48,938 nt of DNA from a virus. The position numbers were made by a program, and so were the translations under genes. Location: positions 1 to 48,938 of IMG/VR virus record IMGVR_UViG_3300041583_000259; one strand, written 5' to 3'. How positions within the stretch are numbered: the stretch's first letter is position 1; each line of letters starts with the position of its first letter. This document shows, piece by piece, positions 1 to 48,938 of this stretch. The notes beneath the pieces were generated by a model that did not search any database, was not told the DNA's origin, and saw only the letters and a list, made by a program, of their open reading frames with translations.

Positions 1-114
1 GCAGCTAAGACATTCTTTCATTCTTTGATCTTTTACTTTTGAGTCAACCCAACCTATGGTTGGGTTTAATAAGTCAATAGGCCTTGCTTTTCTCATGCTG
101 ATTACCTTATCCAT
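1..114 (-). CDS. Duplicate 5' end of the Cys-rich small protein gene (contig-overlap copy)
   Basis: Bases 114 to 1 repeat the start of the 84-residue gene at 48671-48925, with the same ATG and the first 38 codons. It is truncated only because the contig was linearised here. It is not a second gene. The ATG lies 13 nt inside the end of the fibrinogen-like gene, showing that the two are consecutive and overlapping in the circular genome. Confidence 0.7.
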   Translation of the reverse strand, partial: MDKVISMRKARPIDLLNPTIGWVDSKVKDQRMKECLSC

Positions 115-127
115 ATTTGATTTATTT
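1..127. repeat. Terminal direct repeat, left copy (circular contig overlap)
   Basis: These 127 bases are identical to the last 127 bases of the window. The repeat cuts through a minus-strand gene that is whole only at the right end. The length of 127 equals a common maximum assembler k-mer, so I read this as a circular-assembly overlap rather than a true terminal repeat. Confidence 0.95.
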
Positions 128-806
128 CTCCTGTAAGCAAGCTCCCCGTGCAGGCAGTATACATGGACACAACAATATTATTTGTCATCGTATGAAACCA
201 CTCAAAAGGTTGGGTATTAAATAATTGGTCATACCTATTCGGCGATTCAGAACATGCTGATAGGTTGTTTATGTTTCCATAAACCAAGTTTACTGAACCA
301 TCTAGAATCCCAGCAGTACCAGCGAAAAAGCCACAGTTTACGTTTGAAACCTGTATGACTCTTGCCTTAACCTTGACCTGGGTTATAGACTTTTCAGTTA
401 TCAATGGCTGGCTTACTCGTATTAAGCTGGCTCCATTGCCCCCTTGACAGCCAAAGAAATTTGCTTGATTATTAGCAACTCCCGGCCCATTGAATGGGAC
501 GCTGGATTGAATGCTAGCCCTATTACTCACAAGGTCACCACCACCAGATCCAAAAGAAGGGATAAGCGCGCTTGAGTAAGGGCCAAAAACTGGGGATATA
601 TTCATCCAGCCACCACCAGAAGTGGTCATGTCACACAGTATCTGATGTTTACTTCCGTCCGAGAACGATATCCAGTAAAGCCCATCCTGTGATGCGGGAA
701 AGCTTTGCTTAATTTCTGCGGCGCTTGTTGCGGCCCCCGCTTCTGTTAGGCCGTCAATTTTAAGAGCAGCGGTGCTAGCCAAGAGCGCACCTAAAACTCC
801 AGACAT
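102..806 (-). CDS. Fibrinogen-C-like receptor-binding fibre protein
   Basis: A 234-residue protein. Residues about 27-70 follow the opening pattern of fibrinogen beta/gamma C-terminal domains: an AAEIK start, a P-x-S-x-DGLYWI strand, then CDMTTSGGGW. In animals this fold binds sugars and acetyl groups, and related domains occur in fibres of aquatic phages. A hydrophobic N-terminal stretch of about 20 residues with several Ala could be a short anchor. The ATG overlaps the stop of the upstream fibre gene (TAATG), so the genes are probably translationally coupled. It closes a run of fibre genes, which fits a receptor-binding tip role. The fold assignment rests on motif reading only. Confidence 0.65.
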   Translation of the reverse strand: MSGVLGALLASTAALKIDGLTEAGAATSAAEIKQSFPASQDGLYWISFSDGSKHQILCDMTTSGGGWMNISPVFGPYSSALIPSFGSGGGDLVSNRASIQSSVPFNGPGVANNQANFFGCQGGNGASLIRVSQPLITEKSITQVKVKARVIQVSNVNCGFFAGTAGILDGSVNLVYGNINNLSACSESPNRYDQLFNTQPFEWFHTMTNNIVVSMYTACTGSLLTGEINQIWIR

Positions 807-1564
807 TAGGTTAGACCGTTACCAGAAATCAGCCAGCTAGTGGCCGTTATCTTTACAGCCGTAGCAATTCCAAATGGTGCAAGAGTTCGTGAGCCAGTCG
901 TTCCCGGCCCAGCTAGTAAAAGCGTATCCATGCCTATGTTTATTGTCATGGTTGCCCCACTGCCTGCGATAAATACCACAGTCGTTCCAATAGGTAAGGC
1001 CACCTGAGAATTATCTGGGATGGTTGTCATTCGTGTGGCAGATGCGTAGATGTGCCGGCCAGCGTCAGCAGCCACGAGTGTATAAGAGCCGGTTGTTGTG
1101 GCGTTCTGCGGTATGCCGACAAAACCAAACCCGGTTGCTGCTGTAGCTAGAGTGCTGTCAGCAGGTCCAGCAGGTAGGTTAGCTGTTTCGATTACGCCAA
1201 GGCCTAGGGTTGCAGATGTCGAAGTGCCAGAGTTTGTTATGGGGGCAGTTACTGCGATTACACCAGATGGGCCAGTAGAGCCAGCAGGTCCGGTTAAGCC
1301 AGCAGCCCCTTCAGGACCAACAACTCCAGTTACAGCTTGCACCCAAAAGTTGTCGTAGTAGATGTAAAGAGTTCCATCATCGGTGTCCCACCATAGATCG
1401 TCTGGATTCGGGTTTGATGGAGGCGTGGCGGAAACCTGCACAGTGGAGGTAGGTGCCTCGACGGGAGCTGTGACCCATGTACTTCCAGTCCATATCCACG
1501 TGCGGCTGCCCGCTGTGAAGAGGTCGTCTATTGTGGGGCTGTTTGGGAAGTCAATGCTAGCCAT
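806..1564 (-). CDS. Collagen-containing fibre protein with DGTLYIYYD module
   Basis: A 252-residue fibre protein. The N-terminus (MASIDFPNSPTIDDLF, then WIWTGSTW) matches the short adaptor domain common in aquatic phage fibres. Next comes a WWDTDDGTLYIYYDNFWV module (about 58-76), a short Gly-x-y collagen run (about 82-101) and a beta-rich C-terminal domain of about 150 residues. The middle module and collagen part are clearly paralogous to the gene at 2928-3662. The start is preceded by AGAGGAACC. It is probably a trimeric virion fibre. Confidence 0.75.
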   Translation of the reverse strand: MASIDFPNSPTIDDLFTAGSRTWIWTGSTWVTAPVEAPTSTVQVSATPPSNPNPDDLWWDTDDGTLYIYYDNFWVQAVTGVVGPEGAAGLTGPAGSTGPSGVIAVTAPITNSGTSTSATLGLGVIETANLPAGPADSTLATAATGFGFVGIPQNATTTGSYTLVAADAGRHIYASATRMTTIPDNSQVALPIGTTVVFIAGSGATMTINIGMDTLLLAGPGTTGSRTLAPFGIATAVKITATSWLISGNGLT

Positions 1565-1898
1565 TAGGTTCCTCTACTGGCTCTGGTTCGATTATTTCAA
1601 CTGGGACTATTTCAACCCAAGCTAATCCAGACTCATTCCAGTAATAAGGCTTGCCGTCTTTTGGCATAGCAGTTGGCGCTTTCCAAATAAAGGCTTTGGA
1701 ATCAAAGCTCCAAGAATCAAAGGGCTGGGGTGGCTTGAACTTGCCGTCAATAACCTCCGAGCCAATCCAAGCAAAACCAGTTAGCTCGGTTTCCTCGATA
1801 AGGGTATCGGTTGGGAGTAATAGCTGGAGCAACTGAAGGTTGTCACAGATTACGTTGTTGGTCACTTTGTTGTCTTTTACTATTGCGAAAATTGTCAT
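1557..1898 (-). CDS. Small fibre-associated protein (PQPFxSW family)
   Basis: A 113-residue protein beginning MTIFAIVKDNKVTNNVIC, with a central PPQPFDSW motif and a C-terminal YYWNESGLAWVEI strand. The gene at 46008-46352 is a paralog with the same layout: N-terminal 'I/V-x-N-x-V' strand, PPQPFNSW, then YSWNEELRDWE. Such proteins sit beside fibre genes in cyanophages and pelagiphages. Their role is not established; a fibre chaperone or small adhesin is possible. GGAG lies just upstream of the ATG. The last codons overlap the next gene by 8 nt. Confidence 0.65.
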   Translation of the reverse strand: MTIFAIVKDNKVTNNVICDNLQLLQLLLPTDTLIEETELTGFAWIGSEVIDGKFKPPQPFDSWSFDSKAFIWKAPTAMPKDGKPYYWNESGLAWVEIVPVEIIEPEPVEEPNG

Positions 1899-1899
1899 C

Positions 1900-2928
1900 T
1901 TATGCTCCGTTCAATACAATAAGGCCGCCAGCTCCGCCAGCTCCACCTGCGGCGTCTCCATTCGGTTGAGCATTATTGCCACCAATTCCAGGAAGTACGC
2001 CTCCACCACCACCGCCACCTGCTCCATTACTCTGACCTGGGCCACCAGCACCGCCGCCACCGTAAAGCCCACCGCCACCGCCGCCAAGGCCCTGACCTGA
2101 GCTACCGCTACCGCCACCGCCACCGCCGCCGCCACCTGTAGTCACATAAAACACCATTGAAGTCAGGCTTCCAGCGCCGCCGTTGACGGTGCTAGAGCCT
2201 ACTCCTGGTCCGCCATTCAATCCGTTTGCCCCGCCCGCTCCGCTAGTTGTTTGATAAGTGGTGTTTGCTGACCCACCGCCACTGCCACCGGCAGCGCCCT
2301 GCCTAAGGCTTGCCTGACTTCCTCCTGTAGCGCTAAGGCCGTTAAAGGTAGAGGTCCCACCAGTACCTCCCCCAGCACCAGCGATTAATGAATAAGTCCC
2401 TGCATTTACTATCCCTGTTTGAATTTGGCCACTGCCGCCCCCACCTCCACCATGCTGACTGGTTCCGCCACCACTTGTGCCTCCATTTGCGCCAGCGCCG
2501 CCGCCACCAATAAGAGTGAACCTAGTAGCACCGGCAAAAGTCAAAGATTGCGAACTGCTATAAGTTGTGGTTGTCAAAATAGAACCTTGAGCAAACTCAC
2601 TATTTCTGATAATTGAAACCCAAGTGTCTGCGGCTATAATCATGTAAACATTTATAAAATCAGCGGTTGCTCTAAGTGTTAACTCTAGGGGATTCTGCGT
2701 TGCACCAGAATCAGAGTCCACAAGAGTGCCTGAACCCACTAAAGCATCTGAGCTATTTAGGAAAGTTACAGTTCCGCTTGGCGAAGCTCCATAGGTTTTA
2801 GACCAAATTTTGATTGTATAGATGCCAGCTAATCCGATAAATGGAATCAAGTTTTTTCCGCTTGTAGTGGAAAAGATTTTTGGCTCTGACCCGCCGCCGC
2901 CGCCAAGACTTGCTAGTGAAATTGTCAT
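1900..2928 (-). CDS. Glycine-rich fibre/adhesin protein
   Basis: A 342-residue protein. The first about 120 residues are beta-rich, followed by SLTFAGATRFTLIGGGGAG and roughly 180 residues of dense Gly-rich sequence with runs of 5-9 glycines, ending GGAGGLIVLNGA. The design resembles glycine-rich phage adhesins that fold as polyglycine-II layers with exposed variable loops. I chose the ATG at 2928 because it overlaps the upstream stop (TAATG); a start 15 nt further up would have no obvious ribosome site. It is distantly similar to the larger protein at 46368-48092. Confidence 0.7.
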   Translation of the reverse strand: MTISLASLGGGGGSEPKIFSTTSGKNLIPFIGLAGIYTIKIWSKTYGASPSGTVTFLNSSDALVGSGTLVDSDSGATQNPLELTLRATADFINVYMIIAADTWVSIIRNSEFAQGSILTTTTYSSSQSLTFAGATRFTLIGGGGAGANGGTSGGGTSQHGGGGGGSGQIQTGIVNAGTYSLIAGAGGGTGGTSTFNGLSATGGSQASLRQGAAGGSGGGSANTTYQTTSGAGGANGLNGGPGVGSSTVNGGAGSLTSMVFYVTTGGGGGGGGGSGSSGQGLGGGGGGLYGGGGAGGPGQSNGAGGGGGGGVLPGIGGNNAQPNGDAAGGAGGAGGLIVLNGA

Positions 2929-3662
2929 TATCCTAATCTCCATCCGAATGTAGGGCCTGTGTAAATAAAGACAACTGCAAAGCCTGCAACGTCTAGGTCA
3001 GCATCTTCATAGAGGCCGTTTATAAGGTTGGCGTTTCTGGCAACCAAAATTGATGTAGCTGCCCCCGTACCATCTAGGACCTGAACCTCATCGCCCACTG
3101 AAGGTGAAGCGGGGAGGGTAAGAGTAATACCAGAAGCAACGGTGGTTATGTAACGGTAGCCAGCCAGGCAGTTTGTGTTGACTCCGATTGAGTCCGTAAT
3201 CTCAGTTTTGTAATCCGACAGGTCAATACCTACGGTTTGTGTACCAGCGTCATAAGTAACTGGAGATGTTGCTGCTATAACGCCAGTAGAGCCAGTTGCG
3301 CCAGTGGCACCAGTAGCTCCTGCTGGGCCTTGAGGTCCTGCTGGGCCTTGAGGTCCTGTTGGGCCGACTAAAGACGTAACCGCTTCTACCCAAAAGCCGT
3401 CATAGTAAATGTAAAGAGTTCCATCAGTCGAGTCCCACCAAAGCGGTGTAGCCTCAGTGTCAGTTGGAGCAGTGTCACTGATTGCGACTCCTCCACCACC
3501 AGATGAGTAACTAAGTGCAGTCCAAGTAGAAGATCCATCGCCAAGTTTTAGCTTGTTAGTGTCAGACTCGAAGCCTGGCTCGCCCGATCCCAGCACAGGA
3601 TTAGCAGTTACCCACTGAGCAGCTGTGCTCCTGCGGAGCTTAATAACAGTTTGTGCTGGCAT
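2928..3662 (-). CDS. Collagen-like fibre protein with tropism-determinant-like N-terminal domain
   Basis: A 244-residue modular fibre. Residues about 7-52 (IKLRRSTAAQWVTANPVL, then EPGFESDTNKLKLGDGS) match the N-terminal attachment domain seen in many fibres, including Mtd-like proteins. A WWDSTDGTLYIYYDGFWV module follows at about 74-92, then a Gly-Pro-rich collagen run (about 100-128), an ATSPVTYD strand and a beta-rich C-terminus. A TAGAAT -10 box lies 25 nt upstream and AGGATT provides a ribosome site, so this mRNA is leadered, unlike the next upstream gene. Confidence 0.75.
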   Translation of the reverse strand: MPAQTVIKLRRSTAAQWVTANPVLGSGEPGFESDTNKLKLGDGSSTWTALSYSSGGGGVAISDTAPTDTEATPLWWDSTDGTLYIYYDGFWVEAVTSLVGPTGPQGPAGPQGPAGATGATGATGSTGVIAATSPVTYDAGTQTVGIDLSDYKTEITDSIGVNTNCLAGYRYITTVASGITLTLPASPSVGDEVQVLDGTGAATSILVARNANLINGLYEDADLDVAGFAVVFIYTGPTFGWRLG

Positions 3663-3693
3663 TAATTAATCCTTAAATTCAAGTTCAATTCTA

Positions 3694-4779
3694 TCATGCA
3701 GTCCCGCCGTCTATGACTAGAGCATCTTGGTCAAGCGAAATGGTCGAGCTGCCAGAGTTATAAACCATCGGGGAGGTGGCGTTAAGCGCACCAAGGCTTC
3801 CAGTATCACCCTTGGGAATAGTAAAGTCAAATACAGCAGCACCGCTAGTACCAGTATTGCTTACTAGCACAGAGCTGCCAGCATTCCCGGTGGTTACGGT
3901 ACCAACTGCAATTGTTGCAGAGTCACCCTGTACACCCTGTATGCCCTGAAGTGCTAGTGGGAACCAGTTGGCAGCCGCGTTTGATGGCTCCTCGCCCACT
4001 ACTGGATCGCCAGATGCAAACCACGATGCACCATCGTAAAAGACTGCATCGTTATCTACGTAGTCGGTGGTGTTTAGCCACTGACCCTGCCAGTTCAGGC
4101 CAGTCGCACCAGTTGCACCAATTGGGCCAGTGTCGCCCTGGATACCTTGAATACCCTGAATACCGGTATCACCGCGTGGGATAGTAAAATCAAATACTGC
4201 GTCACCAGAAGTGCCAGAGTTTGCAACAGACGCGTTGCTTCCAGCAGCTCCCGTAGCAGTGGTTCCTGCGGTTACCGTAGCACCGTCACCTTGCGCTCCT
4301 GTGGCTCCAGTAGGTCCAGCTGGACCAGTAGGTCCAACCAGATAGAAAAGCCCGTTAGCACTCGGCACAGGGCTTACTGTGGTGAGATCTACGGTTGTGT
4401 CAAGAGGTAGCGCAATGCTAAATGACGGAAGTGGAACTGGGATGTCATCTTGGTCAGTGAGCCTAAACTCTACAGTCCAGGTCCAGTCAACAGGATTTAG
4501 GTCCGGGTCATCGGTGGCAACTAGGCGAACGCCGCGTGTGCCGTCTCCGCCAAGTAAATAACCGCTCGCATCCAGCACACACTCGACAACTGCTGGGAGT
4601 ATTGTTACTGGGTTTGGAGTTGATGAGCCGTCAAGAAGCTTGATTGGACTTGGCCTAAAGAAAATGCTACCCTTGGCAGGTACGCCGTCTGGCTGCTGAT
4701 CTGTATCAGAACCATCTGCATAGGCTAACAGGAACTGTCCAACAACAGTTCCAAAGTTTACATTTGTGGGGAGAGCCAT
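3694..4779 (-). CDS. Collagen-like fibre protein ending in IDGGTA
   Basis: A 361-residue protein. The N-terminal beta domain (about 1-150) is followed by two collagen-like runs (about 150-170 and 203-225). These are separated by repeated modules reading 'G-N/A-A-G-S-x-x-x-V-x-N-x-GTSG-A/D-AVFDFTIP', found twice. A WLNTTDYVDNDAVFYDGASWFA segment, a typical carbohydrate-binding-like 5/12 strand pattern, lies between them. It ends ATSPMVYN...LVIDGGTA, the same last residues as the neighbouring 64-residue protein. The ATG lies only 5 nt after a TAGAAT box and has no ribosome site, so the mRNA is probably leaderless. Confidence 0.75.
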   Translation of the reverse strand: MALPTNVNFGTVVGQFLLAYADGSDTDQQPDGVPAKGSIFFRPSPIKLLDGSSTPNPVTILPAVVECVLDASGYLLGGDGTRGVRLVATDDPDLNPVDWTWTVEFRLTDQDDIPVPLPSFSIALPLDTTVDLTTVSPVPSANGLFYLVGPTGPAGPTGATGAQGDGATVTAGTTATGAAGSNASVANSGTSGDAVFDFTIPRGDTGIQGIQGIQGDTGPIGATGATGLNWQGQWLNTTDYVDNDAVFYDGASWFASGDPVVGEEPSNAAANWFPLALQGIQGVQGDSATIAVGTVTTGNAGSSVLVSNTGTSGAAVFDFTIPKGDTGSLGALNATSPMVYNSGSSTISLDQDALVIDGGTA

Positions 4780-4784
4780 AATTT

Positions 4785-4790
4785 ATTCTA
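4785..4790 (-). promoter_or_regulatory. -10 box (TAGAAT) of a leaderless promoter
   Basis: On the minus strand, GGTAGAAT sits 5 nt before the ATG of the 361-residue fibre gene. Transcription would begin at or next to the start codon. No Shine-Dalgarno sequence and no clear -35 box are present. Confidence 0.6.
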
Positions 4791-4796
4791 CCATTC

Positions 4797-4991
4797 CTAA
4801 GCGGTTCCGCCGTCAATTACTTCTGGCTGACTTAGTAATCCATAATCTAAGTCGTTCCAGTTTGTAATACCATCGCCCAGTTTGATAAGTCTGGTATCTC
4901 TTTCGATACCTATTTCACCTTGTGCAAGTATTGGGTTTGCACTTACCCAGTTTGCAGCTGTGTCGTTCCTGCTTTGAATCTGTACTGCCAT
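4797..4991 (-). CDS. Short fibre protein: tropism-determinant-like N-domain plus IDGGTA tail
   Basis: A 64-residue protein that is essentially the fibre N-terminal domain alone (RNDTAANWVSANPILAQGE, then ERDTRLIKLGDG), homologous to residues 7-52 of the protein at 2928-3662. It ends EVIDGGTA, like the protein at 3694-4779. It lacks a shaft or receptor domain, so it may act as an adaptor, cap or evolutionary building block. The ATG overlaps the stop of the preceding collagen-like gene by one base (TAATG), so translation is probably coupled. Confidence 0.7.
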   Translation of the reverse strand: MAVQIQSRNDTAANWVSANPILAQGEIGIERDTRLIKLGDGITNWNDLDYGLLSQPEVIDGGTA

Positions 4992-5737
4992 TAGAAGCTA
5001 CCCGCATTTCCGCCAATAATTGCCATAATTCCACCATAGACGCTATTAGCGCCTCCTCCGTCTAGATTTCCGTACGGCTGCCCGTCTTGGCCTGCTGGAC
5101 CGCTTGGCCCTATAAGAGCTTCTAGCCATTGTGACTCCGTTCCTGAAAATCCTTCGAGTTGAGCAACCTGAAATGCTGAGAGTCCAGTTAGTCCTTGATC
5201 CCCAGTATTGCCTTTAACGCCTTGTAAACCTTGAGGGCCAGCCGCACCCATAGGACCCTGAGCACCCACTTCGCCCTGCGCTCCCTGCGCTCCATCCGCA
5301 CCTGCTGGTCCAGTAGCACCGATATCACCTTTTGCCCCAGCGGGTCCCACGTCACCCACGGGTCCCTGGTCGCCCGTATCCCCTTTAGCCCCTGCTGCTC
5401 CGGCATCGCCTTGGATGCCCTGAGCACCATCGGCTCCGGTTGCTCCATCAAGTCCATCAGATCCATTAGGGCCCACAGGTCCTTCAGCGCCAGTCGGACC
5501 CTGAGGTCCTGTATCGCCAGTTGTACCTTGCTCGCCCTGGACACCTTGTTCACCTGTTTCTCCTTTTTCGCCCGGATTTCCCTGCGGACCTGCTGGACCT
5601 GGTGCGCCAGCTGCACCACCAGAGCCTGAACGCCCGTTGCCACCTGAGTTTTTTTCAAGCTTGTTGACTTCTTTTTCAACTTTTTCTACCCATTCCGTAG
5701 ACTGCGGAGGCAAGTTAGAATCAGGCCAAATTATCAT
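4991..5737 (-). CDS. Collagen-like fibre shaft protein
   Basis: A 248-residue protein. The N-terminus (about 1-30) carries NLPPQSTEW and a short charged coil. A long Gly-x-y collagen region (about 40-175) is rich in GPxG, GDTG and GAxG triplets, and a short C-terminal domain ends with DGGGANSVYGG. Collagen repeats in phages form trimeric fibre shafts. The N-terminus resembles that of the S74 fibre at 33696-34991, suggesting both dock on the same partner. The ATG is 6 nt downstream of a TAGAAT -10 box without a ribosome site, so it probably heads a leaderless transcript just after a terminator. Confidence 0.8.
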   Translation of the reverse strand: MIIWPDSNLPPQSTEWVEKVEKEVNKLEKNSGGNGRSGSGGAAGAPGPAGPQGNPGEKGETGEQGVQGEQGTTGDTGPQGPTGAEGPVGPNGSDGLDGATGADGAQGIQGDAGAAGAKGDTGDQGPVGDVGPAGAKGDIGATGPAGADGAQGAQGEVGAQGPMGAAGPQGLQGVKGNTGDQGLTGLSAFQVAQLEGFSGTESQWLEALIGPSGPAGQDGQPYGNLDGGGANSVYGGIMAIIGGNAGSF

Positions 5738-5743
5738 TTGTCT

Positions 5744-5749
5744 ATTCTA
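5744..5749 (-). promoter_or_regulatory. -10 box (TAGAAT) of a leaderless promoter
   Basis: On the minus strand, GGTAGAAT lies 6 nt upstream of the collagen-like gene's ATG and immediately after the terminator at 5757-5805. It would restart transcription for the fibre cassette. Confidence 0.65.
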
Positions 5750-5756
5750 CCAGAAT

Positions 5757-5805
5757 AAAAAAACCCACCCAGGAGTTTTTAAACTCAGAACTGGGTGGGT
5801 TTTTA
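5757..5805 (-). terminator. Rho-independent terminator between redoxin and fibre genes
   Basis: A 12-bp perfect stem, AAACCCACCCAG (5761-5772) with CTGGGTGGGTTT (5791-5802), is flanked by a T-run in each direction. On the minus strand it ends the capsid/redoxin transcript just before the fibre cassette promoter. It could work in both directions. Confidence 0.85.
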
Positions 5806-5860
5806 CACAACACACAAGTAGCGAAAGGAGGTACGCTACTGGCTAATTATAACACAATCG

Positions 5861-6091
5861 TTATGCAAAGTGTGCCTTTAGTGCATTTAATTCGTCAAAC
5901 CTAAAGCCAGACCAGTGCCTGTCCTCAAAAACGACTACTGGTGCCTGAGTGTAACCTAAGTCTTTTATAAAATTATAAGCCTCAGTATCTTTGCTCACAT
6001 CAATAATCCTGTGCTCAATCTCAGCTTTTTTTAAAAAACTCTTTGTTGTTTCGCATTGTGGACAAGCCGGAATTGTGTATACAGTAACCAT
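5861..6091 (-). CDS. nrdH: NrdH-like glutaredoxin
   Basis: A 76-residue thioredoxin-fold redox protein. CPQC at residues 10-13 is the dithiol active site, followed by KSFLKKAEIEHRIIDVSKD, a cis-proline TQAPVV and the WSGFRFDEL tail typical of NrdH redoxins. NrdH normally supplies electrons to class Ib ribonucleotide reductase, but no reductase gene is present here, so it would use a host enzyme or act on other disulfides. It sits alone between two terminators, right after the major capsid gene, with its own TATAAT box about 35 nt upstream. This placement within the virion block is unusual. Confidence 0.85.
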   Translation of the reverse strand: MVTVYTIPACPQCETTKSFLKKAEIEHRIIDVSKDTEAYNFIKDLGYTQAPVVVFEDRHWSGFRFDELNALKAHFA

Positions 6092-6135
6092 AAAAGTTCC
6101 TAACTTTTGATTTGGGGAGATGTTTATTATAGCAA

Positions 6136-6166
6136 AGAAAAACCCCCTACCTTTAGGCAGGGGGTA
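6136..6166 (-). terminator. Terminator downstream of the major capsid gene
   Basis: The stem ACCCCCTACC (6142-6151) pairs with GGCAGGGGGT (6156-6165) with one wobble, around a 4-nt loop. On the minus strand it is followed by a T-run. It lies 20 bases after the capsid stop codon and would isolate the highly expressed capsid transcript. Confidence 0.85.
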
Positions 6167-6185
6167 AATCTTTTGAGGCTAGTGC

Positions 6186-7289
6186 TTAGGAACCGGCACC
6201 AGTCGAAGCAATAGTACCAGTTGGCACAATAAACGCTCCAGTTGCGATGTGACGAATCCGCATTTCGAAGTCATCGTTGTCAAACGAGCCATCGCGAGCA
6301 GGAACATCTCCGCCGCCCAAGAAGGTCCCACCGTTCATCTTGATACGAAGCTCAGGAGTCTCGTATCCGCGTAGGAAGCCTAGTGCTAGGTTGGGGTTCA
6401 ATGACTGACCAGCTAGCGGGATTAGGAACCAGTAGGAACCTGCACCTGAGTTGATCTTGGTCAACCAGTCGTTTACAACAATCTCGACCTGTGAACCGAT
6501 TGGGTTTCCAGATACAGTTGAAGTAACTACTGAGCCTACTGTGGTCTCGGTACGGACCTGCTGAATCGCAAGAAGCTTGCGAGCAGTCATTTCCAAGCCG
6601 CGAGGCACAACTAGTGCAAAGCGTGATACTGGTGAGGTTAGAGTACCCTGGTATGTCTGTAGGTTAGCTGCCTCAATTGCATCCTCAAGTGACTCTAAAG
6701 TCAATGAAGGGTTACCCGCAATAAGGTTCTGGTTTCCAGAGTTGAAGTTGGCAGTGTTTAGTCCTGAACCCGAAACAAGCTGCTTGGTAACTTCTTCGTC
6801 TTCTTTTCCAGCTGCCTTCTGGGCAAGCTCCAAAGGTAGACGCTCTAGTAGACCAATCTGACCATCGTTAACGATTGTCTCCCATGAGAAGCGGATGCGA
6901 GTACCAGCCTTCTTCACGGCCATGGTCTTCTCGGTTACGTTGAACCAGCCAGCAGTTGGGTACTCGCCATACTCGGCGACAGTTGGCAATGAACCGTTGT
7001 AGAACTTGTCTCCAGCGTTGTCAAGACCTTCGTCTTCGTACTTCATAGCCTGGAAGGTTACTGGGCGGAAGTCGTCTACAACCAAACGAGTTGCGAACTG
7101 GTCCCAGACCTTTGGCTGAGCTGCATAGTTCTCCAACATGATCTTGTTGATCGTTGGTGCTAGTAGCACAGGGATGTCAGAAGTAGCAATACCTTCTTGT
7201 AGTTTTAGCTTGTCCTGCCGGTCACCCTTTAGGGCACCTTCGAGTAGCCTTGCTGCCTCAATGTGGCGAGTGGTAATTTTTTCAGTCAT
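6186..7289 (-). CDS. Major capsid protein (HK97-fold)
   Basis: A 367-residue protein placed directly after the protease/scaffold and decoration genes and followed by a strong terminator, as expected for the major capsid protein. The N-terminal arm is charged and helical. The central part has PTINKIMLENYAAQPKVWDQFATRLVV, then DNAGDKFYNGSLPTVAEYGEYPTAGW and the ALELAQKAAGKEDEE-type spine helix seen in actinophage capsids. The length is typical for an HK97 fold without a large extra domain. AAGGAA precedes the ATG. The assignment comes from gene order and pattern, not a search. Confidence 0.85.
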   Translation of the reverse strand: MTEKITTRHIEAARLLEGALKGDRQDKLKLQEGIATSDIPVLLAPTINKIMLENYAAQPKVWDQFATRLVVDDFRPVTFQAMKYEDEGLDNAGDKFYNGSLPTVAEYGEYPTAGWFNVTEKTMAVKKAGTRIRFSWETIVNDGQIGLLERLPLELAQKAAGKEDEEVTKQLVSGSGLNTANFNSGNQNLIAGNPSLTLESLEDAIEAANLQTYQGTLTSPVSRFALVVPRGLEMTARKLLAIQQVRTETTVGSVVTSTVSGNPIGSQVEIVVNDWLTKINSGAGSYWFLIPLAGQSLNPNLALGFLRGYETPELRIKMNGGTFLGGGDVPARDGSFDNDDFEMRIRHIATGAFIVPTGTIASTGAGS

Positions 7290-7299
7290 TTAATATTCC

Positions 7300-7635
7300 T
7301 TAGAGTCCGGCTACAAGTCGGACAACTGCTTTGCCAGACTGAACGCTGATAACGTGGCCTACTGCTGAATTGGTATCGGTGTCCCCAACTTCAGTAGCGA
7401 GGGTATCCGCATAAGCGATATCGCCTACAGCTAGAGTAGCGGCTGTAGCGATGGTGAACTGAAAAGCGCCTGTGAACTTGAGAGTGACATGGTATGTGCC
7501 ATCCTCGCCTGCAAGTGCATCTTTTTCAGCAACGCCTACTAGGCCTCCAACAACAACTAGGTCACCAGAATTAACAGTGCTAGCTACCGCGAGAGTAACC
7601 TCAGAAGCGTCCTTGTAAATCTCATTAAGAGCCAT
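7300..7635 (-). CDS. Capsid decoration/stabilisation protein (DUF2190-like)
   Basis: A 111-residue beta-rich protein with the DUF2190 pattern: an N-terminal TVNSGDLVVVGGLVGVAEKDA, a middle strand pair VTLKFTGAFQFTIAT, then 'VGDIAYAD' and a C-terminal VGHVISVQSGKAVVRL. Members of this family are capsid cement proteins lying between protease and capsid genes, as here. The ribosome site is GAAGGAAAG, 4-5 nt before the ATG. Confidence 0.8.
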   Translation of the reverse strand: MALNEIYKDASEVTLAVASTVNSGDLVVVGGLVGVAEKDALAGEDGTYHVTLKFTGAFQFTIATAATLAVGDIAYADTLATEVGDTDTNSAVGHVISVQSGKAVVRLVAGL

Positions 7636-7646
7636 TTACTTTCCTT

Positions 7647-8642
7647 CTATTTCTTTGCGATGCGTGACACAATTGCGTCAAATTCATCGGCCGGGTTCGA
7701 GGCGGTTGCCTCTTGAATAACGCCAGTTGTTTCAGCTGCAACGCTTGCAACCTCGGTAACGGCGATGGACTCGCGGATTGATGCAGCGTAAGCTTTCTCT
7801 TCCTCGATCAAGTCGTCAATAGACTTGCTGTTAGTTTCGGACCTTAAAACCTCTGCCACGCGCTTTAACGCGAGCTTTGGTAGTCCTGATTCGTTGAACT
7901 TCTCAGCTATATCCAATGGGTCTAGGGCTGGAGTTGCATCAGATTCCTCATCCACAACTTCAGCTTCTGTCTCCAAAGTAGGAGTAGCTGCCTCTACCAA
8001 GACCTGAACGGTCTCACGTAGCGGGGCGATAGCCTCAACGAAGGTAGCCTTAAGGTCAGCAATTGCTTCCTCAAATTCTTCCTTTGTAATCATGCTTTCG
8101 TTTCCTTCCGTAATGGATTCTGCCAAGTTAATGGCCTCTTCCTTTGCTTTGTAACTCTCAAGAAGGCTAATAAACCTGCCCCCTGCTCCAGCTACCGTGA
8201 CGACATCAACACTAGTCAAAGGGTCTTCAACTAGAGATTCGATAATCGGTCCTTCTCGCCCATCGGCCTCACCTAAAGTGGCGTTGCCAAGTGCGTGTAT
8301 TGATAGTCCCACATCCTCATACATCTCTGCGATGATTGGTGCATAGTGGGAATAAAATTGAATGTCGGCGTACAATGCGCCCTCTTTGTAGATCGCATCA
8401 CTGACTAGCTTGCCAGCAAGCTGGTGAATGTCGCGCTCAGGCCTGTCTTGTACCTCAGATGAGGATGGGTGATTGGCAAAGACTTTGGTGCCCTTCTTAA
8501 ATACAGAAGGTCCATAAGTCTGCAAAAGGCTTTCGCTGTAGAACCCAGAAGAACCCCAGCCAGACTGAATCACCTTGACGTGCCACTTGTTCTTAGTTTG
8601 TGTAGCTTCAAAGCCTAAAGACTCGTTGAGCGAGGTAGCCAT
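7647..8642 (-). CDS. Prohead protease fused to scaffolding domain
   Basis: A 331-residue protein. Residues about 17-160 resemble phage capsid maturation serine proteases: VFANHPS carries a candidate catalytic His, and GLSIHALG a candidate catalytic Ser. Residues about 165-331 are acidic, Glu/Ala-rich and predicted helical, as in a scaffolding domain removed on maturation. It lies between portal and decoration genes, the canonical position. The start has GGAG 5 nt upstream, and a TATTAT box lies further up. Protease assignment is moderate; scaffold character is clear from composition. Confidence 0.8.
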   Translation of the reverse strand: MATSLNESLGFEATQTKNKWHVKVIQSGWGSSGFYSESLLQTYGPSVFKKGTKVFANHPSSSEVQDRPERDIHQLAGKLVSDAIYKEGALYADIQFYSHYAPIIAEMYEDVGLSIHALGNATLGEADGREGPIIESLVEDPLTSVDVVTVAGAGGRFISLLESYKAKEEAINLAESITEGNESMITKEEFEEAIADLKATFVEAIAPLRETVQVLVEAATPTLETEAEVVDEESDATPALDPLDIAEKFNESGLPKLALKRVAEVLRSETNSKSIDDLIEEEKAYAASIRESIAVTEVASVAAETTGVIQEATASNPADEFDAIVSRIAKK

Positions 8643-8698
8643 AAATCTCCAATAGAAATGTTTTCTAATAGAAATAATACCACATAGGCAAATTAGAC

Positions 8699-10195
8699 CT
8701 AAGCGATTGGTGCGTTGTCAGCAGCTCTTTGATCGTTAGCATTTGTCTGCATAGACCCTACAGCCCCACTGTTGCCCTGGCTTGGCACAGAACTAGCATC
8801 GTTCTGGGACTGGTCAAAAACAGGTGGGTTACCAGGATGCATTTTTGGAACATCAAGAAGTTCTATAACAGCTTCGCGATATTCATCATCCCAAATTGCA
8901 TTAGTCTCTTTTGCAAGTGCATATGCCTGCATCATTCGCTGAGTTGCCTCAACCTCAATCTTTGGCCAGTTGACGTTTACGTCCGGGGCACCAAGGAAAA
9001 CCAAAACTCTTTTGTAAAACTGAGACCACACAGCTTGACGAGATTCCATGGCCTTCATGGTTGGAATGTCTAGTGTCTGTGCGGTAGCAGAGGAACCAGA
9101 GGTTCCAGGGTCGCTAAGAAGAGCTACTATCGATACCTCTAACGCGGAAGCTACCATCGATGCTAGTGGCCTCCCAGTGCCCAAGTCTACGGTGTTTGAT
9201 CGCGGCATCGAGTTCATCTCCATGCCGTCGCCCATCACTGCTGTCGAGCCTGCTGTCGAGCCTGTCGCAATTGCAGCTGCAGCCGCAGTTCCGCCCGCTC
9301 TAGTCTTGCTTCGAAGTTGCCACGCGAACATCGCTAGGGACTTCAAGACCCTTGTGCCATCCTTCAGATACTCGTTGTACGCATGTGCCCACGGAAGTGC
9401 AGGTAGTGCATCTGGAACACCCCATACTCGACCAGCCCTTCTGTTGACTCGAGATACAAACATTCTTTTACTGGTGTCGACTGGCTGCTTCTGGATACTT
9501 GTTGCGTATCTAACGCCAACCGGGTTGTAGCTGTCAGTTGGATACCAGACGTTCATCTGCTTAGAAACTGATGTTCCGTCAGAAAGGTTCTGGTCAGTTC
9601 TAGTCCAGGTTCTTCTAACATAGCGAATCTTTTCCGAATCATCTGGGTCGGTAACAACTGCAGTGATTTGGCTAAACGGAATTCTGGAAAACTCTTTTGT
9701 CCTAATGTCGCCAGTCACAAAAAACTGACCATCAGTAAAGTGACTACGCTCGTTGATCGATTGTGCCTCGGGGGAGAACAAGACATCCTGATTTACAGGG
9801 TTGTCAATTACCTTTTTAAATCTAGGCTGCAAGTCTCCAAATGAAACACCGCGCCCAAAGATATAACTGGTTCGCATTGCAGACCCACGCTTTAAAAGCG
9901 GGTTGGCCTCGGTCATCTCGCGGATGCGCTCTGAGGCACCCTGGATCTCTGCAAGTGTAAAGCCATTGCTTGGATCGACACCGTTAGGTACATCCCATCC
10001 AACATCATCAAAGGCCATGATGGCTCTTGCTACGGAAGAGTAAGACTCTTTAAGTATTTCATTCTCGCCAGAAACTTCGCTCAATCTAGAAAGAACCTTA
10101 GCCACATCCTCAGATGCGGAGGCTTGAGACTCTTTAAGTAGTTTGTTTTCAGCAGACATTGCTTGCAGCTTGCCTGATCCTTTATTGAGTTCCAT
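8699..10195 (-). CDS. Portal protein
   Basis: A 498-residue protein between large terminase and protease, the standard place and size for a portal. An N-terminal coiled stretch (about 1-55) contains a twice-repeated ENxxLKES motif. The core has FSRIPFSQI, RTWTRTDQNL and WYPTDSYNP strands, then WGVPDALPALPWAHAYNEYLKDG, a helix-rich stem (ALAMFAWQLRSKT) and a low-complexity Ala/Gly/Asn-rich C-terminus. The portal forms the dodecameric DNA gate at one capsid vertex. A promoter with a hairpin over its -35 lies just upstream. Confidence 0.85.
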   Translation of the reverse strand: MELNKGSGKLQAMSAENKLLKESQASASEDVAKVLSRLSEVSGENEILKESYSSVARAIMAFDDVGWDVPNGVDPSNGFTLAEIQGASERIREMTEANPLLKRGSAMRTSYIFGRGVSFGDLQPRFKKVIDNPVNQDVLFSPEAQSINERSHFTDGQFFVTGDIRTKEFSRIPFSQITAVVTDPDDSEKIRYVRRTWTRTDQNLSDGTSVSKQMNVWYPTDSYNPVGVRYATSIQKQPVDTSKRMFVSRVNRRAGRVWGVPDALPALPWAHAYNEYLKDGTRVLKSLAMFAWQLRSKTRAGGTAAAAAIATGSTAGSTAVMGDGMEMNSMPRSNTVDLGTGRPLASMVASALEVSIVALLSDPGTSGSSATAQTLDIPTMKAMESRQAVWSQFYKRVLVFLGAPDVNVNWPKIEVEATQRMMQAYALAKETNAIWDDEYREAVIELLDVPKMHPGNPPVFDQSQNDASSVPSQGNSGAVGSMQTNANDQRAADNAPIA

Positions 10196-10214
10196 AAACC
10201 AATCCTAGTAATTT

Positions 10215-10253
10215 ACTCTATAATACCACGAAATTCTGGGTCAAAACCAGAAT
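10215..10253 (-). promoter_or_regulatory. Minus-strand promoter with hairpin overlapping the -35, upstream of portal
   Basis: On the minus strand, TTGACC (10244-10239) is separated by 18 nt from TAGAGT (10220-10215). The inverted repeat ATTCTGG/CCAGAAT (10233-10239 and 10247-10253) embraces the -35. It could be an operator, or a weak hairpin ending the terminase message. An alternative -10 is TATTAT three bases up. Confidence 0.5.
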
Positions 10254-10284
10254 ATTCTTACCATAAAATACCCAAATAGGCTAT

Positions 10285-11784
10285 TTACCAGACCCATTCG
10301 GTATAAAACGCACTATCGCCTGCAGTTTGTGAGGCATCCATTCGCATAACGTCCCCGGGCTTACGGCCTCTGTGAGGCGAGTTGAGTAGCTGTGTAAGGT
10401 CTACACAGGCGTAAACAGCAGAGTCTAAATTGTCAGGGGACTTAATCCCGCGGCTACGCATGTCATCTTTAGATTCAATCTGAATAGAACCAGTAGTGTG
10501 GAACTTATAACGCAGCATCATCATTTCATCAAAGAGTGCCTTGTCATCTGGATCAACATCTAGCTTGCCTGTCACCATCTGCTCGCGTAGCGAGTCAAAA
10601 TTAAATGCCCTGGCATTGAACCATCTAGTCCTGTCCGGAGACGCAGCAGAACCCATCATAGATATAACAGTGTATCTGCCATCAGCAATCACAACCAATT
10701 GGTCCACAACCGGGCCACCAAGACCTGCAGCATCCACTCGAACCTCTGTGGCTCCAGTTTCCATGGCTGCTTGGTGCACACGGTTTGCAGACTCAATAGC
10801 AGTTGCCTTTGACCAAGACTTGTAGTGCCTAAGCCTTCCGCCTCTATTTATATAGATAACGCTATCGTCATCACCAAAGCGAGCAAGGTCAACACCAAGC
10901 ACCGCAGTCTCTTGAGCATCGTCCTCTATCTGTACATCGTGTGCCTTGTCCAAGGCAGTTTGGCTAAAGAAAGTAGTATCGTCTTCTTCGGGAAACTCTC
11001 CAAGCACCTTTGAGCGGTATCTTGCTGAATCAACGCCCCATGCCTTAGCTTGCCGCTCTACCCAGCTCTTCTGAATCAAAAGGGGGCTTACATCTTCTGG
11101 CACCCATTCCCCAGTAAAGTTTGGGGAGTCCATTGCCGAAATCTTAATCTTATTCCAGGTTTCGTCCTCGCGGAAGATTCTATGAAACTCGGTACCCCTT
11201 CGGTCGGGGTTACCAATAGCAAGCACTCTAGAGTCTGCCGAGGTAGTAACTGCTTCTGCTGCAGTATATAGGTCAGTTGGGATTCCACCAGCCTCATCCA
11301 GGATCACAAACACAAACCTGCGGTGAATACCCTGGAACGCCGAGACAATGTCTGTGTCAGAGGGCCTTCTACCAAAACCAATCAAGGTTCCGTACTCATC
11401 GTCGAGCTTCCACTCTTCGGACTGGTTAATGTGTCCTGGCAAAGCAAATCCGTTTACCGCAGCAAGTTTGTGGTTATCCTTTAGCTCGCGAAACAAAACG
11501 CGGGCAATCTGCGGATAAGTAGGTGCAGAACAAATCATTGCCACTTCATACGGGTCGTGAACCGCAATCCACCAGCTTCCCATAATTCCAGCAGTCGCAG
11601 ACTTGCCAGCACCGTTACATGACACCACAGCGGTGTGAGTGTGCTCTACAACACTGTTTGCAATGTCAGCCTGCTTAGACCACATGTGCTTACCCAAAAC
11701 ATCACTGGCCCATGCGACTGGGTCGGTCAGGTAGATAGAGTTCTTTGACCTCTTGCGTAAATCGGCAATTACGCCGTCAATCAC
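10285..11784 (-). CDS. terL: Terminase large subunit
   Basis: A 499-residue packaging motor. The ATPase domain has Walker A SCNGAGKS (about 55-62), a following SAPTYPQ segment, and Walker B FVILDEAGG (about 159-167, DE at 163-164), with the coupling segment AIGNPDRRGTEFH. The C-terminal RNase H-like nuclease starts at GVDLARFGDDDSV (first catalytic Asp) and continues with VRVDAAGLGGPVVDQL. It pairs with the small subunit to cut and pump DNA into the prohead. The start is GTG, 5 nt after the DUF3310 stop, so coupling is likely. Confidence 0.95.
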   Translation of the reverse strand: MIDGVIADLRKRSKNSIYLTDPVAWASDVLGKHMWSKQADIANSVVEHTHTAVVSCNGAGKSATAGIMGSWWIAVHDPYEVAMICSAPTYPQIARVLFRELKDNHKLAAVNGFALPGHINQSEEWKLDDEYGTLIGFGRRPSDTDIVSAFQGIHRRFVFVILDEAGGIPTDLYTAAEAVTTSADSRVLAIGNPDRRGTEFHRIFREDETWNKIKISAMDSPNFTGEWVPEDVSPLLIQKSWVERQAKAWGVDSARYRSKVLGEFPEEDDTTFFSQTALDKAHDVQIEDDAQETAVLGVDLARFGDDDSVIYINRGGRLRHYKSWSKATAIESANRVHQAAMETGATEVRVDAAGLGGPVVDQLVVIADGRYTVISMMGSAASPDRTRWFNARAFNFDSLREQMVTGKLDVDPDDKALFDEMMMLRYKFHTTGSIQIESKDDMRSRGIKSPDNLDSAVYACVDLTQLLNSPHRGRKPGDVMRMDASQTAGDSAFYTEWVW

Positions 11785-11789
11785 CGACT

Positions 11790-11996
11790 CTATAATGATT
11801 TACGCCTAACTATCTCGTCCCTCAAATAAAACTCTGCTTTTTGCAAATCTTCAATCGAATTATTTTTTAGGTCTGCTCTCCAGACGTATTTCATTACATT
11901 ACCTAAATTAAACCCCATGTGCCTAGTAATGTCAATCGCCTCTACGCCGCTCGGGTGACTCGTGTAGTGTGTTGGGTGATTTACTTGGTCGCTCAC
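11790..11996 (-). CDS. DUF3310 small protein
   Basis: A 68-residue protein with the complete DUF3310 signature: VNHPTHYTSHPSGVEAIDI, then GFNLGNVMKYVWRA and LQKAEFYL. The family is frequent in phages and often annotated as nucleotide-kinase-like, but its biochemical role is unproven. Here it sits between the small and large terminase genes, overlapping the former by 4 nt, which is unusual because DUF3310 is normally in replication regions. Confidence 0.85.
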   Translation of the reverse strand: MSDQVNHPTHYTSHPSGVEAIDITRHMGFNLGNVMKYVWRADLKNNSIEDLQKAEFYLRDEIVRRKSL

Positions 11997-12496
11997 TTAT
12001 TTTCCTTGTCCAGTTCGTACTTAGCCAGCACAAGGCCATTAGAGACCATGTGGTCTAACTCTTCTCTGCCGACCATCGGATACTTTTCTGCAAGTTCCTT
12101 CTTGGCAAAATTAAGTGCGGCATCCATTGCTCGCATCAAAACCCGCTGTTGGTATTCATTTAGCTTGAGCAAGTCCACATCTAGCTTGGATCGCTCTGTG
12201 TCTAGCCGCTTGCCAATTTCCTGCAATACCTTTAGCAACAGCTTGGCAGAGTCTTGGTCTTTGTATTCCACAGCGTTCTGGGACAAGGACTCCTTTAACT
12301 CCTGCAGCTCTGTAAGAAGTAACTGCCTGCGCTCAATCTCTGTCCAAATGTCACGCCGACCCAAAAGGTTCTTGACGTGCATGACTGCCTGAGCTGCTGG
12401 AATACCTGTAAGCTCCTGCATTTCTTCGCCGGACTTGCCAGCTGCAGCAGCTTTGATTAGGGTTTCGTCTAAGAGGGAGACTTCATTTGATGACAT
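11993..12496 (-). CDS. Probable terminase small subunit
   Basis: A 167-residue, highly helical and charged protein. Residues about 8-48 look like a helix-turn-helix (LIKAAAAGKSGEEMQELTGIPAAQAVMHV), followed by a long coiled-coil (about 55-125) and a C-terminal helix. This layout, DNA-binding N-domain plus oligomerisation coil, together with its place upstream of the large terminase, supports the small-subunit call. It begins 6 nt after a TATAAT box with no ribosome site, so its mRNA is likely leaderless. Confidence 0.65.
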   Translation of the reverse strand: MSSNEVSLLDETLIKAAAAGKSGEEMQELTGIPAAQAVMHVKNLLGRRDIWTEIERRQLLLTELQELKESLSQNAVEYKDQDSAKLLLKVLQEIGKRLDTERSKLDVDLLKLNEYQQRVLMRAMDAALNFAKKELAEKYPMVGREELDHMVSNGLVLAKYELDKENK

Positions 12497-12693
12497 AAGT
12501 CAATTATAGTCTGTTGGGTTACCTCTATGTCGTCTAGCCGCTTCATCATCACACGGTAGAGGATGTCGATCATCTCTTGTACCTGAGGTAACTCTTCATC
12601 GAGTTCTGGCTCAGGGGGTGGATCTGTGAGTCCCCGAGAGGATGGCCCGAGATTTTTAAAATTAAGGTCGGAAAATTTTTCAGAACTGGTCAT
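12469..12693 (-). CDS. Hypothetical acidic protein upstream of terminase
   Basis: A 74-residue protein of unknown function. The first 40 residues are probably disordered, with a PPPEPELDEELP stretch, and the last 35 form a likely amphipathic helix (VQEMIDILYRVMMKRLDDIEV). Its start overlaps the upstream stop (TAAATG), and its end overlaps the terminase candidate by 28 nt, so it belongs to the packaging operon. Confidence 0.55.
   Translation of the reverse strand: MTSSEKFSDLNFKNLGPSSRGLTDPPPEPELDEELPQVQEMIDILYRVMMKRLDDIEVTQQTIIDLCHQMKSPS
12503..12508 (-). promoter_or_regulatory. -10 box (TATAAT) of a leaderless promoter
   Basis: A consensus TATAAT on the minus strand ends 6 nt before the ATG of the probable small terminase gene. 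No ribosome binding site lies between them. It sits inside the 3' end of the upstream 74-residue gene. Confidence 0.65.
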
Positions 12694-12915
12694 TTACAGG
12701 TTTCCCATCTCAATGGCATCTTTTAGGTTGCCTATTGCAATATCTAAGAGCTTCCAGACCTCCAGGTCGGCTTCGGCCTCAAAGTACACTGACTGGCCTG
12801 CCATGGTAATTTCGTAGACGCTGTCGTCATCTAGGTCAGGGGAGGCGTCAACAATGCTCAGCTGAAAGGTCAGGGTGTCCCTGCCCCATTCTGAAAAATG
12901 AAAATCTGCACTCAT
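12694..12915 (-). CDS. Hypothetical protein, first gene of the packaging operon
   Basis: A 73-residue acidic protein of unknown function. It has a beta-strand-rich pattern (DTLTFQLSIVDASPDLDDDSVYEITMAGQ is one continuous acidic stretch in part) followed by a C-terminal helix (LEVWKLLDIAIGNLKDAIEMG). The ATG lies 6 nt after a TAGTAT box with no ribosome site, so it probably starts a leaderless transcript running into the terminase genes. Confidence 0.6.
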   Translation of the reverse strand: MSADFHFSEWGRDTLTFQLSIVDASPDLDDDSVYEITMAGQSVYFEAEADLEVWKLLDIAIGNLKDAIEMGNL

Positions 12916-12921
12916 GGCTAA

Positions 12922-12927
12922 ATACTA
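12922..12927 (-). promoter_or_regulatory. -10 box (TAGTAT) of a leaderless promoter
   Basis: GATAGTAT on the minus strand ends 6 nt before the ATG of the 73-residue gene, repeating the arrangement found at six other late genes. No -35 consensus was recognised. Confidence 0.55.
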
Positions 12928-13026
12928 TCACCACTTCCTGGGAAACCTAAAAATATCGCCTACGGGTGTGGGATAGGCAGCCCCAAAAAAAATCCAAAAT
13001 AAAATGATTTCTTTCGGACATGACTA

Positions 13027-13053
13027 AAGGGGCACCCCGTAGGACACCCCTCA
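13027..13053 (-). terminator. Possible terminator or packaging-region hairpin
   Basis: On the minus strand GGGGTGTCC pairs with GGGTGCCCC (three G-U pairs) around a TACG loop, followed by a weak TTTA. It lies just after the amidoligase-like gene and upstream of the terminase operon. It may end the first transcript, or be part of a packaging site. The T-run is poor. Confidence 0.4.
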
Positions 13054-13071
13054 AGCCAATCTGAGACTAGT

Positions 13072-13953
13072 TTAGTGCTTGCCAACTCCTACCATACGCG
13101 CGAACTGCTCAAAGGTCTTACAGTTCAAAATCCAATAAGTAGAATTTTCGGTCAAGGCGTAAGCGATTACGGCCCGTGACACTGCACCACGAATTTTCAG
13201 CAATTCATAATCGAACGTGACACGCCAAAATCTGAACTCAACCGTACTTTTTCGGCCGTCCCAATCTTGGCCAATTTCAAACGGCCTGACATCGTTGTTG
13301 GCGCAATTCCAAATTGAGATAAAAGAATCACGCCTAAGCCGTGCAGTAGTGCCCTTATGGAACCACTCGGCAGTGGTGGCCCTACCGTCGATGTTGTAAT
13401 CATCTGCCCACTCGGTGAGCCACTCGGGAGCCAGCTGACGCATTTTGTCGCCTATTGCTACGGCGTTTCTAAGCTGAACCCTAGTTAGGTCTCTGGCCTC
13501 AACGTGAATGTGTCCACTCCACTTTTTACCGTAGGCCCGATACTCAGATTCTCGGTTTAGCATTGCTTCGCTTTGGCAAGTTTCTAAAAAGGCCTTAGCC
13601 TCTTCGGGGAAAGCAAACCGTGTCGGGGTCTCTAGGGCTATCTCATTAGGCGCTTCGCACTCTGAGCCCTGACAATGGTCGGGGTAATCATCCATCCCGC
13701 AATTGTCGCAATTGCAGTCATGTTCTGAGCACTCCGAGCAACCACACTCACAACCATCTTCATTTAGTGATTCAACCGACGCATCTGTTTTGAAATCAAA
13801 GGGCGCATAGCTGGCATAGTAGGCCGATTCCTTGGCCCTAGCGATAAGCGGGTGTTCGCACTCGAATCCCCAACGGCGCACTAGGGATTCATCTGGTTGA
13901 ATTTTGGCTAGGTAAATCACGGCTTCGTTTTTAGTTTGAAAATTGGTTGTCAT
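13072..13953 (-). CDS. Amidoligase-like protein with Cys-rich insert
   Basis: A 293-residue protein. The pieces GFECEHP (about 29-35), SGHIHVEARDL (about 146-156) and STVEFRFWRV (about 236-245) match the pattern of the COOH-NH2 ligases of the glutamine-synthetase-like amidoligase superfamily, where acidic and His residues bind metal and ATP. A segment at about 67-100 holds nine cysteines in 34 residues, probably a zinc-binding insert. Known superfamily members join amino groups to carboxylates in peptides or cell-wall precursors. It is the first minus-strand gene, facing a class II glutamine amidotransferase across the control region, a pairing seen elsewhere. The AGAGAAAAGAG ribosome site is clear. 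The family call is by motif only. Confidence 0.6.
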   Translation of the reverse strand: MTTNFQTKNEAVIYLAKIQPDESLVRRWGFECEHPLIARAKESAYYASYAPFDFKTDASVESLNEDGCECGCSECSEHDCNCDNCGMDDYPDHCQGSECEAPNEIALETPTRFAFPEEAKAFLETCQSEAMLNRESEYRAYGKKWSGHIHVEARDLTRVQLRNAVAIGDKMRQLAPEWLTEWADDYNIDGRATTAEWFHKGTTARLRRDSFISIWNCANNDVRPFEIGQDWDGRKSTVEFRFWRVTFDYELLKIRGAVSRAVIAYALTENSTYWILNCKTFEQFARMVGVGKH

Positions 13954-14115
13954 TTTAGTTTTCTCTTTTCTCTAAGTAGTTGGCTAAATAATGTTCGGAA
14001 TTAGGTTGTAACTATTTTCAATGAATAGATAAAGCGTTACTAGTGCCACTAGGGCAATTCGGCGAATTGTGAATTTGATTAGGTGCCTTTCAATAGTCGG
14101 TGTGTTCATGGCATA

Positions 14116-14145
14116 AATCTAGTGCCCGAATTAGGTAGGTGTCAA
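14116..14145 (-). promoter_or_regulatory. Minus-strand promoter for the amidoligase/late block
   Basis: On the minus strand, TTGACA (14145-14140) is followed after 18 nt by TAGATT (14121-14116). Spacing and the TANNNT form match the plus-strand promoters found nearby. The leader to the amidoligase-like gene would be about 155 nt. Confidence 0.55.
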
Positions 14146-14234
14146 ACATTATTTCGGCGTGTTGTTATTTGTTTTTTATTACTACCTATAGGGGCCGAAA
14201 TTTAGGGCCAAGTTCCGGTGCTCTCAGCGGATCT

Positions 14235-14266
14235 AATCTGAGAGATTCCTGTGAACTATCTGGCCG
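14235..14266 (+). repeat. 32-bp direct repeat, copy 1
   Basis: Begins AATCTGAGAGATTCCTGTGA and ends TATCTGGCCG. The second copy starts 45 bases later and differs at only a few positions. It is likely a protein-binding site pair in the control region. Confidence 0.75.
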
Positions 14267-14279
14267 AATTCTGATAGCG

Positions 14280-14311
14280 AATCTGAGCGGTTCCTGTGAG
14301 TTATCTGGCCG
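14280..14311 (+). repeat. 32-bp direct repeat, copy 2
   Basis: Begins AATCTGAGCGGTTCCTGTGA and ends TATCTGGCCG, matching copy 1 apart from a few substitutions. Confidence 0.75.
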
Positions 14312-14403
14312 TCACCTGAAAAAAGCCTGATTCTTATTCTTGCGCGTATAGGTGCGTGTGGGCGTACATGTGGGCGTTGTGTATGCGCGTAAGTTGCCCC
14401 CAC

Positions 14404-14420
14404 CAGCGCGAATTCCCAAA
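14404..14420 (+). repeat. Iteron-like 17-bp repeat, copy 1
   Basis: CAGCGCGAATTCCCAAA, first of three perfect copies at 39-40 bp spacing. The core includes the palindrome GAATTC. Confidence 0.8.
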
Positions 14421-14442
14421 TACTCCATAAGTGTTGCAGGCT

Positions 14443-14459
14443 CAGCGCGAATTCCCAAA
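14443..14459 (+). repeat. Iteron-like 17-bp repeat, copy 2
   Basis: Perfect second copy of CAGCGCGAATTCCCAAA, preceded by CT as in copy 3. Confidence 0.8.
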
Positions 14460-14482
14460 TGGGCGCGTGTGGGTGCCCTCCT

Positions 14483-14499
14483 CAGCGCGAATTCCCAAA
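14483..14499 (+). repeat. Iteron-like 17-bp repeat, copy 3
   Basis: Perfect third copy, followed within 10 bases by an ACATAGCG motif and about 100 bp upstream of the first plus-strand promoter. Confidence 0.8.
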
Positions 14500-14603
14500 C
14501 GTTATGACATAGCGATGTAGTCCTACCCCATCAAGGGATCGATTTTGGATCTAAGAATGCGTTTCGCATGCTGGCATCGAATCAACCACTTTTCACCAAT
14601 AAC

Positions 14604-14632
14604 TTGACAATCCAACATAGCGATGTTACGTT
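14604..14632 (+). promoter_or_regulatory. Plus-strand early promoter 1
   Basis: TTGACA (14604-14609), 17-nt spacer, TACGTT (14627-14632). An ACATAGCG motif lies in the spacer. The predicted leader carries a strong ribosome site for the first plus-strand gene. Confidence 0.7.
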
Positions 14633-14663
14633 CTACTTATCAACCTCAAAAGGAAGGTACAAA

Positions 14664-14867
14664 ATGATCACTTACTCCATCTACTGGCTACTCACTGACG
14701 GCACAAAGCTCTACCATGCCGACACTGTCACTGGAGCCCCTTGGTTGTTCTACTCTTACGATTCTATGTATGAGGTCGCACAACGGCTTCCAACGCCACA
14801 GGGAGGCGCTCAGCTAATGTTCCACATAGGTGAGCGTCCTACCTCGATTCCGTGGCCCACTATCTGA
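14664..14867 (+). CDS. Hypothetical protein, first early gene
   Basis: A 67-residue protein of unknown function, rich in Tyr and Trp (YSIYWLLTDG, then WLFYSYDSMYEVAQRL). I chose the ATG at 14664 because AAAGGAAGG lies 8 nt upstream; a longer reading from 14568 would overlap the promoter. Being first behind a strong promoter suggests an early host-takeover factor, but there is no domain evidence. Confidence 0.7.
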   Translation: MITYSIYWLLTDGTKLYHADTVTGAPWLFYSYDSMYEVAQRLPTPQGGAQLMFHIGERPTSIPWPTI

Positions 14868-14877
14868 CACTCATGAT

Positions 14878-14906
14878 TTGACATTCGCGACAATACGACA
14901 TAGACT
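14878..14906 (+). promoter_or_regulatory. Plus-strand promoter 2
   Basis: TTGACA (14878-14883), 17-nt spacer, TAGACT (14901-14906), 38 bp upstream of the amidotransferase start codon. Confidence 0.65.
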
Positions 14907-14944
14907 TATAACACTTACGAAAACAGAAAGAGAAGGTGATGCCC

Positions 14945-15970
14945 ATGTGTGGTATCGGAGGATTTTCATTATCAGAAAAGTCGAGCATAAACGCTCGCAA
15001 GCTTTCAAACATCATGCTCTCAGAGCTAGATGTCCGTGGTAACCAAGCTTCAGGCTTTGGTTACCAGACAGCAACCAAACAGGGCCTGTATAAAAAAGAC
15101 GTAGCAGGTTCGGCGCTGTCCCTAAAGTCCATGCCCAAGGATGCCAAGAATGTAATTCTGCACACCAGATTTGCAACCCACGGCACAATCATTGACATGG
15201 AAAATAACCACCCTGTCCAGTCGCCAGATGAGACTATTGACCTAGTTCACAATGGCGTTATTTTCAATCACGATGTAGTTCGCAAGGAATTGTCTTACAA
15301 GTTGCCAGAGGTAGACACCTCAGTAATACCTGCAATCCTGCAGAAGTTTGACAGCAACACCGACAAGTTCAACATGCTTGACGGCGATGCTTCCGTTGCA
15401 TGGCTAGACAAAAAGAAAATAGGAGTTATGCAGGTCGCAAGAATTGCACACTCTCCACTCTTTATTGCTCAGGTCAAGGATGGTTCATTCCTATTTGCAT
15501 CAACTGCAAAGATTCTGCAATCCACGATTGACAAAATGCACCTCAAGATTGACTTCTTCCAAGAGGTCCAAGAGCGCAAATTGTATTCCATCAAAGCTGG
15601 TCGCATCATCACAGTTTCAGACCTGCCCGAAATGGATCCAAAGTACGAAGATAAGTCATTCAAGAACTATGGCTCATACCGCAACATGACATCAGGAGGT
15701 CACGGAAACTCAAAAGCTACCGGTATGCCAATCAAGTCACTCTGGGGCGATGTAATCATCCCCGAGAGCTGGTACGACTACGACGAAGAATCAGAAGGAG
15801 GTTATCCAGATGTTGTCGGATTATCCGCAAATCAGTACGGCGAATATTTCGACAAGAATGGTGTCTTTATGGGCGACTATAACGACATGGTTGATTGGGG
15901 AATTATTGATCCAAGTGCTCCAGAAATACAGGAGGAAAACTTCTACTTTGAAGAGTACAAAATCAGCTAA
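14945..15970 (+). CDS. Class II glutamine amidotransferase-like protein
   Basis: A 341-residue Ntn-hydrolase-type protein. With the start at ATG 14945 the second residue is the nucleophilic Cys (MCGIGGFSL), as required after Met removal; AGAAGG sits 8 nt upstream. Further class II hallmarks are LHTRFATHG, ENNHPVQSPD and LVHNGVIFNHD, which bind glutamine and form the oxyanion hole. The enzyme releases ammonia from glutamine for a partner synthetase. The C-terminal about 100 residues are acidic and match no synthetase, so the acceptor is a separate protein. The amidoligase-like gene across the control region is the obvious candidate. It has its own promoter. Confidence 0.85.
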   Translation: MCGIGGFSLSEKSSINARKLSNIMLSELDVRGNQASGFGYQTATKQGLYKKDVAGSALSLKSMPKDAKNVILHTRFATHGTIIDMENNHPVQSPDETIDLVHNGVIFNHDVVRKELSYKLPEVDTSVIPAILQKFDSNTDKFNMLDGDASVAWLDKKKIGVMQVARIAHSPLFIAQVKDGSFLFASTAKILQSTIDKMHLKIDFFQEVQERKLYSIKAGRIITVSDLPEMDPKYEDKSFKNYGSYRNMTSGGHGNSKATGMPIKSLWGDVIIPESWYDYDEESEGGYPDVVGLSANQYGEYFDKNGVFMGDYNDMVDWGIIDPSAPEIQEENFYFEEYKIS

Positions 15971-15987
15971 AAAACCAAATAAAAAAG

Positions 15988-15996
15988 TTATCCACA
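15988..15996 (+). promoter_or_regulatory. DnaA box
   Basis: TTATCCACA, a perfect match to the TTATNCACA consensus, 15 bases before the large hairpin. Only this one perfect box was noticed in the region. Confidence 0.55.
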
Positions 15997-16010
15997 GGTA
16001 CCACTTTTTC

Positions 16011-16082
16011 ACCCCCGTCTCTCTCTCCAACTATCTAACTATATAATTACATATATATATAGTAAGGGGGAGAGAGGGGGGT
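16011..16082. other. Long imperfect hairpin with AT-rich core
   Basis: A C/T-rich arm (16011-16028) faces a G/A-rich arm (16066-16082). Inside, ACTATATA and TATATAGT form a second perfect stem. The inner 37 bases are almost pure A/T. It could extrude as a cruciform, serve as an unwinding element, or act as a terminator. Confidence 0.55.
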
Positions 16083-16191
16083 CGAGGAGCCTCAATTTGG
16101 GACAGATATGGAGCACTTTTGACCCCTTTTGTTGCACATACGTTCCAAAAAACATGACATACCCAAATAACACTTCAAAAAAAACACACTA

Positions 16192-16215
16192 TTCCCGACA
16201 ATAGCATGTCGGGAA
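16192..16215. promoter_or_regulatory. Inverted repeat, possible operator
   Basis: TTCCCGACA and TGTCGGGAA form perfect 9-bp arms around a 6-base centre, just before an ACATAGCG motif and a small gene. No T-run follows on the plus strand, so an operator is more likely than a terminator. Confidence 0.5.
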
Positions 16216-16328
16216 ATAGCCCAAAAATTATCTAGCTACATAGCGTTATAACAATTGAAATGGGACGAATATGCAACAAACGCACTTTTTCACCCAAAAA
16301 TAATTCACCTAAAAAAGGAGCTAAAAAC

Positions 16329-16646
16329 ATGCTACAAGTAACCTACAAAAGCACAAAAAGCGACCACACACTATCAGGCATTTTATCGATCGAAGCGAAC
16401 AACGAAATGGATCTAATCACACTCGGCAATCCAGACACTGGAACCCTCGTAGGAATGATTTATGAACAGCATGACGGCTTCGTATTTACACCAGAAGCAG
16501 AAGACCTCAGAGAGTACGATGCGGTCTCAAGTTACGGCGAAGCCATGCTAAATGTATTTGTTGAGATTGCGAATAACACCCTCTTATCTCATGAGTTTGC
16601 AGTTCTGGTAAACAGGAAGGCGATGGCCCAAAAAGAATTATTCTGA
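16329..16646 (+). CDS. Hypothetical protein
   Basis: A 105-residue acidic protein of unknown function. An N-terminal beta pattern (LQVTYKSTKSDHTLSGILSIE) is followed by FVFTPEAEDLREYD and a C-terminal helix. The ATG at 16329 has AAAAAGGAG 7 nt upstream; a longer reading from 16260 has no ribosome site. Confidence 0.65.
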   Translation: MLQVTYKSTKSDHTLSGILSIEANNEMDLITLGNPDTGTLVGMIYEQHDGFVFTPEAEDLREYDAVSSYGEAMLNVFVEIANNTLLSHEFAVLVNRKAMAQKELF

Positions 16647-16651
16647 TTGGC

Positions 16652-16680
16652 TTGACATTTATAAATAGCACGATTACGCT
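16652..16680 (+). promoter_or_regulatory. Plus-strand promoter 3
   Basis: TTGACA (16652-16657), 17-nt spacer, TACGCT (16675-16680). The -10 overlaps an inverted copy of ACATAGCG (16677-16684), suggesting regulation by the factor that reads that motif. It drives the run of small genes from 16742. Confidence 0.7.
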
Positions 16681-16741
16681 ATGTAATAACACACCGCAAT
16701 AGTCCACCTAAATAACCACTAAATTCAGAAGGAGAAACCAA

Positions 16742-17080
16742 ATGGCACTAACACCGGAGATTCAAATCAGAGAAGACATCCAAGAAAATTTGGTTGAGCT
16801 CCTCAACTCCTCTTACCCCGAGGACATGCTAAATGAAATGGCAGACGGCTTTGTTCCAATGTATTACTCAGACATAATCGCTGAGTGGATGGAGCTACCA
16901 GCAGACTTTCAGGACTCTTGGACAGAGTACGGAATGGACGAATCATTCGTGCATGGTGGCATCAGTCGCCTCATGACGATCGATTTGGCAGGCTACTACC
17001 AGAGCGAATACCACAGGCTTTACCGCATCATGTCCGAAGAAGTCGAAGAAGAAGCACTGGCAGAACAGGAGACTAACTAA
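16742..17080 (+). CDS. Hypothetical acidic protein
   Basis: A 112-residue, strongly acidic, mostly helical protein ending in a Glu-rich tail (SEEVEEEALAEQE). AGAAGGAG precedes the ATG by 7 nt. Its stop overlaps the next start (TAATG), beginning a chain of coupled small genes. Small acidic early proteins often inhibit or mimic host targets; nothing specific can be said here. Confidence 0.7.
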   Translation: MALTPEIQIREDIQENLVELLNSSYPEDMLNEMADGFVPMYYSDIIAEWMELPADFQDSWTEYGMDESFVHGGISRLMTIDLAGYYQSEYHRLYRIMSEEVEEEALAEQETN

Positions 17081-17439
17081 TGACTTACGCAAGGCCTAGA
17101 GATGGGTTTAGGTGGGAAAGCCTAACCCTCAAGGATGTTGAAGGCGTGGAGCTATGCTGGGGGGCTTCCCTGCCCCTTTCAGCCAGTCCCGATAAGTGGC
17201 TCAGGGTCATAGGCTTTGATGAAAGCACCTGTCTCTACATCATTACAGATGATGACGACAACTGCTTTACGGCTCAACCTATTGACTTAGAGTTTAGCGA
17301 AGTGCTGCCCAAGCCCTCAACTGGCAAACACGCTGGAGGAAGAGACAACACTAGGGATTTGGACATTGCTAGAGACTGGGCGCTTATGGAGGCCCTTGCA
17401 CAGGTAGACAAACTAACCGAATTACTAAGGAGAAACTAA
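17080..17439 (+). CDS. Hypothetical protein
   Basis: A 119-residue protein. RWESLTLKDVEGVELCWG and VIGFDESTCLYIITDDDDN suggest a small beta domain, followed by a C-terminal helix (DIARDWALMEALAQVDKLTELL). The start is coupled to the previous stop. Family unknown. Confidence 0.65.
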   Translation: MTYARPRDGFRWESLTLKDVEGVELCWGASLPLSASPDKWLRVIGFDESTCLYIITDDDDNCFTAQPIDLEFSEVLPKPSTGKHAGGRDNTRDLDIARDWALMEALAQVDKLTELLRRN

Positions 17440-17615
17440 TGAAGACATTTACAGTAGACGTAACACTAACGCTTTCGATCACCGCAAAGGATGCAGACAC
17501 AGCTTGGCATCAGGCCAGCGCTCTGGGAATGTTGCTGGCAATAAATGCCTCGGAAAAGCACTTCTCGGTGGAGCTACAGAACATCGAAGAGCCAGAAGAG
17601 ATGGGGGACAACTAA
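17439..17615 (+). CDS. Hypothetical small protein
   Basis: A 58-residue protein starting MKTFTVDVTLTLSITAKDAD, a single beta strand pair then a helix (TAWHQASALGMLLAI) and an acidic end. The beta-alpha pattern resembles the gene at 18767. AAGGAG lies 7 nt upstream, and both ends share the TAATG overlap with its neighbours, which supports it as a real coupled gene. Confidence 0.65.
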   Translation: MKTFTVDVTLTLSITAKDADTAWHQASALGMLLAINASEKHFSVELQNIEEPEEMGDN

Positions 17616-17812
17616 TGCCAACATTCCAAGGCTGGTACCAGATCGAGGAACACGGAAAGCTTTGGTTTGATGCAGACTCTATGGCCCACGCTCAGGAGCT
17701 TCTAGAGCAGGTCAAGACGGGTCAGATCGAGATGGAGGAACTCCCAAGCTGTGGCATCAAGCTAAAGGGGGAGCACCTCGAGGTGGAATCCCTAGAGGAG
17801 CTTCGCTACTAA
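17615..17812 (+). CDS. Hypothetical small protein
   Basis: A 65-residue protein (MPTFQGWYQIEEHGKLWF start) with a beta-helix-beta pattern and acidic C-terminus. I placed the start at the ATG overlapping the previous stop rather than the longer frame from 17504, which would overlap the preceding gene fully. Confidence 0.65.
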   Translation: MPTFQGWYQIEEHGKLWFDADSMAHAQELLEQVKTGQIEMEELPSCGIKLKGEHLEVESLEELRY

Positions 17813-17904
17813 TGTCAGACAGGCTAATAATCAGATTCGGAAGGACTCTGGTAGCGGTGACTTTCATTTACATGACAATTCAAATAATTAGGGCTACGGC
17901 CTAA
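17812..17904 (+). CDS. Putative 30-residue membrane peptide
   Basis: MSDRLIIRFGRTLVAV is followed by a hydrophobic stretch with Phe, Ile, Met and Tyr, making one short membrane segment. The TAATG overlap with the preceding gene matches the coupling used throughout this operon, which is the main support. No family known. Confidence 0.4.
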   Translation: MSDRLIIRFGRTLVAVTFIYMTIQIIRATA

Positions 17905-17934
17905 GCACAACTCACAAGACAAAGGAGAAACACA

Positions 17935-18141
17935 ATGGTAAATTTCATTTACGACCTGCCAGCTATGAGATATCTAGACGGCACACAGCTTGACCAAGAA
18001 GAGGTATCGAAGATTATCAGTGGGGCCAGAGAGGTTTCGATCATTGGCTTTTGCTCAGAAACTGGCTACAATATTTTAGAAACTGGCGATGAACTTATCA
18101 TCGTCCACTCAGCAGACATCAGAGAATCAGGAGCTAACTAA
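17935..18141 (+). CDS. Hypothetical small protein
   Basis: A 68-residue acidic protein: N-terminal YDLPAMRYLDGTQLDQEEV, then EVSIIGFCSETGYNILE and ELIIVHSADI strands. AAAGGAG lies 8 nt before the ATG. The stop overlaps the next start. Confidence 0.65.
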   Translation: MVNFIYDLPAMRYLDGTQLDQEEVSKIISGAREVSIIGFCSETGYNILETGDELIIVHSADIRESGAN

Positions 18142-18770
18142 TGCCAAACCATGTTTTCAACTTACTACAGATTGAATCAGACAATAAGGAGGCACTAGAC
18201 GACCTAGTGACCTTATTGGGCAAGCAGTATAAAACTACCTATACCGTTTACAGTAAGGATGAATTTACTGGCGTGTCCATCAAGGAGCTTCAGGAGGCCA
18301 CTAAGGGCGGAAAGTTTAGCTTCCATAACATTGTGCCAGCTCCTCTTGGCGAGGGCTACGACGAGGCTCTGGACGACACTGGGGGAGCATCTCAGGGCTG
18401 GTACGAATGGAACAGAGACAACTGGGACACAAAGTGGGATGCTTACGATGTTACGACACAGCGTTTGACAGACCTTATTGTGAGTTACGACTTCACCACC
18501 GCTTGGTCACCACCGATGGTTGTTATAGAGACGCTGGCAAAACAATACCCAGATATGAAGATTACCTTTACCTTTACCGAGGAGAACGGCTGGGGTGCAG
18601 AGATGCAGTCTGAAGCAGGTTCTGGTGAGCTGGTAGAGATTGCAAAGTGGGACGAACCAAACTCTCACAGCGACTATGTAGCCAGACACAAAGAGTACCA
18701 ATGCGTCTGCTCATGGGGCGAAGGGGACGACCTTTACGCTGACTGCCCAAGAGAGGAAGTGAACGCATGA
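18141..18770 (+). CDS. DUF1281/YubB-like ferredoxin-fold protein
   Basis: A 209-residue protein with the pattern of the api92/YubB family: MPNHVFNLLQI start, FSFHNIVPAP, WYEWNRDNWDTKWDAYDV, FTTAWSPPMVVIETLAKQYPDM and a late GWGAEM. The family is common on phages and plasmids. It is predicted to have a ferredoxin-like fold, with no firmly established function. The start is coupled to the previous gene. The C-terminal tail holds two Cys pairs of uncertain meaning (YQCVCS, ADCP). Confidence 0.75.
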   Translation: MPNHVFNLLQIESDNKEALDDLVTLLGKQYKTTYTVYSKDEFTGVSIKELQEATKGGKFSFHNIVPAPLGEGYDEALDDTGGASQGWYEWNRDNWDTKWDAYDVTTQRLTDLIVSYDFTTAWSPPMVVIETLAKQYPDMKITFTFTEENGWGAEMQSEAGSGELVEIAKWDEPNSHSDYVARHKEYQCVCSWGEGDDLYADCPREEVNA

Positions 18771-18913
18771 AGTCCTATAGAGTCACCTACATTGTAGAGA
18801 TATTGATCGATGCGCTAGACCAAGACGAAGCTCTGGACTTAGCGATAGACGAACTAAAGGGAGCACCAGAAGGCTCATTCGAGGTAGAGGAGTTACAAAG
18901 TGGCGATTACTAA
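18767..18913 (+). CDS. Hypothetical 48-residue protein
   Basis: MKSYRVTYIVEILIDALDQD, then a helix and a final strand: one beta-alpha-beta unit similar in outline to the gene at 17439. Its ATG overlaps the upstream TGA (ATGA), and its end contains the ribosome site of the next gene. Confidence 0.6.
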   Translation: MKSYRVTYIVEILIDALDQDEALDLAIDELKGAPEGSFEVEELQSGDY

Positions 18914-19229
18914 ACTCAGGCACGTTGGCATCCAGATAAACGAAGGGGTGCTCACGATGAGTGCCTACAAGTTTGTGCTCAAGGGCACCAGCTTGAGCGT
19001 GGACTACCAGTGGCGCTCTGAGGATGACTTTACCTGCAACTTCAACAAGAGGAACCACAACGTGATTGCCTACATCCTCGACCTGGAGGAGTGGGACATG
19101 AGGGGTAGCTGGGAGGGTTACAGTGGAAACACCACGACCGAAGAGCTATCTATTGGAGATACACCAACCAGAATTGCCAAGTGGCTCAAGGCCATGAAAA
19201 CATACGAACTAAGAATTGGAGAAAAGTAA
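18900..19229 (+). CDS. Hypothetical protein
   Basis: A 109-residue protein of unknown function with a beta-rich middle (YKFVLKGTSLSVDYQW, FTCNFNKRNHNVIAYILDLEEW). The GTG start at 18900 has GAGGAG 8 nt upstream. An ATG at 18957 (MSAYKFVL) is a possible alternative giving 90 residues. The stop overlaps the next ATG. Confidence 0.6.
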   Translation: MAITKLRHVGIQINEGVLTMSAYKFVLKGTSLSVDYQWRSEDDFTCNFNKRNHNVIAYILDLEEWDMRGSWEGYSGNTTTEELSIGDTPTRIAKWLKAMKTYELRIGEK

Positions 19230-19444
19230 TGAAGAAAATGTATGTAACAGCAGAGGGCATGTGGGGAGTTATTACCCCGAATGGCTTTGTTGTGATTGAC
19301 TGCGAACACTGGACTAGGAGTGACTTTGAGCTGATTGACTGGGCATCTGACAGTAGCAAAATGGAGCTGGCAATGCAGATCGAAGACGCTCACACTCGGA
19401 CCGGTCCTACTTATGTTGATCGAAGGCAGTCCAATGGCCAATAG
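19229..19444 (+). CDS. Hypothetical small protein
   Basis: A 71-residue protein: MKKMYVTAEGMWGVITPNG, then FVVIDCEHWTRSDFELIDWA and a charged tail. The ATG overlaps the previous stop (TAATG), and GGAG lies 8 nt upstream. Confidence 0.65.
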   Translation: MKKMYVTAEGMWGVITPNGFVVIDCEHWTRSDFELIDWASDSSKMELAMQIEDAHTRTGPTYVDRRQSNGQ

Positions 19445-19658
19445 GTTCGAGGCAGACTTCTTGAGCAACACCCTTACAGACAGGGAGACAGGGAGTTCCC
19501 AAAGCTACGACAGCCCCAAGATGACATTGTTAGCCTCTGTGCTGTTCAATGCGCCTACAGAACACCTAATTAGGTGTACAACCTGCAAATGGGCAGGCAC
19601 AACCTCTGAGCCGGAATGTCTGGCTTGTGGCGAAACAAGAATTAGAACACTAGACTAA
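19434..19658 (+). CDS. Small zinc-ribbon protein
   Basis: A 74-residue protein. The C-terminal half has CTTCKWAG and CLACGE, two CxxC knuckles 12 residues apart, typical of a zinc ribbon. GAAGG lies 8 nt before the ATG, and it overlaps the preceding gene by 11 nt. It may bind nucleic acid or act as a protein adaptor; function unknown. Confidence 0.65.
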   Translation: MANRFEADFLSNTLTDRETGSSQSYDSPKMTLLASVLFNAPTEHLIRCTTCKWAGTTSEPECLACGETRIRTLD

Positions 19659-19687
19659 ATAAAACACAAACTATAAGGAGCTACAAA

Positions 19688-19960
19688 ATGTCAGAAAAAC
19701 TAACCTACAAACTAAATATCATTGGCGGAATTTACTCAGCAGTAGATGTAGTCGAATCAATCTCACAGAACAACCCAAGCGTTATCAATGACAATCGGGA
19801 ATACAAACTAACTGATGCTGCAATGCACACAACCCCTGCTGGTCAGATGCTGGCAGAGATTGTGATCGAAACTAACCGCGAGTTCACCGAAGAGGATGCC
19901 CAGAATCTGGGTCAGCAGTTCCTTGGCATTGGATTCAAGTTTGAGAAGGTAGAAGCATAA
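19688..19960 (+). CDS. Hypothetical protein
   Basis: A 90-residue acidic protein (EKLTYKLNIIGGIYSAVDVV start; FTEEDAQNLGQQFLGIGFKFEKV end) with a ferredoxin-like beta-alpha-beta outline. AAGGAG is well placed. Family unknown. Confidence 0.65.
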   Translation: MSEKLTYKLNIIGGIYSAVDVVESISQNNPSVINDNREYKLTDAAMHTTPAGQMLAEIVIETNREFTEEDAQNLGQQFLGIGFKFEKVEA

Positions 19961-20452
19961 ATGAAGGTATCAACAGAAACACAGAAGCTACTGGGTCAAG
20001 TTGTGACAACCAACTTGGCCTACCGCACAGCCAAGGACCTATTAGAAGCCCAGATGAGGGTTGAATTAGAGAGTAAGCTTCTGGAACTCCTAAACAGTCG
20101 TAACAAGGCAGTAAAGGACGCGGATGCCGCTGGGATTCCAAGGACGCACATCGGTAAGGCCATTGGCACGACCAACTACCGCACTGTGCAGGAAATCCTG
20201 GACATGCAACCCTCGGCATACCGCAATCTGTCCACTCAGTCCTACGGCCAGCAGTGGGCCATCAAGGACCTAGAGGATGGCAAATACAATCTCTCGATCG
20301 CAAACCTAGGTGATGCTGGAATGAATGGTGTTGCCGTGGTCAAGTTTGACTTTGAAGGAGAAGAGATTTTCTTTGTAGAAGGCGAAGAGTTTGTTATCGG
20401 TGCTATCTATCGCAACGGACTGGCAGAAGATGTATTGGCCAGCGTTCGCTAA
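19961..20452 (+). CDS. Hypothetical HTH-containing protein
   Basis: A 163-residue protein. Residues about 10-45 form a helical coil. Residues about 48-82 (AVKDADAAGIPRTHIGKAIG, then YRTVQEIL) read as a helix-turn-helix of the type that selects DNA, and the C-terminal half is beta-rich and acidic. It follows the previous gene with no gap. A regulator or DNA-bound accessory factor is plausible, and it is a candidate reader of the repeats in the control region. Confidence 0.6.
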   Translation: MKVSTETQKLLGQVVTTNLAYRTAKDLLEAQMRVELESKLLELLNSRNKAVKDADAAGIPRTHIGKAIGTTNYRTVQEILDMQPSAYRNLSTQSYGQQWAIKDLEDGKYNLSIANLGDAGMNGVAVVKFDFEGEEIFFVEGEEFVIGAIYRNGLAEDVLASVR

Positions 20453-20476
20453 AACGATCATAAAGGGAGCAAATAA

Positions 20477-21085
20477 ATGAGTTACCTATTTATAGGACTA
20501 GACGGAGAGATGTCTTCTAGTGAGCTCAGCGAAGGTGGGAAGCTTATCCAGATTGGCATGTCTACTTCAGACGGGTATCAACTGTCGATGAAGATCAATC
20601 CGGGTGAGTGTCAATGGTCTGAACGTGCCTTTGAGGTTCACGGCATCACACTAGAGTCTTTACAAAAAGAGTCTTTGCCAAATGAAGTCGATGGTCGGGT
20701 TTACGATTGGCTGATTGCGATAGGGGCAGATACTAACCGCAGAGGTAAAACTATCCCTGTCGGTTTCAATGTCGGCGCATTCGACATGCCATTCGTGAAA
20801 GACTCCCTACCTAAAACCTATTCGCTATTCTCAAGAAGGACTGTTGACCTAAACGCGCTTTGTTTTGCCTTAGATTACTCGCTTGATAACGGCATGCCAA
20901 TGAAAGCAGAAACCTGGAAGAAAAGAGCCAAGGCTTACGCCATTGAAAAGATTGGTACAGAGAATCAGCACGATGCTGGTTGGGACTCTCTAATGCACAT
21001 CTATTGTTTTGAGTATCTAAAGGGCGTTATGGGAAACAGGACAAGGAGTCAAGGTGCCGTTACATGTAGCGATATTCATAAATAG
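20477..21085 (+). CDS. DEDDh 3'-5' exonuclease (RNase T/DnaQ-like)
   Basis: A 202-residue enzyme with the four acidic positions of DEDD exonucleases: D9 and E11 in GLDGEM, D103 in NVGAFDMPF, and H165/D170 in QHDAGWD, making it the DEDDh type. It degrades single-stranded DNA or RNA ends from the 3' side, with roles in proofreading-like trimming or nucleotide recycling. AAGGGAG precedes the ATG. The C-terminal tail overlaps the next gene by 32 nt. A second DEDD exonuclease is encoded at 31049. Confidence 0.85.
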   Translation: MSYLFIGLDGEMSSSELSEGGKLIQIGMSTSDGYQLSMKINPGECQWSERAFEVHGITLESLQKESLPNEVDGRVYDWLIAIGADTNRRGKTIPVGFNVGAFDMPFVKDSLPKTYSLFSRRTVDLNALCFALDYSLDNGMPMKAETWKKRAKAYAIEKIGTENQHDAGWDSLMHIYCFEYLKGVMGNRTRSQGAVTCSDIHK

Positions 21086-21302
21086 ACATCTACTCAGCGA
21101 GATACATATAGCCAGAGCTGAGGGTGGAACAGATCCGGATGATATAAATACCTATATTGCTGTTACTGGTGACGAACCAATCTGGCTAGAAGATTATGAG
21201 GCAAGTGGAGTCACCTATGAGCATCGCTATGGCGATGGAGCACAGGTTTGTGTTAGAAAAGCAATTGAAGCACTGGAAAAAACTACTAAGGAGAAATTGT
21301 GA
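21054..21302 (+). CDS. Conserved actinophage-type small protein
   Basis: An 82-residue protein (MPLHVAIFINRHLLSEIHIA, then INTYIAVTG and YEHRYGDGAQVCVRKAIEAL). This pattern, ending in 'RYGDGAxVCVRKAI', recurs in actinobacteriophages without known function. The GTG start has AAGGAG 7 nt upstream, which decides it despite the 32-nt overlap with the exonuclease gene. Confidence 0.7.
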   Translation: MPLHVAIFINRHLLSEIHIARAEGGTDPDDINTYIAVTGDEPIWLEDYEASGVTYEHRYGDGAQVCVRKAIEALEKTTKEKL

Positions 21303-21511
21303 TAAAGACTAAAGATCAAGAAAGCAAACAGCAGACTGCTGGCTACTACCAAGGAGTCGACTTTGGGGCCAGTGCAAAACAGAAGCGTGTTCTTGAGCAA
21401 ATCAAGTCTCGCATTTGCTTTGACAACAAAGGTGGCAGAGGTTGCGAGCATTCGAGCTGCTTTTCAATGCGAGAGCTTTTTGAGGAGATTCAAGATGATC
21501 TCATTTTATAA
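21299..21511 (+). CDS. Small protein of a YQGV/ER-R-I paralog family
   Basis: A 70-residue protein with AGYYQGVDFGASAKQKRVLEQI, clearly related to the 67-residue protein at 21563. The end has CFDNKGGRGCEHSSC, a possible metal site. GTG start overlapping the previous stop, with AAGGAG upstream. Confidence 0.6.
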   Translation: MIKTKDQESKQQTAGYYQGVDFGASAKQKRVLEQIKSRICFDNKGGRGCEHSSCFSMRELFEEIQDDLIL

Positions 21512-21566
21512 GAAAAAACGAATAATTGCATTTTTGGTTATAACTACGATTGGAGAACAGCAATGA
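21495..21566 (+). CDS. Putative 23-residue membrane peptide
   Basis: ATG with GAGGAG 7 nt upstream. It encodes a Lys/Arg patch then a short hydrophobic run (IIAFLVITTI), and its TGA overlaps the next ATG. It could be a leader that couples translation of the next gene rather than a functional peptide. Confidence 0.35.
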   Translation: MISFYKKKRIIAFLVITTIGEQQ

Positions 21567-21766
21567 GCCACAGCAGAGATTACGAAGATACCGGCTGGAC
21601 TACTGCCTTTTATCAAGGAGTTCGGGCTGGAACTGAAGATGAACGGCATCGGATACTAGAGGCACTTAGGGCTAAGGCCGCCACCAGAACGATCCTAGAG
21701 ACCCTAGCCGCACCGTTTTACATAGAAGAACTAGAGGCGACCATTATGGAGGGACAAGATGACTAA
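21563..21766 (+). CDS. Small protein of the YQGV/ER-R-I paralog family
   Basis: A 67-residue protein with TAFYQGVRAGTEDERHRILEAL, paralogous to the 21299 gene and distantly to 24408 and 24583. It is probably helical. GGAG lies 8 nt before the ATG. It overlaps the methyltransferase start by 8 nt. Confidence 0.65.
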   Translation: MSHSRDYEDTGWTTAFYQGVRAGTEDERHRILEALRAKAATRTILETLAAPFYIEELEATIMEGQDD

Positions 21767-22535
21767 GGAAGAGTTAAATCAAACACACAACGAAAACTGC
21801 CTAGATACAATGGCAAGGATGCCGAATGGACTCATTGACTTAACAGTCACCTCGCCACCTTATGACAACCTGCGAGATTACAATGGCTATTCGTTTGACT
21901 TTGAAGCTATCGCCACAGAACTCTATCGAGTAACCAAAGACGGCGGCGTTGTCGTTTGGATTGTTGGAGACAGCACTGTAAAGGGTTCGGAAAGCGGCAC
22001 AAGCTTTAGGCAAGCCCTCTACTTCAAAGAGATGGGCTTCAATCTCCATGACACAATGATTTGGGAAAAAACTGGGAGACTTCCAACCCAAGATAGATAT
22101 TATGCAGTTTTTGAATATATGTTTATTTTTAGTAAGGGCAAACCTTCTGCAATGAACTTTATATGTGACCACAAAACGGTCAATGGTGGCAGGACTCAGC
22201 AAAAGGATTCTGTAATAAACAAGGGCAAAAACCAAAAGGGGCTGGGGTCATTTGTTAGAAATGAGTATTCTCGTAGACCTAACATTTGGAAGATTCACGT
22301 TGGTAAAAATGCGACTGGACATCCAGCGGTTTTTCCAGAAGCCCTTGCTAATGACCACATACTCACTTGGAGCAATGAGGGGGATGTTGTTTATGACCCA
22401 TTTATGGGTTCTGGAACAACCGCAAAGATGGCAGTTCTAAACAATCGAAATTACATCGGCAGTGAGATAAGCGAAGGTTATGTTGACATTTGCACTAAGC
22501 GACTCAGTGCAATCAGAGAGGCACAAGATGACTAA
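21759..22535 (+). CDS. Beta-class DNA methyltransferase (orphan)
   Basis: A 258-residue S-adenosylmethionine-dependent DNA methyltransferase. The catalytic motif IV SPPY is at residues 32-35, and the cofactor motif I DPFMGSGTT is at 213-221. The order IV then I marks the beta class (N4-cytosine or N6-adenine). TSPPYDNLRDY is typical of phage and M.MboII/DpnA-like enzymes. No restriction endonuclease is nearby, so it is probably an anti-restriction or regulatory enzyme that marks phage DNA. It is coupled to the genes on both sides. Confidence 0.9.
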   Translation: MTKEELNQTHNENCLDTMARMPNGLIDLTVTSPPYDNLRDYNGYSFDFEAIATELYRVTKDGGVVVWIVGDSTVKGSESGTSFRQALYFKEMGFNLHDTMIWEKTGRLPTQDRYYAVFEYMFIFSKGKPSAMNFICDHKTVNGGRTQQKDSVINKGKNQKGLGSFVRNEYSRRPNIWKIHVGKNATGHPAVFPEALANDHILTWSNEGDVVYDPFMGSGTTAKMAVLNNRNYIGSEISEGYVDICTKRLSAIREAQDD

Positions 22536-22791
22536 GCAACTACAAAGCGAGGGTTTGCAGTTAACAAATAAGACTGCTGGTCCAATGATGAGCTTAGACG
22601 ATGCCTGTGAGAAGGCAGGAATTAGCAAGGCGACTCTGTATAACTATGTAAATCAAGGACACCTAGAACTTCAATTTGATGGTGGTGTTGTCTATTATCG
22701 AGACCTGCTTCGGGCCTCTTGGTTGGCAAAGCAAAATCAGATGAAGAACGGCGTAGAAGGTGCCTACAAGAGAAAGGCAAAGAATGTATAA
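22528..22791 (+). CDS. Small HTH DNA-binding protein (MerR/excisionase-like)
   Basis: An 87-residue protein. Residues about 21-60 (MSLDDACEKAGISKATLYNY, then NQGHLELQFDGGVVYYRDLL) form a winged helix-turn-helix like excisionases and MerR-type proteins, with a Lys-rich tail. The ATG at 22528 overlaps the methyltransferase end. With no integrase present, a transcriptional role is more likely than excision. Confidence 0.65.
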   Translation: MTKQLQSEGLQLTNKTAGPMMSLDDACEKAGISKATLYNYVNQGHLELQFDGGVVYYRDLLRASWLAKQNQMKNGVEGAYKRKAKNV

Positions 22792-23035
22792 ATTACTAGA
22801 AGAAGAAGCAAACATAGAGCTAATGCAAAATCAGAGACTTCTTGAGAGTGCTGGAGTTACTACTAATGAAGCTGAGTTTGGCATAAGATTTAGTTCAGGC
22901 ACCTACGAAGTGTCTGTGCTGGTTTTTAGGACTAGCTGGTATAGAACTTGGCTATACAACTGGGACGAAGCACACAAGTTTGTAATGACAACATTCCCAG
23001 ACAAAAACTGGGAGGAAACTGGATGGAGGCACTAA
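22784..23035 (+). CDS. Hypothetical protein
   Basis: An 83-residue protein: an N-terminal helix (MYKLLEEEANIELMQNQRLL), then a beta-rich part with many aromatics (FRTSWYRTWLYNWDEAHKF). It overlaps the preceding gene by 8 nt and the helicase by 13 nt. Function unknown. Confidence 0.6.
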   Translation: MYKLLEEEANIELMQNQRLLESAGVTTNEAEFGIRFSSGTYEVSVLVFRTSWYRTWLYNWDEAHKFVMTTFPDKNWEETGWRH

Positions 23036-24411
23036 AGCCTTACGCATACCAAGAGCGTGACATTCAGAAGATAATAAGCAACAATGGCACAGGTATAGTA
23101 GCGACTCAAGTTGGTGGGGGGAAGACCCTGATTGTGATCGAAGTAGCTCGCAGGATGGAGACGGCCACCAACTTGGTCATTGCCCCAAAGGGAACCCATA
23201 AAAGAGCGTGGGAACGAACCATAGTAAGGCAGATTCCCAACGCCCAAGTTAGCTACATCAACAGCTCTGTGCAGGGCAAGAAGAACTTTGCCAGCCTCGA
23301 GGCTCATGTTCCAGGATGGTACATTATGAGCCCGGAATTTTTTCGGCAGTTTCACTGGAAGGGCGTGGTGCCCAATCTGGCAATCTTTGACGAAGTGCAC
23401 AGGGCAAGCAACCGCAAGAGCAAGACAGCCAAGATGCTACACACCCTAAAGGCCGAGAGAAAGATTGGCCTGTCTGGGACAATCGCTGGCAACAGGATTG
23501 AAGGCATGTGGTCTGTCCTGAAGTGGGTCTACCCGACCATTGCAACCAACTCCTTTTGGGGCTGGGTCGATAAGAATCTAGATACAAAGGTTGACTACTT
23601 TGCAGGAAAGATTGTTGTCGGAGAAAAGATCGATGGCGGGATAGTAGCTCAAATACCTTGCTATGTCAGACACCTCAAGAGACAGCAGTGCTGTGAGTTC
23701 CACCCAGAAGGCATGGATGCCGACTTGCCAAGCCTGATTTCCATGGAGAGGGTTGTGCAGTTATCTGCAGAGCAGAAGCGTCTTTACAAAAAGATGGAGA
23801 AGGACCTCTTTGTTTGGCTTGGAGAGAACCCCCTAGTGACTCAGGTTCCGGTCGCAACCAGAATCAGACTGAGACAAATGACACTAGGAGTTCCCAGCAT
23901 TGACTCAGAAACTGACCAGGTTTTCTTTGCAGAGGATTGCAAGTCAACAAAGCTGGACGAGCTCTACAACATCATTGCAGACCAGACCGAAGGTGAGCCA
24001 ATGCTTATACTCACGCACTCGCAGAAGTTTGCAAGTGTGGTGACAAAGAGGTTACAAAAGGATGGCTACAAAGCGTTTGAGTGGTCTGGCAAGGCACCTC
24101 AGAAGGTTAGAGATGTTGCGCTGGAACAGTTTATAGCAGGGGACATACAGTTTATCGTTGCAGTTATTGCGGCAATCGGAGAAGGAACAGACGGATTACA
24201 GGAAAGATGCTCTACTGTTGTATGGCTTTCTCGAGACGATAATCGCTTGCTAAACGAACAAGCAGCAGGTAGACTGGACAGGCAAGGTCAAAAGTTTGCA
24301 GTCGTGTCTTACGACATAATCGCAGAAGATACATATGATGAAGGACAGTTGGCGAAGTTGGTAAGAGACCAGCTTGCAATGAATATTAGCCTAAAGGGAG
24401 AAACAAAATGA
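23023..24411 (+). CDS. SF2/SNF2-type DNA helicase
   Basis: A 462-residue helicase. Q-motif-like YAYQERDIQKI (8-18); Walker A QVGGGKT (29-35); Ia VIAPKG; Walker B DEVH (123-126); motif III GLSGTIAGNRIEGMW; C-terminal domain with LILTHSQKF, AIGEGTDG and motif VI QAAGRLDRQGQ. This set fits SNF2-like helicases of phage replication modules, which unwind or remodel branched DNA. I chose the ATG at 23023, where the conserved region starts; the frame is open upstream but would overlap the previous gene completely. Confidence 0.9.
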   Translation: MEALKPYAYQERDIQKIISNNGTGIVATQVGGGKTLIVIEVARRMETATNLVIAPKGTHKRAWERTIVRQIPNAQVSYINSSVQGKKNFASLEAHVPGWYIMSPEFFRQFHWKGVVPNLAIFDEVHRASNRKSKTAKMLHTLKAERKIGLSGTIAGNRIEGMWSVLKWVYPTIATNSFWGWVDKNLDTKVDYFAGKIVVGEKIDGGIVAQIPCYVRHLKRQQCCEFHPEGMDADLPSLISMERVVQLSAEQKRLYKKMEKDLFVWLGENPLVTQVPVATRIRLRQMTLGVPSIDSETDQVFFAEDCKSTKLDELYNIIADQTEGEPMLILTHSQKFASVVTKRLQKDGYKAFEWSGKAPQKVRDVALEQFIAGDIQFIVAVIAAIGEGTDGLQERCSTVVWLSRDDNRLLNEQAAGRLDRQGQKFAVVSYDIIAEDTYDEGQLAKLVRDQLAMNISLKGETK

Positions 24412-24590
24412 GTAGCGTAAACGAAATTATTGCAATGAGTTCTATCAAGTCATTCAACTTTGGAGTTGTAGCAGAGCGACGAAGGATTGCAGGACTCATT
24501 GAAACCCAGAAGGTATCAAAGTCCACTGGTTCGGTTACAGTGTCAAAGGAGACCCTTCTTCTGATATCAAGTGGTGAGCCTAGTGAGTAA
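24408..24590 (+). CDS. Small protein, ER-R-I family
   Basis: A 60-residue protein. FNFGVVAERRRIAGLIETQ resembles the core of the proteins at 21299 and 21563. Its ATG overlaps the helicase stop (ATGA). Function unknown. Confidence 0.55.
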   Translation: MSSVNEIIAMSSIKSFNFGVVAERRRIAGLIETQKVSKSTGSVTVSKETLLLISSGEPSE

Positions 24591-24750
24591 GTTGTTTAGG
24601 CACCCGGTCCTCGAGTCGGTCAGGCGTGACGAACGCAAAAAGATTATTGAGCTAATAAGGCTCGACCTAATCCTGTGGGACCTCAATCGTGAAGATCAAT
24701 TCTTTGAGCGTGTGATTCAGTTGATAGAAACCAGAAACCAAAATGACTAA
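24583..24750 (+). CDS. Small protein, ER-R-I family
   Basis: A 55-residue helical protein (FRHPVLESVRRDERKKIIEL start), GTG start, overlapping the previous gene by 8 nt. It has the same 'ER-x-x-I-x-x-L' helix as its upstream neighbour. Support is from reading-frame continuity and tight packing. Confidence 0.5.
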   Translation: MSKLFRHPVLESVRRDERKKIIELIRLDLILWDLNREDQFFERVIQLIETRNQND

Positions 24751-24850
24751 TAAGGGTTCTGGCTCTTTTGGGTGGTGCCTTACTAATGACCACAAAAGAT
24801 GCCCGATCACCATGCCAAACATTAGTTGCACTTGCGAGTGCCACTCTTGA
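24743..24850 (+). CDS. Cys-rich mini-protein (35 residues)
   Basis: MTNKGSGSFGWCLTNDHKRC starts it, and SCTCECHS ends it: five Cys and two His in 35 residues, consistent with one bound zinc. Similar mini-proteins occur in actinobacteriophages. It overlaps the previous gene by 8 nt and the next start by 4 nt. Confidence 0.55.
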   Translation: MTNKGSGSFGWCLTNDHKRCPITMPNISCTCECHS

Positions 24851-25038
24851 GCCTAATCAGCGTAATACTTATTCTTTTTTACATTCTTACAATAGTCACA
24901 ATTTTGATAATAATAGCAAATCTTTGTAGCTACCTAATCAACTATGGAAGTGGCTCGAACATTGGCTTACTAATAAGCCAACGAGAAGAAGAAAACGATG
25001 AGGGTTACATAAACGGCCCGGAATACGATAGGGACTAA
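24847..25038 (+). CDS. Small membrane protein
   Basis: About 63 residues. A long hydrophobic stretch (about 2-30, Ile/Leu-rich) forms one membrane segment, followed by a charged tail (QREEENDEGYINGPEYDRD). The start is uncertain: TTG at 24847 overlaps the previous stop by 4 nt, while GTG 24838 and TTG 24826 are alternatives. Its stop overlaps the whiB ATG. Confidence 0.5.
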   Translation: MSLISVILILFYILTIVTILIIIANLCSYLINYGSGSNIGLLISQREEENDEGYINGPEYDRD

Positions 25039-25337
25039 TGGCTCAGAAGTTAGAATACGAAAACGCTGGAATACTCAGAAGCGCGATTCCAGCATGGGAC
25101 AGGCTTTCCGAAGCCCAAGATCAGAATGAGGAGTATCCGTGTAAGGACAATCCTTACTTCTATACCGACTACTCTGATCAAATGGAACAGCGGATTCTAA
25201 CTGGCAACGATGCTGAGCAATTGTGCCATGGTTGCCCTTTATTGAAGCAGTGCTATGACTTTGCACTGGCAAACAAAGAGGCGTACGGCATCTGGGGTGG
25301 CATCAACTTTGGATTAGATGAAGAACAGCTATGGTAA
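25038..25337 (+). CDS. whiB: WhiB-family iron-sulfur transcription factor
   Basis: A 99-residue WhiB protein. The four cluster-binding cysteines are C35, C63, C66 and C72 (CHGCPLLKQC gives C-x2-C-x5-C), and the turn motif GIWGG is at 84-88. WhiB proteins carry a 4Fe-4S cluster and bind the main sigma factor of actinobacteria, so the phage can redirect host RNA polymerase. The family is essentially limited to Actinomycetota and their phages, which identifies the host phylum. The basic C-terminal tail of many WhiBs is short and acidic here (FGLDEEQLW), so DNA binding may be indirect. Confidence 0.9.
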   Translation: MAQKLEYENAGILRSAIPAWDRLSEAQDQNEEYPCKDNPYFYTDYSDQMEQRILTGNDAEQLCHGCPLLKQCYDFALANKEAYGIWGGINFGLDEEQLW

Positions 25338-25341
25338 AACT

Positions 25342-25375
25342 TGACAAGGTGTAACTTTCCACACTAGAGTTACAT
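25342..25375 (+). promoter_or_regulatory. Promoter with palindrome around the -10, upstream of the second WhiB-like gene
   Basis: TTGACA (25342-25347), 18-nt spacer, TAGAGT (25366-25371). The arms TGTAACT (25351-25357) and AGTTACA (25369-25375) form a perfect 7-bp inverted repeat covering spacer and -10, suggesting a repressor site. Confidence 0.6.
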
Positions 25376-25409
25376 AAGTACCACACACAAAGATAAAAGG
25401 AGAAAGAGA

Positions 25410-25901
25410 ATGAGGAGCAACGAGACAACTAAAAGGCTTTACATAGAGCTTTCAGTTGCCATAAACAAGAACAAGGGCGTTGAGTGCGAGCAATATGCAG
25501 ACTCTTTTTGTCCACCGGATTTAGAAGACCACAAAACTGGCACAAAGACAAGTAAGTTTCTTAGAAGCATATGTGTCAGGTGCCCAGTGCAAAAGCTTTG
25601 TGGAGAATACGCAATACAATCAAGACAGACATTTGGATTCTGGGGTGGACTAACCCCTGGACAAATCAAAAAGATATTCAACGAAAGGTATGTAAGTGTT
25701 ATCAGAATCGGCCGTCCAAGACTTGACGATCCGTATCTTCAAGATGGAGACGGACCGAGACAAGCAAAAGAAGGTAGGAGCAAGTCAAATATCAGACCCT
25801 TGTACTTATCACCTAGCGAAGACTCTGAGTGGGATTCAGGACCCTCCCTCGAAGTATTGGCTGGGGGGGAAGATTGGGACAGCGACTCACCTCTTTATTG
25901 A
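25410..25901 (+). CDS. WhiB-like protein with overprinted C-terminal tail
   Basis: A 163-residue protein. C34, C55, C58 and C64 (CVRCPVQKLC) and GFWGG (76-80), followed by LTPGQIKKIF, define a second WhiB domain, distinct from the gene just upstream. The WhiB domain ends near residue 94. The remaining about 68 residues are low-complexity, acidic and Ser/Asp/Pro-rich, and are read from DNA that also encodes the N-terminus of the next gene in another frame. AAAGGAG lies 8 nt before the ATG. It has its own promoter with an operator-like palindrome. Confidence 0.8.
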   Translation: MRSNETTKRLYIELSVAINKNKGVECEQYADSFCPPDLEDHKTGTKTSKFLRSICVRCPVQKLCGEYAIQSRQTFGFWGGLTPGQIKKIFNERYVSVIRIGRPRLDDPYLQDGDGPRQAKEGRSKSNIRPLYLSPSEDSEWDSGPSLEVLAGGEDWDSDSPLY

Positions 25902-26406
25902 GGACTCAATCGCAAAGGCAGACATTGCTGACTTCCCTGAGCTTGATGGTGCACTTGTAGAAAAGAAGATTGTTCTCGGTGAGCTTCCCGGATACGGGGT
26001 TATAAGCTCAAAGCCAGACATTGCTTTGGTAAACAGTAAGCACCTGATAGACTGGAAAACCTCAACAAGAGCAAAGATAAAGAAGCTCCAGAGGTCGCTA
26101 GACGACCAGACATACACTGATGAAGCTTCTATGTACACACTACAGAAATACGTTGCTCAGACCCAGCTTTACGCATGGGGGCTGAACAGGAGTGGCATCG
26201 AGATAGATGGTATCAGTTTGGTATTTATCAATCGCGATGGGACTTCAAGCCCTGATATTTGGAACTATACTTTCGAGTATTCAGAAGAGTTTGCAGTTGC
26301 AGTTTGGACACGATTAGAAAAGTTGTGGACAAATCTGCAAAAAGGTATAGACTTAGAAACACTAGATAGAAGTAAGCACTGTTTCAAATGTGCAGTCGGC
26401 ATCTAG
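25696..26406 (+). CDS. RecB-like PD-(D/E)XK exonuclease
   Basis: A 236-residue nuclease. With the GTG start at 25696, GTATHLFIED gives H65/E69, SKPDIAL gives D108, LIDWKTS gives D119 and K121 (the D/E-x-K pair), and QTQLYAWGL is the downstream QxxxY motif. This is the RecB/Cas4-like family used by phages to resect DNA ends before annealing. A terminal CFKC may hold an iron-sulfur or zinc site with C36. AAAGG lies 7 nt upstream of the GTG; an ATG at 25744 is the alternative. Either choice leaves it overlapping the WhiB-like gene by 158-206 bp. Confidence 0.85.
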   Translation: MLSESAVQDLTIRIFKMETDRDKQKKVGASQISDPCTYHLAKTLSGIQDPPSKYWLGGKIGTATHLFIEDSIAKADIADFPELDGALVEKKIVLGELPGYGVISSKPDIALVNSKHLIDWKTSTRAKIKKLQRSLDDQTYTDEASMYTLQKYVAQTQLYAWGLNRSGIEIDGISLVFINRDGTSSPDIWNYTFEYSEEFAVAVWTRLEKLWTNLQKGIDLETLDRSKHCFKCAVGI

Positions 26407-26428
26407 TCACACAACTAATAGGAGAAAA

Positions 26429-27166
26429 ATGTCAGAGACAGAATACCCGGAACTAGCGTTTACGCAGTTCATCAAGAAGGCAGAGGCACTCAATGTGCCG
26501 AAGTCAATACTCATCTACGGCGATCCAAAGAACGGCAAGACATGGCTAGCGGCATCAGCTTCTGAGCTAAAGGAGTTTTCTCCTGTCCTGTTGATCGATG
26601 TTGAGGGTGGCGCGACTGCCATTGCTCGCGACTGGAAAGATGTAGATGTAATTCAGGTAGATAGCCATAAGCAGCTCGACCAAGTAATTGACGGCCTGCT
26701 AAACCAGAAGCACAAGTACAAGACTGTCATTGTGGATACACTAGGTGTCGCAATGGATAGGGCAGAGAAGGTCTTTGAAGAACGACCAGAGAACAAGGGC
26801 AACCGCTTTGGTAAGTGGGGAGACTTGAAGGAATGGGCTAACCAGACTGTTCGCAAGTTGCACCATGCACCATTCTTGTCTATCTTCATTGCTCACGCTC
26901 AGGACGACAAGGACGAGCAGACTGGCTCAGTGAAGACTGTGCCAATGCTTTCAGGCTCGACTCGCACAACGCTTCCAGCTATCCCAGACATCATCGCTTA
27001 CCTTACTAGCGAGCGTGTTGAGGATAAATCTAGGCGTGTTCTGCTACTGCAAGGCTCGGATAGGCTAGTATCTGGTAACAGGTTCGGTCTTCCAGCAAAG
27101 ATGTATGAGCCAACACTAAAGAAAATCATCACAGAAATCAACAAATTAGGAGAAGTCAAAAAATGA
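26429..27166 (+). CDS. Sak4-like RecA-fold ATPase (recombination)
   Basis: A 245-residue P-loop ATPase: Walker A GDPKNGKT (31-38), Walker B VIVDT (100-104), and a late segment FIAHAQDDKDEQTG, SGSTRTTLPAIPDII. The length and layout fit Sak4-type single-strand annealing ATPases, which act with an SSB-like partner. That partner (27163) follows directly, overlapping by 4 nt, and an end-resecting nuclease precedes it. AGGAG supports the ATG at 26429. Confidence 0.85.
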   Translation: MSETEYPELAFTQFIKKAEALNVPKSILIYGDPKNGKTWLAASASELKEFSPVLLIDVEGGATAIARDWKDVDVIQVDSHKQLDQVIDGLLNQKHKYKTVIVDTLGVAMDRAEKVFEERPENKGNRFGKWGDLKEWANQTVRKLHHAPFLSIFIAHAQDDKDEQTGSVKTVPMLSGSTRTTLPAIPDIIAYLTSERVEDKSRRVLLLQGSDRLVSGNRFGLPAKMYEPTLKKIITEINKLGEVKK

Positions 27167-27633
27167 GCTTTACAGTAAACGTTCCAACAGATTACAAGCC
27201 AAGTGCACCATCGTCTAACGACCTTGGTCCAATCCCAGCAGGTACCTACGCGTCCACACTGTTTGATATCAAGGCAGAAGAAGTAAAGAGTGGTCCAAAC
27301 GCAGGTAAGCCACGCTGGAACATCCAGTTCAAAATCTCCGGTGGTCAGTACGACAACAGGCGTGTGTTCTCTTACATCCCAATGTATGTCGCTGGTGACT
27401 TCTGGAAGTTCGAGAACTTCTTCTCGTCCCTAGGGTTTTCGGTCGAGGGTGCCTTCAAGGTCCCAGAGATCAATGACATTCTGGGTAAGGATGTAGATGT
27501 CCGTGTCAAGGTTCGCGAAGCTCAGGGTGACTACTCAGAGTCCAACGAGGTATCAGGGTTCAACAAGGCAACAACTGGAGCAACCGATGCGCTGTCTGCA
27601 ATGGGAGCAACCGAAGTAGTTTGGGCCGAATAA
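27163..27633 (+). CDS. Single-stranded DNA-binding protein-like (DUF669-like)
   Basis: A 156-residue protein: a GPIPAGTYASTLFDIKAEEV opening, KPRWNIQFKISGGQYDNRRVF and DVRVKVREAQGDYSESNEV strands that fit an OB-fold, and a flexible Ala/Thr-rich linker ending in the acidic/aromatic tip VVWAE, like the partner-binding tail of SSBs. Its place right after the Sak4-like ATPase supports a recombination and replication role. Confidence 0.75.
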   Translation: MSFTVNVPTDYKPSAPSSNDLGPIPAGTYASTLFDIKAEEVKSGPNAGKPRWNIQFKISGGQYDNRRVFSYIPMYVAGDFWKFENFFSSLGFSVEGAFKVPEINDILGKDVDVRVKVREAQGDYSESNEVSGFNKATTGATDALSAMGATEVVWAE

Positions 27634-27737
27634 CTAAATAGTAAGTAGTAGGGCCGGAGGGGTGCGTCTCCCAAACAAAAACGCACATAAGTCCTTGCAT
27701 GGAGCCTCTGTTGTCTTTTCTCCTTTCTCTAGCATTG

Positions 27738-27763
27738 TGTGGGTTCGACTCCCACAAAGGACA
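27738..27763 (+). other. tRNA T-arm-like hairpin with 3' acceptor strand
   Basis: TGTGGGTTCGACTCCCACA followed by AAGGAC and a discriminator-like A. It copies the 3' end of a tRNA gene. The matching 5' acceptor strand lies so that the whole would be exactly 73 nt, the length of a tRNA without its tail. No CCA is encoded. Confidence 0.6.
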
Positions 27764-27764
27764 C

Positions 27765-27849
27765 GATTTTGATAGTAGCGTCTGTTCCATAACAGGTCTA
27801 CAAAATCTTCGCCCTGCCCCGGGCAGGATAGATAGTTACTATCAAAATC
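27765..27849 (+). other. 13-bp perfect inverted repeat enclosing two hairpins
   Basis: The arms GATTTTGATAGTA and TACTATCAAAATC are exact reverse complements, 59 bases apart. Between them are CTGTTCCATAACAG (5-bp stem) and CCTGCCCCGGGCAGG (7-bp stem), giving a three-way or four-way junction in RNA. Confidence 0.8.
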
Positions 27850-27873
27850 AGCTTTTTAGAGAAAGGAAGCTAA

Positions 27874-30084
27874 ATGGATAAGAGGGAATTCCTCGAGTAT
27901 ATACTCGGGGACGGAGCTGGCTACGCGACTATAGTTACTAAAGACTTTGGTGGACAGCCAACAATACAGAAGTTTTTTAGCTACCCAGATGAGCTTGATG
28001 AGATGGCCGCTTATGCGTCTACCAAGTCAGATGAAGACATTTACTTTTCCCCAATTAAGTTTTATGAGCAACGACGCATCCGCGAAAACGCCAAGAGTGT
28101 TGCAGTTGTTTATGCAGATGCCGATGCCTGCAACCCAAGTAACTTTAGGATGCCTCCTAGCGTCTCTGTGGAGACATCTAAGGACCGCTGGCACACTTAT
28201 TGGGTTCTTGATACCGATGCAGATCCAACACGCGTTGCATTGCTTGCTAAGAAGATTGCCTATGCGCACAGAGACCAAGGTTGCGATGTCTCTGGCTGGA
28301 ACCCTACAAAGCTGTTGCGAGTTCCGGGAAGTAAGAATGGTAAATACTCACCTGCTCAGGATGTTGTTGCTCAGAGTTCTGGGCTGGTTTACACTATCGA
28401 TGAAATTGAAGCACTCTATGCGGATATACATGTAGATACACCTACAGAGATATCCAATGAGCCAATGCCCACAGAGTCCCCTGAGCTTATAGAGATTCTA
28501 GGGAAGCTACCTGCAGACAGTAACATTATTAGCCTCTACACAGAGACTCCTATGCCCGGAGCAGATACCTCCAAGATGCTCTGGAGATTACAGCTAGAGC
28601 TTTTCAGGTGCGGTCTAACCGCGGAGGAAGTCTTTGTAGTTGCCAAGCAGGCTAAGTGCAATAAATACCACAACCCAGATCGCCCAAAGCGTCTTGATGC
28701 TGATGGCGACTTGTGGCGTGAGGTGCAGAGGGCCAGGAATGCTCACTTGATTCCAGACAACGCTGAGCAAGCAGTTGTGATGCATGAGCAACAGCAGATT
28801 ATCACCGCTGAGAGTAGAGTAGTAGATTTCCTAACTCACGAAGAGCGAACCATTGTGAACTCTTCCCCGACATTTATAAACAAATATGTTGCGTGGGCTG
28901 GCAAGAAGACTGACGGAGCTGTTGAGTATCAGATTGCTTCTGCCTTTACTCTTCTGTCCTCTGCTTTCTCCGATACTGGATATGGCACACCCAAGTACGG
29001 GAAGCTCGGCCTGAACTTGTGGTTCATGTTGCTGGGTGAAACCACTCTTAGCAGGAAATCCACCAGCAGGCAGTTGATGCTCAGGATGCTCAGGTCTTAC
29101 GAAAAGTATGTTGGATACCAGATTGACATTGGTTCCAACGTGACCGCAGAAGGGCTTGTAAAGCACCTTTCAGGTAGAGACAAGCTGACATCCCTATTTC
29201 ACCGCGATGAAGTTCAGGGCATGTTCAAGGAGTTTGTCACCAAGACCTACATGGCCACCGCGGCAGATCAGTTCACAGAGCTTTACGATGGGCATGTTCC
29301 TGTTGTGATTCGATCCACAGGTGGCTCTAGTGCTACCAGTGCTGTTCAGTCGGACCGGGCAGAAACAAACTTCATCATGTATCTAATGGGAATTACTAGC
29401 AAGGTTGCAGAGATTCTGACTATAGATTACTTCCGCTCTGGATTCCTTGCGAGATTCCTCTACGCGGTCGCAGATGCCCCTGACAGGACATTTGAGCTTG
29501 AGGCAGTAGAGCAGGCACCCGAAGAGGAAAGCGCGACTGCAAGCGACTACGAGATGGACGAAATAGTCAGCTCACTTTACAGGAGCAAGCTCTGGTGGGA
29601 GAAGAAGGGTGCACCATTCCCAAGGCCAGTTCGCATGACCGATGAGGCTCTTTCTCGATTCAATAAGTTCAAGTGGGACATGGGAACCTTTACTGATGGT
29701 CACCCCAACGAGGACTCGATCGAGCCTTCGCGCCAGCGTCTGGCGCTATCTGTCTGGAAGTGTGCAATCCTGCTTGCAATGGTTGATCGCTCAGACCAGG
29801 TTGAGATGAAGCATTTGCTAATTGCTATTTACTACTCCGAAGGCTGGTTCAAGAATCTTGTTCGCATGGCCGCTTCTATTAGCGAGTCCGAGTGGCAGAG
29901 AGAGGTTGACAACCTCGAGGCCTTTGTAACCAGCAAGGGTGGCAAGGCTCGCTACGACGAGGCATTCAAGCGATTTGGCAATAAAAAGAAGCGTGAGTTT
30001 GACGAGATGCTTGACTCTCTCCGCTCACAGGGCCGGGTGAGGGTCTATGTGGACAATAAGAAGACAGTTCTGGAGGTCCTCTAA
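27874..30084 (+). CDS. Primase-polymerase with DUF3987-like helicase domain
   Basis: A 736-residue replication protein. The N-terminal domain resembles RepB-type primases: VVYADADA (residues 79-85) with metal-binding Asp, SVETSKDRWHTYWVLD with His107, and KLLRVPGSKNGK. The second half has GETTLSRKST (about 388-397, P-loop-like), a HRDEVQGMF segment and a sensor region, typical of DUF3987 ATPases. It would prime and perhaps unwind DNA at the origin while a host polymerase elongates, since no polymerase gene is seen. Its ribosome site AGAAAGGA can be paired off by the upstream structured RNA. Confidence 0.85.
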   Translation: MDKREFLEYILGDGAGYATIVTKDFGGQPTIQKFFSYPDELDEMAAYASTKSDEDIYFSPIKFYEQRRIRENAKSVAVVYADADACNPSNFRMPPSVSVETSKDRWHTYWVLDTDADPTRVALLAKKIAYAHRDQGCDVSGWNPTKLLRVPGSKNGKYSPAQDVVAQSSGLVYTIDEIEALYADIHVDTPTEISNEPMPTESPELIEILGKLPADSNIISLYTETPMPGADTSKMLWRLQLELFRCGLTAEEVFVVAKQAKCNKYHNPDRPKRLDADGDLWREVQRARNAHLIPDNAEQAVVMHEQQQIITAESRVVDFLTHEERTIVNSSPTFINKYVAWAGKKTDGAVEYQIASAFTLLSSAFSDTGYGTPKYGKLGLNLWFMLLGETTLSRKSTSRQLMLRMLRSYEKYVGYQIDIGSNVTAEGLVKHLSGRDKLTSLFHRDEVQGMFKEFVTKTYMATAADQFTELYDGHVPVVIRSTGGSSATSAVQSDRAETNFIMYLMGITSKVAEILTIDYFRSGFLARFLYAVADAPDRTFELEAVEQAPEEESATASDYEMDEIVSSLYRSKLWWEKKGAPFPRPVRMTDEALSRFNKFKWDMGTFTDGHPNEDSIEPSRQRLALSVWKCAILLAMVDRSDQVEMKHLLIAIYYSEGWFKNLVRMAASISESEWQREVDNLEAFVTSKGGKARYDEAFKRFGNKKKREFDEMLDSLRSQGRVRVYVDNKKTVLEVL

Positions 30085-30491
30085 TGCAAAGCCACGAAAC
30101 AGTTATGGCATTGGCTTTCTCAATAAAGCTTAGGGACGAAGTAAAGTCAATAAGCAAACAAGAGGCTCACGAACTTGCAGTTCAGATCGCCCTGTGTGGG
30201 GTGTTCTCCAATAGGCAGATCGAACTATTTTCAGGCGGAGTTGTAAGCCAGAGGGCAATAGGGAAGCACTCCAAAAAGACTACAAGAGACGGAGGGTCAA
30301 TAAACCCAAATTCCCTTGAGGATATAAGAAGCATCTTATTTACTTTCAACGACAACTCCCTAGACTGGGCGTTGGTAAAGAAGGTAGTCTCTAGGGGAAC
30401 ATCAATGACCATGCTGTCCAGACTTACTGGCATAAGCAAAACGACCATGAGTAGGAAAATTGGACCTATATTCCAGAAAAGCAAGTTTTGA
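30084..30491 (+). CDS. Helix-turn-helix protein
   Basis: A 135-residue helical protein. One candidate HTH is at about 38-65 (CGVFSNRQIELFSGGVVSQR) and a clearer one at the C-terminus (MLSRLTGISKTTMSRKIG). Two HTH units suggest binding to repeated or long sites. It starts at the primase stop (TAATG overlap). Function unknown; it could assist replication initiation or regulate the operon. Confidence 0.65.
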   Translation: MQSHETVMALAFSIKLRDEVKSISKQEAHELAVQIALCGVFSNRQIELFSGGVVSQRAIGKHSKKTTRDGGSINPNSLEDIRSILFTFNDNSLDWALVKKVVSRGTSMTMLSRLTGISKTTMSRKIGPIFQKSKF

Positions 30492-30609
30492 AGAAGTCTG
30501 TTTAGACAAAGAAGCAGTTTTATATCATGCACTAAGATTTGACACAGGGCACAGATACGAACTGGCTAGGATGTGCTTCCACTACAAGCAACAGCGAGGA
30601 TGGAAATGA
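30460..30609 (+). CDS. Small hypothetical protein (49 residues)
   Basis: TTG start 32 nt inside the preceding gene, with AGTAGGA just upstream. The product MDLYSRKASFEEVCLDKEAV, then YELARMCFHYKQQRGWK, is helical and well composed, and its stop overlaps the next ATG (ATGA). It fills what would otherwise be an 114-bp gap in a packed operon. Weak start, but the coupling is persuasive. Confidence 0.45.
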   Translation: MDLYSRKASFEEVCLDKEAVLYHALRFDTGHRYELARMCFHYKQQRGWK

Positions 30610-31052
30610 GCACGACGACAAAGATACTAGGGGTTGATCCGGGCGGGACTACAGGCGTAAGCCTTATAGAGTTTGGATTCAATACTCAGCCAAAAGTTCT
30701 AAAGTTCACACAAATACCAAACGGCCTAGACGGCTTTTTAGCTTGGTATCACACTGCTCACCATGATTGGGACCTAGTGGTCTGTGAGAGCTTCACACTG
30801 CGTCCTGGGGTGCATGGAGTGGACCTCTCTGCAACCTATGTGATTGGTGCACTTCAAGCACTAGAGCAATACAAAACAAAAATCTTTTATCAAGCTCCAA
30901 GTCAAAAAAGCTTATGCGATGACCAAGCAATGAAGCAGCTTGGCGTGTATCTACCTAGCAATCCTCACGCCAATGATGCAGCTCGCCACGCTATAATTTA
31001 TCTAAGGAGTGTAAAGCATTTGCCTACACTCAAGAAGGGTTGGCCACAGTGA
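30606..31052 (+). CDS. RuvC-like Holliday junction resolvase
   Basis: A 148-residue RNase H-fold nuclease: GVDPGGTTGVS (first Asp, D11), VVCESFTLRPG (Glu after the central strand) and HANDAARHAI (final Asp pair), matching RuvC-type resolvases. It would cut branched intermediates before packaging. The start is the ATG at 30606, coupled to the preceding small gene. Confidence 0.8.
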   Translation: MSTTTKILGVDPGGTTGVSLIEFGFNTQPKVLKFTQIPNGLDGFLAWYHTAHHDWDLVVCESFTLRPGVHGVDLSATYVIGALQALEQYKTKIFYQAPSQKSLCDDQAMKQLGVYLPSNPHANDAARHAIIYLRSVKHLPTLKKGWPQ

Positions 31053-31783
31053 AAATATTATTCCTAGACTTGGAGACAAGTCCGATCAATGCTTACACAT
31101 GGGGGCTATGGGATCAAAACATTTCCATTGGTCAGATTATAGAGTCAACGGAAGTTCTCTGTTGGGGTGCCAGGTGGTATGGCGAAAAGAAGGTTCACTT
31201 TAGCTCTGTCCATCACGATGGCAAAGAGGTAATGCTGAAGAAGGTACACGAAATGCTTGACGAGGCCGATGTGCTTGTTGGGTGGAACTCGCAGTCATTT
31301 GACAGCAAGCACCTAAAGCGTGAGTTTATAGAAAACGAAATGTTGCCACCATCTCCGTATCGAGAGATGGATTTGATGAGGGTTGTAAAGTCACAATTTA
31401 AATTCCCAAGTAATAAGCTTGACTATGTTGCACAGACTCTTGGTGTTGGTGCAAAAGTGAAGCACTCTGGGTTTGACCTCTGGATTAAATGTATGGCCGG
31501 AGACAACAAGGCATGGCGCGAAATGAAGACCTACCAGCTACAGGACGTAAACCTTCTGGTAGACCTCTACGAGAAGCTGAAACCTTGGATAAAGAACCAC
31601 CCCAGCGTTCCCCTTTATGATGGACTTGAAGATGGCTGCGTAGTTTGTGCATCAATGAATCTGACTAAGCGTGGCTACGCCTACACAAACGCTGCAACTT
31701 ACCAGAGGTTGGTTTGTCATGATTGTGGCAAGTGGCAAAAAAGCGGCAAAGCGATCGGCAAAGGTTTAAATAGGTCTATCTAG
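31049..31783 (+). CDS. DEDDy 3'-5' exonuclease with C-terminal zinc ribbon
   Basis: A 244-residue protein. The exonuclease core has LFLDLETS (Exo I), VGWNSQSFDSKHL (Exo II) and YQLQDVNLL (Exo III with Tyr/Asp), so it is the DEDDy type, like proofreading domains of family B polymerases but free-standing. The last 50 residues carry CVVC and CHDC, a zinc ribbon. It may supply proofreading for a host polymerase or trim recombination ends. GTG start overlapping the resolvase stop (GTGA), with AAGAAGGG upstream. Confidence 0.8.
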   Translation: MKILFLDLETSPINAYTWGLWDQNISIGQIIESTEVLCWGARWYGEKKVHFSSVHHDGKEVMLKKVHEMLDEADVLVGWNSQSFDSKHLKREFIENEMLPPSPYREMDLMRVVKSQFKFPSNKLDYVAQTLGVGAKVKHSGFDLWIKCMAGDNKAWREMKTYQLQDVNLLVDLYEKLKPWIKNHPSVPLYDGLEDGCVVCASMNLTKRGYAYTNAATYQRLVCHDCGKWQKSGKAIGKGLNRSI

Positions 31784-32094
31784 TGAAGAAGTTCTTAGGT
31801 AAACTTAAGGGTATATTTAAAAGAAAATACAGGACAGAAGATCCAATGTATATTGTGCAGCAATACTTTGACACCGTAACAAACCAATACTTTATTGTAG
31901 ATGTTGTTTGCGTTTGTGGCTGGACTGTTGCTTACCACGATACAGGCGAAGCAGGTTACTATTGTGAGCATTGCGATAGAGTGTGTGAAGAAGGATTACC
32001 TATTTGCGAGTTTTGTCAGACCCTTGTATCAATTGACGTAGAAGCAAAAAGGGCAGAAGCAGAACAAGAAGAACGCGACAGAGACCAGGATTAA
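31783..32094 (+). CDS. Double zinc-ribbon protein
   Basis: A 103-residue protein. The N-terminus is basic (KKFLGKLKGIFKRKYR). The middle has CVCGW, CEHC and CEFC, enough cysteines for two zinc sites. The end is a charged helix. The GTG start overlaps the previous stop. It is the last plus-strand gene before the terminator. Function unknown. Confidence 0.7.
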   Translation: MKKFLGKLKGIFKRKYRTEDPMYIVQQYFDTVTNQYFIVDVVCVCGWTVAYHDTGEAGYYCEHCDRVCEEGLPICEFCQTLVSIDVEAKRAEAEQEERDRDQD

Positions 32095-32097
32095 CCG

Positions 32098-32132
32098 AAG
32101 AAGCCCCCTGTCACCTCTGCAGGGGGCTTCTT
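32098..32132. terminator. Bidirectional terminator between converging blocks
   Basis: Perfect 13-bp stem AAGAAGCCCCCTG/CAGGGGGCTTCTT with a 9-base loop. It lies between the last plus-strand gene and the last minus-strand gene, so it can stop both transcripts. Confidence 0.9.
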
Positions 32133-32158
32133 GCTTGTCGGGTGTTTCCTAACCAACC

Positions 32159-32413
32159 CTACCTAGATAGGATACTCCACAGCGCTGCTGATCCTGCAAG
32201 AAGCGAAATCACCAGTGCAATATTTTCTCTAACGGTACTTCTCTGAGTCTTAAGCTTCTGAATTTCCATCTGCATGTTCTGGATTTCATCATCCTGAGAG
32301 TCCACCATTTTTTCAAGTCTGTTAACAGATTCGCGCAAACCTTTAATACCTTCCTCGATCCGCCCGATTGCTACTAATACTTCTACCCAGTCTCTTGCGT
32401 TATCTTCAGACAT
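32159..32413 (-). CDS. XhlA-like membrane-anchored coiled-coil (holin accessory)
   Basis: An 84-residue protein. Residues about 12-58 form a coiled coil (IGRIEEGIKGLRESVNRLEK and on) and residues about 64-82 are a membrane segment (IALVISLLAGSAALWSIL). Coil then C-terminal anchor matches XhlA-type haemolysin/holin partners. It follows the holin gene by 4 nt, supporting a lysis role. Confidence 0.7.
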   Translation of the reverse strand: MSEDNARDWVEVLVAIGRIEEGIKGLRESVNRLEKMVDSQDDEIQNMQMEIQKLKTQRSTVRENIALVISLLAGSAALWSILSR

Positions 32414-32417
32414 AATC

Positions 32418-32627
32418 TTACTTTTGATTCACGACTGATGTTAACACCGAGACGATCGCCGCGGTGGCTGCAACTGCCAGGGCATTAACCAAATCTATTG
32501 TGACAAGGCTAATGGTGTTGCCTGTCATTGCGTCTACACCAGCAAACGCCACAAGAGTTTGTGCAAATGTTTTTATTGCTCTCTCTCCGGCATATTCCCA
32601 AAACTTTTTTGTCATTATTGAACTCAT
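32418..32627 (-). CDS. Holin (r1t-like)
   Basis: A 69-residue protein. FWEYAGERAIKTFAQTLVAF is the signature opening of r1t-type holins, with a first membrane segment at about 20-36 and a second at about 45-64. Holins open the cytoplasmic membrane so that the endolysin can reach the wall. The gene lies between endolysin and the XhlA-like gene. Confidence 0.8.
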   Translation of the reverse strand: MSSIMTKKFWEYAGERAIKTFAQTLVAFAGVDAMTGNTISLVTIDLVNALAVAATAAIVSVLTSVVNQK

Positions 32628-32629
32628 GT

Positions 32630-33298
32630 TTACCCCAATCTAATCTGGTCGCCGGGCTGTAGTGGCTTATTGTTGTTTAATTTCTGCAGTTTTCGGTAGT
32701 CAACCCCGGTTGCCCTGCCAATCTTCCAGTAGGAATCGCCAGATTTGACCATGTATGTCTTAGCAGCCTTCGGTGCCACCTTGGCGGGCACGACCACCTT
32801 TTTGGGTACAATCACCTCAGGGGTGCGGTGCTTTGGCCTTACCGTAGCTTTGGTGGGTTGCTTTTTTAGCTGTTCGCCAATAAAATCTCTGATGTCTAGG
32901 ACCTTGCCCCAGAAAAGCGATTTGACACCGCGACCGATCGTAATGTGACAGTGGGGTCCAGATGATGCAGTCCCAGTGCTGCCAACTAGTCCTAGAGTCT
33001 CACCAGTTTCGACTCGATCGCCGACCTTTAAGGTTGGCTTGAACTGTAAATGCGAGTAGCCAATGTGCCAAGTCTTATTGTCGGCCCAGGCGGTGTGAAT
33101 AATACACCATCCCATTTGCTTGCTGTACTGCACAGCCATTACCCTGCCGCTTGTAATTGCAGGAATCTTAGTTCCCTCTGCAGCAATCCAGTCGGTGCCT
33201 CGGTGTGGTCCAAGATTGTTTGCAATTCTAAATTGGCTTACTGCGCCAAATCTTGCACCGAGCTTGCTATCTGAAAACGGTAGTTGCCATGTTGACAT
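32630..33298 (-). CDS. Endolysin: M23 peptidase with LysM
   Basis: A 222-residue lysin. The metallopeptidase domain (about 5-140) has HRGTD with H32 and D36, plus GPHCHITIG with H116 and H118, the zinc ligands of the M23 family, which cleaves peptide cross-links in peptidoglycan. A Lys/Pro-rich linker leads to a LysM domain (about 180-222, VKSGDSYWKIGRATGVDYRK) that binds the glycan. There is no signal peptide, so export depends on the holin. Confidence 0.9.
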   Translation of the reverse strand: MSTWQLPFSDSKLGARFGAVSQFRIANNLGPHRGTDWIAAEGTKIPAITSGRVMAVQYSKQMGWCIIHTAWADNKTWHIGYSHLQFKPTLKVGDRVETGETLGLVGSTGTASSGPHCHITIGRGVKSLFWGKVLDIRDFIGEQLKKQPTKATVRPKHRTPEVIVPKKVVVPAKVAPKAAKTYMVKSGDSYWKIGRATGVDYRKLQKLNNNKPLQPGDQIRLG

Positions 33299-33306
33299 TA
33301 TTACTC

Positions 33307-33681
33307 CTAAATGGTTATGTTGTAGGTGCTTGCAACGTAAACCAATCTAAGATCAGTTTCAGCAGAAGAGCCGTAGCACCTAAATACTCGAGCAGTAAAT
33401 CCAGAGGTTGTGGGATCTCCCACGATCGAAGCAGCGTAAACACTTGAGTTTATGCTCCCTTTTACTGACACCAAAACTCTCGGTGCAACAGTAAATGTGT
33501 CAGTAAAGGTTACAGACACGTCTAGAAATCCACCAGATGCGGCAGGTCCGGTAAATAATTGCTGACCGGAGATTATAGCTGCATTATCTATGCTGAAGGC
33601 AATACCTGCAAACACGCTCTCTAATGGAGTTATCTGGTCGCTTGAGGTGGGGTAATAGATACCTTTATTAGTAGTTGCCAT
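33307..33681 (-). CDS. H-type-lectin-like virion protein
   Basis: A 124-residue protein. The C-terminal about 80 residues (FLDVSVTFTDTFTVAPRVLV, then TSGFTARVFR and DLRLVYVA) follow the H-type lectin pattern, a small trimeric sugar-binding beta fold found at the end of phage tail proteins. It lies between the S74 fibre and the endolysin. The start is 6 nt after a TACAAT box without a real ribosome site, so it is probably leaderless. Confidence 0.65.
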   Translation of the reverse strand: MATTNKGIYYPTSSDQITPLESVFAGIAFSIDNAAIISGQQLFTGPAASGGFLDVSVTFTDTFTVAPRVLVSVKGSINSSVYAASIVGDPTTSGFTARVFRCYGSSAETDLRLVYVASTYNITI

Positions 33682-33687
33682 ATACCT

Positions 33688-33693
33688 ATTGTA
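33688..33693 (-). promoter_or_regulatory. -10 box (TACAAT) of a leaderless promoter
   Basis: GGTACAAT on the minus strand ends 6 nt before the lectin-like gene's ATG. It would also transcribe the lysis genes that follow. Confidence 0.6.
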
Positions 33694-33695
33694 CC

Positions 33696-34991
33696 TTACT
33701 GAGCTTCTAGGGCAGTTAGGCGAGCTTCTAGGGATTTGATTACAGTGTCTTGGTGCTTGATGAGCGCGTGTGTGGCGATTGCCATTGACATGTAGTTTAC
33801 AGACTCTGGCCTTGAGTTGCCATTTTCATCGTCTTCATAGACTACAAAGTCAGTAAGTCCTAAATCGTGCATTTCCTCTGCAATATAACCGTAGGTAAGT
33901 TCTGTATTTTCAAGACCAAACTCTTCGGCATCTTTTTTATTTTTAAATGTTCTTGGCTGGACTTGCATGAATTTTTCATAATCTATCTCAGCGTTTTTTA
34001 TGTCTGTCTTATAGCGCTCAGACGATGAAAGCCGGTAGAGAACGTTCGTACTGCTATTCCAGTAGAGTGGGAATGTGGTTCCAGTACCCTGTGGCGCAAC
34101 GTAAGTTATGTTACCGGTTACGCCTAGATTTCCAGATGATAAAAAGCCACCATCAGACTGTAGCCTACCATCCCCTGCTCTTGAAAGTAGAGTCCCTCCG
34201 CCCGCGCCAAGCCTAACGCCGCCAGCTACAGTCAGGCTACCATTAGTTATGGCCACGCCAGCTTGTGCATCTAAATTAATTGCAGAGCCAGAACCGGTCG
34301 CATTTATAAAAACACCACCAGCACTTCCGCTAATCGTACCAGCGTTCCCGCTACCACCGCTTAAAAAAAATGATTCCTGTCTCAGGCTAAATAGATTGGC
34401 TGCATTTACTAATGGTGAGTTGCCATAAGACATAAATATACCTGGAACGCCTTGCTGAGAAGTTCCAGAAAATATATTAGCAACAACTGAATCGTTCGCG
34501 TCTGTAAACTGCAAAGACCTAGCTGAGTTATTTAGGATAATCCTAGAAGGACCAGCAGTCTGGATTGTCGTACCTGTTATAATGCCACCATTTATCTGAT
34601 TTCCATTAATACTGCCAGCGTAAACATATCCAGCAGCCACAACGTCTGCAACAACGGTTCCCACACGCAGTCTAGACCCATTTAGCTCGGTTGTGCCAGG
34701 AAAGTAAATGTTGCCAGTAACATCAGTTAGATCTACCCCAAGCGAATCTAGGTCCTCTTCTAATGTTGTTGTTGTTTCAGTTATAAGCTCCACGTCTGTG
34801 AGTAGCTTAATAATGTTAGTTACCGCAACGTCTAATCTTGCAAAGTTGCTAAGCGATTGAGAGTCACGGGCTAGGTTGTTAATCTCTGCACTTTTGAAGT
34901 TTGACTCAATTGCAATGAGCCTGTTCTCTAAAGTCCTACCCCAGTTTCTGGAGTTTAAAGGTAAATTGTTTGGTGGAAAAATCATGCTCAC
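33696..34991 (-). CDS. Tail fibre with C-terminal S74 intramolecular chaperone
   Basis: A 431-residue fibre. The N-terminus (FPPNNLPLNSRNW) resembles the collagen-like protein at 4991-5737. A helical coil follows, then repeated beta-helix-like modules (about 90-310). The last 110 residues are an S74 peptidase/chaperone domain: SSSERYKTDI carries the Ser of the self-cleavage site, followed by YGYIAEEM and a final coil (VIKSLEARLTALEAQ). The domain drives trimerisation and then cuts itself off. It sits after the tail hub genes, as expected for a tail fibre. Confidence 0.85.
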   Translation of the reverse strand: MSMIFPPNNLPLNSRNWGRTLENRLIAIESNFKSAEINNLARDSQSLSNFARLDVAVTNIIKLLTDVELITETTTTLEEDLDSLGVDLTDVTGNIYFPGTTELNGSRLRVGTVVADVVAAGYVYAGSINGNQINGGIITGTTIQTAGPSRIILNNSARSLQFTDANDSVVANIFSGTSQQGVPGIFMSYGNSPLVNAANLFSLRQESFFLSGGSGNAGTISGSAGGVFINATGSGSAINLDAQAGVAITNGSLTVAGGVRLGAGGGTLLSRAGDGRLQSDGGFLSSGNLGVTGNITYVAPQGTGTTFPLYWNSSTNVLYRLSSSERYKTDIKNAEIDYEKFMQVQPRTFKNKKDAEEFGLENTELTYGYIAEEMHDLGLTDFVVYEDDENGNSRPESVNYMSMAIATHALIKHQDTVIKSLEARLTALEAQ

Positions 34992-36532
34992 TCCTTTACA
35001 AGTGGAATTATTGTAAATTCATTAAATCTAAGACCTGAGTTAATATTATCAAAGTCAGAAAGAGTGCTACCACTCCAGGATTGATTAAAATTTGCAAAAG
35101 AAACATGGCTTTTAGCCGCTACTGTTGCTCCTGATTCATCAAAGCTAATGCTTGAGATTCTAAACTTAGTATCAAATTCACTAATTAGCGAACCTACTGT
35201 CGTGCCAAACTCTATCCCAGTGTGCAGTGTTGCATTAATAGATACCGATGGCCCACAAATCCTCTGGGCCGCGGCAATGCCTCTCCCGTAGAGCGCGTTC
35301 TTGCTAATTATAAATGGATTGTCAATCTGGGTTGAGGTAAGTTCTGCAGTCAACTCGTTAGATGCACCGGTTGCAATTCTGTAGTTTGTCTTCTTGAAGA
35401 AAACACCTTCGCCAGTAATGTACAAAGCAGGGTAATCAATTCCACCAGAAGACTCAACACCAATTTTATAAGGGGCCAATGTTACGTTTACCGGCTCACC
35501 AGCCTCAGTAGGAAGCTGGACTGCCTTTGGTGCAACAATTGTTATTTCTATTTCGTCGGGGTTTTCTGTAAGTGCCACTGTAACACTTCCACCCTCGCCT
35601 AGCCATTGGTTTGCATCAACCTTGTAGTCGTCCTGGCCAACTACAACATACTCTCCTTGAGAGCCTGTCAATGGAAATGGCAGTTGAGTTATTGTGCTGA
35701 CTGGTTGTGGTTGATTCACAGTCTTTAGGGAGGCGTTTATCTTTACGCGTTTCCGAATAGTTTCACCAGCGTTTACCTGCAAGGTATCGGTTATAGAAAC
35801 ATTTTCGTTAATTGCAAACGTAGAGCTTGCAGGGCTTTGTTCTTGCACCACCCTGTTGTAGCCATACTCCGTGTCGTAAAAAAACATGTCGAGAGCCTGA
35901 GCCGACTCATAGGATTCAATCCGCATTGTCTTTGAAGACAAGTGCTCAGAAATATCAATCTCAACCTGTAATGCTTCTCTGATTATTAGCTCGTTACTTA
36001 CTACAACCATTTCCAATAATGTGCCTTGATCGTCAATTGGAACTGCTGCACAAAGCATCTTTAAGTGCTCCCAAAGCTCTCCATTCCATCCAACAAAGTT
36101 AACTGGCACAAGGTCTAGCTTTTCTATCAATGCTGCGTCTATCGATGGGAGGATGTCAACCATTTCACAGTATTCAAGAATTGCCGTTAGCAGTGTCGCC
36201 CCTGCACCACCATGAGGAGCTGCAGACCTGTATGAGTTAAGTCTGTAAAGAACTGTTTCACCAGTTACATCAGCTGTGCCTTCTGTGAATTCAAACTGAC
36301 GAGCAGTAAATTCAAGAACGCCAAAGTCATCGTCAGACAGTGTCAGCGTGTTGTTTATAACAAGCCTGCTGCCCCTAGGTGATTCATCTGCAAGCATTGT
36401 TGCCTGAACCTGCCCTGCTCCACCAGTTAGCTCATGTGGGTCTATGGGGGTTGCATCCTCAGAGTAGGAGTAGGTGATTAACCCTTCTTCAGGGAAAGAG
36501 CCATTGCCGTCTAGGTTTTTTAAGCTAATCAA
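34988..36532 (-). CDS. Minor tail protein (hub/baseplate-like)
   Basis: A 514-residue protein between the distal tail protein and the S74 fibre. YSYSEDATPIDPHELTGG, LYRLNSYRSAAPHGGAGATL and LPSIDAALIEKLDLVPVNFV suggest the beta-rich domains of siphovirus tail hub proteins, to which fibres attach. No enzymatic motif was seen. The call is by position and general pattern. It overlaps the next gene by 4 nt. Confidence 0.65.
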   Translation of the reverse strand: MISLKNLDGNGSFPEEGLITYSYSEDATPIDPHELTGGAGQVQATMLADESPRGSRLVINNTLTLSDDDFGVLEFTARQFEFTEGTADVTGETVLYRLNSYRSAAPHGGAGATLLTAILEYCEMVDILPSIDAALIEKLDLVPVNFVGWNGELWEHLKMLCAAVPIDDQGTLLEMVVVSNELIIREALQVEIDISEHLSSKTMRIESYESAQALDMFFYDTEYGYNRVVQEQSPASSTFAINENVSITDTLQVNAGETIRKRVKINASLKTVNQPQPVSTITQLPFPLTGSQGEYVVVGQDDYKVDANQWLGEGGSVTVALTENPDEIEITIVAPKAVQLPTEAGEPVNVTLAPYKIGVESSGGIDYPALYITGEGVFFKKTNYRIATGASNELTAELTSTQIDNPFIISKNALYGRGIAAAQRICGPSVSINATLHTGIEFGTTVGSLISEFDTKFRISSISFDESGATVAAKSHVSFANFNQSWSGSTLSDFDNINSGLRFNEFTIIPLVKE

Positions 36533-36533
36533 A

Positions 36534-37427
36534 TTAAACCTCTGTAAAACTGGCAGTTAAGCTAATCTGACCATTGTTTACGTTGGCAGAGTAGTATTCA
36601 ATCTGAGGCAGTGAGCTAAACTCAATGCTAGTTGTTCCGCGACCTGAAATAAAATCACCTTGAGGAACAGCTTCTACTTCGCCTCTAACTTGAGCAATCA
36701 TTCCCGCGACTGTTATTTCGCTAGTAGCTCCGGCAGGCTTGACTACAATTACATCCACCATTGAGTAGGTTGTTCCGCTCACCTGTGTATTAGTTCTAAT
36801 TGCGCTATTGACGGATAGCGGGCTAGTAGTAATGTCAGTTGGTAAGCCTGTTGACCTTGAGTAGGCACGAAGAATTACAGTTGCGTTGCCTGAAACAACA
36901 CTCCCATGCCAGCCAAAGTGGAACCTGTGGTTCGTTGGTATTATTACCCTATTTGCGTTGGCAGACTCAAACGAATCAGTGCTTGTAATGTTTATGTTTA
37001 AGGATTTGTATGGATAAGACTTTGTGTTTGATTCAGTCGGCACAAAGGAAGTGAGTCCAGACTCGGAGGGTATAGGGCAGATTGTGGGCCAGTCTTTTTC
37101 CGTCAGCATTGGCGCAGCCCAGTGCGGTGCTAGCAGGTTTGTTTTAGTGGCATAAGGATCGAGCCAGTAGAAAGGCCCATTGCCGTAAATGCCATCAGAG
37201 TAATCTTTTATGGTGTGTAAGCTGTCCTCAGAAACTTCTGAGTTCAAGGGTCCAACCCAGGCAGCGTCAAACCCCCTGTGAGAAGCCACAGAACGCTTTG
37301 TGAAGGCACGACCACTTAGCAACTGAGCAGTTGTACTAAACCCGGTATTTGAAGCTGTTAGGCCGGACTGTGGGGCTGGTATCCAAAACTGCATTACTGC
37401 ATTACCAAAGTAAACTTTTCGATTCAT
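36534..37427 (-). CDS. Distal tail (Dit-like) minor tail protein
   Basis: A 297-residue beta-rich protein directly after the tape measure, the usual position for Dit. The N-terminal KVYFGNAVMQFWIPAPQ and the middle YGNGPFYWLDPYATKTNLLA are typical of actinophage minor tail proteins. Its start overlaps the tape-measure stop by 4 nt. Confidence 0.65.
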   Translation of the reverse strand: MNRKVYFGNAVMQFWIPAPQSGLTASNTGFSTTAQLLSGRAFTKRSVASHRGFDAAWVGPLNSEVSEDSLHTIKDYSDGIYGNGPFYWLDPYATKTNLLAPHWAAPMLTEKDWPTICPIPSESGLTSFVPTESNTKSYPYKSLNINITSTDSFESANANRVIIPTNHRFHFGWHGSVVSGNATVILRAYSRSTGLPTDITTSPLSVNSAIRTNTQVSGTTYSMVDVIVVKPAGATSEITVAGMIAQVRGEVEAVPQGDFISGRGTTSIEFSSLPQIEYYSANVNNGQISLTASFTEV

Positions 37428-40400
37428 CGAGCGCCTCTTCTAGCTATGCGAGTATTTCCGTTATCTACAGACTGAGCTATCTTTGTGCTGTCTGCATACA
37501 AGTTTACAGGACGATCAGCAACTGCCCTGAGAAGTGCCCGGTCCTCTGGGGATAGATAAGCGATAGACGATCCGGAGGATGATTGTGCACCTGAACCAGA
37601 GAAGGAGGCTGAGCCAATTTTCTGCTGGTTTAGCGAGTTCATAAAATCAACACCATAGGCCTTTACGGAAGAAGCTTTCATTACAAATTCACCATTAGAT
37701 AGGTTTGCAGGAATACTATCGCTTGTTGAACTTCCCGGGCCTCTTACATGGCCACCATTTGCCATGTTTCTAGAAACCGCCAGCAATGATCTGTACATTT
37801 CAATGTAGCTAGTATACATAGCTGAGTCTGTCGGGAAGGCTCTTGCAACCTTTAAGGCAGTAGCAGCCTGAGCTAAAACCATTTGCTTGCTGTCAAACTT
37901 TACGCTTACTGATAGGTCCCTGCCCTTTTGTAGCCACTTTTGAATCTCCACATCAGCCATAGCTGTTTTAATTCGATCTACACTTATTGGACTAAGACCT
38001 CTGTACTGCAATAGCCAACTTAGTATTTCTTCATCCGCCACATCTGGCGTAATACCATCTATAGATGGAGGCATAAGTGTTCTAACCTCTTTTAGCCAAG
38101 CTGCTATTGCCCTGTCAGCCCCATCTGCTGTCATATTATTTATTGATGGTGGGCTGAGCGTTCTAAACCTTTTTAGCCAATCTGATATTTTTCTATCAGC
38201 TGCATCTGCTGTGATGTTTTTTATCGATGGAGGCGCAAAGAATCTAGCTTTTGCTAAGAAGTTATTAAGTTTCTTGTTAGCTTTATCTAAGTCTGTATCA
38301 ACTGGCAGTGTAACTCCGCCACCCTTGTTTTGCTTTGAAACAAACTCAAGTATTGCTTGCTCAGCATTAGAAAGGTTTGCGTTTACTTCAATATCAACGT
38401 CTCTTGGGCCCTCTGTGGCTACAGTCTGGAATTCGTCAAAAAGATCTACATACTCTCCAAGCTCTTCCCTGGAATACCCAGCAGCAATTGCATTATCTTC
38501 GAATTGCTTCTTAAGTGTCTTTATGTCACCTGCAAGCTGTGCGGGCTTTCTGCCAAGCTTTGCCAGCATTGTTACATAGTCTTGGTAGGTGGAAACCATT
38601 CCAAGCAGGCTTGCCCTGTTCTCAATAGCAGCATCCTTGTTTCCTACAAGGCTCTTGCTTTGCTCGGCATTTGCATCTGTTACTTTTTTAGTTGCATCTG
38701 CTTGCTTTTCTTCGTTCTTTGCAAGCAAAGCTTGAATCTTTGCAACTCTTGCGGTATCGCCATACTTTTGAGCAACTGAGAGTTGATACTCTAAAATACC
38801 CCTGTCTGCTTTTAGGTCTGCAAGCTCTGCGTTAGCATCTCTAACATCTTTTGCAGCGTCATTTGCAGCTTTACCAAGAGATCTCCAGCCCTTGGTTATT
38901 GCATCTTTGCCCACTTGCTTTCCAAATTGCAATTCAGCTGTCCTGGAAAGCATCTGGTTTAGATCGCCAGCGTAGTCAACTACAGTCCTAAGAGCCTTAG
39001 CTAATCCCTTAGTCGTTTCTGTAAGGTTATCCATGCCCTCCTCACTGTCACCTATTGCATCTAGTGCAATAGCTGTTTCAGTTGCACCAAGTCCAAGCAG
39101 TAATACCTCTTGGTATATGCCGCCAAAGACTAATTTAAACTCTTCTATCTGACGTACGGTTTTTCCACCACCCATTAGTGTAAACATATCAAATCGAGAG
39201 ACTTTGGCCATTGCTTCGCTATGGGCTTTAAGTATTGGCTCAAAGTATGCGTCAATCTCGCCTTTGGAAGCAGCCTCTAGTGCATCTGTAAGGTTAAACC
39301 CAGCCGCAGAAAGTGCATCAGTAGCATCTTTATTTTTAGCAAGTTCCTTAAAGGTGTCACTTTGGGCAATCGCATTTTGCATCCATGCAATAGTGTTCGC
39401 ACCTAAAGATATAGTTTGAGATTCTACTGCTCCTGTTGCAGTGTAAAAAGCACTTTCGCCCCCACTAATAATGGCGTTCATACCATCATGCGCAGCTTTA
39501 GCGTCTATTGCTGCCTGTTCGTTGCCTGCCACTGCATCAGTGTGCACAAGGATTACTCCGTTGGATTCTGCATAAGCTTCCGTGGTCACACCTGCTGCTT
39601 GAGCGTTTTCAACAAGCGCAGCGGTGTCATTAGTTATTGCCTCTTGAAGTCCACCAAAGCCGCCAAGTAGGTCTTCTGTTTTTCTTATTAGATAGGCAGC
39701 ATTATCGGCAGATTTTTGAAACTCATCACCAAGTAAGGAAATTGCCTGCATTAGCAAACCAATTGCCAGTGTTATTGCCCCGACTATTGCAAAGTTCTTT
39801 AAGGCAACTGCAGTTACAATTCCAAACAGCTTCATGGACAATCCGGCACCTGCGGCCGCCGCTGATACTCCGGCCATGGATGTAGCAAAGGCGAGCATGG
39901 ATGCTCTGGAGATTGCGACAATTGCGTTTACGGATGCAATAGCTGCAACTGTCGCTAGTAGTACGCTTGCAAAGATTACCATTGCTTGTATTGCGGGATT
40001 CTTGGCAAGTCTTTGTAACTCTATAAGCATAAGAGAGATTGCATCTACTGCAGACTTTAGGGGACCTACAGTGCTCTCTCCAAGACCAGATAGGAGGTTT
40101 TGGAGCTGGTTCTGCACAACTAGTAGTTTGGCCGCTAGTGTTTCTTGGATAATGGAGTAAGACTCGCCTAGGAACGTGCCCTCTTCGTAAGCCTTGTTTG
40201 AATCTCTAATAGAGCTGGCATAGACTTCGTAGTTGTCACCAAGCTTAAGCAATGTTTGAATATCCCTAACGTTTTTAACGCCGAGGTCTCTAAGCACACT
40301 GTCTAGGTTGTTACCAGCATCGCTAGATGCTTGCAGGCCCTTGAGTAGAGCGTCGAAGGCTGTAGCTCCGTTTTCATTCCAGGTCGATCCAAATTCCTCA

Positions 40401-41674
40401 GCAGACATTCCCGCCAAGCTTGCATACTTACCTAAATCTTCTCCGTTTTCGCTGATTGCCTTGTTTATGGCAGCAAAGCTTCGAATGATAGAACCACGGG
40501 CGGCTTCCGGTGCAATACCCAAGGAGGACAGGGCAGTGGCAAGTCCGATTACATCCGGTGCTGCGAACTTAGCCTGCTTCGCGGTTGTAGCAATTTCCTT
40601 GCTAACTGCAAGAATCTGAGTCTCAGTTGCAACAGCATTAACACCAGCAAAAGCGATCGCAGAGCCAAGGGCGTTATAGTCAGAAACGTTTAGTAGTTCA
40701 CCAATGCGACCAAATGACATCGCAGCACTTTCAGTACTAACATCTGTAGTGGCCGAGAACTTGGCCACCGTTGCAGTAAAGTCCTCGAGGTCTGCCTGTG
40801 CAATGTTTAGCTGGTTACCAATAGTTGCAATTTCCGTAATCTTGCCAAAGGTAAGTGGAATCTCATTTGCAAGCTGGGTAAGGTCAACACGCATAACCCT
40901 GGCTGCTTCGCCAGTCTTAATGCTCACAAAGTCAGTAGTACGAATAACGTCAGCAAATGCCCGTTCGTAAGCAATAGCGGTTCCCGTAACTGCCCTTATG
41001 CTTGCAACTGCAATAGTTGACATTTGTTGGTATGCAGAGGCAACGTCATAGAGAGCGTACCTCTCGCGAGCCATGCCTCTTACTTTATCTGCCTGAATAC
41101 GTTCTTGAGCGTTTGAGGCCTTCTGAGCTTCTTGCATCTGTGCTTTAAGCTGGCCAGAAAACTGACTAGATTCTTTTTGCCTTTGCGAAATCTGCTGGTC
41201 CGAAAAGCTAGACCCTGTTTGGTGGTCTTTAAGCTTTACTTTAGAAGCAGCTTCTCTGGCTTGCATCTCGCTTTTTAGCTGAGTGGAGAATTGCTTTGAT
41301 TCGTTTTGCCTTTGGGCAATAGTTTGATTCGAAAGACTTGATAGTGTTTGGTGGTCTTTTACTCTTGCATCCATTGCGCTTTTGCGCATTTTCTCGGACT
41401 CGAACTCGACCTTAGCGTTATTACGCTCCATTACCGATTGCTTACCAAGAAGGTCGGTAGTTGTCATTATGTCAGAAGCTTGCTGACGACGCATGTCCAT
41501 GCTGCTCTTTTGAGCAGAAGAAGTAGCATTAGAGCCAGAAGGCCCTGATTGAATTGTTAGCTTTGTGTTTTGAACCTTTTTGGCAAGGGCATCAAATGAT
41601 GATTGTGCAGCTGCGATGTTCTGCATAAACATTGACACATCGAGTGTTAGTTTAGCGTCAAAATTTACTGACAC
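37424..41674 (-). CDS. Tail tape measure protein
   Basis: A 1416-residue protein, the longest in the genome. The N-terminal about 230 residues are coiled-coil with a duplicated VKDHQT...QRQNES...QMQ unit. The core has AFADVIRTTDFVSIKTGEA and LTQLANEIPLTFGKITEIAT, the TP901-type tape-measure domain. Hydrophobic segments follow at about 545-660. Near the C-terminus four copies of a roughly 30-residue unit (PPSI...T-x-A-D...I-x-x-W-L) occur. At about 0.15 nm per residue it implies a tail near 200 nm. GTG start with AAGGCGG upstream. It is preceded by the chaperone frameshift pair, as usual. Confidence 0.95.
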   Translation of the reverse strand: MSVNFDAKLTLDVSMFMQNIAAAQSSFDALAKKVQNTKLTIQSGPSGSNATSSAQKSSMDMRRQQASDIMTTTDLLGKQSVMERNNAKVEFESEKMRKSAMDARVKDHQTLSSLSNQTIAQRQNESKQFSTQLKSEMQAREAASKVKLKDHQTGSSFSDQQISQRQKESSQFSGQLKAQMQEAQKASNAQERIQADKVRGMARERYALYDVASAYQQMSTIAVASIRAVTGTAIAYERAFADVIRTTDFVSIKTGEAARVMRVDLTQLANEIPLTFGKITEIATIGNQLNIAQADLEDFTATVAKFSATTDVSTESAAMSFGRIGELLNVSDYNALGSAIAFAGVNAVATETQILAVSKEIATTAKQAKFAAPDVIGLATALSSLGIAPEAARGSIIRSFAAINKAISENGEDLGKYASLAGMSAEEFGSTWNENGATAFDALLKGLQASSDAGNNLDSVLRDLGVKNVRDIQTLLKLGDNYEVYASSIRDSNKAYEEGTFLGESYSIIQETLAAKLLVVQNQLQNLLSGLGESTVGPLKSAVDAISLMLIELQRLAKNPAIQAMVIFASVLLATVAAIASVNAIVAISRASMLAFATSMAGVSAAAAGAGLSMKLFGIVTAVALKNFAIVGAITLAIGLLMQAISLLGDEFQKSADNAAYLIRKTEDLLGGFGGLQEAITNDTAALVENAQAAGVTTEAYAESNGVILVHTDAVAGNEQAAIDAKAAHDGMNAIISGGESAFYTATGAVESQTISLGANTIAWMQNAIAQSDTFKELAKNKDATDALSAAGFNLTDALEAASKGEIDAYFEPILKAHSEAMAKVSRFDMFTLMGGGKTVRQIEEFKLVFGGIYQEVLLLGLGATETAIALDAIGDSEEGMDNLTETTKGLAKALRTVVDYAGDLNQMLSRTAELQFGKQVGKDAITKGWRSLGKAANDAAKDVRDANAELADLKADRGILEYQLSVAQKYGDTARVAKIQALLAKNEEKQADATKKVTDANAEQSKSLVGNKDAAIENRASLLGMVSTYQDYVTMLAKLGRKPAQLAGDIKTLKKQFEDNAIAAGYSREELGEYVDLFDEFQTVATEGPRDVDIEVNANLSNAEQAILEFVSKQNKGGGVTLPVDTDLDKANKKLNNFLAKARFFAPPSIKNITADAADRKISDWLKRFRTLSPPSINNMTADGADRAIAAWLKEVRTLMPPSIDGITPDVADEEILSWLLQYRGLSPISVDRIKTAMADVEIQKWLQKGRDLSVSVKFDSKQMVLAQAATALKVARAFPTDSAMYTSYIEMYRSLLAVSRNMANGGHVRGPGSSTSDSIPANLSNGEFVMKASSVKAYGVDFMNSLNQQKIGSASFSGSGAQSSSGSSIAYLSPEDRALLRAVADRPVNLYADSTKIAQSVDNGNTRIARRGAR

Positions 41675-41702
41675 AAGACCGCCTTATAGTAGAAACCTAT
41701 AC

Positions 41703-42128
41703 CTATTCTACCTTATCCTTCTCCATCAGACTTTTATAGAAACTTATCCTTGACGGCATATCGGAGTTGTCATAGGTGTAAGCAATGGTATAGGGGTATT
41801 GACCATGAGCTTTCTTGGAAGACTTTTTCTTTTCTTCCTTTTCTTGCCAACGCTGCAGCTCTGCCTCCGCAAAGCAGGTGGCCGTCTTTACCTTAAAGCC
41901 AACATTTGTTGCAGATTCGTTTCTGCAAATCCAAATAGGGTTACCGCACTGCTTGCATGTTTCATCCTCTAGTATCTGCAATGACTCAACAAGTAGAAAG
42001 TCAAAGACTGTCCAGGGGTCTGTGGGTTGTTCTTGGAATAATAGGCACGATGGCCTCAGTCCTGCGCCTAGGGCGGCCCTGATCTTTGTGACGTAACCTC
42101 TGTTACCGTCCCAAGTCAGGACTTCGGT
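41703..42128 (-). CDS. Tail assembly chaperone, -1 frameshift extension (gpT-like)
   Basis: This frame has no good start of its own but is open from the slippery site at 42134-42128 down to the stop. It adds 141 residues (TEVLTWDGNRGYVTKIRAAL and on) to the first chaperone. The extension contains ETCKQCGNPIWICRN, a zinc-knuckle-like segment common at this spot in actinophages, and a basic tail. The fused form, as with lambda gpGT, would link the tape measure to the tail tube protein. If read alone from an internal start it would be about 92 residues. Confidence 0.75.
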   Translation of the reverse strand, partial: TEVLTWDGNRGYVTKIRAALGAGLRPSCLLFQEQPTDPWTVFDFLLVESLQILEDETCKQCGNPIWICRNESATNVGFKVKTATCFAEAELQRWQEKEEKKKSSKKAHGQYPYTIAYTYDNSDMPSRISFYKSLMEKDKVE

Positions 42129-42718
42129 AAAAAACCCGCGTCAGTCAATCCTTCAAAGTATGCAGTTGCAAGTGTAAGTTTTTGCATTGTGTCAACTAGA
42201 ACATCCCAAACTTGCTTTGGGAAGTGATGCCTCATAGTCGTTACTTCGTCCATAGTAAATACGCGTTCGTCAACTTGGCCGTCTGCGTTTTCAATACGCA
42301 CAAGGTTTGCTGCGATAAGTGAAGCTGTCCAGTCGCGTATCCAGCCAGCGTCTTGAACAATTTGACCCATGTGGTCTCGTTCTGGCGGATACTTTTCATC
42401 CGTCTCAGTTGTGACTCTTTCGATTATGGCCTGGCTAATGCCCCTCATGTGAAAAGTAATCTTAGAGGCGATTACCTTTACGGCAAGCTCATTCGCCCTA
42501 GCTTCAAGGCTTTCCAGCTTTGCTGGATCCTGCAACTCTCGCAATGTTTCGTTAATCTTATTTAGCTCGTATGCGGATTCAATATCCAAGAAAGCTGAGA
42601 TGGTCTCTTGTGGGTATGACCTGCCCTTTGCAAAGTCAATAATATTGAAGTTGCTTTTTGTTTGTGCTGTTTCTACGAGGCTAAGGGCCTCGGCAGCTAG
42701 GTTATTTTCTGAACTCAT
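42116..42718 (-). CDS. Tail assembly chaperone (gpG-like)
   Basis: A 200-residue helical protein upstream of the tape measure. NNLAAEALSLVETAQTKSNF is followed by several helices and a WIRDWTASLIAANLVR segment. The last codons GGT TTT TTA contain the slippery heptamer that yields the longer fusion. Normally most ribosomes terminate here and make the short form. AAGG lies 8 nt before the ATG, and a terminator lies just upstream. Confidence 0.8.
   Translation of the reverse strand: MSSENNLAAEALSLVETAQTKSNFNIIDFAKGRSYPQETISAFLDIESAYELNKINETLRELQDPAKLESLEARANELAVKVIASKITFHMRGISQAIIERVTTETDEKYPPERDHMGQIVQDAGWIRDWTASLIAANLVRIENADGQVDERVFTMDEVTTMRHHFPKQVWDVLVDTMQKLTLATAYFEGLTDAGFLPKS
42128..42134 (-). 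promoter_or_regulatory. Programmed -1 ribosomal frameshift site (T TTT TTA)
   Basis: On the minus strand the heptamer TTTTTTA lies in the zero frame as T-TTT-TTA, four codons before the first chaperone's stop. It is the same slippery sequence used by HIV-1 gag-pol. The -1 frame stays open for 141 codons. Confidence 0.85.
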
Positions 42719-42752
42719 TTTTGCGCCTTTTCTTGCGCCCGGGAGGTGTGTG

Positions 42753-42792
42753 AAAAGGGGGAGAGGTGAGTGGGCGCAAAAACCTCTCCCCC
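42753..42792 (-). terminator. Terminator after the major tail gene
   Basis: The arms GGGGGAGAGGT (42757-42767) and ACCTCTCCCCC (42782-42792) are exact complements with a 14-base loop. On the minus strand TTTT follows. It lies between the major tail gene and the chaperones and would boost the tail-tube message relative to downstream genes. Confidence 0.85.
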
Positions 42793-42800
42793 CTAGCTTG

Positions 42801-43883
42801 TTACGCTACAGCTGCTACGTTTACTCCGAGCTTACCCTGTGGCATAAAGTTGACCATGAACTTAACGCTGTCTTCACCTTCGGTGTTGTCCATAAATGCG
42901 TCTGCAATGAACTTGAAAGCGTTTACTAGCTGACCTGCACCTAGTGATACTGAGGTAGCAGTGTTAATGCGAGTAACCAAGAAGCCAACTGGTCGCGTAC
43001 CATCGGTAGCTGCCTTGAAGGCCTCATATGCCGCGTAGTAAGAACCAGTGGTCTCAGATGTAACTCCACGGAAGAAGGTTAGTGCACCAGAGAACTGAGC
43101 AAAGCCTCGCTCCTGAACTGCACCAGTGTCTACGATTCCGCGGTCGTCAATCTTGTTTGAGTCGGTTGCACCCAGGTCGTAACCATCCCAAGCAATTGCA
43201 GATGTTAGCTCGATTGAGCCAGCTGCTGCAATGTCTGCGATTGATGGGCCAGAGATGAATTCATCATCAGTCCCAGTTACGTTTGACTCAGGAACCCAGT
43301 AGACCGAAATCTTACCGTTTGATGTTGACTTGGTTCCGGTAATGGTTTTTAGAAGTGGCCCTGACTGTGCTGTTCCACCAGCTACAGATGCGTTAACAAT
43401 AACTTCACCAGTAGTCAAGAAGCGAGCACCGCGACGAATCATTTCGCCGTCACCGAGCAAGTCAACTGGGAAGTCAGTCTTTACACCGTAAATGCTGATT
43501 TCATCAGCAGCCGCAAAAGCTGCATCGTGGACTTTACCAATTCGCTTGATCAAGTAGTACTTAACGTCTGCATCGGCAAACAAGGCAGCTGCAAAGTTGT
43601 AGGAAGAGTCAGCTGCTGGGTTCTCGTCGCGGAAAACATCTAGAGATGCTTCGTAGTTGTAATAGGTTGGAGTCTGAACGTCTGCATTGTCAACAATAGC
43701 AAGTGAGCTATCAGAGTCTGAGTCCGTCATGTTTAGGGTGTAGTCGTCAGTAACTGCTGGCGAGATGTTGAATACCTTAGCTGCGTCTGTGATTTCGGTG
43801 AGCGTGGGCGCACTCCAGTCAGCGAACGCATCATAGGTGGCAACATAAAGGCCAACGTTTGGACGTAGCATTTTTGTAGGCAT
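42801..43883 (-). CDS. Major tail (tube) protein
   Basis: A 360-residue protein between the tail terminator and the chaperones, followed by a strong terminator. The N-terminal part (RPNVGLYVATYDAFADWSAP, then YYNYEASLDVFRDENPAADS) and VKYYLIKRIGK follow the tube-forming pattern. The region from about 260 to 340 (GSYYAAYEAFKAATDGTRPV, LVTRI) may be an extra surface domain. AAGGAA precedes the ATG. Confidence 0.85.
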   Translation of the reverse strand: MPTKMLRPNVGLYVATYDAFADWSAPTLTEITDAAKVFNISPAVTDDYTLNMTDSDSDSSLAIVDNADVQTPTYYNYEASLDVFRDENPAADSSYNFAAALFADADVKYYLIKRIGKVHDAAFAAADEISIYGVKTDFPVDLLGDGEMIRRGARFLTTGEVIVNASVAGGTAQSGPLLKTITGTKSTSNGKISVYWVPESNVTGTDDEFISGPSIADIAAAGSIELTSAIAWDGYDLGATDSNKIDDRGIVDTGAVQERGFAQFSGALTFFRGVTSETTGSYYAAYEAFKAATDGTRPVGFLVTRINTATSVSLGAGQLVNAFKFIADAFMDNTEGEDSVKFMVNFMPQGKLGVNVAAVA

Positions 43884-43887
43884 CTAT

Positions 43888-44181
43888 TTATTCCTTATGA
43901 TTTTCGTTTTGGTTTTCTGGAGCAGGCTGCTCCTCTGGAAGAAGCTCGCCTAGTGGGCGTTCCCAAATGGTTCCATCTTGTACAAAGCCATCGCCGTCTG
44001 CATCAACTGGATTCAGAACGTACTCTGCTTGTCTCTTTTTTGCTTTTGGGACATCCTGCATCTTGGTCTTTGCTGGTTCTGCACCAACAAGCTCAAGGTC
44101 TTTACCCAAAATTGCATGCCCGATATAGTGATCGGGTACATTAGCGACCTTACCGGTCCGTAAGTTAATAGCGATAGCCAA
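43888..44181 (-). CDS. Hypothetical protein between tail terminator and major tail genes
   Basis: A 97-residue protein: MAIAINLRTGKVANVPDHYI start, VDADGDGFVQDGTIWERP in the middle (a DxDxDG calcium-loop-like sequence) and an acidic tail. The TTG start has GGAAGGA 6 nt upstream, and GGTAAAAT lies further up as a -10 box. It is possibly a minor tail or assembly factor. The family was not recognised. Confidence 0.6.
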   Translation of the reverse strand: MAIAINLRTGKVANVPDHYIGHAILGKDLELVGAEPAKTKMQDVPKAKKRQAEYVLNPVDADGDGFVQDGTIWERPLGELLPEEQPAPENQNENHKE

Positions 44182-44209
44182 ATTGTAGTCCTTCCGCGCT
44201 GCTATTATT

Positions 44210-44641
44210 TTACCACACAGTGTTTACTACGAAAGTAAACGCCAACTCTGAGATGTAAAAATCAGGCACAGATTTAGATTCTGTCTGGGTATAAGTTCTG
44301 CCACCAACTGGCCTAAGCTCTCCTGCATCAAGAGGCTTGAAGCCTACTAGCGAGTTCCTGGCAATGTTGGCAACCTGTCTTGCGGCCATCTCGGTAGGGG
44401 CCACACACTGCACAACGCAGTAACTAATGCCAGAGTTGTACCTTGATGATACTATTCCTCGACCAGCAGCCGCTTCGCTCATGTCGCCGTATTCGGCAAT
44501 CACATAAGGATTAAACAAACCGTTCACCCCGTGAGTAATCTTTGTGCCGCCTGGCACAGAGGTTTCGTAGACATCCTGAACCAAGTCGTCTCTAAGCTTT
44601 GCTGTTATCTGATTGTGCACAGATAGGATGTCTAGGCTCAT
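44210..44641 (-). CDS. Tail terminator-like protein
   Basis: A 143-residue protein in the canonical position before the tail tube gene. DILSVHNQITAKLRDDLVQD opens with a helix, then beta strands (ISYCVVQCVAPTEMAARQVA; PDFYISELAFTFVVNTVW end). These fit the small alpha-beta tail terminator fold. It overlaps its upstream neighbour by 4 nt. Confidence 0.65.
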   Translation of the reverse strand: MSLDILSVHNQITAKLRDDLVQDVYETSVPGGTKITHGVNGLFNPYVIAEYGDMSEAAAGRGIVSSRYNSGISYCVVQCVAPTEMAARQVANIARNSLVGFKPLDAGELRPVGGRTYTQTESKSVPDFYISELAFTFVVNTVW

Positions 44642-45138
44642 TTGTAACCATCTTTACGCATAGTGGTTATTAAATGCTCTTGTGCATTAATAGCAGCGCC
44701 ATAGTTTTGCAAGACGTTACTGCCCTCATTTAGGAGGCCCATGCCCACGCCCACGCCCTTTTTACTATAGGTTCCAGCATCTTGATGGATGAAGTATTGT
44801 TTCTGAGTTTTAAGCCAACCAAAGGTTCCAGAGATTGTTTTAGTATTGCTTTTAAGCATTTTATTTGTAACTGATCCAAGCATTTGACCGGAGTGACCAC
44901 TTACGCCAAACCTATCTAGTCCTGCAACTACATTTCCAATACGAGCACCGTAATCAAAGCCGTTAGCAGTGTTCTTGAAAACATGCCAGTCTGTCCCAGT
45001 GGCACTGCCGCCCGAGATAAAGGTTCTCATGTAATCGGCACCAACCTTGGAGGAGGCATTTACGTTTTCAGAAACATTGAACAAAGTCTCAGATGCATAC
45101 TCTTTTATAATCTGCCTAAATTCAGAAAGTTCAGCCAT
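44638..45138 (-). CDS. HK97 gp10-like head-tail connector/minor tail protein
   Basis: A 166-residue protein in the third connector slot. A long N-terminal helix (FRQIIKEYASETLFNVSENV) is followed by TGTDWHVFKNTANGFDYGAR and a C-terminal helix (NYGAAINAQEHLITTMRK), as in HK97-gp10-family neck proteins. The call is by position and layout. It overlaps the next gene by 4 nt. Confidence 0.6.
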   Translation of the reverse strand: MAELSEFRQIIKEYASETLFNVSENVNASSKVGADYMRTFISGGSATGTDWHVFKNTANGFDYGARIGNVVAGLDRFGVSGHSGQMLGSVTNKMLKSNTKTISGTFGWLKTQKQYFIHQDAGTYSKKGVGVGMGLLNEGSNVLQNYGAAINAQEHLITTMRKDGYK

Positions 45139-45595
45139 TGGGATCAGCCTCCAGATTAACTTCGCACATTAATGTCCTCTGCCAAGGCGACGAAGAATTA
45201 AGCACATCTTGCACAACATATATAAAGTTAGCCAGTAGGGGATCTGTTGGGCTGCTTGTTACAAGTAGGTAATCTCCCGGTCTTATGTCGACCATTTGAC
45301 CGTTAGAGCCAACAACAGTGTTGCCTGCAAAATCAATTTGTATTCTTACCTTTTTAATTGCAGAATCGTTTGTCATAACAGCTACATCTTTGGCGGTTGA
45401 GACTGGCTGTATCCTAGCCTTGCCGGACCAAATTACAGAGGCTGCACTAGTCCACTCACCTGTAACAGCATTGTATTCTGTGCCAGCAAGACCTTGGTGG
45501 TAGATAGAAACCACAGAGTTCATAAAAGATTTAGCCACAGACCTATTATGGTAACTCCAACGAGGGTCTAATGATGGTCTACTGTTTAGAGCCAT
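45131..45595 (-). CDS. Head closure (stopper)-like protein
   Basis: A 154-residue beta-rich protein in the second connector slot. VSIYHQGLAGTEYNAVTGEW, WSGKARIQP, then VDIRPGDYLLVTSSPTDPLL and a final VNLEAD resemble siphovirus stopper proteins that close the filled head. It overlaps both neighbours by 8-10 nt. Confidence 0.65.
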   Translation of the reverse strand: MALNSRPSLDPRWSYHNRSVAKSFMNSVVSIYHQGLAGTEYNAVTGEWTSAASVIWSGKARIQPVSTAKDVAVMTNDSAIKKVRIQIDFAGNTVVGSNGQMVDIRPGDYLLVTSSPTDPLLANFIYVVQDVLNSSSPWQRTLMCEVNLEADPNG

Positions 45596-45987
45596 GAGTT
45601 ATCCCACGCAGTGTTATTGCTAACAATCGTGAAACTGTCGTAGGAGTCCTCAAGGGCATCCTTGTCAGCCTCTTGCCTAAGCATTAAGGCCTGCGCCCTA
45701 AGCTCCGCAGCCAGCTTGGCACCATCTGTCTTGAGGTCATCAGTTGAGATAACCTTGTTGATCAACGCTTCGCTGGTGGCAAGCACAAGCTTGGCCTGAG
45801 CAGCTGCCCGCTTTACGTTAGTTCCGTAAAGGCTCAGGAAGGCTTGGATCTGTGAGTCATTAAAGATGTACTCAGCAGATGCCGAGGGGTTGGCTAGGTT
45901 GCTTAGTTGATCCGTATCGGGAATTAGTAGGCGAACCTGCCCGATAGCAGTCGAGTAGTCTGGTGGTGTAACATCCGTTAATGGCAT
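45586..45987 (-). CDS. Head-tail adaptor protein
   Basis: A 133-residue helical protein in the first connector slot. TAIGQVRLLIPDTDQ, then EYIFNDSQIQAFLSLYGTNV and RAAAQAKLVLATSEALINKV match the gp6-like adaptors that bind the portal. The ATG lies 6 nt after a TACAAT box without a ribosome site, so the connector operon probably starts as a leaderless transcript after the fibre cassette. Confidence 0.8.
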   Translation of the reverse strand: MPLTDVTPPDYSTAIGQVRLLIPDTDQLSNLANPSASAEYIFNDSQIQAFLSLYGTNVKRAAAQAKLVLATSEALINKVISTDDLKTDGAKLAAELRAQALMLRQEADKDALEDSYDSFTIVSNNTAWDNSWL

Positions 45988-45993
45988 AACTCT

Positions 45994-45999
45994 ATTGTA
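45994..45999 (-). promoter_or_regulatory. -10 box (TACAAT) of a leaderless promoter
   Basis: GATACAAT on the minus strand ends 6 nt before the adaptor gene's ATG. It restarts transcription at the head-tail connector module. Confidence 0.65.
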
Positions 46000-46007
46000 T
46001 CAGGATG

Positions 46008-46352
46008 CTATGGCGTATCGTACTGCACTGCTTCCCAGTCCCTAAGTTCTTCATTCCAAGAGTAGATTAGGTCATCTTCTGGGTAAGGAACAGGTGCTTC
46101 CCATTGTGCCGTTTCTTGAACTAGCAACCAAGAGTTAAAAGGTTGCGGCGGGATAAAGGCATCTAGCTCTGCGTCATAAGTAAATCCTATGCCAGCATAG
46201 TTCTTGCGAATGTTGCCGTTGTAGGAAGTCTTGACCCAAGTGCCACCTAAGTTTTCTATGAGCCAGTCGTAGCCCTCGTTAGGTGCATCATTATCTGTGA
46301 CTAGGACTCTAGTGACAATGTTGTTTTCGTCTAGTTCTGCAAAGTGTGCCAT
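46008..46352 (-). CDS. Small fibre-associated protein (PQPFxSW family)
   Basis: A 114-residue protein, paralog of the gene at 1557-1898: N-terminal AELDENNIVTRVLVTDND, central PPQPFNSW, then YSWNEELRDWEAV. Additional KNYAGIGFTYDAELDAFIPP is a form often seen in cyanophages and pelagiphages. It follows a glycine-rich fibre gene, as does its paralog's neighbourhood. GAGAGG is the ribosome site. Role unproven. Confidence 0.7.
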   Translation of the reverse strand: MAHFAELDENNIVTRVLVTDNDAPNEGYDWLIENLGGTWVKTSYNGNIRKNYAGIGFTYDAELDAFIPPQPFNSWLLVQETAQWEAPVPYPEDDLIYSWNEELRDWEAVQYDTP

Positions 46353-46367
46353 TTGTTGCCTCTCTGT

Positions 46368-48092
46368 TTACACATAAGGATACCTAATGATTACGATTCC
46401 AGATCCGCCCGCTCCACCAGTTTGATTGCTGCCTCGACCGCCGCCGCCACCGCCGCCAGTGTTGACTAGTCCTGGCGAACCAGCGCCGCTAACTGCTTCG
46501 TTATTGAATGAGCCACCGCCACCGCCTGGTATAATGTTTGGGCTAAAGTTCGGCGAAGCGTTGTTTGTCCCCCTGCCTCCACCTGCAAACCAGCCTAAAG
46601 GCTGAGTCGTTCCGTTCGTGGAGTTAGTCCCTGAAGCTGGAAAATAACTTGAGAGGTCAATTCCAGTGCCACCTTCTCCACCAATAGTTGCTGAGGCGCT
46701 ATCCTCTCCTACACCGCCAGCACCACCACCGCCACCGCCTGGCCACCCTGCGTTCTGTCGAAATATTGCTGACCCTCCGCTGTTACCTTGGCCAGAAGTT
46801 CCTGAGCCACCTGAACCTGTCCCACTCGTAGGGGTAGCGCCGCCACCGCCAGAACCCCCACTAGCGCCAGACGTTAAGCCGTTATTGCTGTTATTCATGT
46901 TGAACCCGCCCGCCCTACCGCCGCCGATTGAAGTCAACCCAAAAGCGGAAGAGTTTTGGCCATTAGAAGAACTTGATGGACCGTCTCCACTCCCAGAACC
47001 GTTGCCACCTGCTCCTACTATTACTGAATAGCCTTGAAGGGTAATTGAGATGGGCGATGTGTTCAAATTTGTAAGAAGGCCACCAGCTCCGCCGCCGCCG
47101 CCGTGACGAGTTGAGCCACCGCCGCCACCTGCAACTATTAGATACTCAACGTCAGTTGGGTTTGCAGTAACAGTAAATGTGCCCGAAGAACTAAATACGT
47201 GAGTACGGAATCCGTTTGCATTTGTAACAGTTCCTCCAGTTGCTTCCATGTTTGGAGAGATAAAGGGATACCGAATAATTACTACGCCAGAGCCGCCTGC
47301 TCCGCCAGCTGGAGCGCCATCTCCTGTATTTGCAGAAGCTGCGGCTCCTGTAGACTTACCATTATTTCCGCCTGCTGAGTATAATGAACCATTTAGCCAA
47401 GTTTTTCCAGGACCAAAACCTGATACGTTACCGCCAGTAGCATTACCACCTGCGCCGCCACCACCGCCACCTGCCATCCCACCCCTTCCATTACCACCAA
47501 AGCCAGAGAGCCCGCCAGATTGGCCTTGAGTTGCGGAACCGCCAGAACCATAGGTTGTTCCATCATACCCACTGCCACCACCAGAACCACCATTAGAACC
47601 ATTCAAATTTGACCCACCGGCACCAAATCCACCGCCAATGCTTGTTGCAGTATCAAAAGCTGAGTTTACTCCATTAGTCCCTGTAGCGAAATTAGGAAAA
47701 GCCCCTGTGCCTCCTGCACCTATAGTCACTAAATAGCTTTTAATTGACGAGATTATGGTCCCTTGTAGATACCCACCACCGCCGCCGCCGCCAGCATTGT
47801 TATAATAACCACTTCCGCCACCGCCTGCAACTACTAAAACCTCAAGACTTCCCGAACCGCTAGTTACTGTAAAAGTCCCCGAGCTGGTAAACGTGTGAAT
47901 CCTGAAGTTGCCAGATTGAGTAATCGTGCCGCCTGTGGCTTGCATGTTTACAGGGGTTGCGGAATACCAAAGCTTCCAATCACCGCCGATTTTAGCCCAG
48001 CCCTCGGCTACCTCTTTCCAGCTACCGCCGATGCGGGCATGAACTATAGCAATGTCTTTATAGGTGTCAGAAACTCTTGCTTGTGCAGTCAT
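46368..48092 (-). CDS. Large glycine-rich fibre/adhesin with internal duplication
   Basis: A 574-residue protein. The N-terminal about 50 residues have a double unit with GGSWKEV and GGDWKLW. Then two homologous halves follow, each starting 'A-TGGT-T...F-H-F-SSGTFTVT...VLVVAGGGG' and ending 'GGSG-V/I-VIIRYP', with about 150 residues of Gly/Ser/Asn-rich loops between. Each half probably makes a beta sandwich carrying a polyglycine-II bundle. It is a candidate receptor-binding protein, and its loops would be hot spots of variation. It lies 1 bp after the stop of the upstream adaptor gene. Confidence 0.75.
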   Translation of the reverse strand: MTAQARVSDTYKDIAIVHARIGGSWKEVAEGWAKIGGDWKLWYSATPVNMQATGGTITQSGNFRIHTFTSSGTFTVTSGSGSLEVLVVAGGGGSGYYNNAGGGGGGGYLQGTIISSIKSYLVTIGAGGTGAFPNFATGTNGVNSAFDTATSIGGGFGAGGSNLNGSNGGSGGGSGYDGTTYGSGGSATQGQSGGLSGFGGNGRGGMAGGGGGGAGGNATGGNVSGFGPGKTWLNGSLYSAGGNNGKSTGAAASANTGDGAPAGGAGGSGVVIIRYPFISPNMEATGGTVTNANGFRTHVFSSSGTFTVTANPTDVEYLIVAGGGGGSTRHGGGGGAGGLLTNLNTSPISITLQGYSVIVGAGGNGSGSGDGPSSSSNGQNSSAFGLTSIGGGRAGGFNMNNSNNGLTSGASGGSGGGGATPTSGTGSGGSGTSGQGNSGGSAIFRQNAGWPGGGGGGAGGVGEDSASATIGGEGGTGIDLSSYFPASGTNSTNGTTQPLGWFAGGGRGTNNASPNFSPNIIPGGGGGSFNNEAVSGAGSPGLVNTGGGGGGGRGSNQTGGAGGSGIVIIRYPYV

Positions 48093-48093
48093 C

Positions 48094-48486
48094 TTATGCT
48101 GTGTACTTCAGCCAGACATCACCATCTGCACCGCCTGTAGGATCGGCAGTAGAGAGTGTGATGTTACGGACAACGTTCTGATCTGTGGCGGCAGTAGTCA
48201 CAGCGCCGTTAGTTTCAAGTACCCTAGCTTCTAGCTGGGTTTGTATGTTAGAAGTTACGCCGTCAGTGTGATTCAGTTCTACGGCAGTTGCAGTTACGTC
48301 GGTAATTTGAGACACTACATGATTGTGTGCACTTGGTGGAAACTCAGTTGGCTTATTAGTAACTGCATCATAGCTAATGCTTGCAATTACATTGTCAGCC
48401 CACACTGTGCCAGTCCAGCGGTATTGCACACTGCCGTGAATAAAGACCTGATTTAAGGTAGGTGTATCTGGAAGGTTAATCGACAT
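48094..48486 (-). CDS. Fibre adaptor-like protein
   Basis: A 130-residue protein. SINLPDTPTLNQVFIHGSVQ, then YRWTGTVW, matches the small N-terminal unit seen at 806-1564. It is followed by a PPSAHNHVVSQITD segment typical of fibre shafts and a C-terminal DPTGGADGDVWLKY strand. The start is 6 nt after a TACAAT box without a ribosome site, so the transcript is probably leaderless. Confidence 0.7.
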   Translation of the reverse strand: MSINLPDTPTLNQVFIHGSVQYRWTGTVWADNVIASISYDAVTNKPTEFPPSAHNHVVSQITDVTATAVELNHTDGVTSNIQTQLEARVLETNGAVTTAATDQNVVRNITLSTADPTGGADGDVWLKYTA

Positions 48487-48492
48487 GAATCT

Positions 48493-48498
48493 ATTGTA
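48493..48498 (-). promoter_or_regulatory. -10 box (TACAAT) of a leaderless promoter
   Basis: GATACAAT on the minus strand ends 6 nt before the ATG of the fibre adaptor-like gene, as at 45994 and 33688. Confidence 0.65.
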
Positions 48499-48524
48499 TC
48501 CTACTCTGGGAAGCTATAAATAGA

Positions 48525-48668
48525 CTATTCATCTAGATAACCATCCCAGGATCCAGTCTCGATATTCCAAACAAAATATTCTTCTTTTCCAGTTTCTTCG
48601 TTAATGATTGTGACTTTGCCAAATTTAGATGCAAGCTCTCTTGGCTCTCCTGCTGCTGCGAATTCCAT
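48525..48668 (-). CDS. Small hypothetical protein (47 residues)
   Basis: ATG 2 nt after the stop of the Cys-rich gene. The product, MEFAAAGEPRELASKFGKVT, then EYFVWNIETGSWDGYLDE, has a compact beta pattern. It fills a gap in the fibre operon and has a good composition, but no family was recognised. Confidence 0.5.
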   Translation of the reverse strand: MEFAAAGEPRELASKFGKVTIINEETGKEEYFVWNIETGSWDGYLDE

Positions 48669-48670
48669 AG

Positions 48671-48925
48671 TTACCCAGCCTTGTCCTTTTTATTGTTTAC
48701 TTCCACTGCTGACCACTTTCCCTCAGGGCATTCCGCATGAGGGAGCAGTGTCTTCATTTCCATAAAGCAACTACATATTGTGCACTGCTTTGTAAGGGAA
48801 GTAAGTTTGTCGCAGCTAAGACATTCTTTCATTCTTTGATCTTTTACTTTTGAGTCAACCCAACCTATGGTTGGGTTTAATAAGTCAATAGGCCTTGCTT
48901 TTCTCATGCTGATTACCTTATCCAT
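48671..48925 (-). CDS. Cys-rich zinc-binding small protein
   Basis: An 84-residue protein. The N-terminus is basic (ISMRKARPIDLLNP), then RMKECLSC, CTICSCFMEMKTLL and AECPEGKW. Six cysteines in 'CLSC...CTICSC...C' form a zinc-binding module. Proteins with this 'C-x2-C...C-x2-C-x-C-MExK-x-LL...CPEGKW' pattern recur near structural genes of cyanophages and other aquatic phages; function unknown. Its first 38 codons are repeated at bases 1-114 because of the contig overlap. Confidence 0.7.
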   Translation of the reverse strand: MDKVISMRKARPIDLLNPTIGWVDSKVKDQRMKECLSCDKLTSLTKQCTICSCFMEMKTLLPHAECPEGKWSAVEVNNKKDKAG

Positions 48926-48938
48926 ATTTGATTTATTT
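48812..48938. repeat. Terminal direct repeat, right copy (circular contig overlap)
   Basis: Exact copy of bases 1-127. Joining the two copies gives a circle of 48811 bases and restores an uninterrupted minus-strand gene order. The late operon runs from the fibrinogen-like fibre gene at the left end into the Cys-rich gene at the right end. Confidence 0.95.

Follow-up and report, generated by a model that had tools for sequence, protein, structure and literature searches.

A cell-wall role for phage modules that combine an amidoligase with a glutaminase was reportedly predicted by Iyer and colleagues in 2009. This prediction has been repeated for such modules with credit to Iyer et al. 2009 (PMC10580990; PMC11318856). 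In the LUZ24-like phages (Bruynoghevirus), where an Amidoligase_2 gene adjoins that of a class II glutamine amidotransferase (GATase) in the early region (PMC3890496), the amidoligase/GATase pair has been called a putative peptidoglycan modification module (PMC11945000). The LUZ24-like cluster consists of a COOH-NH2 ligase, an amidoligase, a GATase, an ATP-grasp protein and GGCT, all encoded in the same direction. In the Arthrobacter phages LiSara and Salgado (Laroyevirus), a co-directional operon comprises a Cys-rich protein, GGCT, an amidoligase and a GATase. In the literature searched, we found neither an experimental test of the enzymes of a phage amidoligase/glutaminase module nor a phage example of peptidoglycan changed in infected cells through such a module. 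As far as this literature goes, the function of the module is still the prediction that it was in 2009, possibly owing to the size of the known clusters, which comprise as many as five enzymes.

The DNA analyzed here, referred to as the window, is an IMG/VR virus record of 48,938 bases (IMGVR_UViG_3300041583_000259). Its structural block, which includes tail genes along with those for the terminase and the portal, is on the minus strand, while its replication block, with helicase, primase, Sak4-like and exonuclease genes, is on the plus strand. At the point where these blocks diverge, an amidoligase gene and a GATase gene lie back to back (Table 1). What the window shares with the LUZ24-like module is an amidoligase adjoining a class II GATase; in contrast to that cluster, its set consists of two genes, is divergently oriented, and includes an amidoligase with a Cys-rich insert. 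The Laroyevirus operon contains the same ligase and glutaminase families as well as a Cys-rich protein of similar pattern, and the Laroyevirus GATases are the closest named relatives of the window GATase, at ~34% identity. There, however, a gene of its own encodes the Cys module, and the amidoligase lacks the insert, differing instead in its N-terminal part, which gives a weak HTH match.

Table 1. Positions of the genes and sequence elements discussed in the text, numbered along the window
Feature	Position	Strand	Basis or remark
Portal	8699-10195	minus	structural block
Terminase	10285-11784	minus	structural block
Hairpin with UACG tetraloop, just past the amidoligase stop codon	13027..13052	minus	terminator-like, poor T-run
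Amidoligase (GS-like carboxylate-amine ligase), 293 aa	13072..13953	minus	family alignment, hhalign, AlphaFold2 fold, BFVD matches
Cys-rich insert of the amidoligase, residues 68-99, CxCxCxxCxxHxCxCxxC...HC...C	13657..13752	minus	conservation in 22 sequences
Divergent intergenic control region	13954..14944	.	repeats
Three direct repeats, CAGCGCGAATTCCCAAA	14404, 14443, 14483 (14404-14499)		spacing ~39-40 bp
Small ORF upstream of the glutaminase, 67 aa	14664..14867	plus	same-place homologues in L005, L006, L008, L017
Class II glutamine amidotransferase (glutaminase) domain protein, 341 aa, Met-Cys start	14945..15970	plus	PF13522, PF13537, PHROG_14519, 1xff

Taken alone, the window amidoligase has no family match in Pfam, PHROG or NCBIfam, nor is it matched by PF12224 (Amidoligase_2) at E<=1. 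With this protein as the query, tblastn in phages returned nothing, even at E 10, and the plasmid search and the single-protein scans of viral and genome contigs were likewise empty. Its relatives were reached via an alignment of the glutaminase, on which 36 viral loci were anchored. In 12 of the 36, phmmer identifies a homologue of the window amidoligase next to the glutaminase and on the other strand, with E-values from 5e-68 to 4e-11. The window protein and these 12 relatives align to the Arthrobacter-type Amidoligase_2 proteins over the elements GxExE, DxS, E, HxH and ExR, in the same order; the corresponding motifs in the window are GFECE (E31, E33), D57-S59, E104, HIH (H148, H150) and VEFR (E239, R241). 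Residues E31, E33, H148, H150, E239 and R241 are invariant in a 29-sequence alignment; in a 28-sequence alignment D57 is invariant along with these six, and S59 and E104 are conserved in at least 90% of the sequences. Because PF12224 directly matches 7 of the 13 family members (best E-value 2.9e-9) and not the window protein itself, we regard the latter as a divergent protein related to the Pfam family, not as one of its formal members. Comparison of the window family, including the 12 relatives, with other phage Amidoligase_2 proteins using hhalign gave 99.4% (E 4.7e-22), while three column-shuffled versions gave 0.1-0.2%. The amidoligase dN/dS is 0.07-0.12 in three pairs of relatives (one at 58% identity), which indicates purifying selection and thus a real gene; a fourth, distant pair gave 0.45.

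The AlphaFold2 model of the window amidoligase (pTM 0.81) has the glutamine-synthetase/YbdK fold. The best matches among solved folds are YbdK (Z 10.6, with an rmsd of 4.1 over 197 residues) and the glutamine synthetases (Z ~9), enzymes that use small free substrates and share this fold at ~10-13% identity; glutamate-cysteine ligase (Z 8.9) and Dop (Z 8.8) also match. To our knowledge, neither YbdK nor glutamine synthetase has a paired class II glutaminase. Used alone, Foldseek found no match to the model under 0.001 in the PDB, and a sequence profile search of solved structures gave chance-level matches only. Against BFVD, Foldseek yielded 19 matches under 0.001, and the best viral models are named amidoligases. 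The foremost structural match, A0A6J5MRC8 from an uncultured member of the Caudovirales, is annotated as an amidoligase enzyme (24% identity, TM 0.61); it comprises 489 aa, compared with the 293 aa of the window protein. By its motifs, profile and fold, the minus-strand protein belongs to the amidoligase / COOH-NH2 ligase superfamily, which is where an earlier note, made from the letters of this DNA, had placed it. ATP-dependent formation of an amide bond is its predicted activity. A Cys-rich structural or regulatory protein in place of an amidoligase is ruled out by the same motif, profile and fold results. In six loci (L012, L013, L014, L015, L016 and L066), the amidoligase has an extra N-terminal region of at least 200 aa.

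The plus-strand gene most likely starts at the ATG at 14945, which is preceded by GAGAAGG and reads Met-Cys-Gly; the listed GTG at 14936 is merely the earliest start in the frame. Given this start, the Cys becomes residue 1 once Met is removed. The protein matches PF13522 (GATase_6; 2.1e-15, above the cut-off), PF13537 (GATase_7; 2.3e-13) and PHROG_14519 (1.8e-35), and, in the PDB, the glutaminase domain of GlmS (1xff; 3.4e-6). The class II active site is intact and includes Cys1, Arg74, Thr77, His88, Asn102-Gly103 and Asp123; we take Cys1, Arg74, Asn102-Gly103 and Asp123 to be equivalent to Cys1, Arg73, Asn98-Gly99 and Asp123 of GlmS. This start, the active site and the PF13522 match agree with the earlier description of the product as a class II glutamine amidotransferase with an exposed Cys. 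The protein has no recognizable second domain, such as a synthase, and its C-terminal ~110 aa are without a family match. In both pairs that could be measured, dN/dS is <=0.12. The two genes are genuine and lie where they had been placed; they encode an amidoligase and a class II glutaminase, and the catalytic residues of both are intact. Soon after the glutaminase gene, at 16742-17080 on the plus strand, there is a match to an Ocr-like anti-restriction protein (PHROG_2568, 9e-6).

In searches with amidoligase and glutaminase profiles, an amidoligase turned up close to the glutaminase in each of the 36 viral loci anchored on the latter, and a glutaminase is present in 25 of the 26 loci found by the amidoligase with the Cys-rich insert (Cys-type). 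In the exception, L046, the amidoligase frame starts 27 bases from the end of the contig, so that the stretch expected to hold the glutaminase is missing. By comparison, the Arthrobacter amidoligase is matched (E 0.01) in 127 of 50,697 phage records. The two genes are paired and inherited together across related phages, as the earlier note had anticipated. Once duplicates are removed and the window is included, 23 of 25 Cys-type loci are divergent (head-to-head), the others being the co-directional L059 and L066. The start codons are 538-1024 bp apart in the 13 divergent loci measured; in the window, the genes diverge across 991 bp, consistent with the earlier description of a pair facing each other across a control region. 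The Cys-type sequences form one set in the tree of either gene; L016 is nested within this set in the amidoligase tree (support 0.97) and is its sister in the glutaminase tree, where the node for the set is supported only at 0.28. The Cys-type subtype was not found in the cultured phages, plasmids and bacterial genomes searched, nor in the genome contigs searched with the amidoligase family alignment.

Such an association could in principle be positional, in that the junction of early and late blocks would be a stable place in which each enzyme works alone; the location of the genes on opposite strands and the possibility that the amidoligase has its own terminator are consistent with this explanation. 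However, unrelated phages also have these two families as neighbors, encoded in the same direction, and neither gene is missing from any of the loci found, except where a locus is cut short. A shared position does not by itself account for this, and we consider such an explanation highly improbable.

Just past the stop codon of the amidoligase, the 77-nt stretch that contains the hairpin has a folding energy of -25.5 kcal/mol and a z of -2.8. At the same place, z is <= -1.8 in 19 of the 26 loci tested, with sequences that differ from one another; the two co-directional loci do not show this feature. A consensus terminator scan based on T-runs did not list the window hairpin. The location of the hairpin implies that the amidoligase may be its own short transcription unit, which at this stage is suggestive only. 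Matches to sigma-70 promoters upstream of both genes are no commoner than in shuffles. With a hairpin possibly of its own for the amidoligase and promoter-like matches at chance level, the proposal in the earlier note that the amidoligase belongs to a late transcript and the glutaminase to an early one is weak.

The CAGCGCGAATTCCCAAA element of the control region is found nowhere else in the window, but L005, L006, L008 and L017 have it in their intergenic regions as well; its three copies are a candidate iteron or regulator site. A 32-bp repeat in two copies (AATCTGAG..TTCCTGTGA..TATCTGGCCG) occupies 14235-14311, and a stretch of 25-28 bp near it recurs, inverted, in the intergenic regions of L006 and L017. 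Other small repeats are also present. The product of the 67-aa ORF has no match in Pfam; upstream of the homologues of this ORF in L006 and L017 there is a Cys-rich stretch in the same frame.

The closest relative of the window portal is that of Clavibacter phage CN1A, at 44% identity, and other relatives are mostly from Microbacterium and Arthrobacter phages. These relationships support an actinobacterial host, in line with the actinophage context assumed previously, and the phage group that carries the pair is uncultured and probably infects actinobacteria. CN1A, the nearest phage by its portal, is absent among the GATase matches, and its terminase-side region is without an annotated amidoligase.

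As earlier noted, the insert of the amidoligase contains exactly nine Cys (C68, C70, C72, C75, C80, C82, C85, C94 and C99), in addition to H78 and H93. In 22 sequences, C70, C72, C75, H78, C80, C82 and C85 are invariant, and four more Cys or His are conserved in at least 90%. The insert comes after the DxS strand and before the next Glu strand, at a position where other phage amidoligases have a short loop. Its pLDDT is below 50 in both AlphaFold2 models; the second run, with Cys-type sequences only, did not improve it. Because of these values we only infer that the insert binds zinc or another metal, with zinc binding being likely. When all frames of at least 50 codons in the window and 66 loci were scanned for the Cys pattern, the sole match other than amidoligases was the freestanding protein of LiSara/Salgado. 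This Cys-rich protein, at 5782-6312 of L003 in LiSara, adjoins GGCT and is encoded three genes upstream of the GATase; its sequence score is weak (E 0.04). The insert may be related to it, a lead rather than a demonstrated relationship. An amidoligase with a Cys-rich N-terminal region is encoded in L034 (11100-13145), and the structural matches of the window amidoligase include a phage protein named LIM-domain; from these two cases, the acquisition of a Cys module by a phage amidoligase may have happened repeatedly.

The insert bears on the question of whether the pair modifies proteins. In that case, the ligase would couple a carboxyl group on a phage or host protein to ammonia, an amine or an amino acid, with the Cys module as a guiding finger that binds protein or nucleic acid. 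With its invariant core, the insert is likely to be a macromolecule-binding element, a freestanding Cys-rich protein of similar pattern is part of the Laroyevirus operon, and one of the fold matches is Dop, a depupylase whose substrates are side-chain amides of proteins. Nevertheless, GS-fold ligases act mostly on small molecules or peptides, and neither a target protein nor a co-conserved substrate was identified; we consider protein modification rather unlikely.

GGCT, the cyclotransferase of the fuller modules, was not found in the window and the Cys-type loci with an 11-sequence profile that detects it in Arthrobacter- and LUZ24-type loci. No ATP-grasp (RimK-like) protein was found in the window and 12 Cys-type loci with a single PhiCHU query, with which a distant one could be missed; relatives of the PhiCHU protein were found in LUZ24-type loci. 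With GGCT and ATP-grasp missing, the pathway is not identical to those of the better-known modules. We conclude that the window pair would work like the fuller phage modules but is not a copy of them, as it is without GGCT and ATP-grasp and adds a Cys module. GGCT, which removes gamma-glutamyl groups, is also pertinent to the possibility that the product is a small gamma-glutamyl-type or amidated metabolite, such as a signal, a protectant or a precursor for DNA base decoration. The presence of GGCT in related operons would be consistent with such a product, as would the fact that the closest solved fold is that of YbdK, an enzyme resembling glutamate-cysteine ligase. However, neither the window nor its relatives have GGCT, and the genes covered by the PHROG scans included none recognized as serving nucleotide hypermodification. 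A metabolite product thus seems decidedly unlikely.

The reading we moderately favor is that the two proteins form an enzyme system that depends on glutamine and carries out amidation or ligation, and whose most likely target is a peptidoglycan peptide or its precursor. The stand-alone class II glutaminase would hydrolyze glutamine via its N-terminal cysteine. The GS-fold ligase would use ATP to activate a carboxyl group, which it would then couple either to the ammonia that the glutaminase supplies or to a different amine. From its place in the sequence, the Cys-rich insert would be near the mouth of the active site; it is probably held by zinc and might hold a partner or a large substrate. 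The target would most likely be the peptide part of the host peptidoglycan or its precursor, and the outcome could be a phage-specific wall that excludes rival phages or prepares lysis. No feature of the window singles out peptidoglycan; by analogy with the described modules, the wall would be the leading target. A bolder form of this proposal is that the GS-fold ligase and the separate glutaminase constitute an unrecognized two-subunit glutamine amidotransferase, in which a zinc-held module of the ligase, near the active site, grips a macromolecular substrate; we put this forward tentatively, as rather unlikely.

The two-gene set can be seen as a stripped-down, Cys-rich version of the known phage enzyme set. 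As this version is kept across a whole uncultured phage group, its chemistry is testable with two proteins, and the invariant Cys module provides a concrete handle on the choice of substrate.

Follow-up and report, generated by a model that had tools for sequence, protein, structure and literature searches.

The window analyzed here comprises positions 1 to 48,938 (48,938 nucleotides) of the IMG/VR virus record IMGVR_UViG_3300041583_000259, and the interval under study (27634-27873) separates an ssb-like open reading frame (ORF), itself preceded by a Sak4-like ATPase, from the ORF of a DNA primase (Table 1). A WhiB-like ORF at 25038-25337 points to an actinobacterial host. The gene order ATPase/exonuclease, SSB, RNA slot, and primase is kept in Arthrobacter phage Molivia, Clavibacter phage CN1A, and Curtobacterium phages Nonagon and Yappy, and the orthologous slot of the ssb-like ORF is annotated as SSB in Molivia, Nonagon, and CN1A. 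The primase of Stenotrophomonas virus Jojan60 is preceded by an ATPase, a hypothetical gene, and tRNAs.

Table 1. Coordinates of genes and RNA features around the ssb-primase interval of the window
Feature	Position	Strand	Details or evidence
ssb-like ORF (DUF669/phage SSB family)	27163-27633	+	PHROG 378/7778 and PF05037 matches
H-type pseudoknot	27656-27686	+	S1 27656-27659/27668-27671; S2 27662-27667/27681-27686; A-rich L3 27672-27680
D-arm-less tRNA-like element	27691-27763	+	model R1, 50.3 bits; model R2, 42.9 bits, E 3.8e-8; covariation
Acceptor stem	GTCCTT 27691-27696 with AAGGAC 27757-27762	+	sequence
Anticodon-arm equivalent	27709-27734	+	stem 27709-27713/27730-27734 closing loop 27714-27729
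Anti-SD tract CTCCTTTCT	27720-27728	+	identical to 9 nt of 16S rRNA 3' end; family-wide motif (A1/A3)
TCCTTTCTCTA	27721-27731	+	exact complement of primase ribosome site
T arm	27738-27756	+	TGTGGG 27738-27743, T-loop TTCGACT, CCCACA 27751-27756
Junction RNA	27764-27850	+	13-bp stem 27765-27777/27837-27849 enclosing hairpins; optional module
Primase Shine-Dalgarno region TAGAGAAAGGA	27857-27867	+	complement of 27721-27731
Primase ORF, 736 aa	27874-30084	+	phrog_10514 DNA primase, E 2.8e-168

Structured RNAs between the ssb-like gene and the primase

The stretch 27634-27890 folds better than all of its shuffles (z = -3.2). It contains the acceptor/T-arm-like stack described in the first-pass annotation, with acceptor strands, T stem, and T-loop where that annotation had placed them. 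The reported end-to-end length of exactly 73 nt holds if the unpaired A27763, at the discriminator position, is counted, as the acceptor strands themselves span 72 nt. The annotation had also described the element as having neither a D arm nor an anticodon. The D arm is indeed absent, but the family has an anticodon-arm equivalent, since an extended anticodon-like stem closes the anti-Shine-Dalgarno (anti-SD) loop. In the window, the family-homologous version of this stem has 5 bp (UGUUG/UAGCA), and an energetically better alternative of 7 bp pairs 27697-27698 and 27700-27704 with 27727-27733, borrowing part of the anti-SD. ARAGORN called 0 tRNA genes in the window, and Rfam release 15 gave no gathering-threshold match in 27634-27873 and still none at relaxed E-values.

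Directly 3' of the ssb-like gene lies a covarying H-type pseudoknot that was absent from the first-pass annotation. In 41 of 41 homologous regions, the same topology is built from diverse complementary sequences, including the stem pairs GGAG/CUCC, AGUC/GACU, AACC/GGUU, GUGCGU/ACGCAC, UGAGCA/UGCUCA, and UGGGGUA/UACCCCA, and about 10% of composition-shuffled controls reach a comparable pseudoknot score. By eye, the motif also appears to be present in Molivia, whose slot holds ordinary tRNAs. A possible role of the pseudoknot is SSB binding, on the model of the pseudoknot operator of T4 gene 32 (PMC535899).

Downstream of the tRNA-like element, the perfect 13-bp stem is present as first described (27764-27852 folds with z = -6.2), but most relatives lack this separate module, and its membership in the tRNA-like architecture is unsupported. 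Six relatives (L002, L003, L014, L036, L037, and L062) have a long perfect stem of unrelated sequence between the element and the primase, with an outer stem of 12 to 13 bp and an inner motif, AAAUCUUCGAUUACGUCUUCG, that recurs in several. Neither the junction RNA of the window nor that of L037 matched an Rfam family.

Other small RNAs were observed upstream of the primase in the same slot. Mini-tmRNAs of ~81 to 83 nt occur in L031 (2531-2611) and Jojan60 (L225, 3302-3384); they match RF00023 over model positions 1-374 (61.4 and 61.8 bits), with the mRNA-like domain and pseudoknots absent, and by eye L008 and L012 contain a mini-tmRNA too. In CN1A (L226, 3425-3472), a minihelix-like RNA of ~48 nt with an acceptor and a T arm, and almost no other arm, lies directly upstream of the primase and ends CCA-like.

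A covarying RNA family in related actinophages

Comparison of the interval 27634-27873 with cultured phages by blastn returned no match, and homologues were therefore reached through the primase protein, a query that brought 80 IMG/VR loci. About 80 related actinophage contigs carry the pseudoknot followed by the D-arm-less tRNA-like element between an ssb-like gene and the primase. The element, which sits just after the ssb-like stop in nearly all 80 loci, consists of an acceptor-like stem, a TGG linker, an extended anticodon-like stem with a large C/U-rich loop (usually 15 to 20 nt), and a T arm with the loop TTCGAYT; no D stem was found in A1/A3. The 3' acceptor strand is followed by AC, position 74 being an invariant C and position 73 a near-invariant A. 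A primase-independent DNA pattern scan found 41 contigs; L095 and L119 aside, all of those with enough sequence have the element in this slot, so that it appears almost confined to the ssb-primase slot.

RNAalifold analysis of 43 non-redundant elements recovered the same three helices, with compensatory change in 15 of 16 pairs. When pairs were counted on the named structure, 88.9% of cells across the three helices were paired, compared with 66.6% in shuffles, and 214 cells were double-changed, compared with 69 in shuffles and at most 46 in slid controls. Pairing reached 89.7% and 96.9% of cells in helices 1 and 3 (acceptor and T arm), and the T-loop is nearly invariant. The compensatory changes in homologues, whose absence the first-pass annotation had named as a refutation, are thus present, with strong covariation in all three helices. 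Covariance model R1 matches every locus examined, and model R2, from which the window and its three nearest relatives were left out, recovers 27691-27765 in the window with the score given in Table 1.

That ARAGORN and Rfam call no tRNA in the window would be expected of a decaying tRNA remnant or of an attachment-site relic, either of them functionless. Both readings are refuted by the covariation, as the three helices and the pseudoknot covary strongly across phages of 57 to 80% identity, and we assign them virtually no weight.

The suspicion that this is an undescribed element, matching no known RNA family, was well founded: the family is real, undescribed, and widely conserved among related actinophages. 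We found no known family that contains the structure in Rfam or in the published literature exclusive of preprints. Hybrids of rRNA and tRNA with an anti-SD anticodon loop ("rtRNA") have reportedly been the subject of a preprint, and the published-literature search, with preprints outside its scope, returned no report of them. Among 84,980 prokaryote genomes, a pattern scan picked out 21 stretches, none of which scored with R1, so that this pattern revealed no bacterial chromosomal copies. The pattern TGGT..CACCTCCTTT..GTTCGA was rejected, as it mostly captured ordinary tRNA-Val anticodon stems.

Additional tRNA-like structures were seen in some genomes. Short D-arm-less hairpin sets adjoin the main element in L054 (2913-2972) and L062 (2732-2783), with loops (UCCCCC in L054) that differ from that of the main element. 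A second tRNA-like element in the L002 genome (L228; G005:C1:32269-32343, - strand; 47.9 bits with R1) lies 37 nt upstream of another gene and has the loop UUUCUCUCUUG; this second copy suggests a modular leader. Anti-SD tRNA-likes were also located where no primase homology was detected nearby, at L243 2529-2595 (- strand, inside a tRNA array, with the loop UUACCUCCUUUC), L248 354-428, L239 about 1112-1179, L119 3776-3866, and L095 1139-1206. L148, L176, and L233 possibly hold anti-SD tRNA-likes as well, the last being called an intron-bearing tRNA-Gln by ARAGORN.

The anti-SD loop and its fit to the primase ribosome site

At the position of the anticodon, members of the family carry a C/U-rich copy of the 16S rRNA 3' end, which we take to be AUCACCUCCUUU. 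The copy reads CUCCUUU or CCUCCUUUCU; around the core CUCCUUU it extends to 8 to 10 nt of the 16S 3' end in many members and to 12 nt in L119. The window carries CUCCUUUCU, and the 11-nt exact complementarity to the primase ribosome site noticed at first pass is present. No second complement of this kind occurs on the + strand of the window, and among shuffled leaders an 11-nt match arises at a frequency of 2.5e-4.

An initial permutation test took in all 48 loci, and it was redone on representatives of 10 primase clusters because relatedness inflated its result. Among these representatives, pairing of the loop with the leader of its own primase is stronger than pairing with swapped leaders (-14.0 versus -12.0 kcal/mol; permutation p 0.003), and exact complementary runs average 8.1 nt with the own leader and 6.6 nt with swapped ones. 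Loop pairing also exceeds the expectation from 16S SD strength and from the leaders of other genes, with a mean excess of -2.3 kcal/mol (Wilcoxon p 0.006); the window itself has no pairing excess under the 18-nt loop cut used in this 16S-relative test. The excess is -3.9 kcal/mol where no tRNA gene intervenes (20 to 120 nt spacing) and -0.7 kcal/mol where one does (p 0.02), and in L009, L012, and L031, with true tRNA genes in between, cis pairing is no better than 16S-like. The extended loop/SD matches change together and shift register between lineages, as in L047 (CUUCUUCUCC/GGAGAAGAAG), L059 (CCUCCUG/CAGGAGG), and L063 (CCUCCCUG/CAGGGAGG). The anti-SD thus stays complementary to its cognate SD through sequence change, more weakly where tRNA genes intervene. 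Free variation of the loop tract relative to the ribosome site, the other refutation named at first pass, is contradicted, as loops pair better with their own sites than with swapped ones. These tests, which use short sequences, gene starts from a crude script, and a phylogeny that is not fully modeled, lend evolutionary support to a predicted anti-SD/SD interaction.

In nested folds, element and leader together are predicted to be bistable. In the window, folding from 27691 puts the SD-masked form ahead of the tRNA-like form by 2.3 kcal/mol, a gap that grows to 9.5 kcal/mol with the 5' flank, and in several relatives the SD-masked form is favored by 5 to 19 kcal/mol.

Possible roles: a processing-released lock, a trans-acting RNA, or both

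The ssb-primase intergenic transcript carries two RNA parts, the pseudoknot followed by the D-arm-less tRNA-like with its anti-SD loop, and from these features we infer that it may operate as a translational switch. In the nascent transcript, the loop would lower primase initiation by pairing in cis with the primase SD; stable folding of the tRNA-like, probably with cutting by RNase P and RNase Z as for a tRNA, would then free the SD, and the RNA, stable after excision, may have a weak trans effect on other SDs. We regard a switch in which the loop masks the primase SD, and folding or RNase P/Z excision unmasks it, as the most likely reading, at about even odds. A switch sensing a tRNA-binding factor (for instance EF-Tu, RNase P, or a synthetase) or structure to release primase translation had been proposed in the first-pass annotation, of which the tRNA-like structured RNA and the putative anti-SD pairing with the primase site hold up, whereas sensing and release are candidate steps. 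Three lineages (L018, L021, and L027) bear on this reading in both directions. Their SD is only 12 to 15 nt downstream and the CUCCUUU core is absent, which counts for it; the tRNA-like body is kept without the anti-SD, which counts against it. The loss of the core in the three may be a single event in one ancestor.

Pairing with the primase SD is doubtful as the sole role of the loop, because the loop is kept where tRNA genes precede the primase and because unrelated phages carry anti-SD tRNA-likes away from a primase. The anti-SD loop persists in elements within tRNA arrays (L009, L012, L022, L031, L065, and L070, among others), where the distance from element to primase is as much as 822 nt and is 700 to 820 nt in, e.g., L009, L012, and L031. 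The unrelated phages make a serious rival of a trans-acting RNA, which would be excised by RNase P/Z and stabilized by its tRNA shape, and whose loop would bind host or phage SDs or compete with the 16S rRNA, the primase being one target among several. Such an RNA agrees with a loop whose copy of the 16S 3' end reaches 12 nt (L119), with the location of the element in tRNA arrays in many relatives, and with a tRNA-like fold that is the unconstrained minimum-energy closure, acceptor ends closed, in 63 of 64 isolated elements. It agrees also with independent anti-SD tRNA-likes in the unrelated phages L243, L248, L239, L119, and L095: anticodon-stem-closed cases number 20, compared with 5 (~2 independent) for a composition-matched scrambled heptamer, and ~6 independent non-primase cases stand against those ~2. 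Within the family, however, the fit of the loop to its own primase SD is closer than 16S-like pairing accounts for, and the element is nearly limited to the ssb-primase slot. We consider a trans-acting RNA less probable than the cis switch, though by no means remote. A tentative reading that combines the two, and that we hold plausible while falling short of favoring it outright, is that a tRNA body with an anti-SD in place of the anticodon would form a new class of phage RNA, serving as a processing-released cis lock on replication genes and, once excised, as a programmable trans SD-binding RNA, with similar elements that have arisen or spread in unrelated phages.

The slot in distant phages is occupied by RNase P-type substrates, namely the ordinary tRNAs of the cultured phages Molivia, Yappy, and Jojan60, the Jojan60 mini-tmRNA, and the CCA-ending minihelix of CN1A. 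Because the slot houses these other tRNA-shaped RNAs in distant relatives, punctuation by RNase P/Z may be the older function, and the tRNA-like could be mainly a cleavage signal parting the ssb message from the primase message, with the loop secondary. The retention of the body without the anti-SD core in L018, L021, and L027 is in keeping with this. Punctuation accounts neither for the pseudoknot nor for the conservation of the anti-SD loop and the match of that loop to the primase SD, and no tRNA-like was seen in the ssb-primase slot of Nonagon; we judge it unlikely as the main role. Some actinobacterial toxins cut away the anti-SD (PMC12620021, PMC12274833), the same 16S sequence that the loop copies, so the element might be an anti-defense RNA, a decoy that imitates the 16S 3' end and diverts host anti-SD-cutting ribonucleases of the RelE1 or MazF type. 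The loop register varies, however, the full 16S context is often missing, and the coupling to the primase SD would be left unexplained, which makes a decoy very improbable.

On the switch reading, a translational switch is predicted to be releasable by tRNA-processing enzymes. Should the trans mode prove true, phages would carry a portable anti-SD RNA with the potential to reprogram initiation. The covariance model annotates a slot overlooked by standard tRNA finders, and the element joins tRNA mimicry, the 16S anti-SD, and phage replication-gene control, which are usually met apart.

In mechanism, the proposed switch is a variation on the SD-masking leaders and tRNA-like leaders already known. 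With tRNAs (RF00005), and phage tRNAs in particular, the element shares the acceptor-T coaxial stack, the T-loop TTCGAYT, the GG linker, a length of ~73 nt, and occurrence in tRNA arrays; it differs in having neither D arm nor anticodon and an anti-SD loop of 15 to 20 nt in place of the 7-nt anticodon loop, and the window scores 16.4 bits against RF00005, below the cut-off of 29. The mascRNA-menRNA family (RF01684), excised by RNase P and RNase Z, likewise has a reduced tRNA-like body inside a longer transcript and is the best, though weak, Rfam match of L070 (19.1 bits; cut-off 42.5), but it belongs to eukaryotic lncRNAs and lacks an anti-SD loop. The Escherichia coli thrS leader contains a tRNA-like operator that mimics the anticodon arm for the synthetase. 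By analogy, the phage element may share with it tRNA mimicry upstream of an SD and translation control, the anticodon being replaced here by an anti-SD. SD-sequestering riboswitches and RNA thermometers resemble it in the predicted cis anti-SD/SD pairing and in an alternative fold that would free the SD, whereas the sensor or alternative fold here would be a tRNA-like domain. The pseudoknot operator of T4/RB69 gene 32 (PMC535899) is also an ssb-linked H-type pseudoknot 5' of the ribosome site of a replication gene, and the pseudoknot described here differs in lying 3' of the ssb gene, ahead of a tRNA-like element and the primase.
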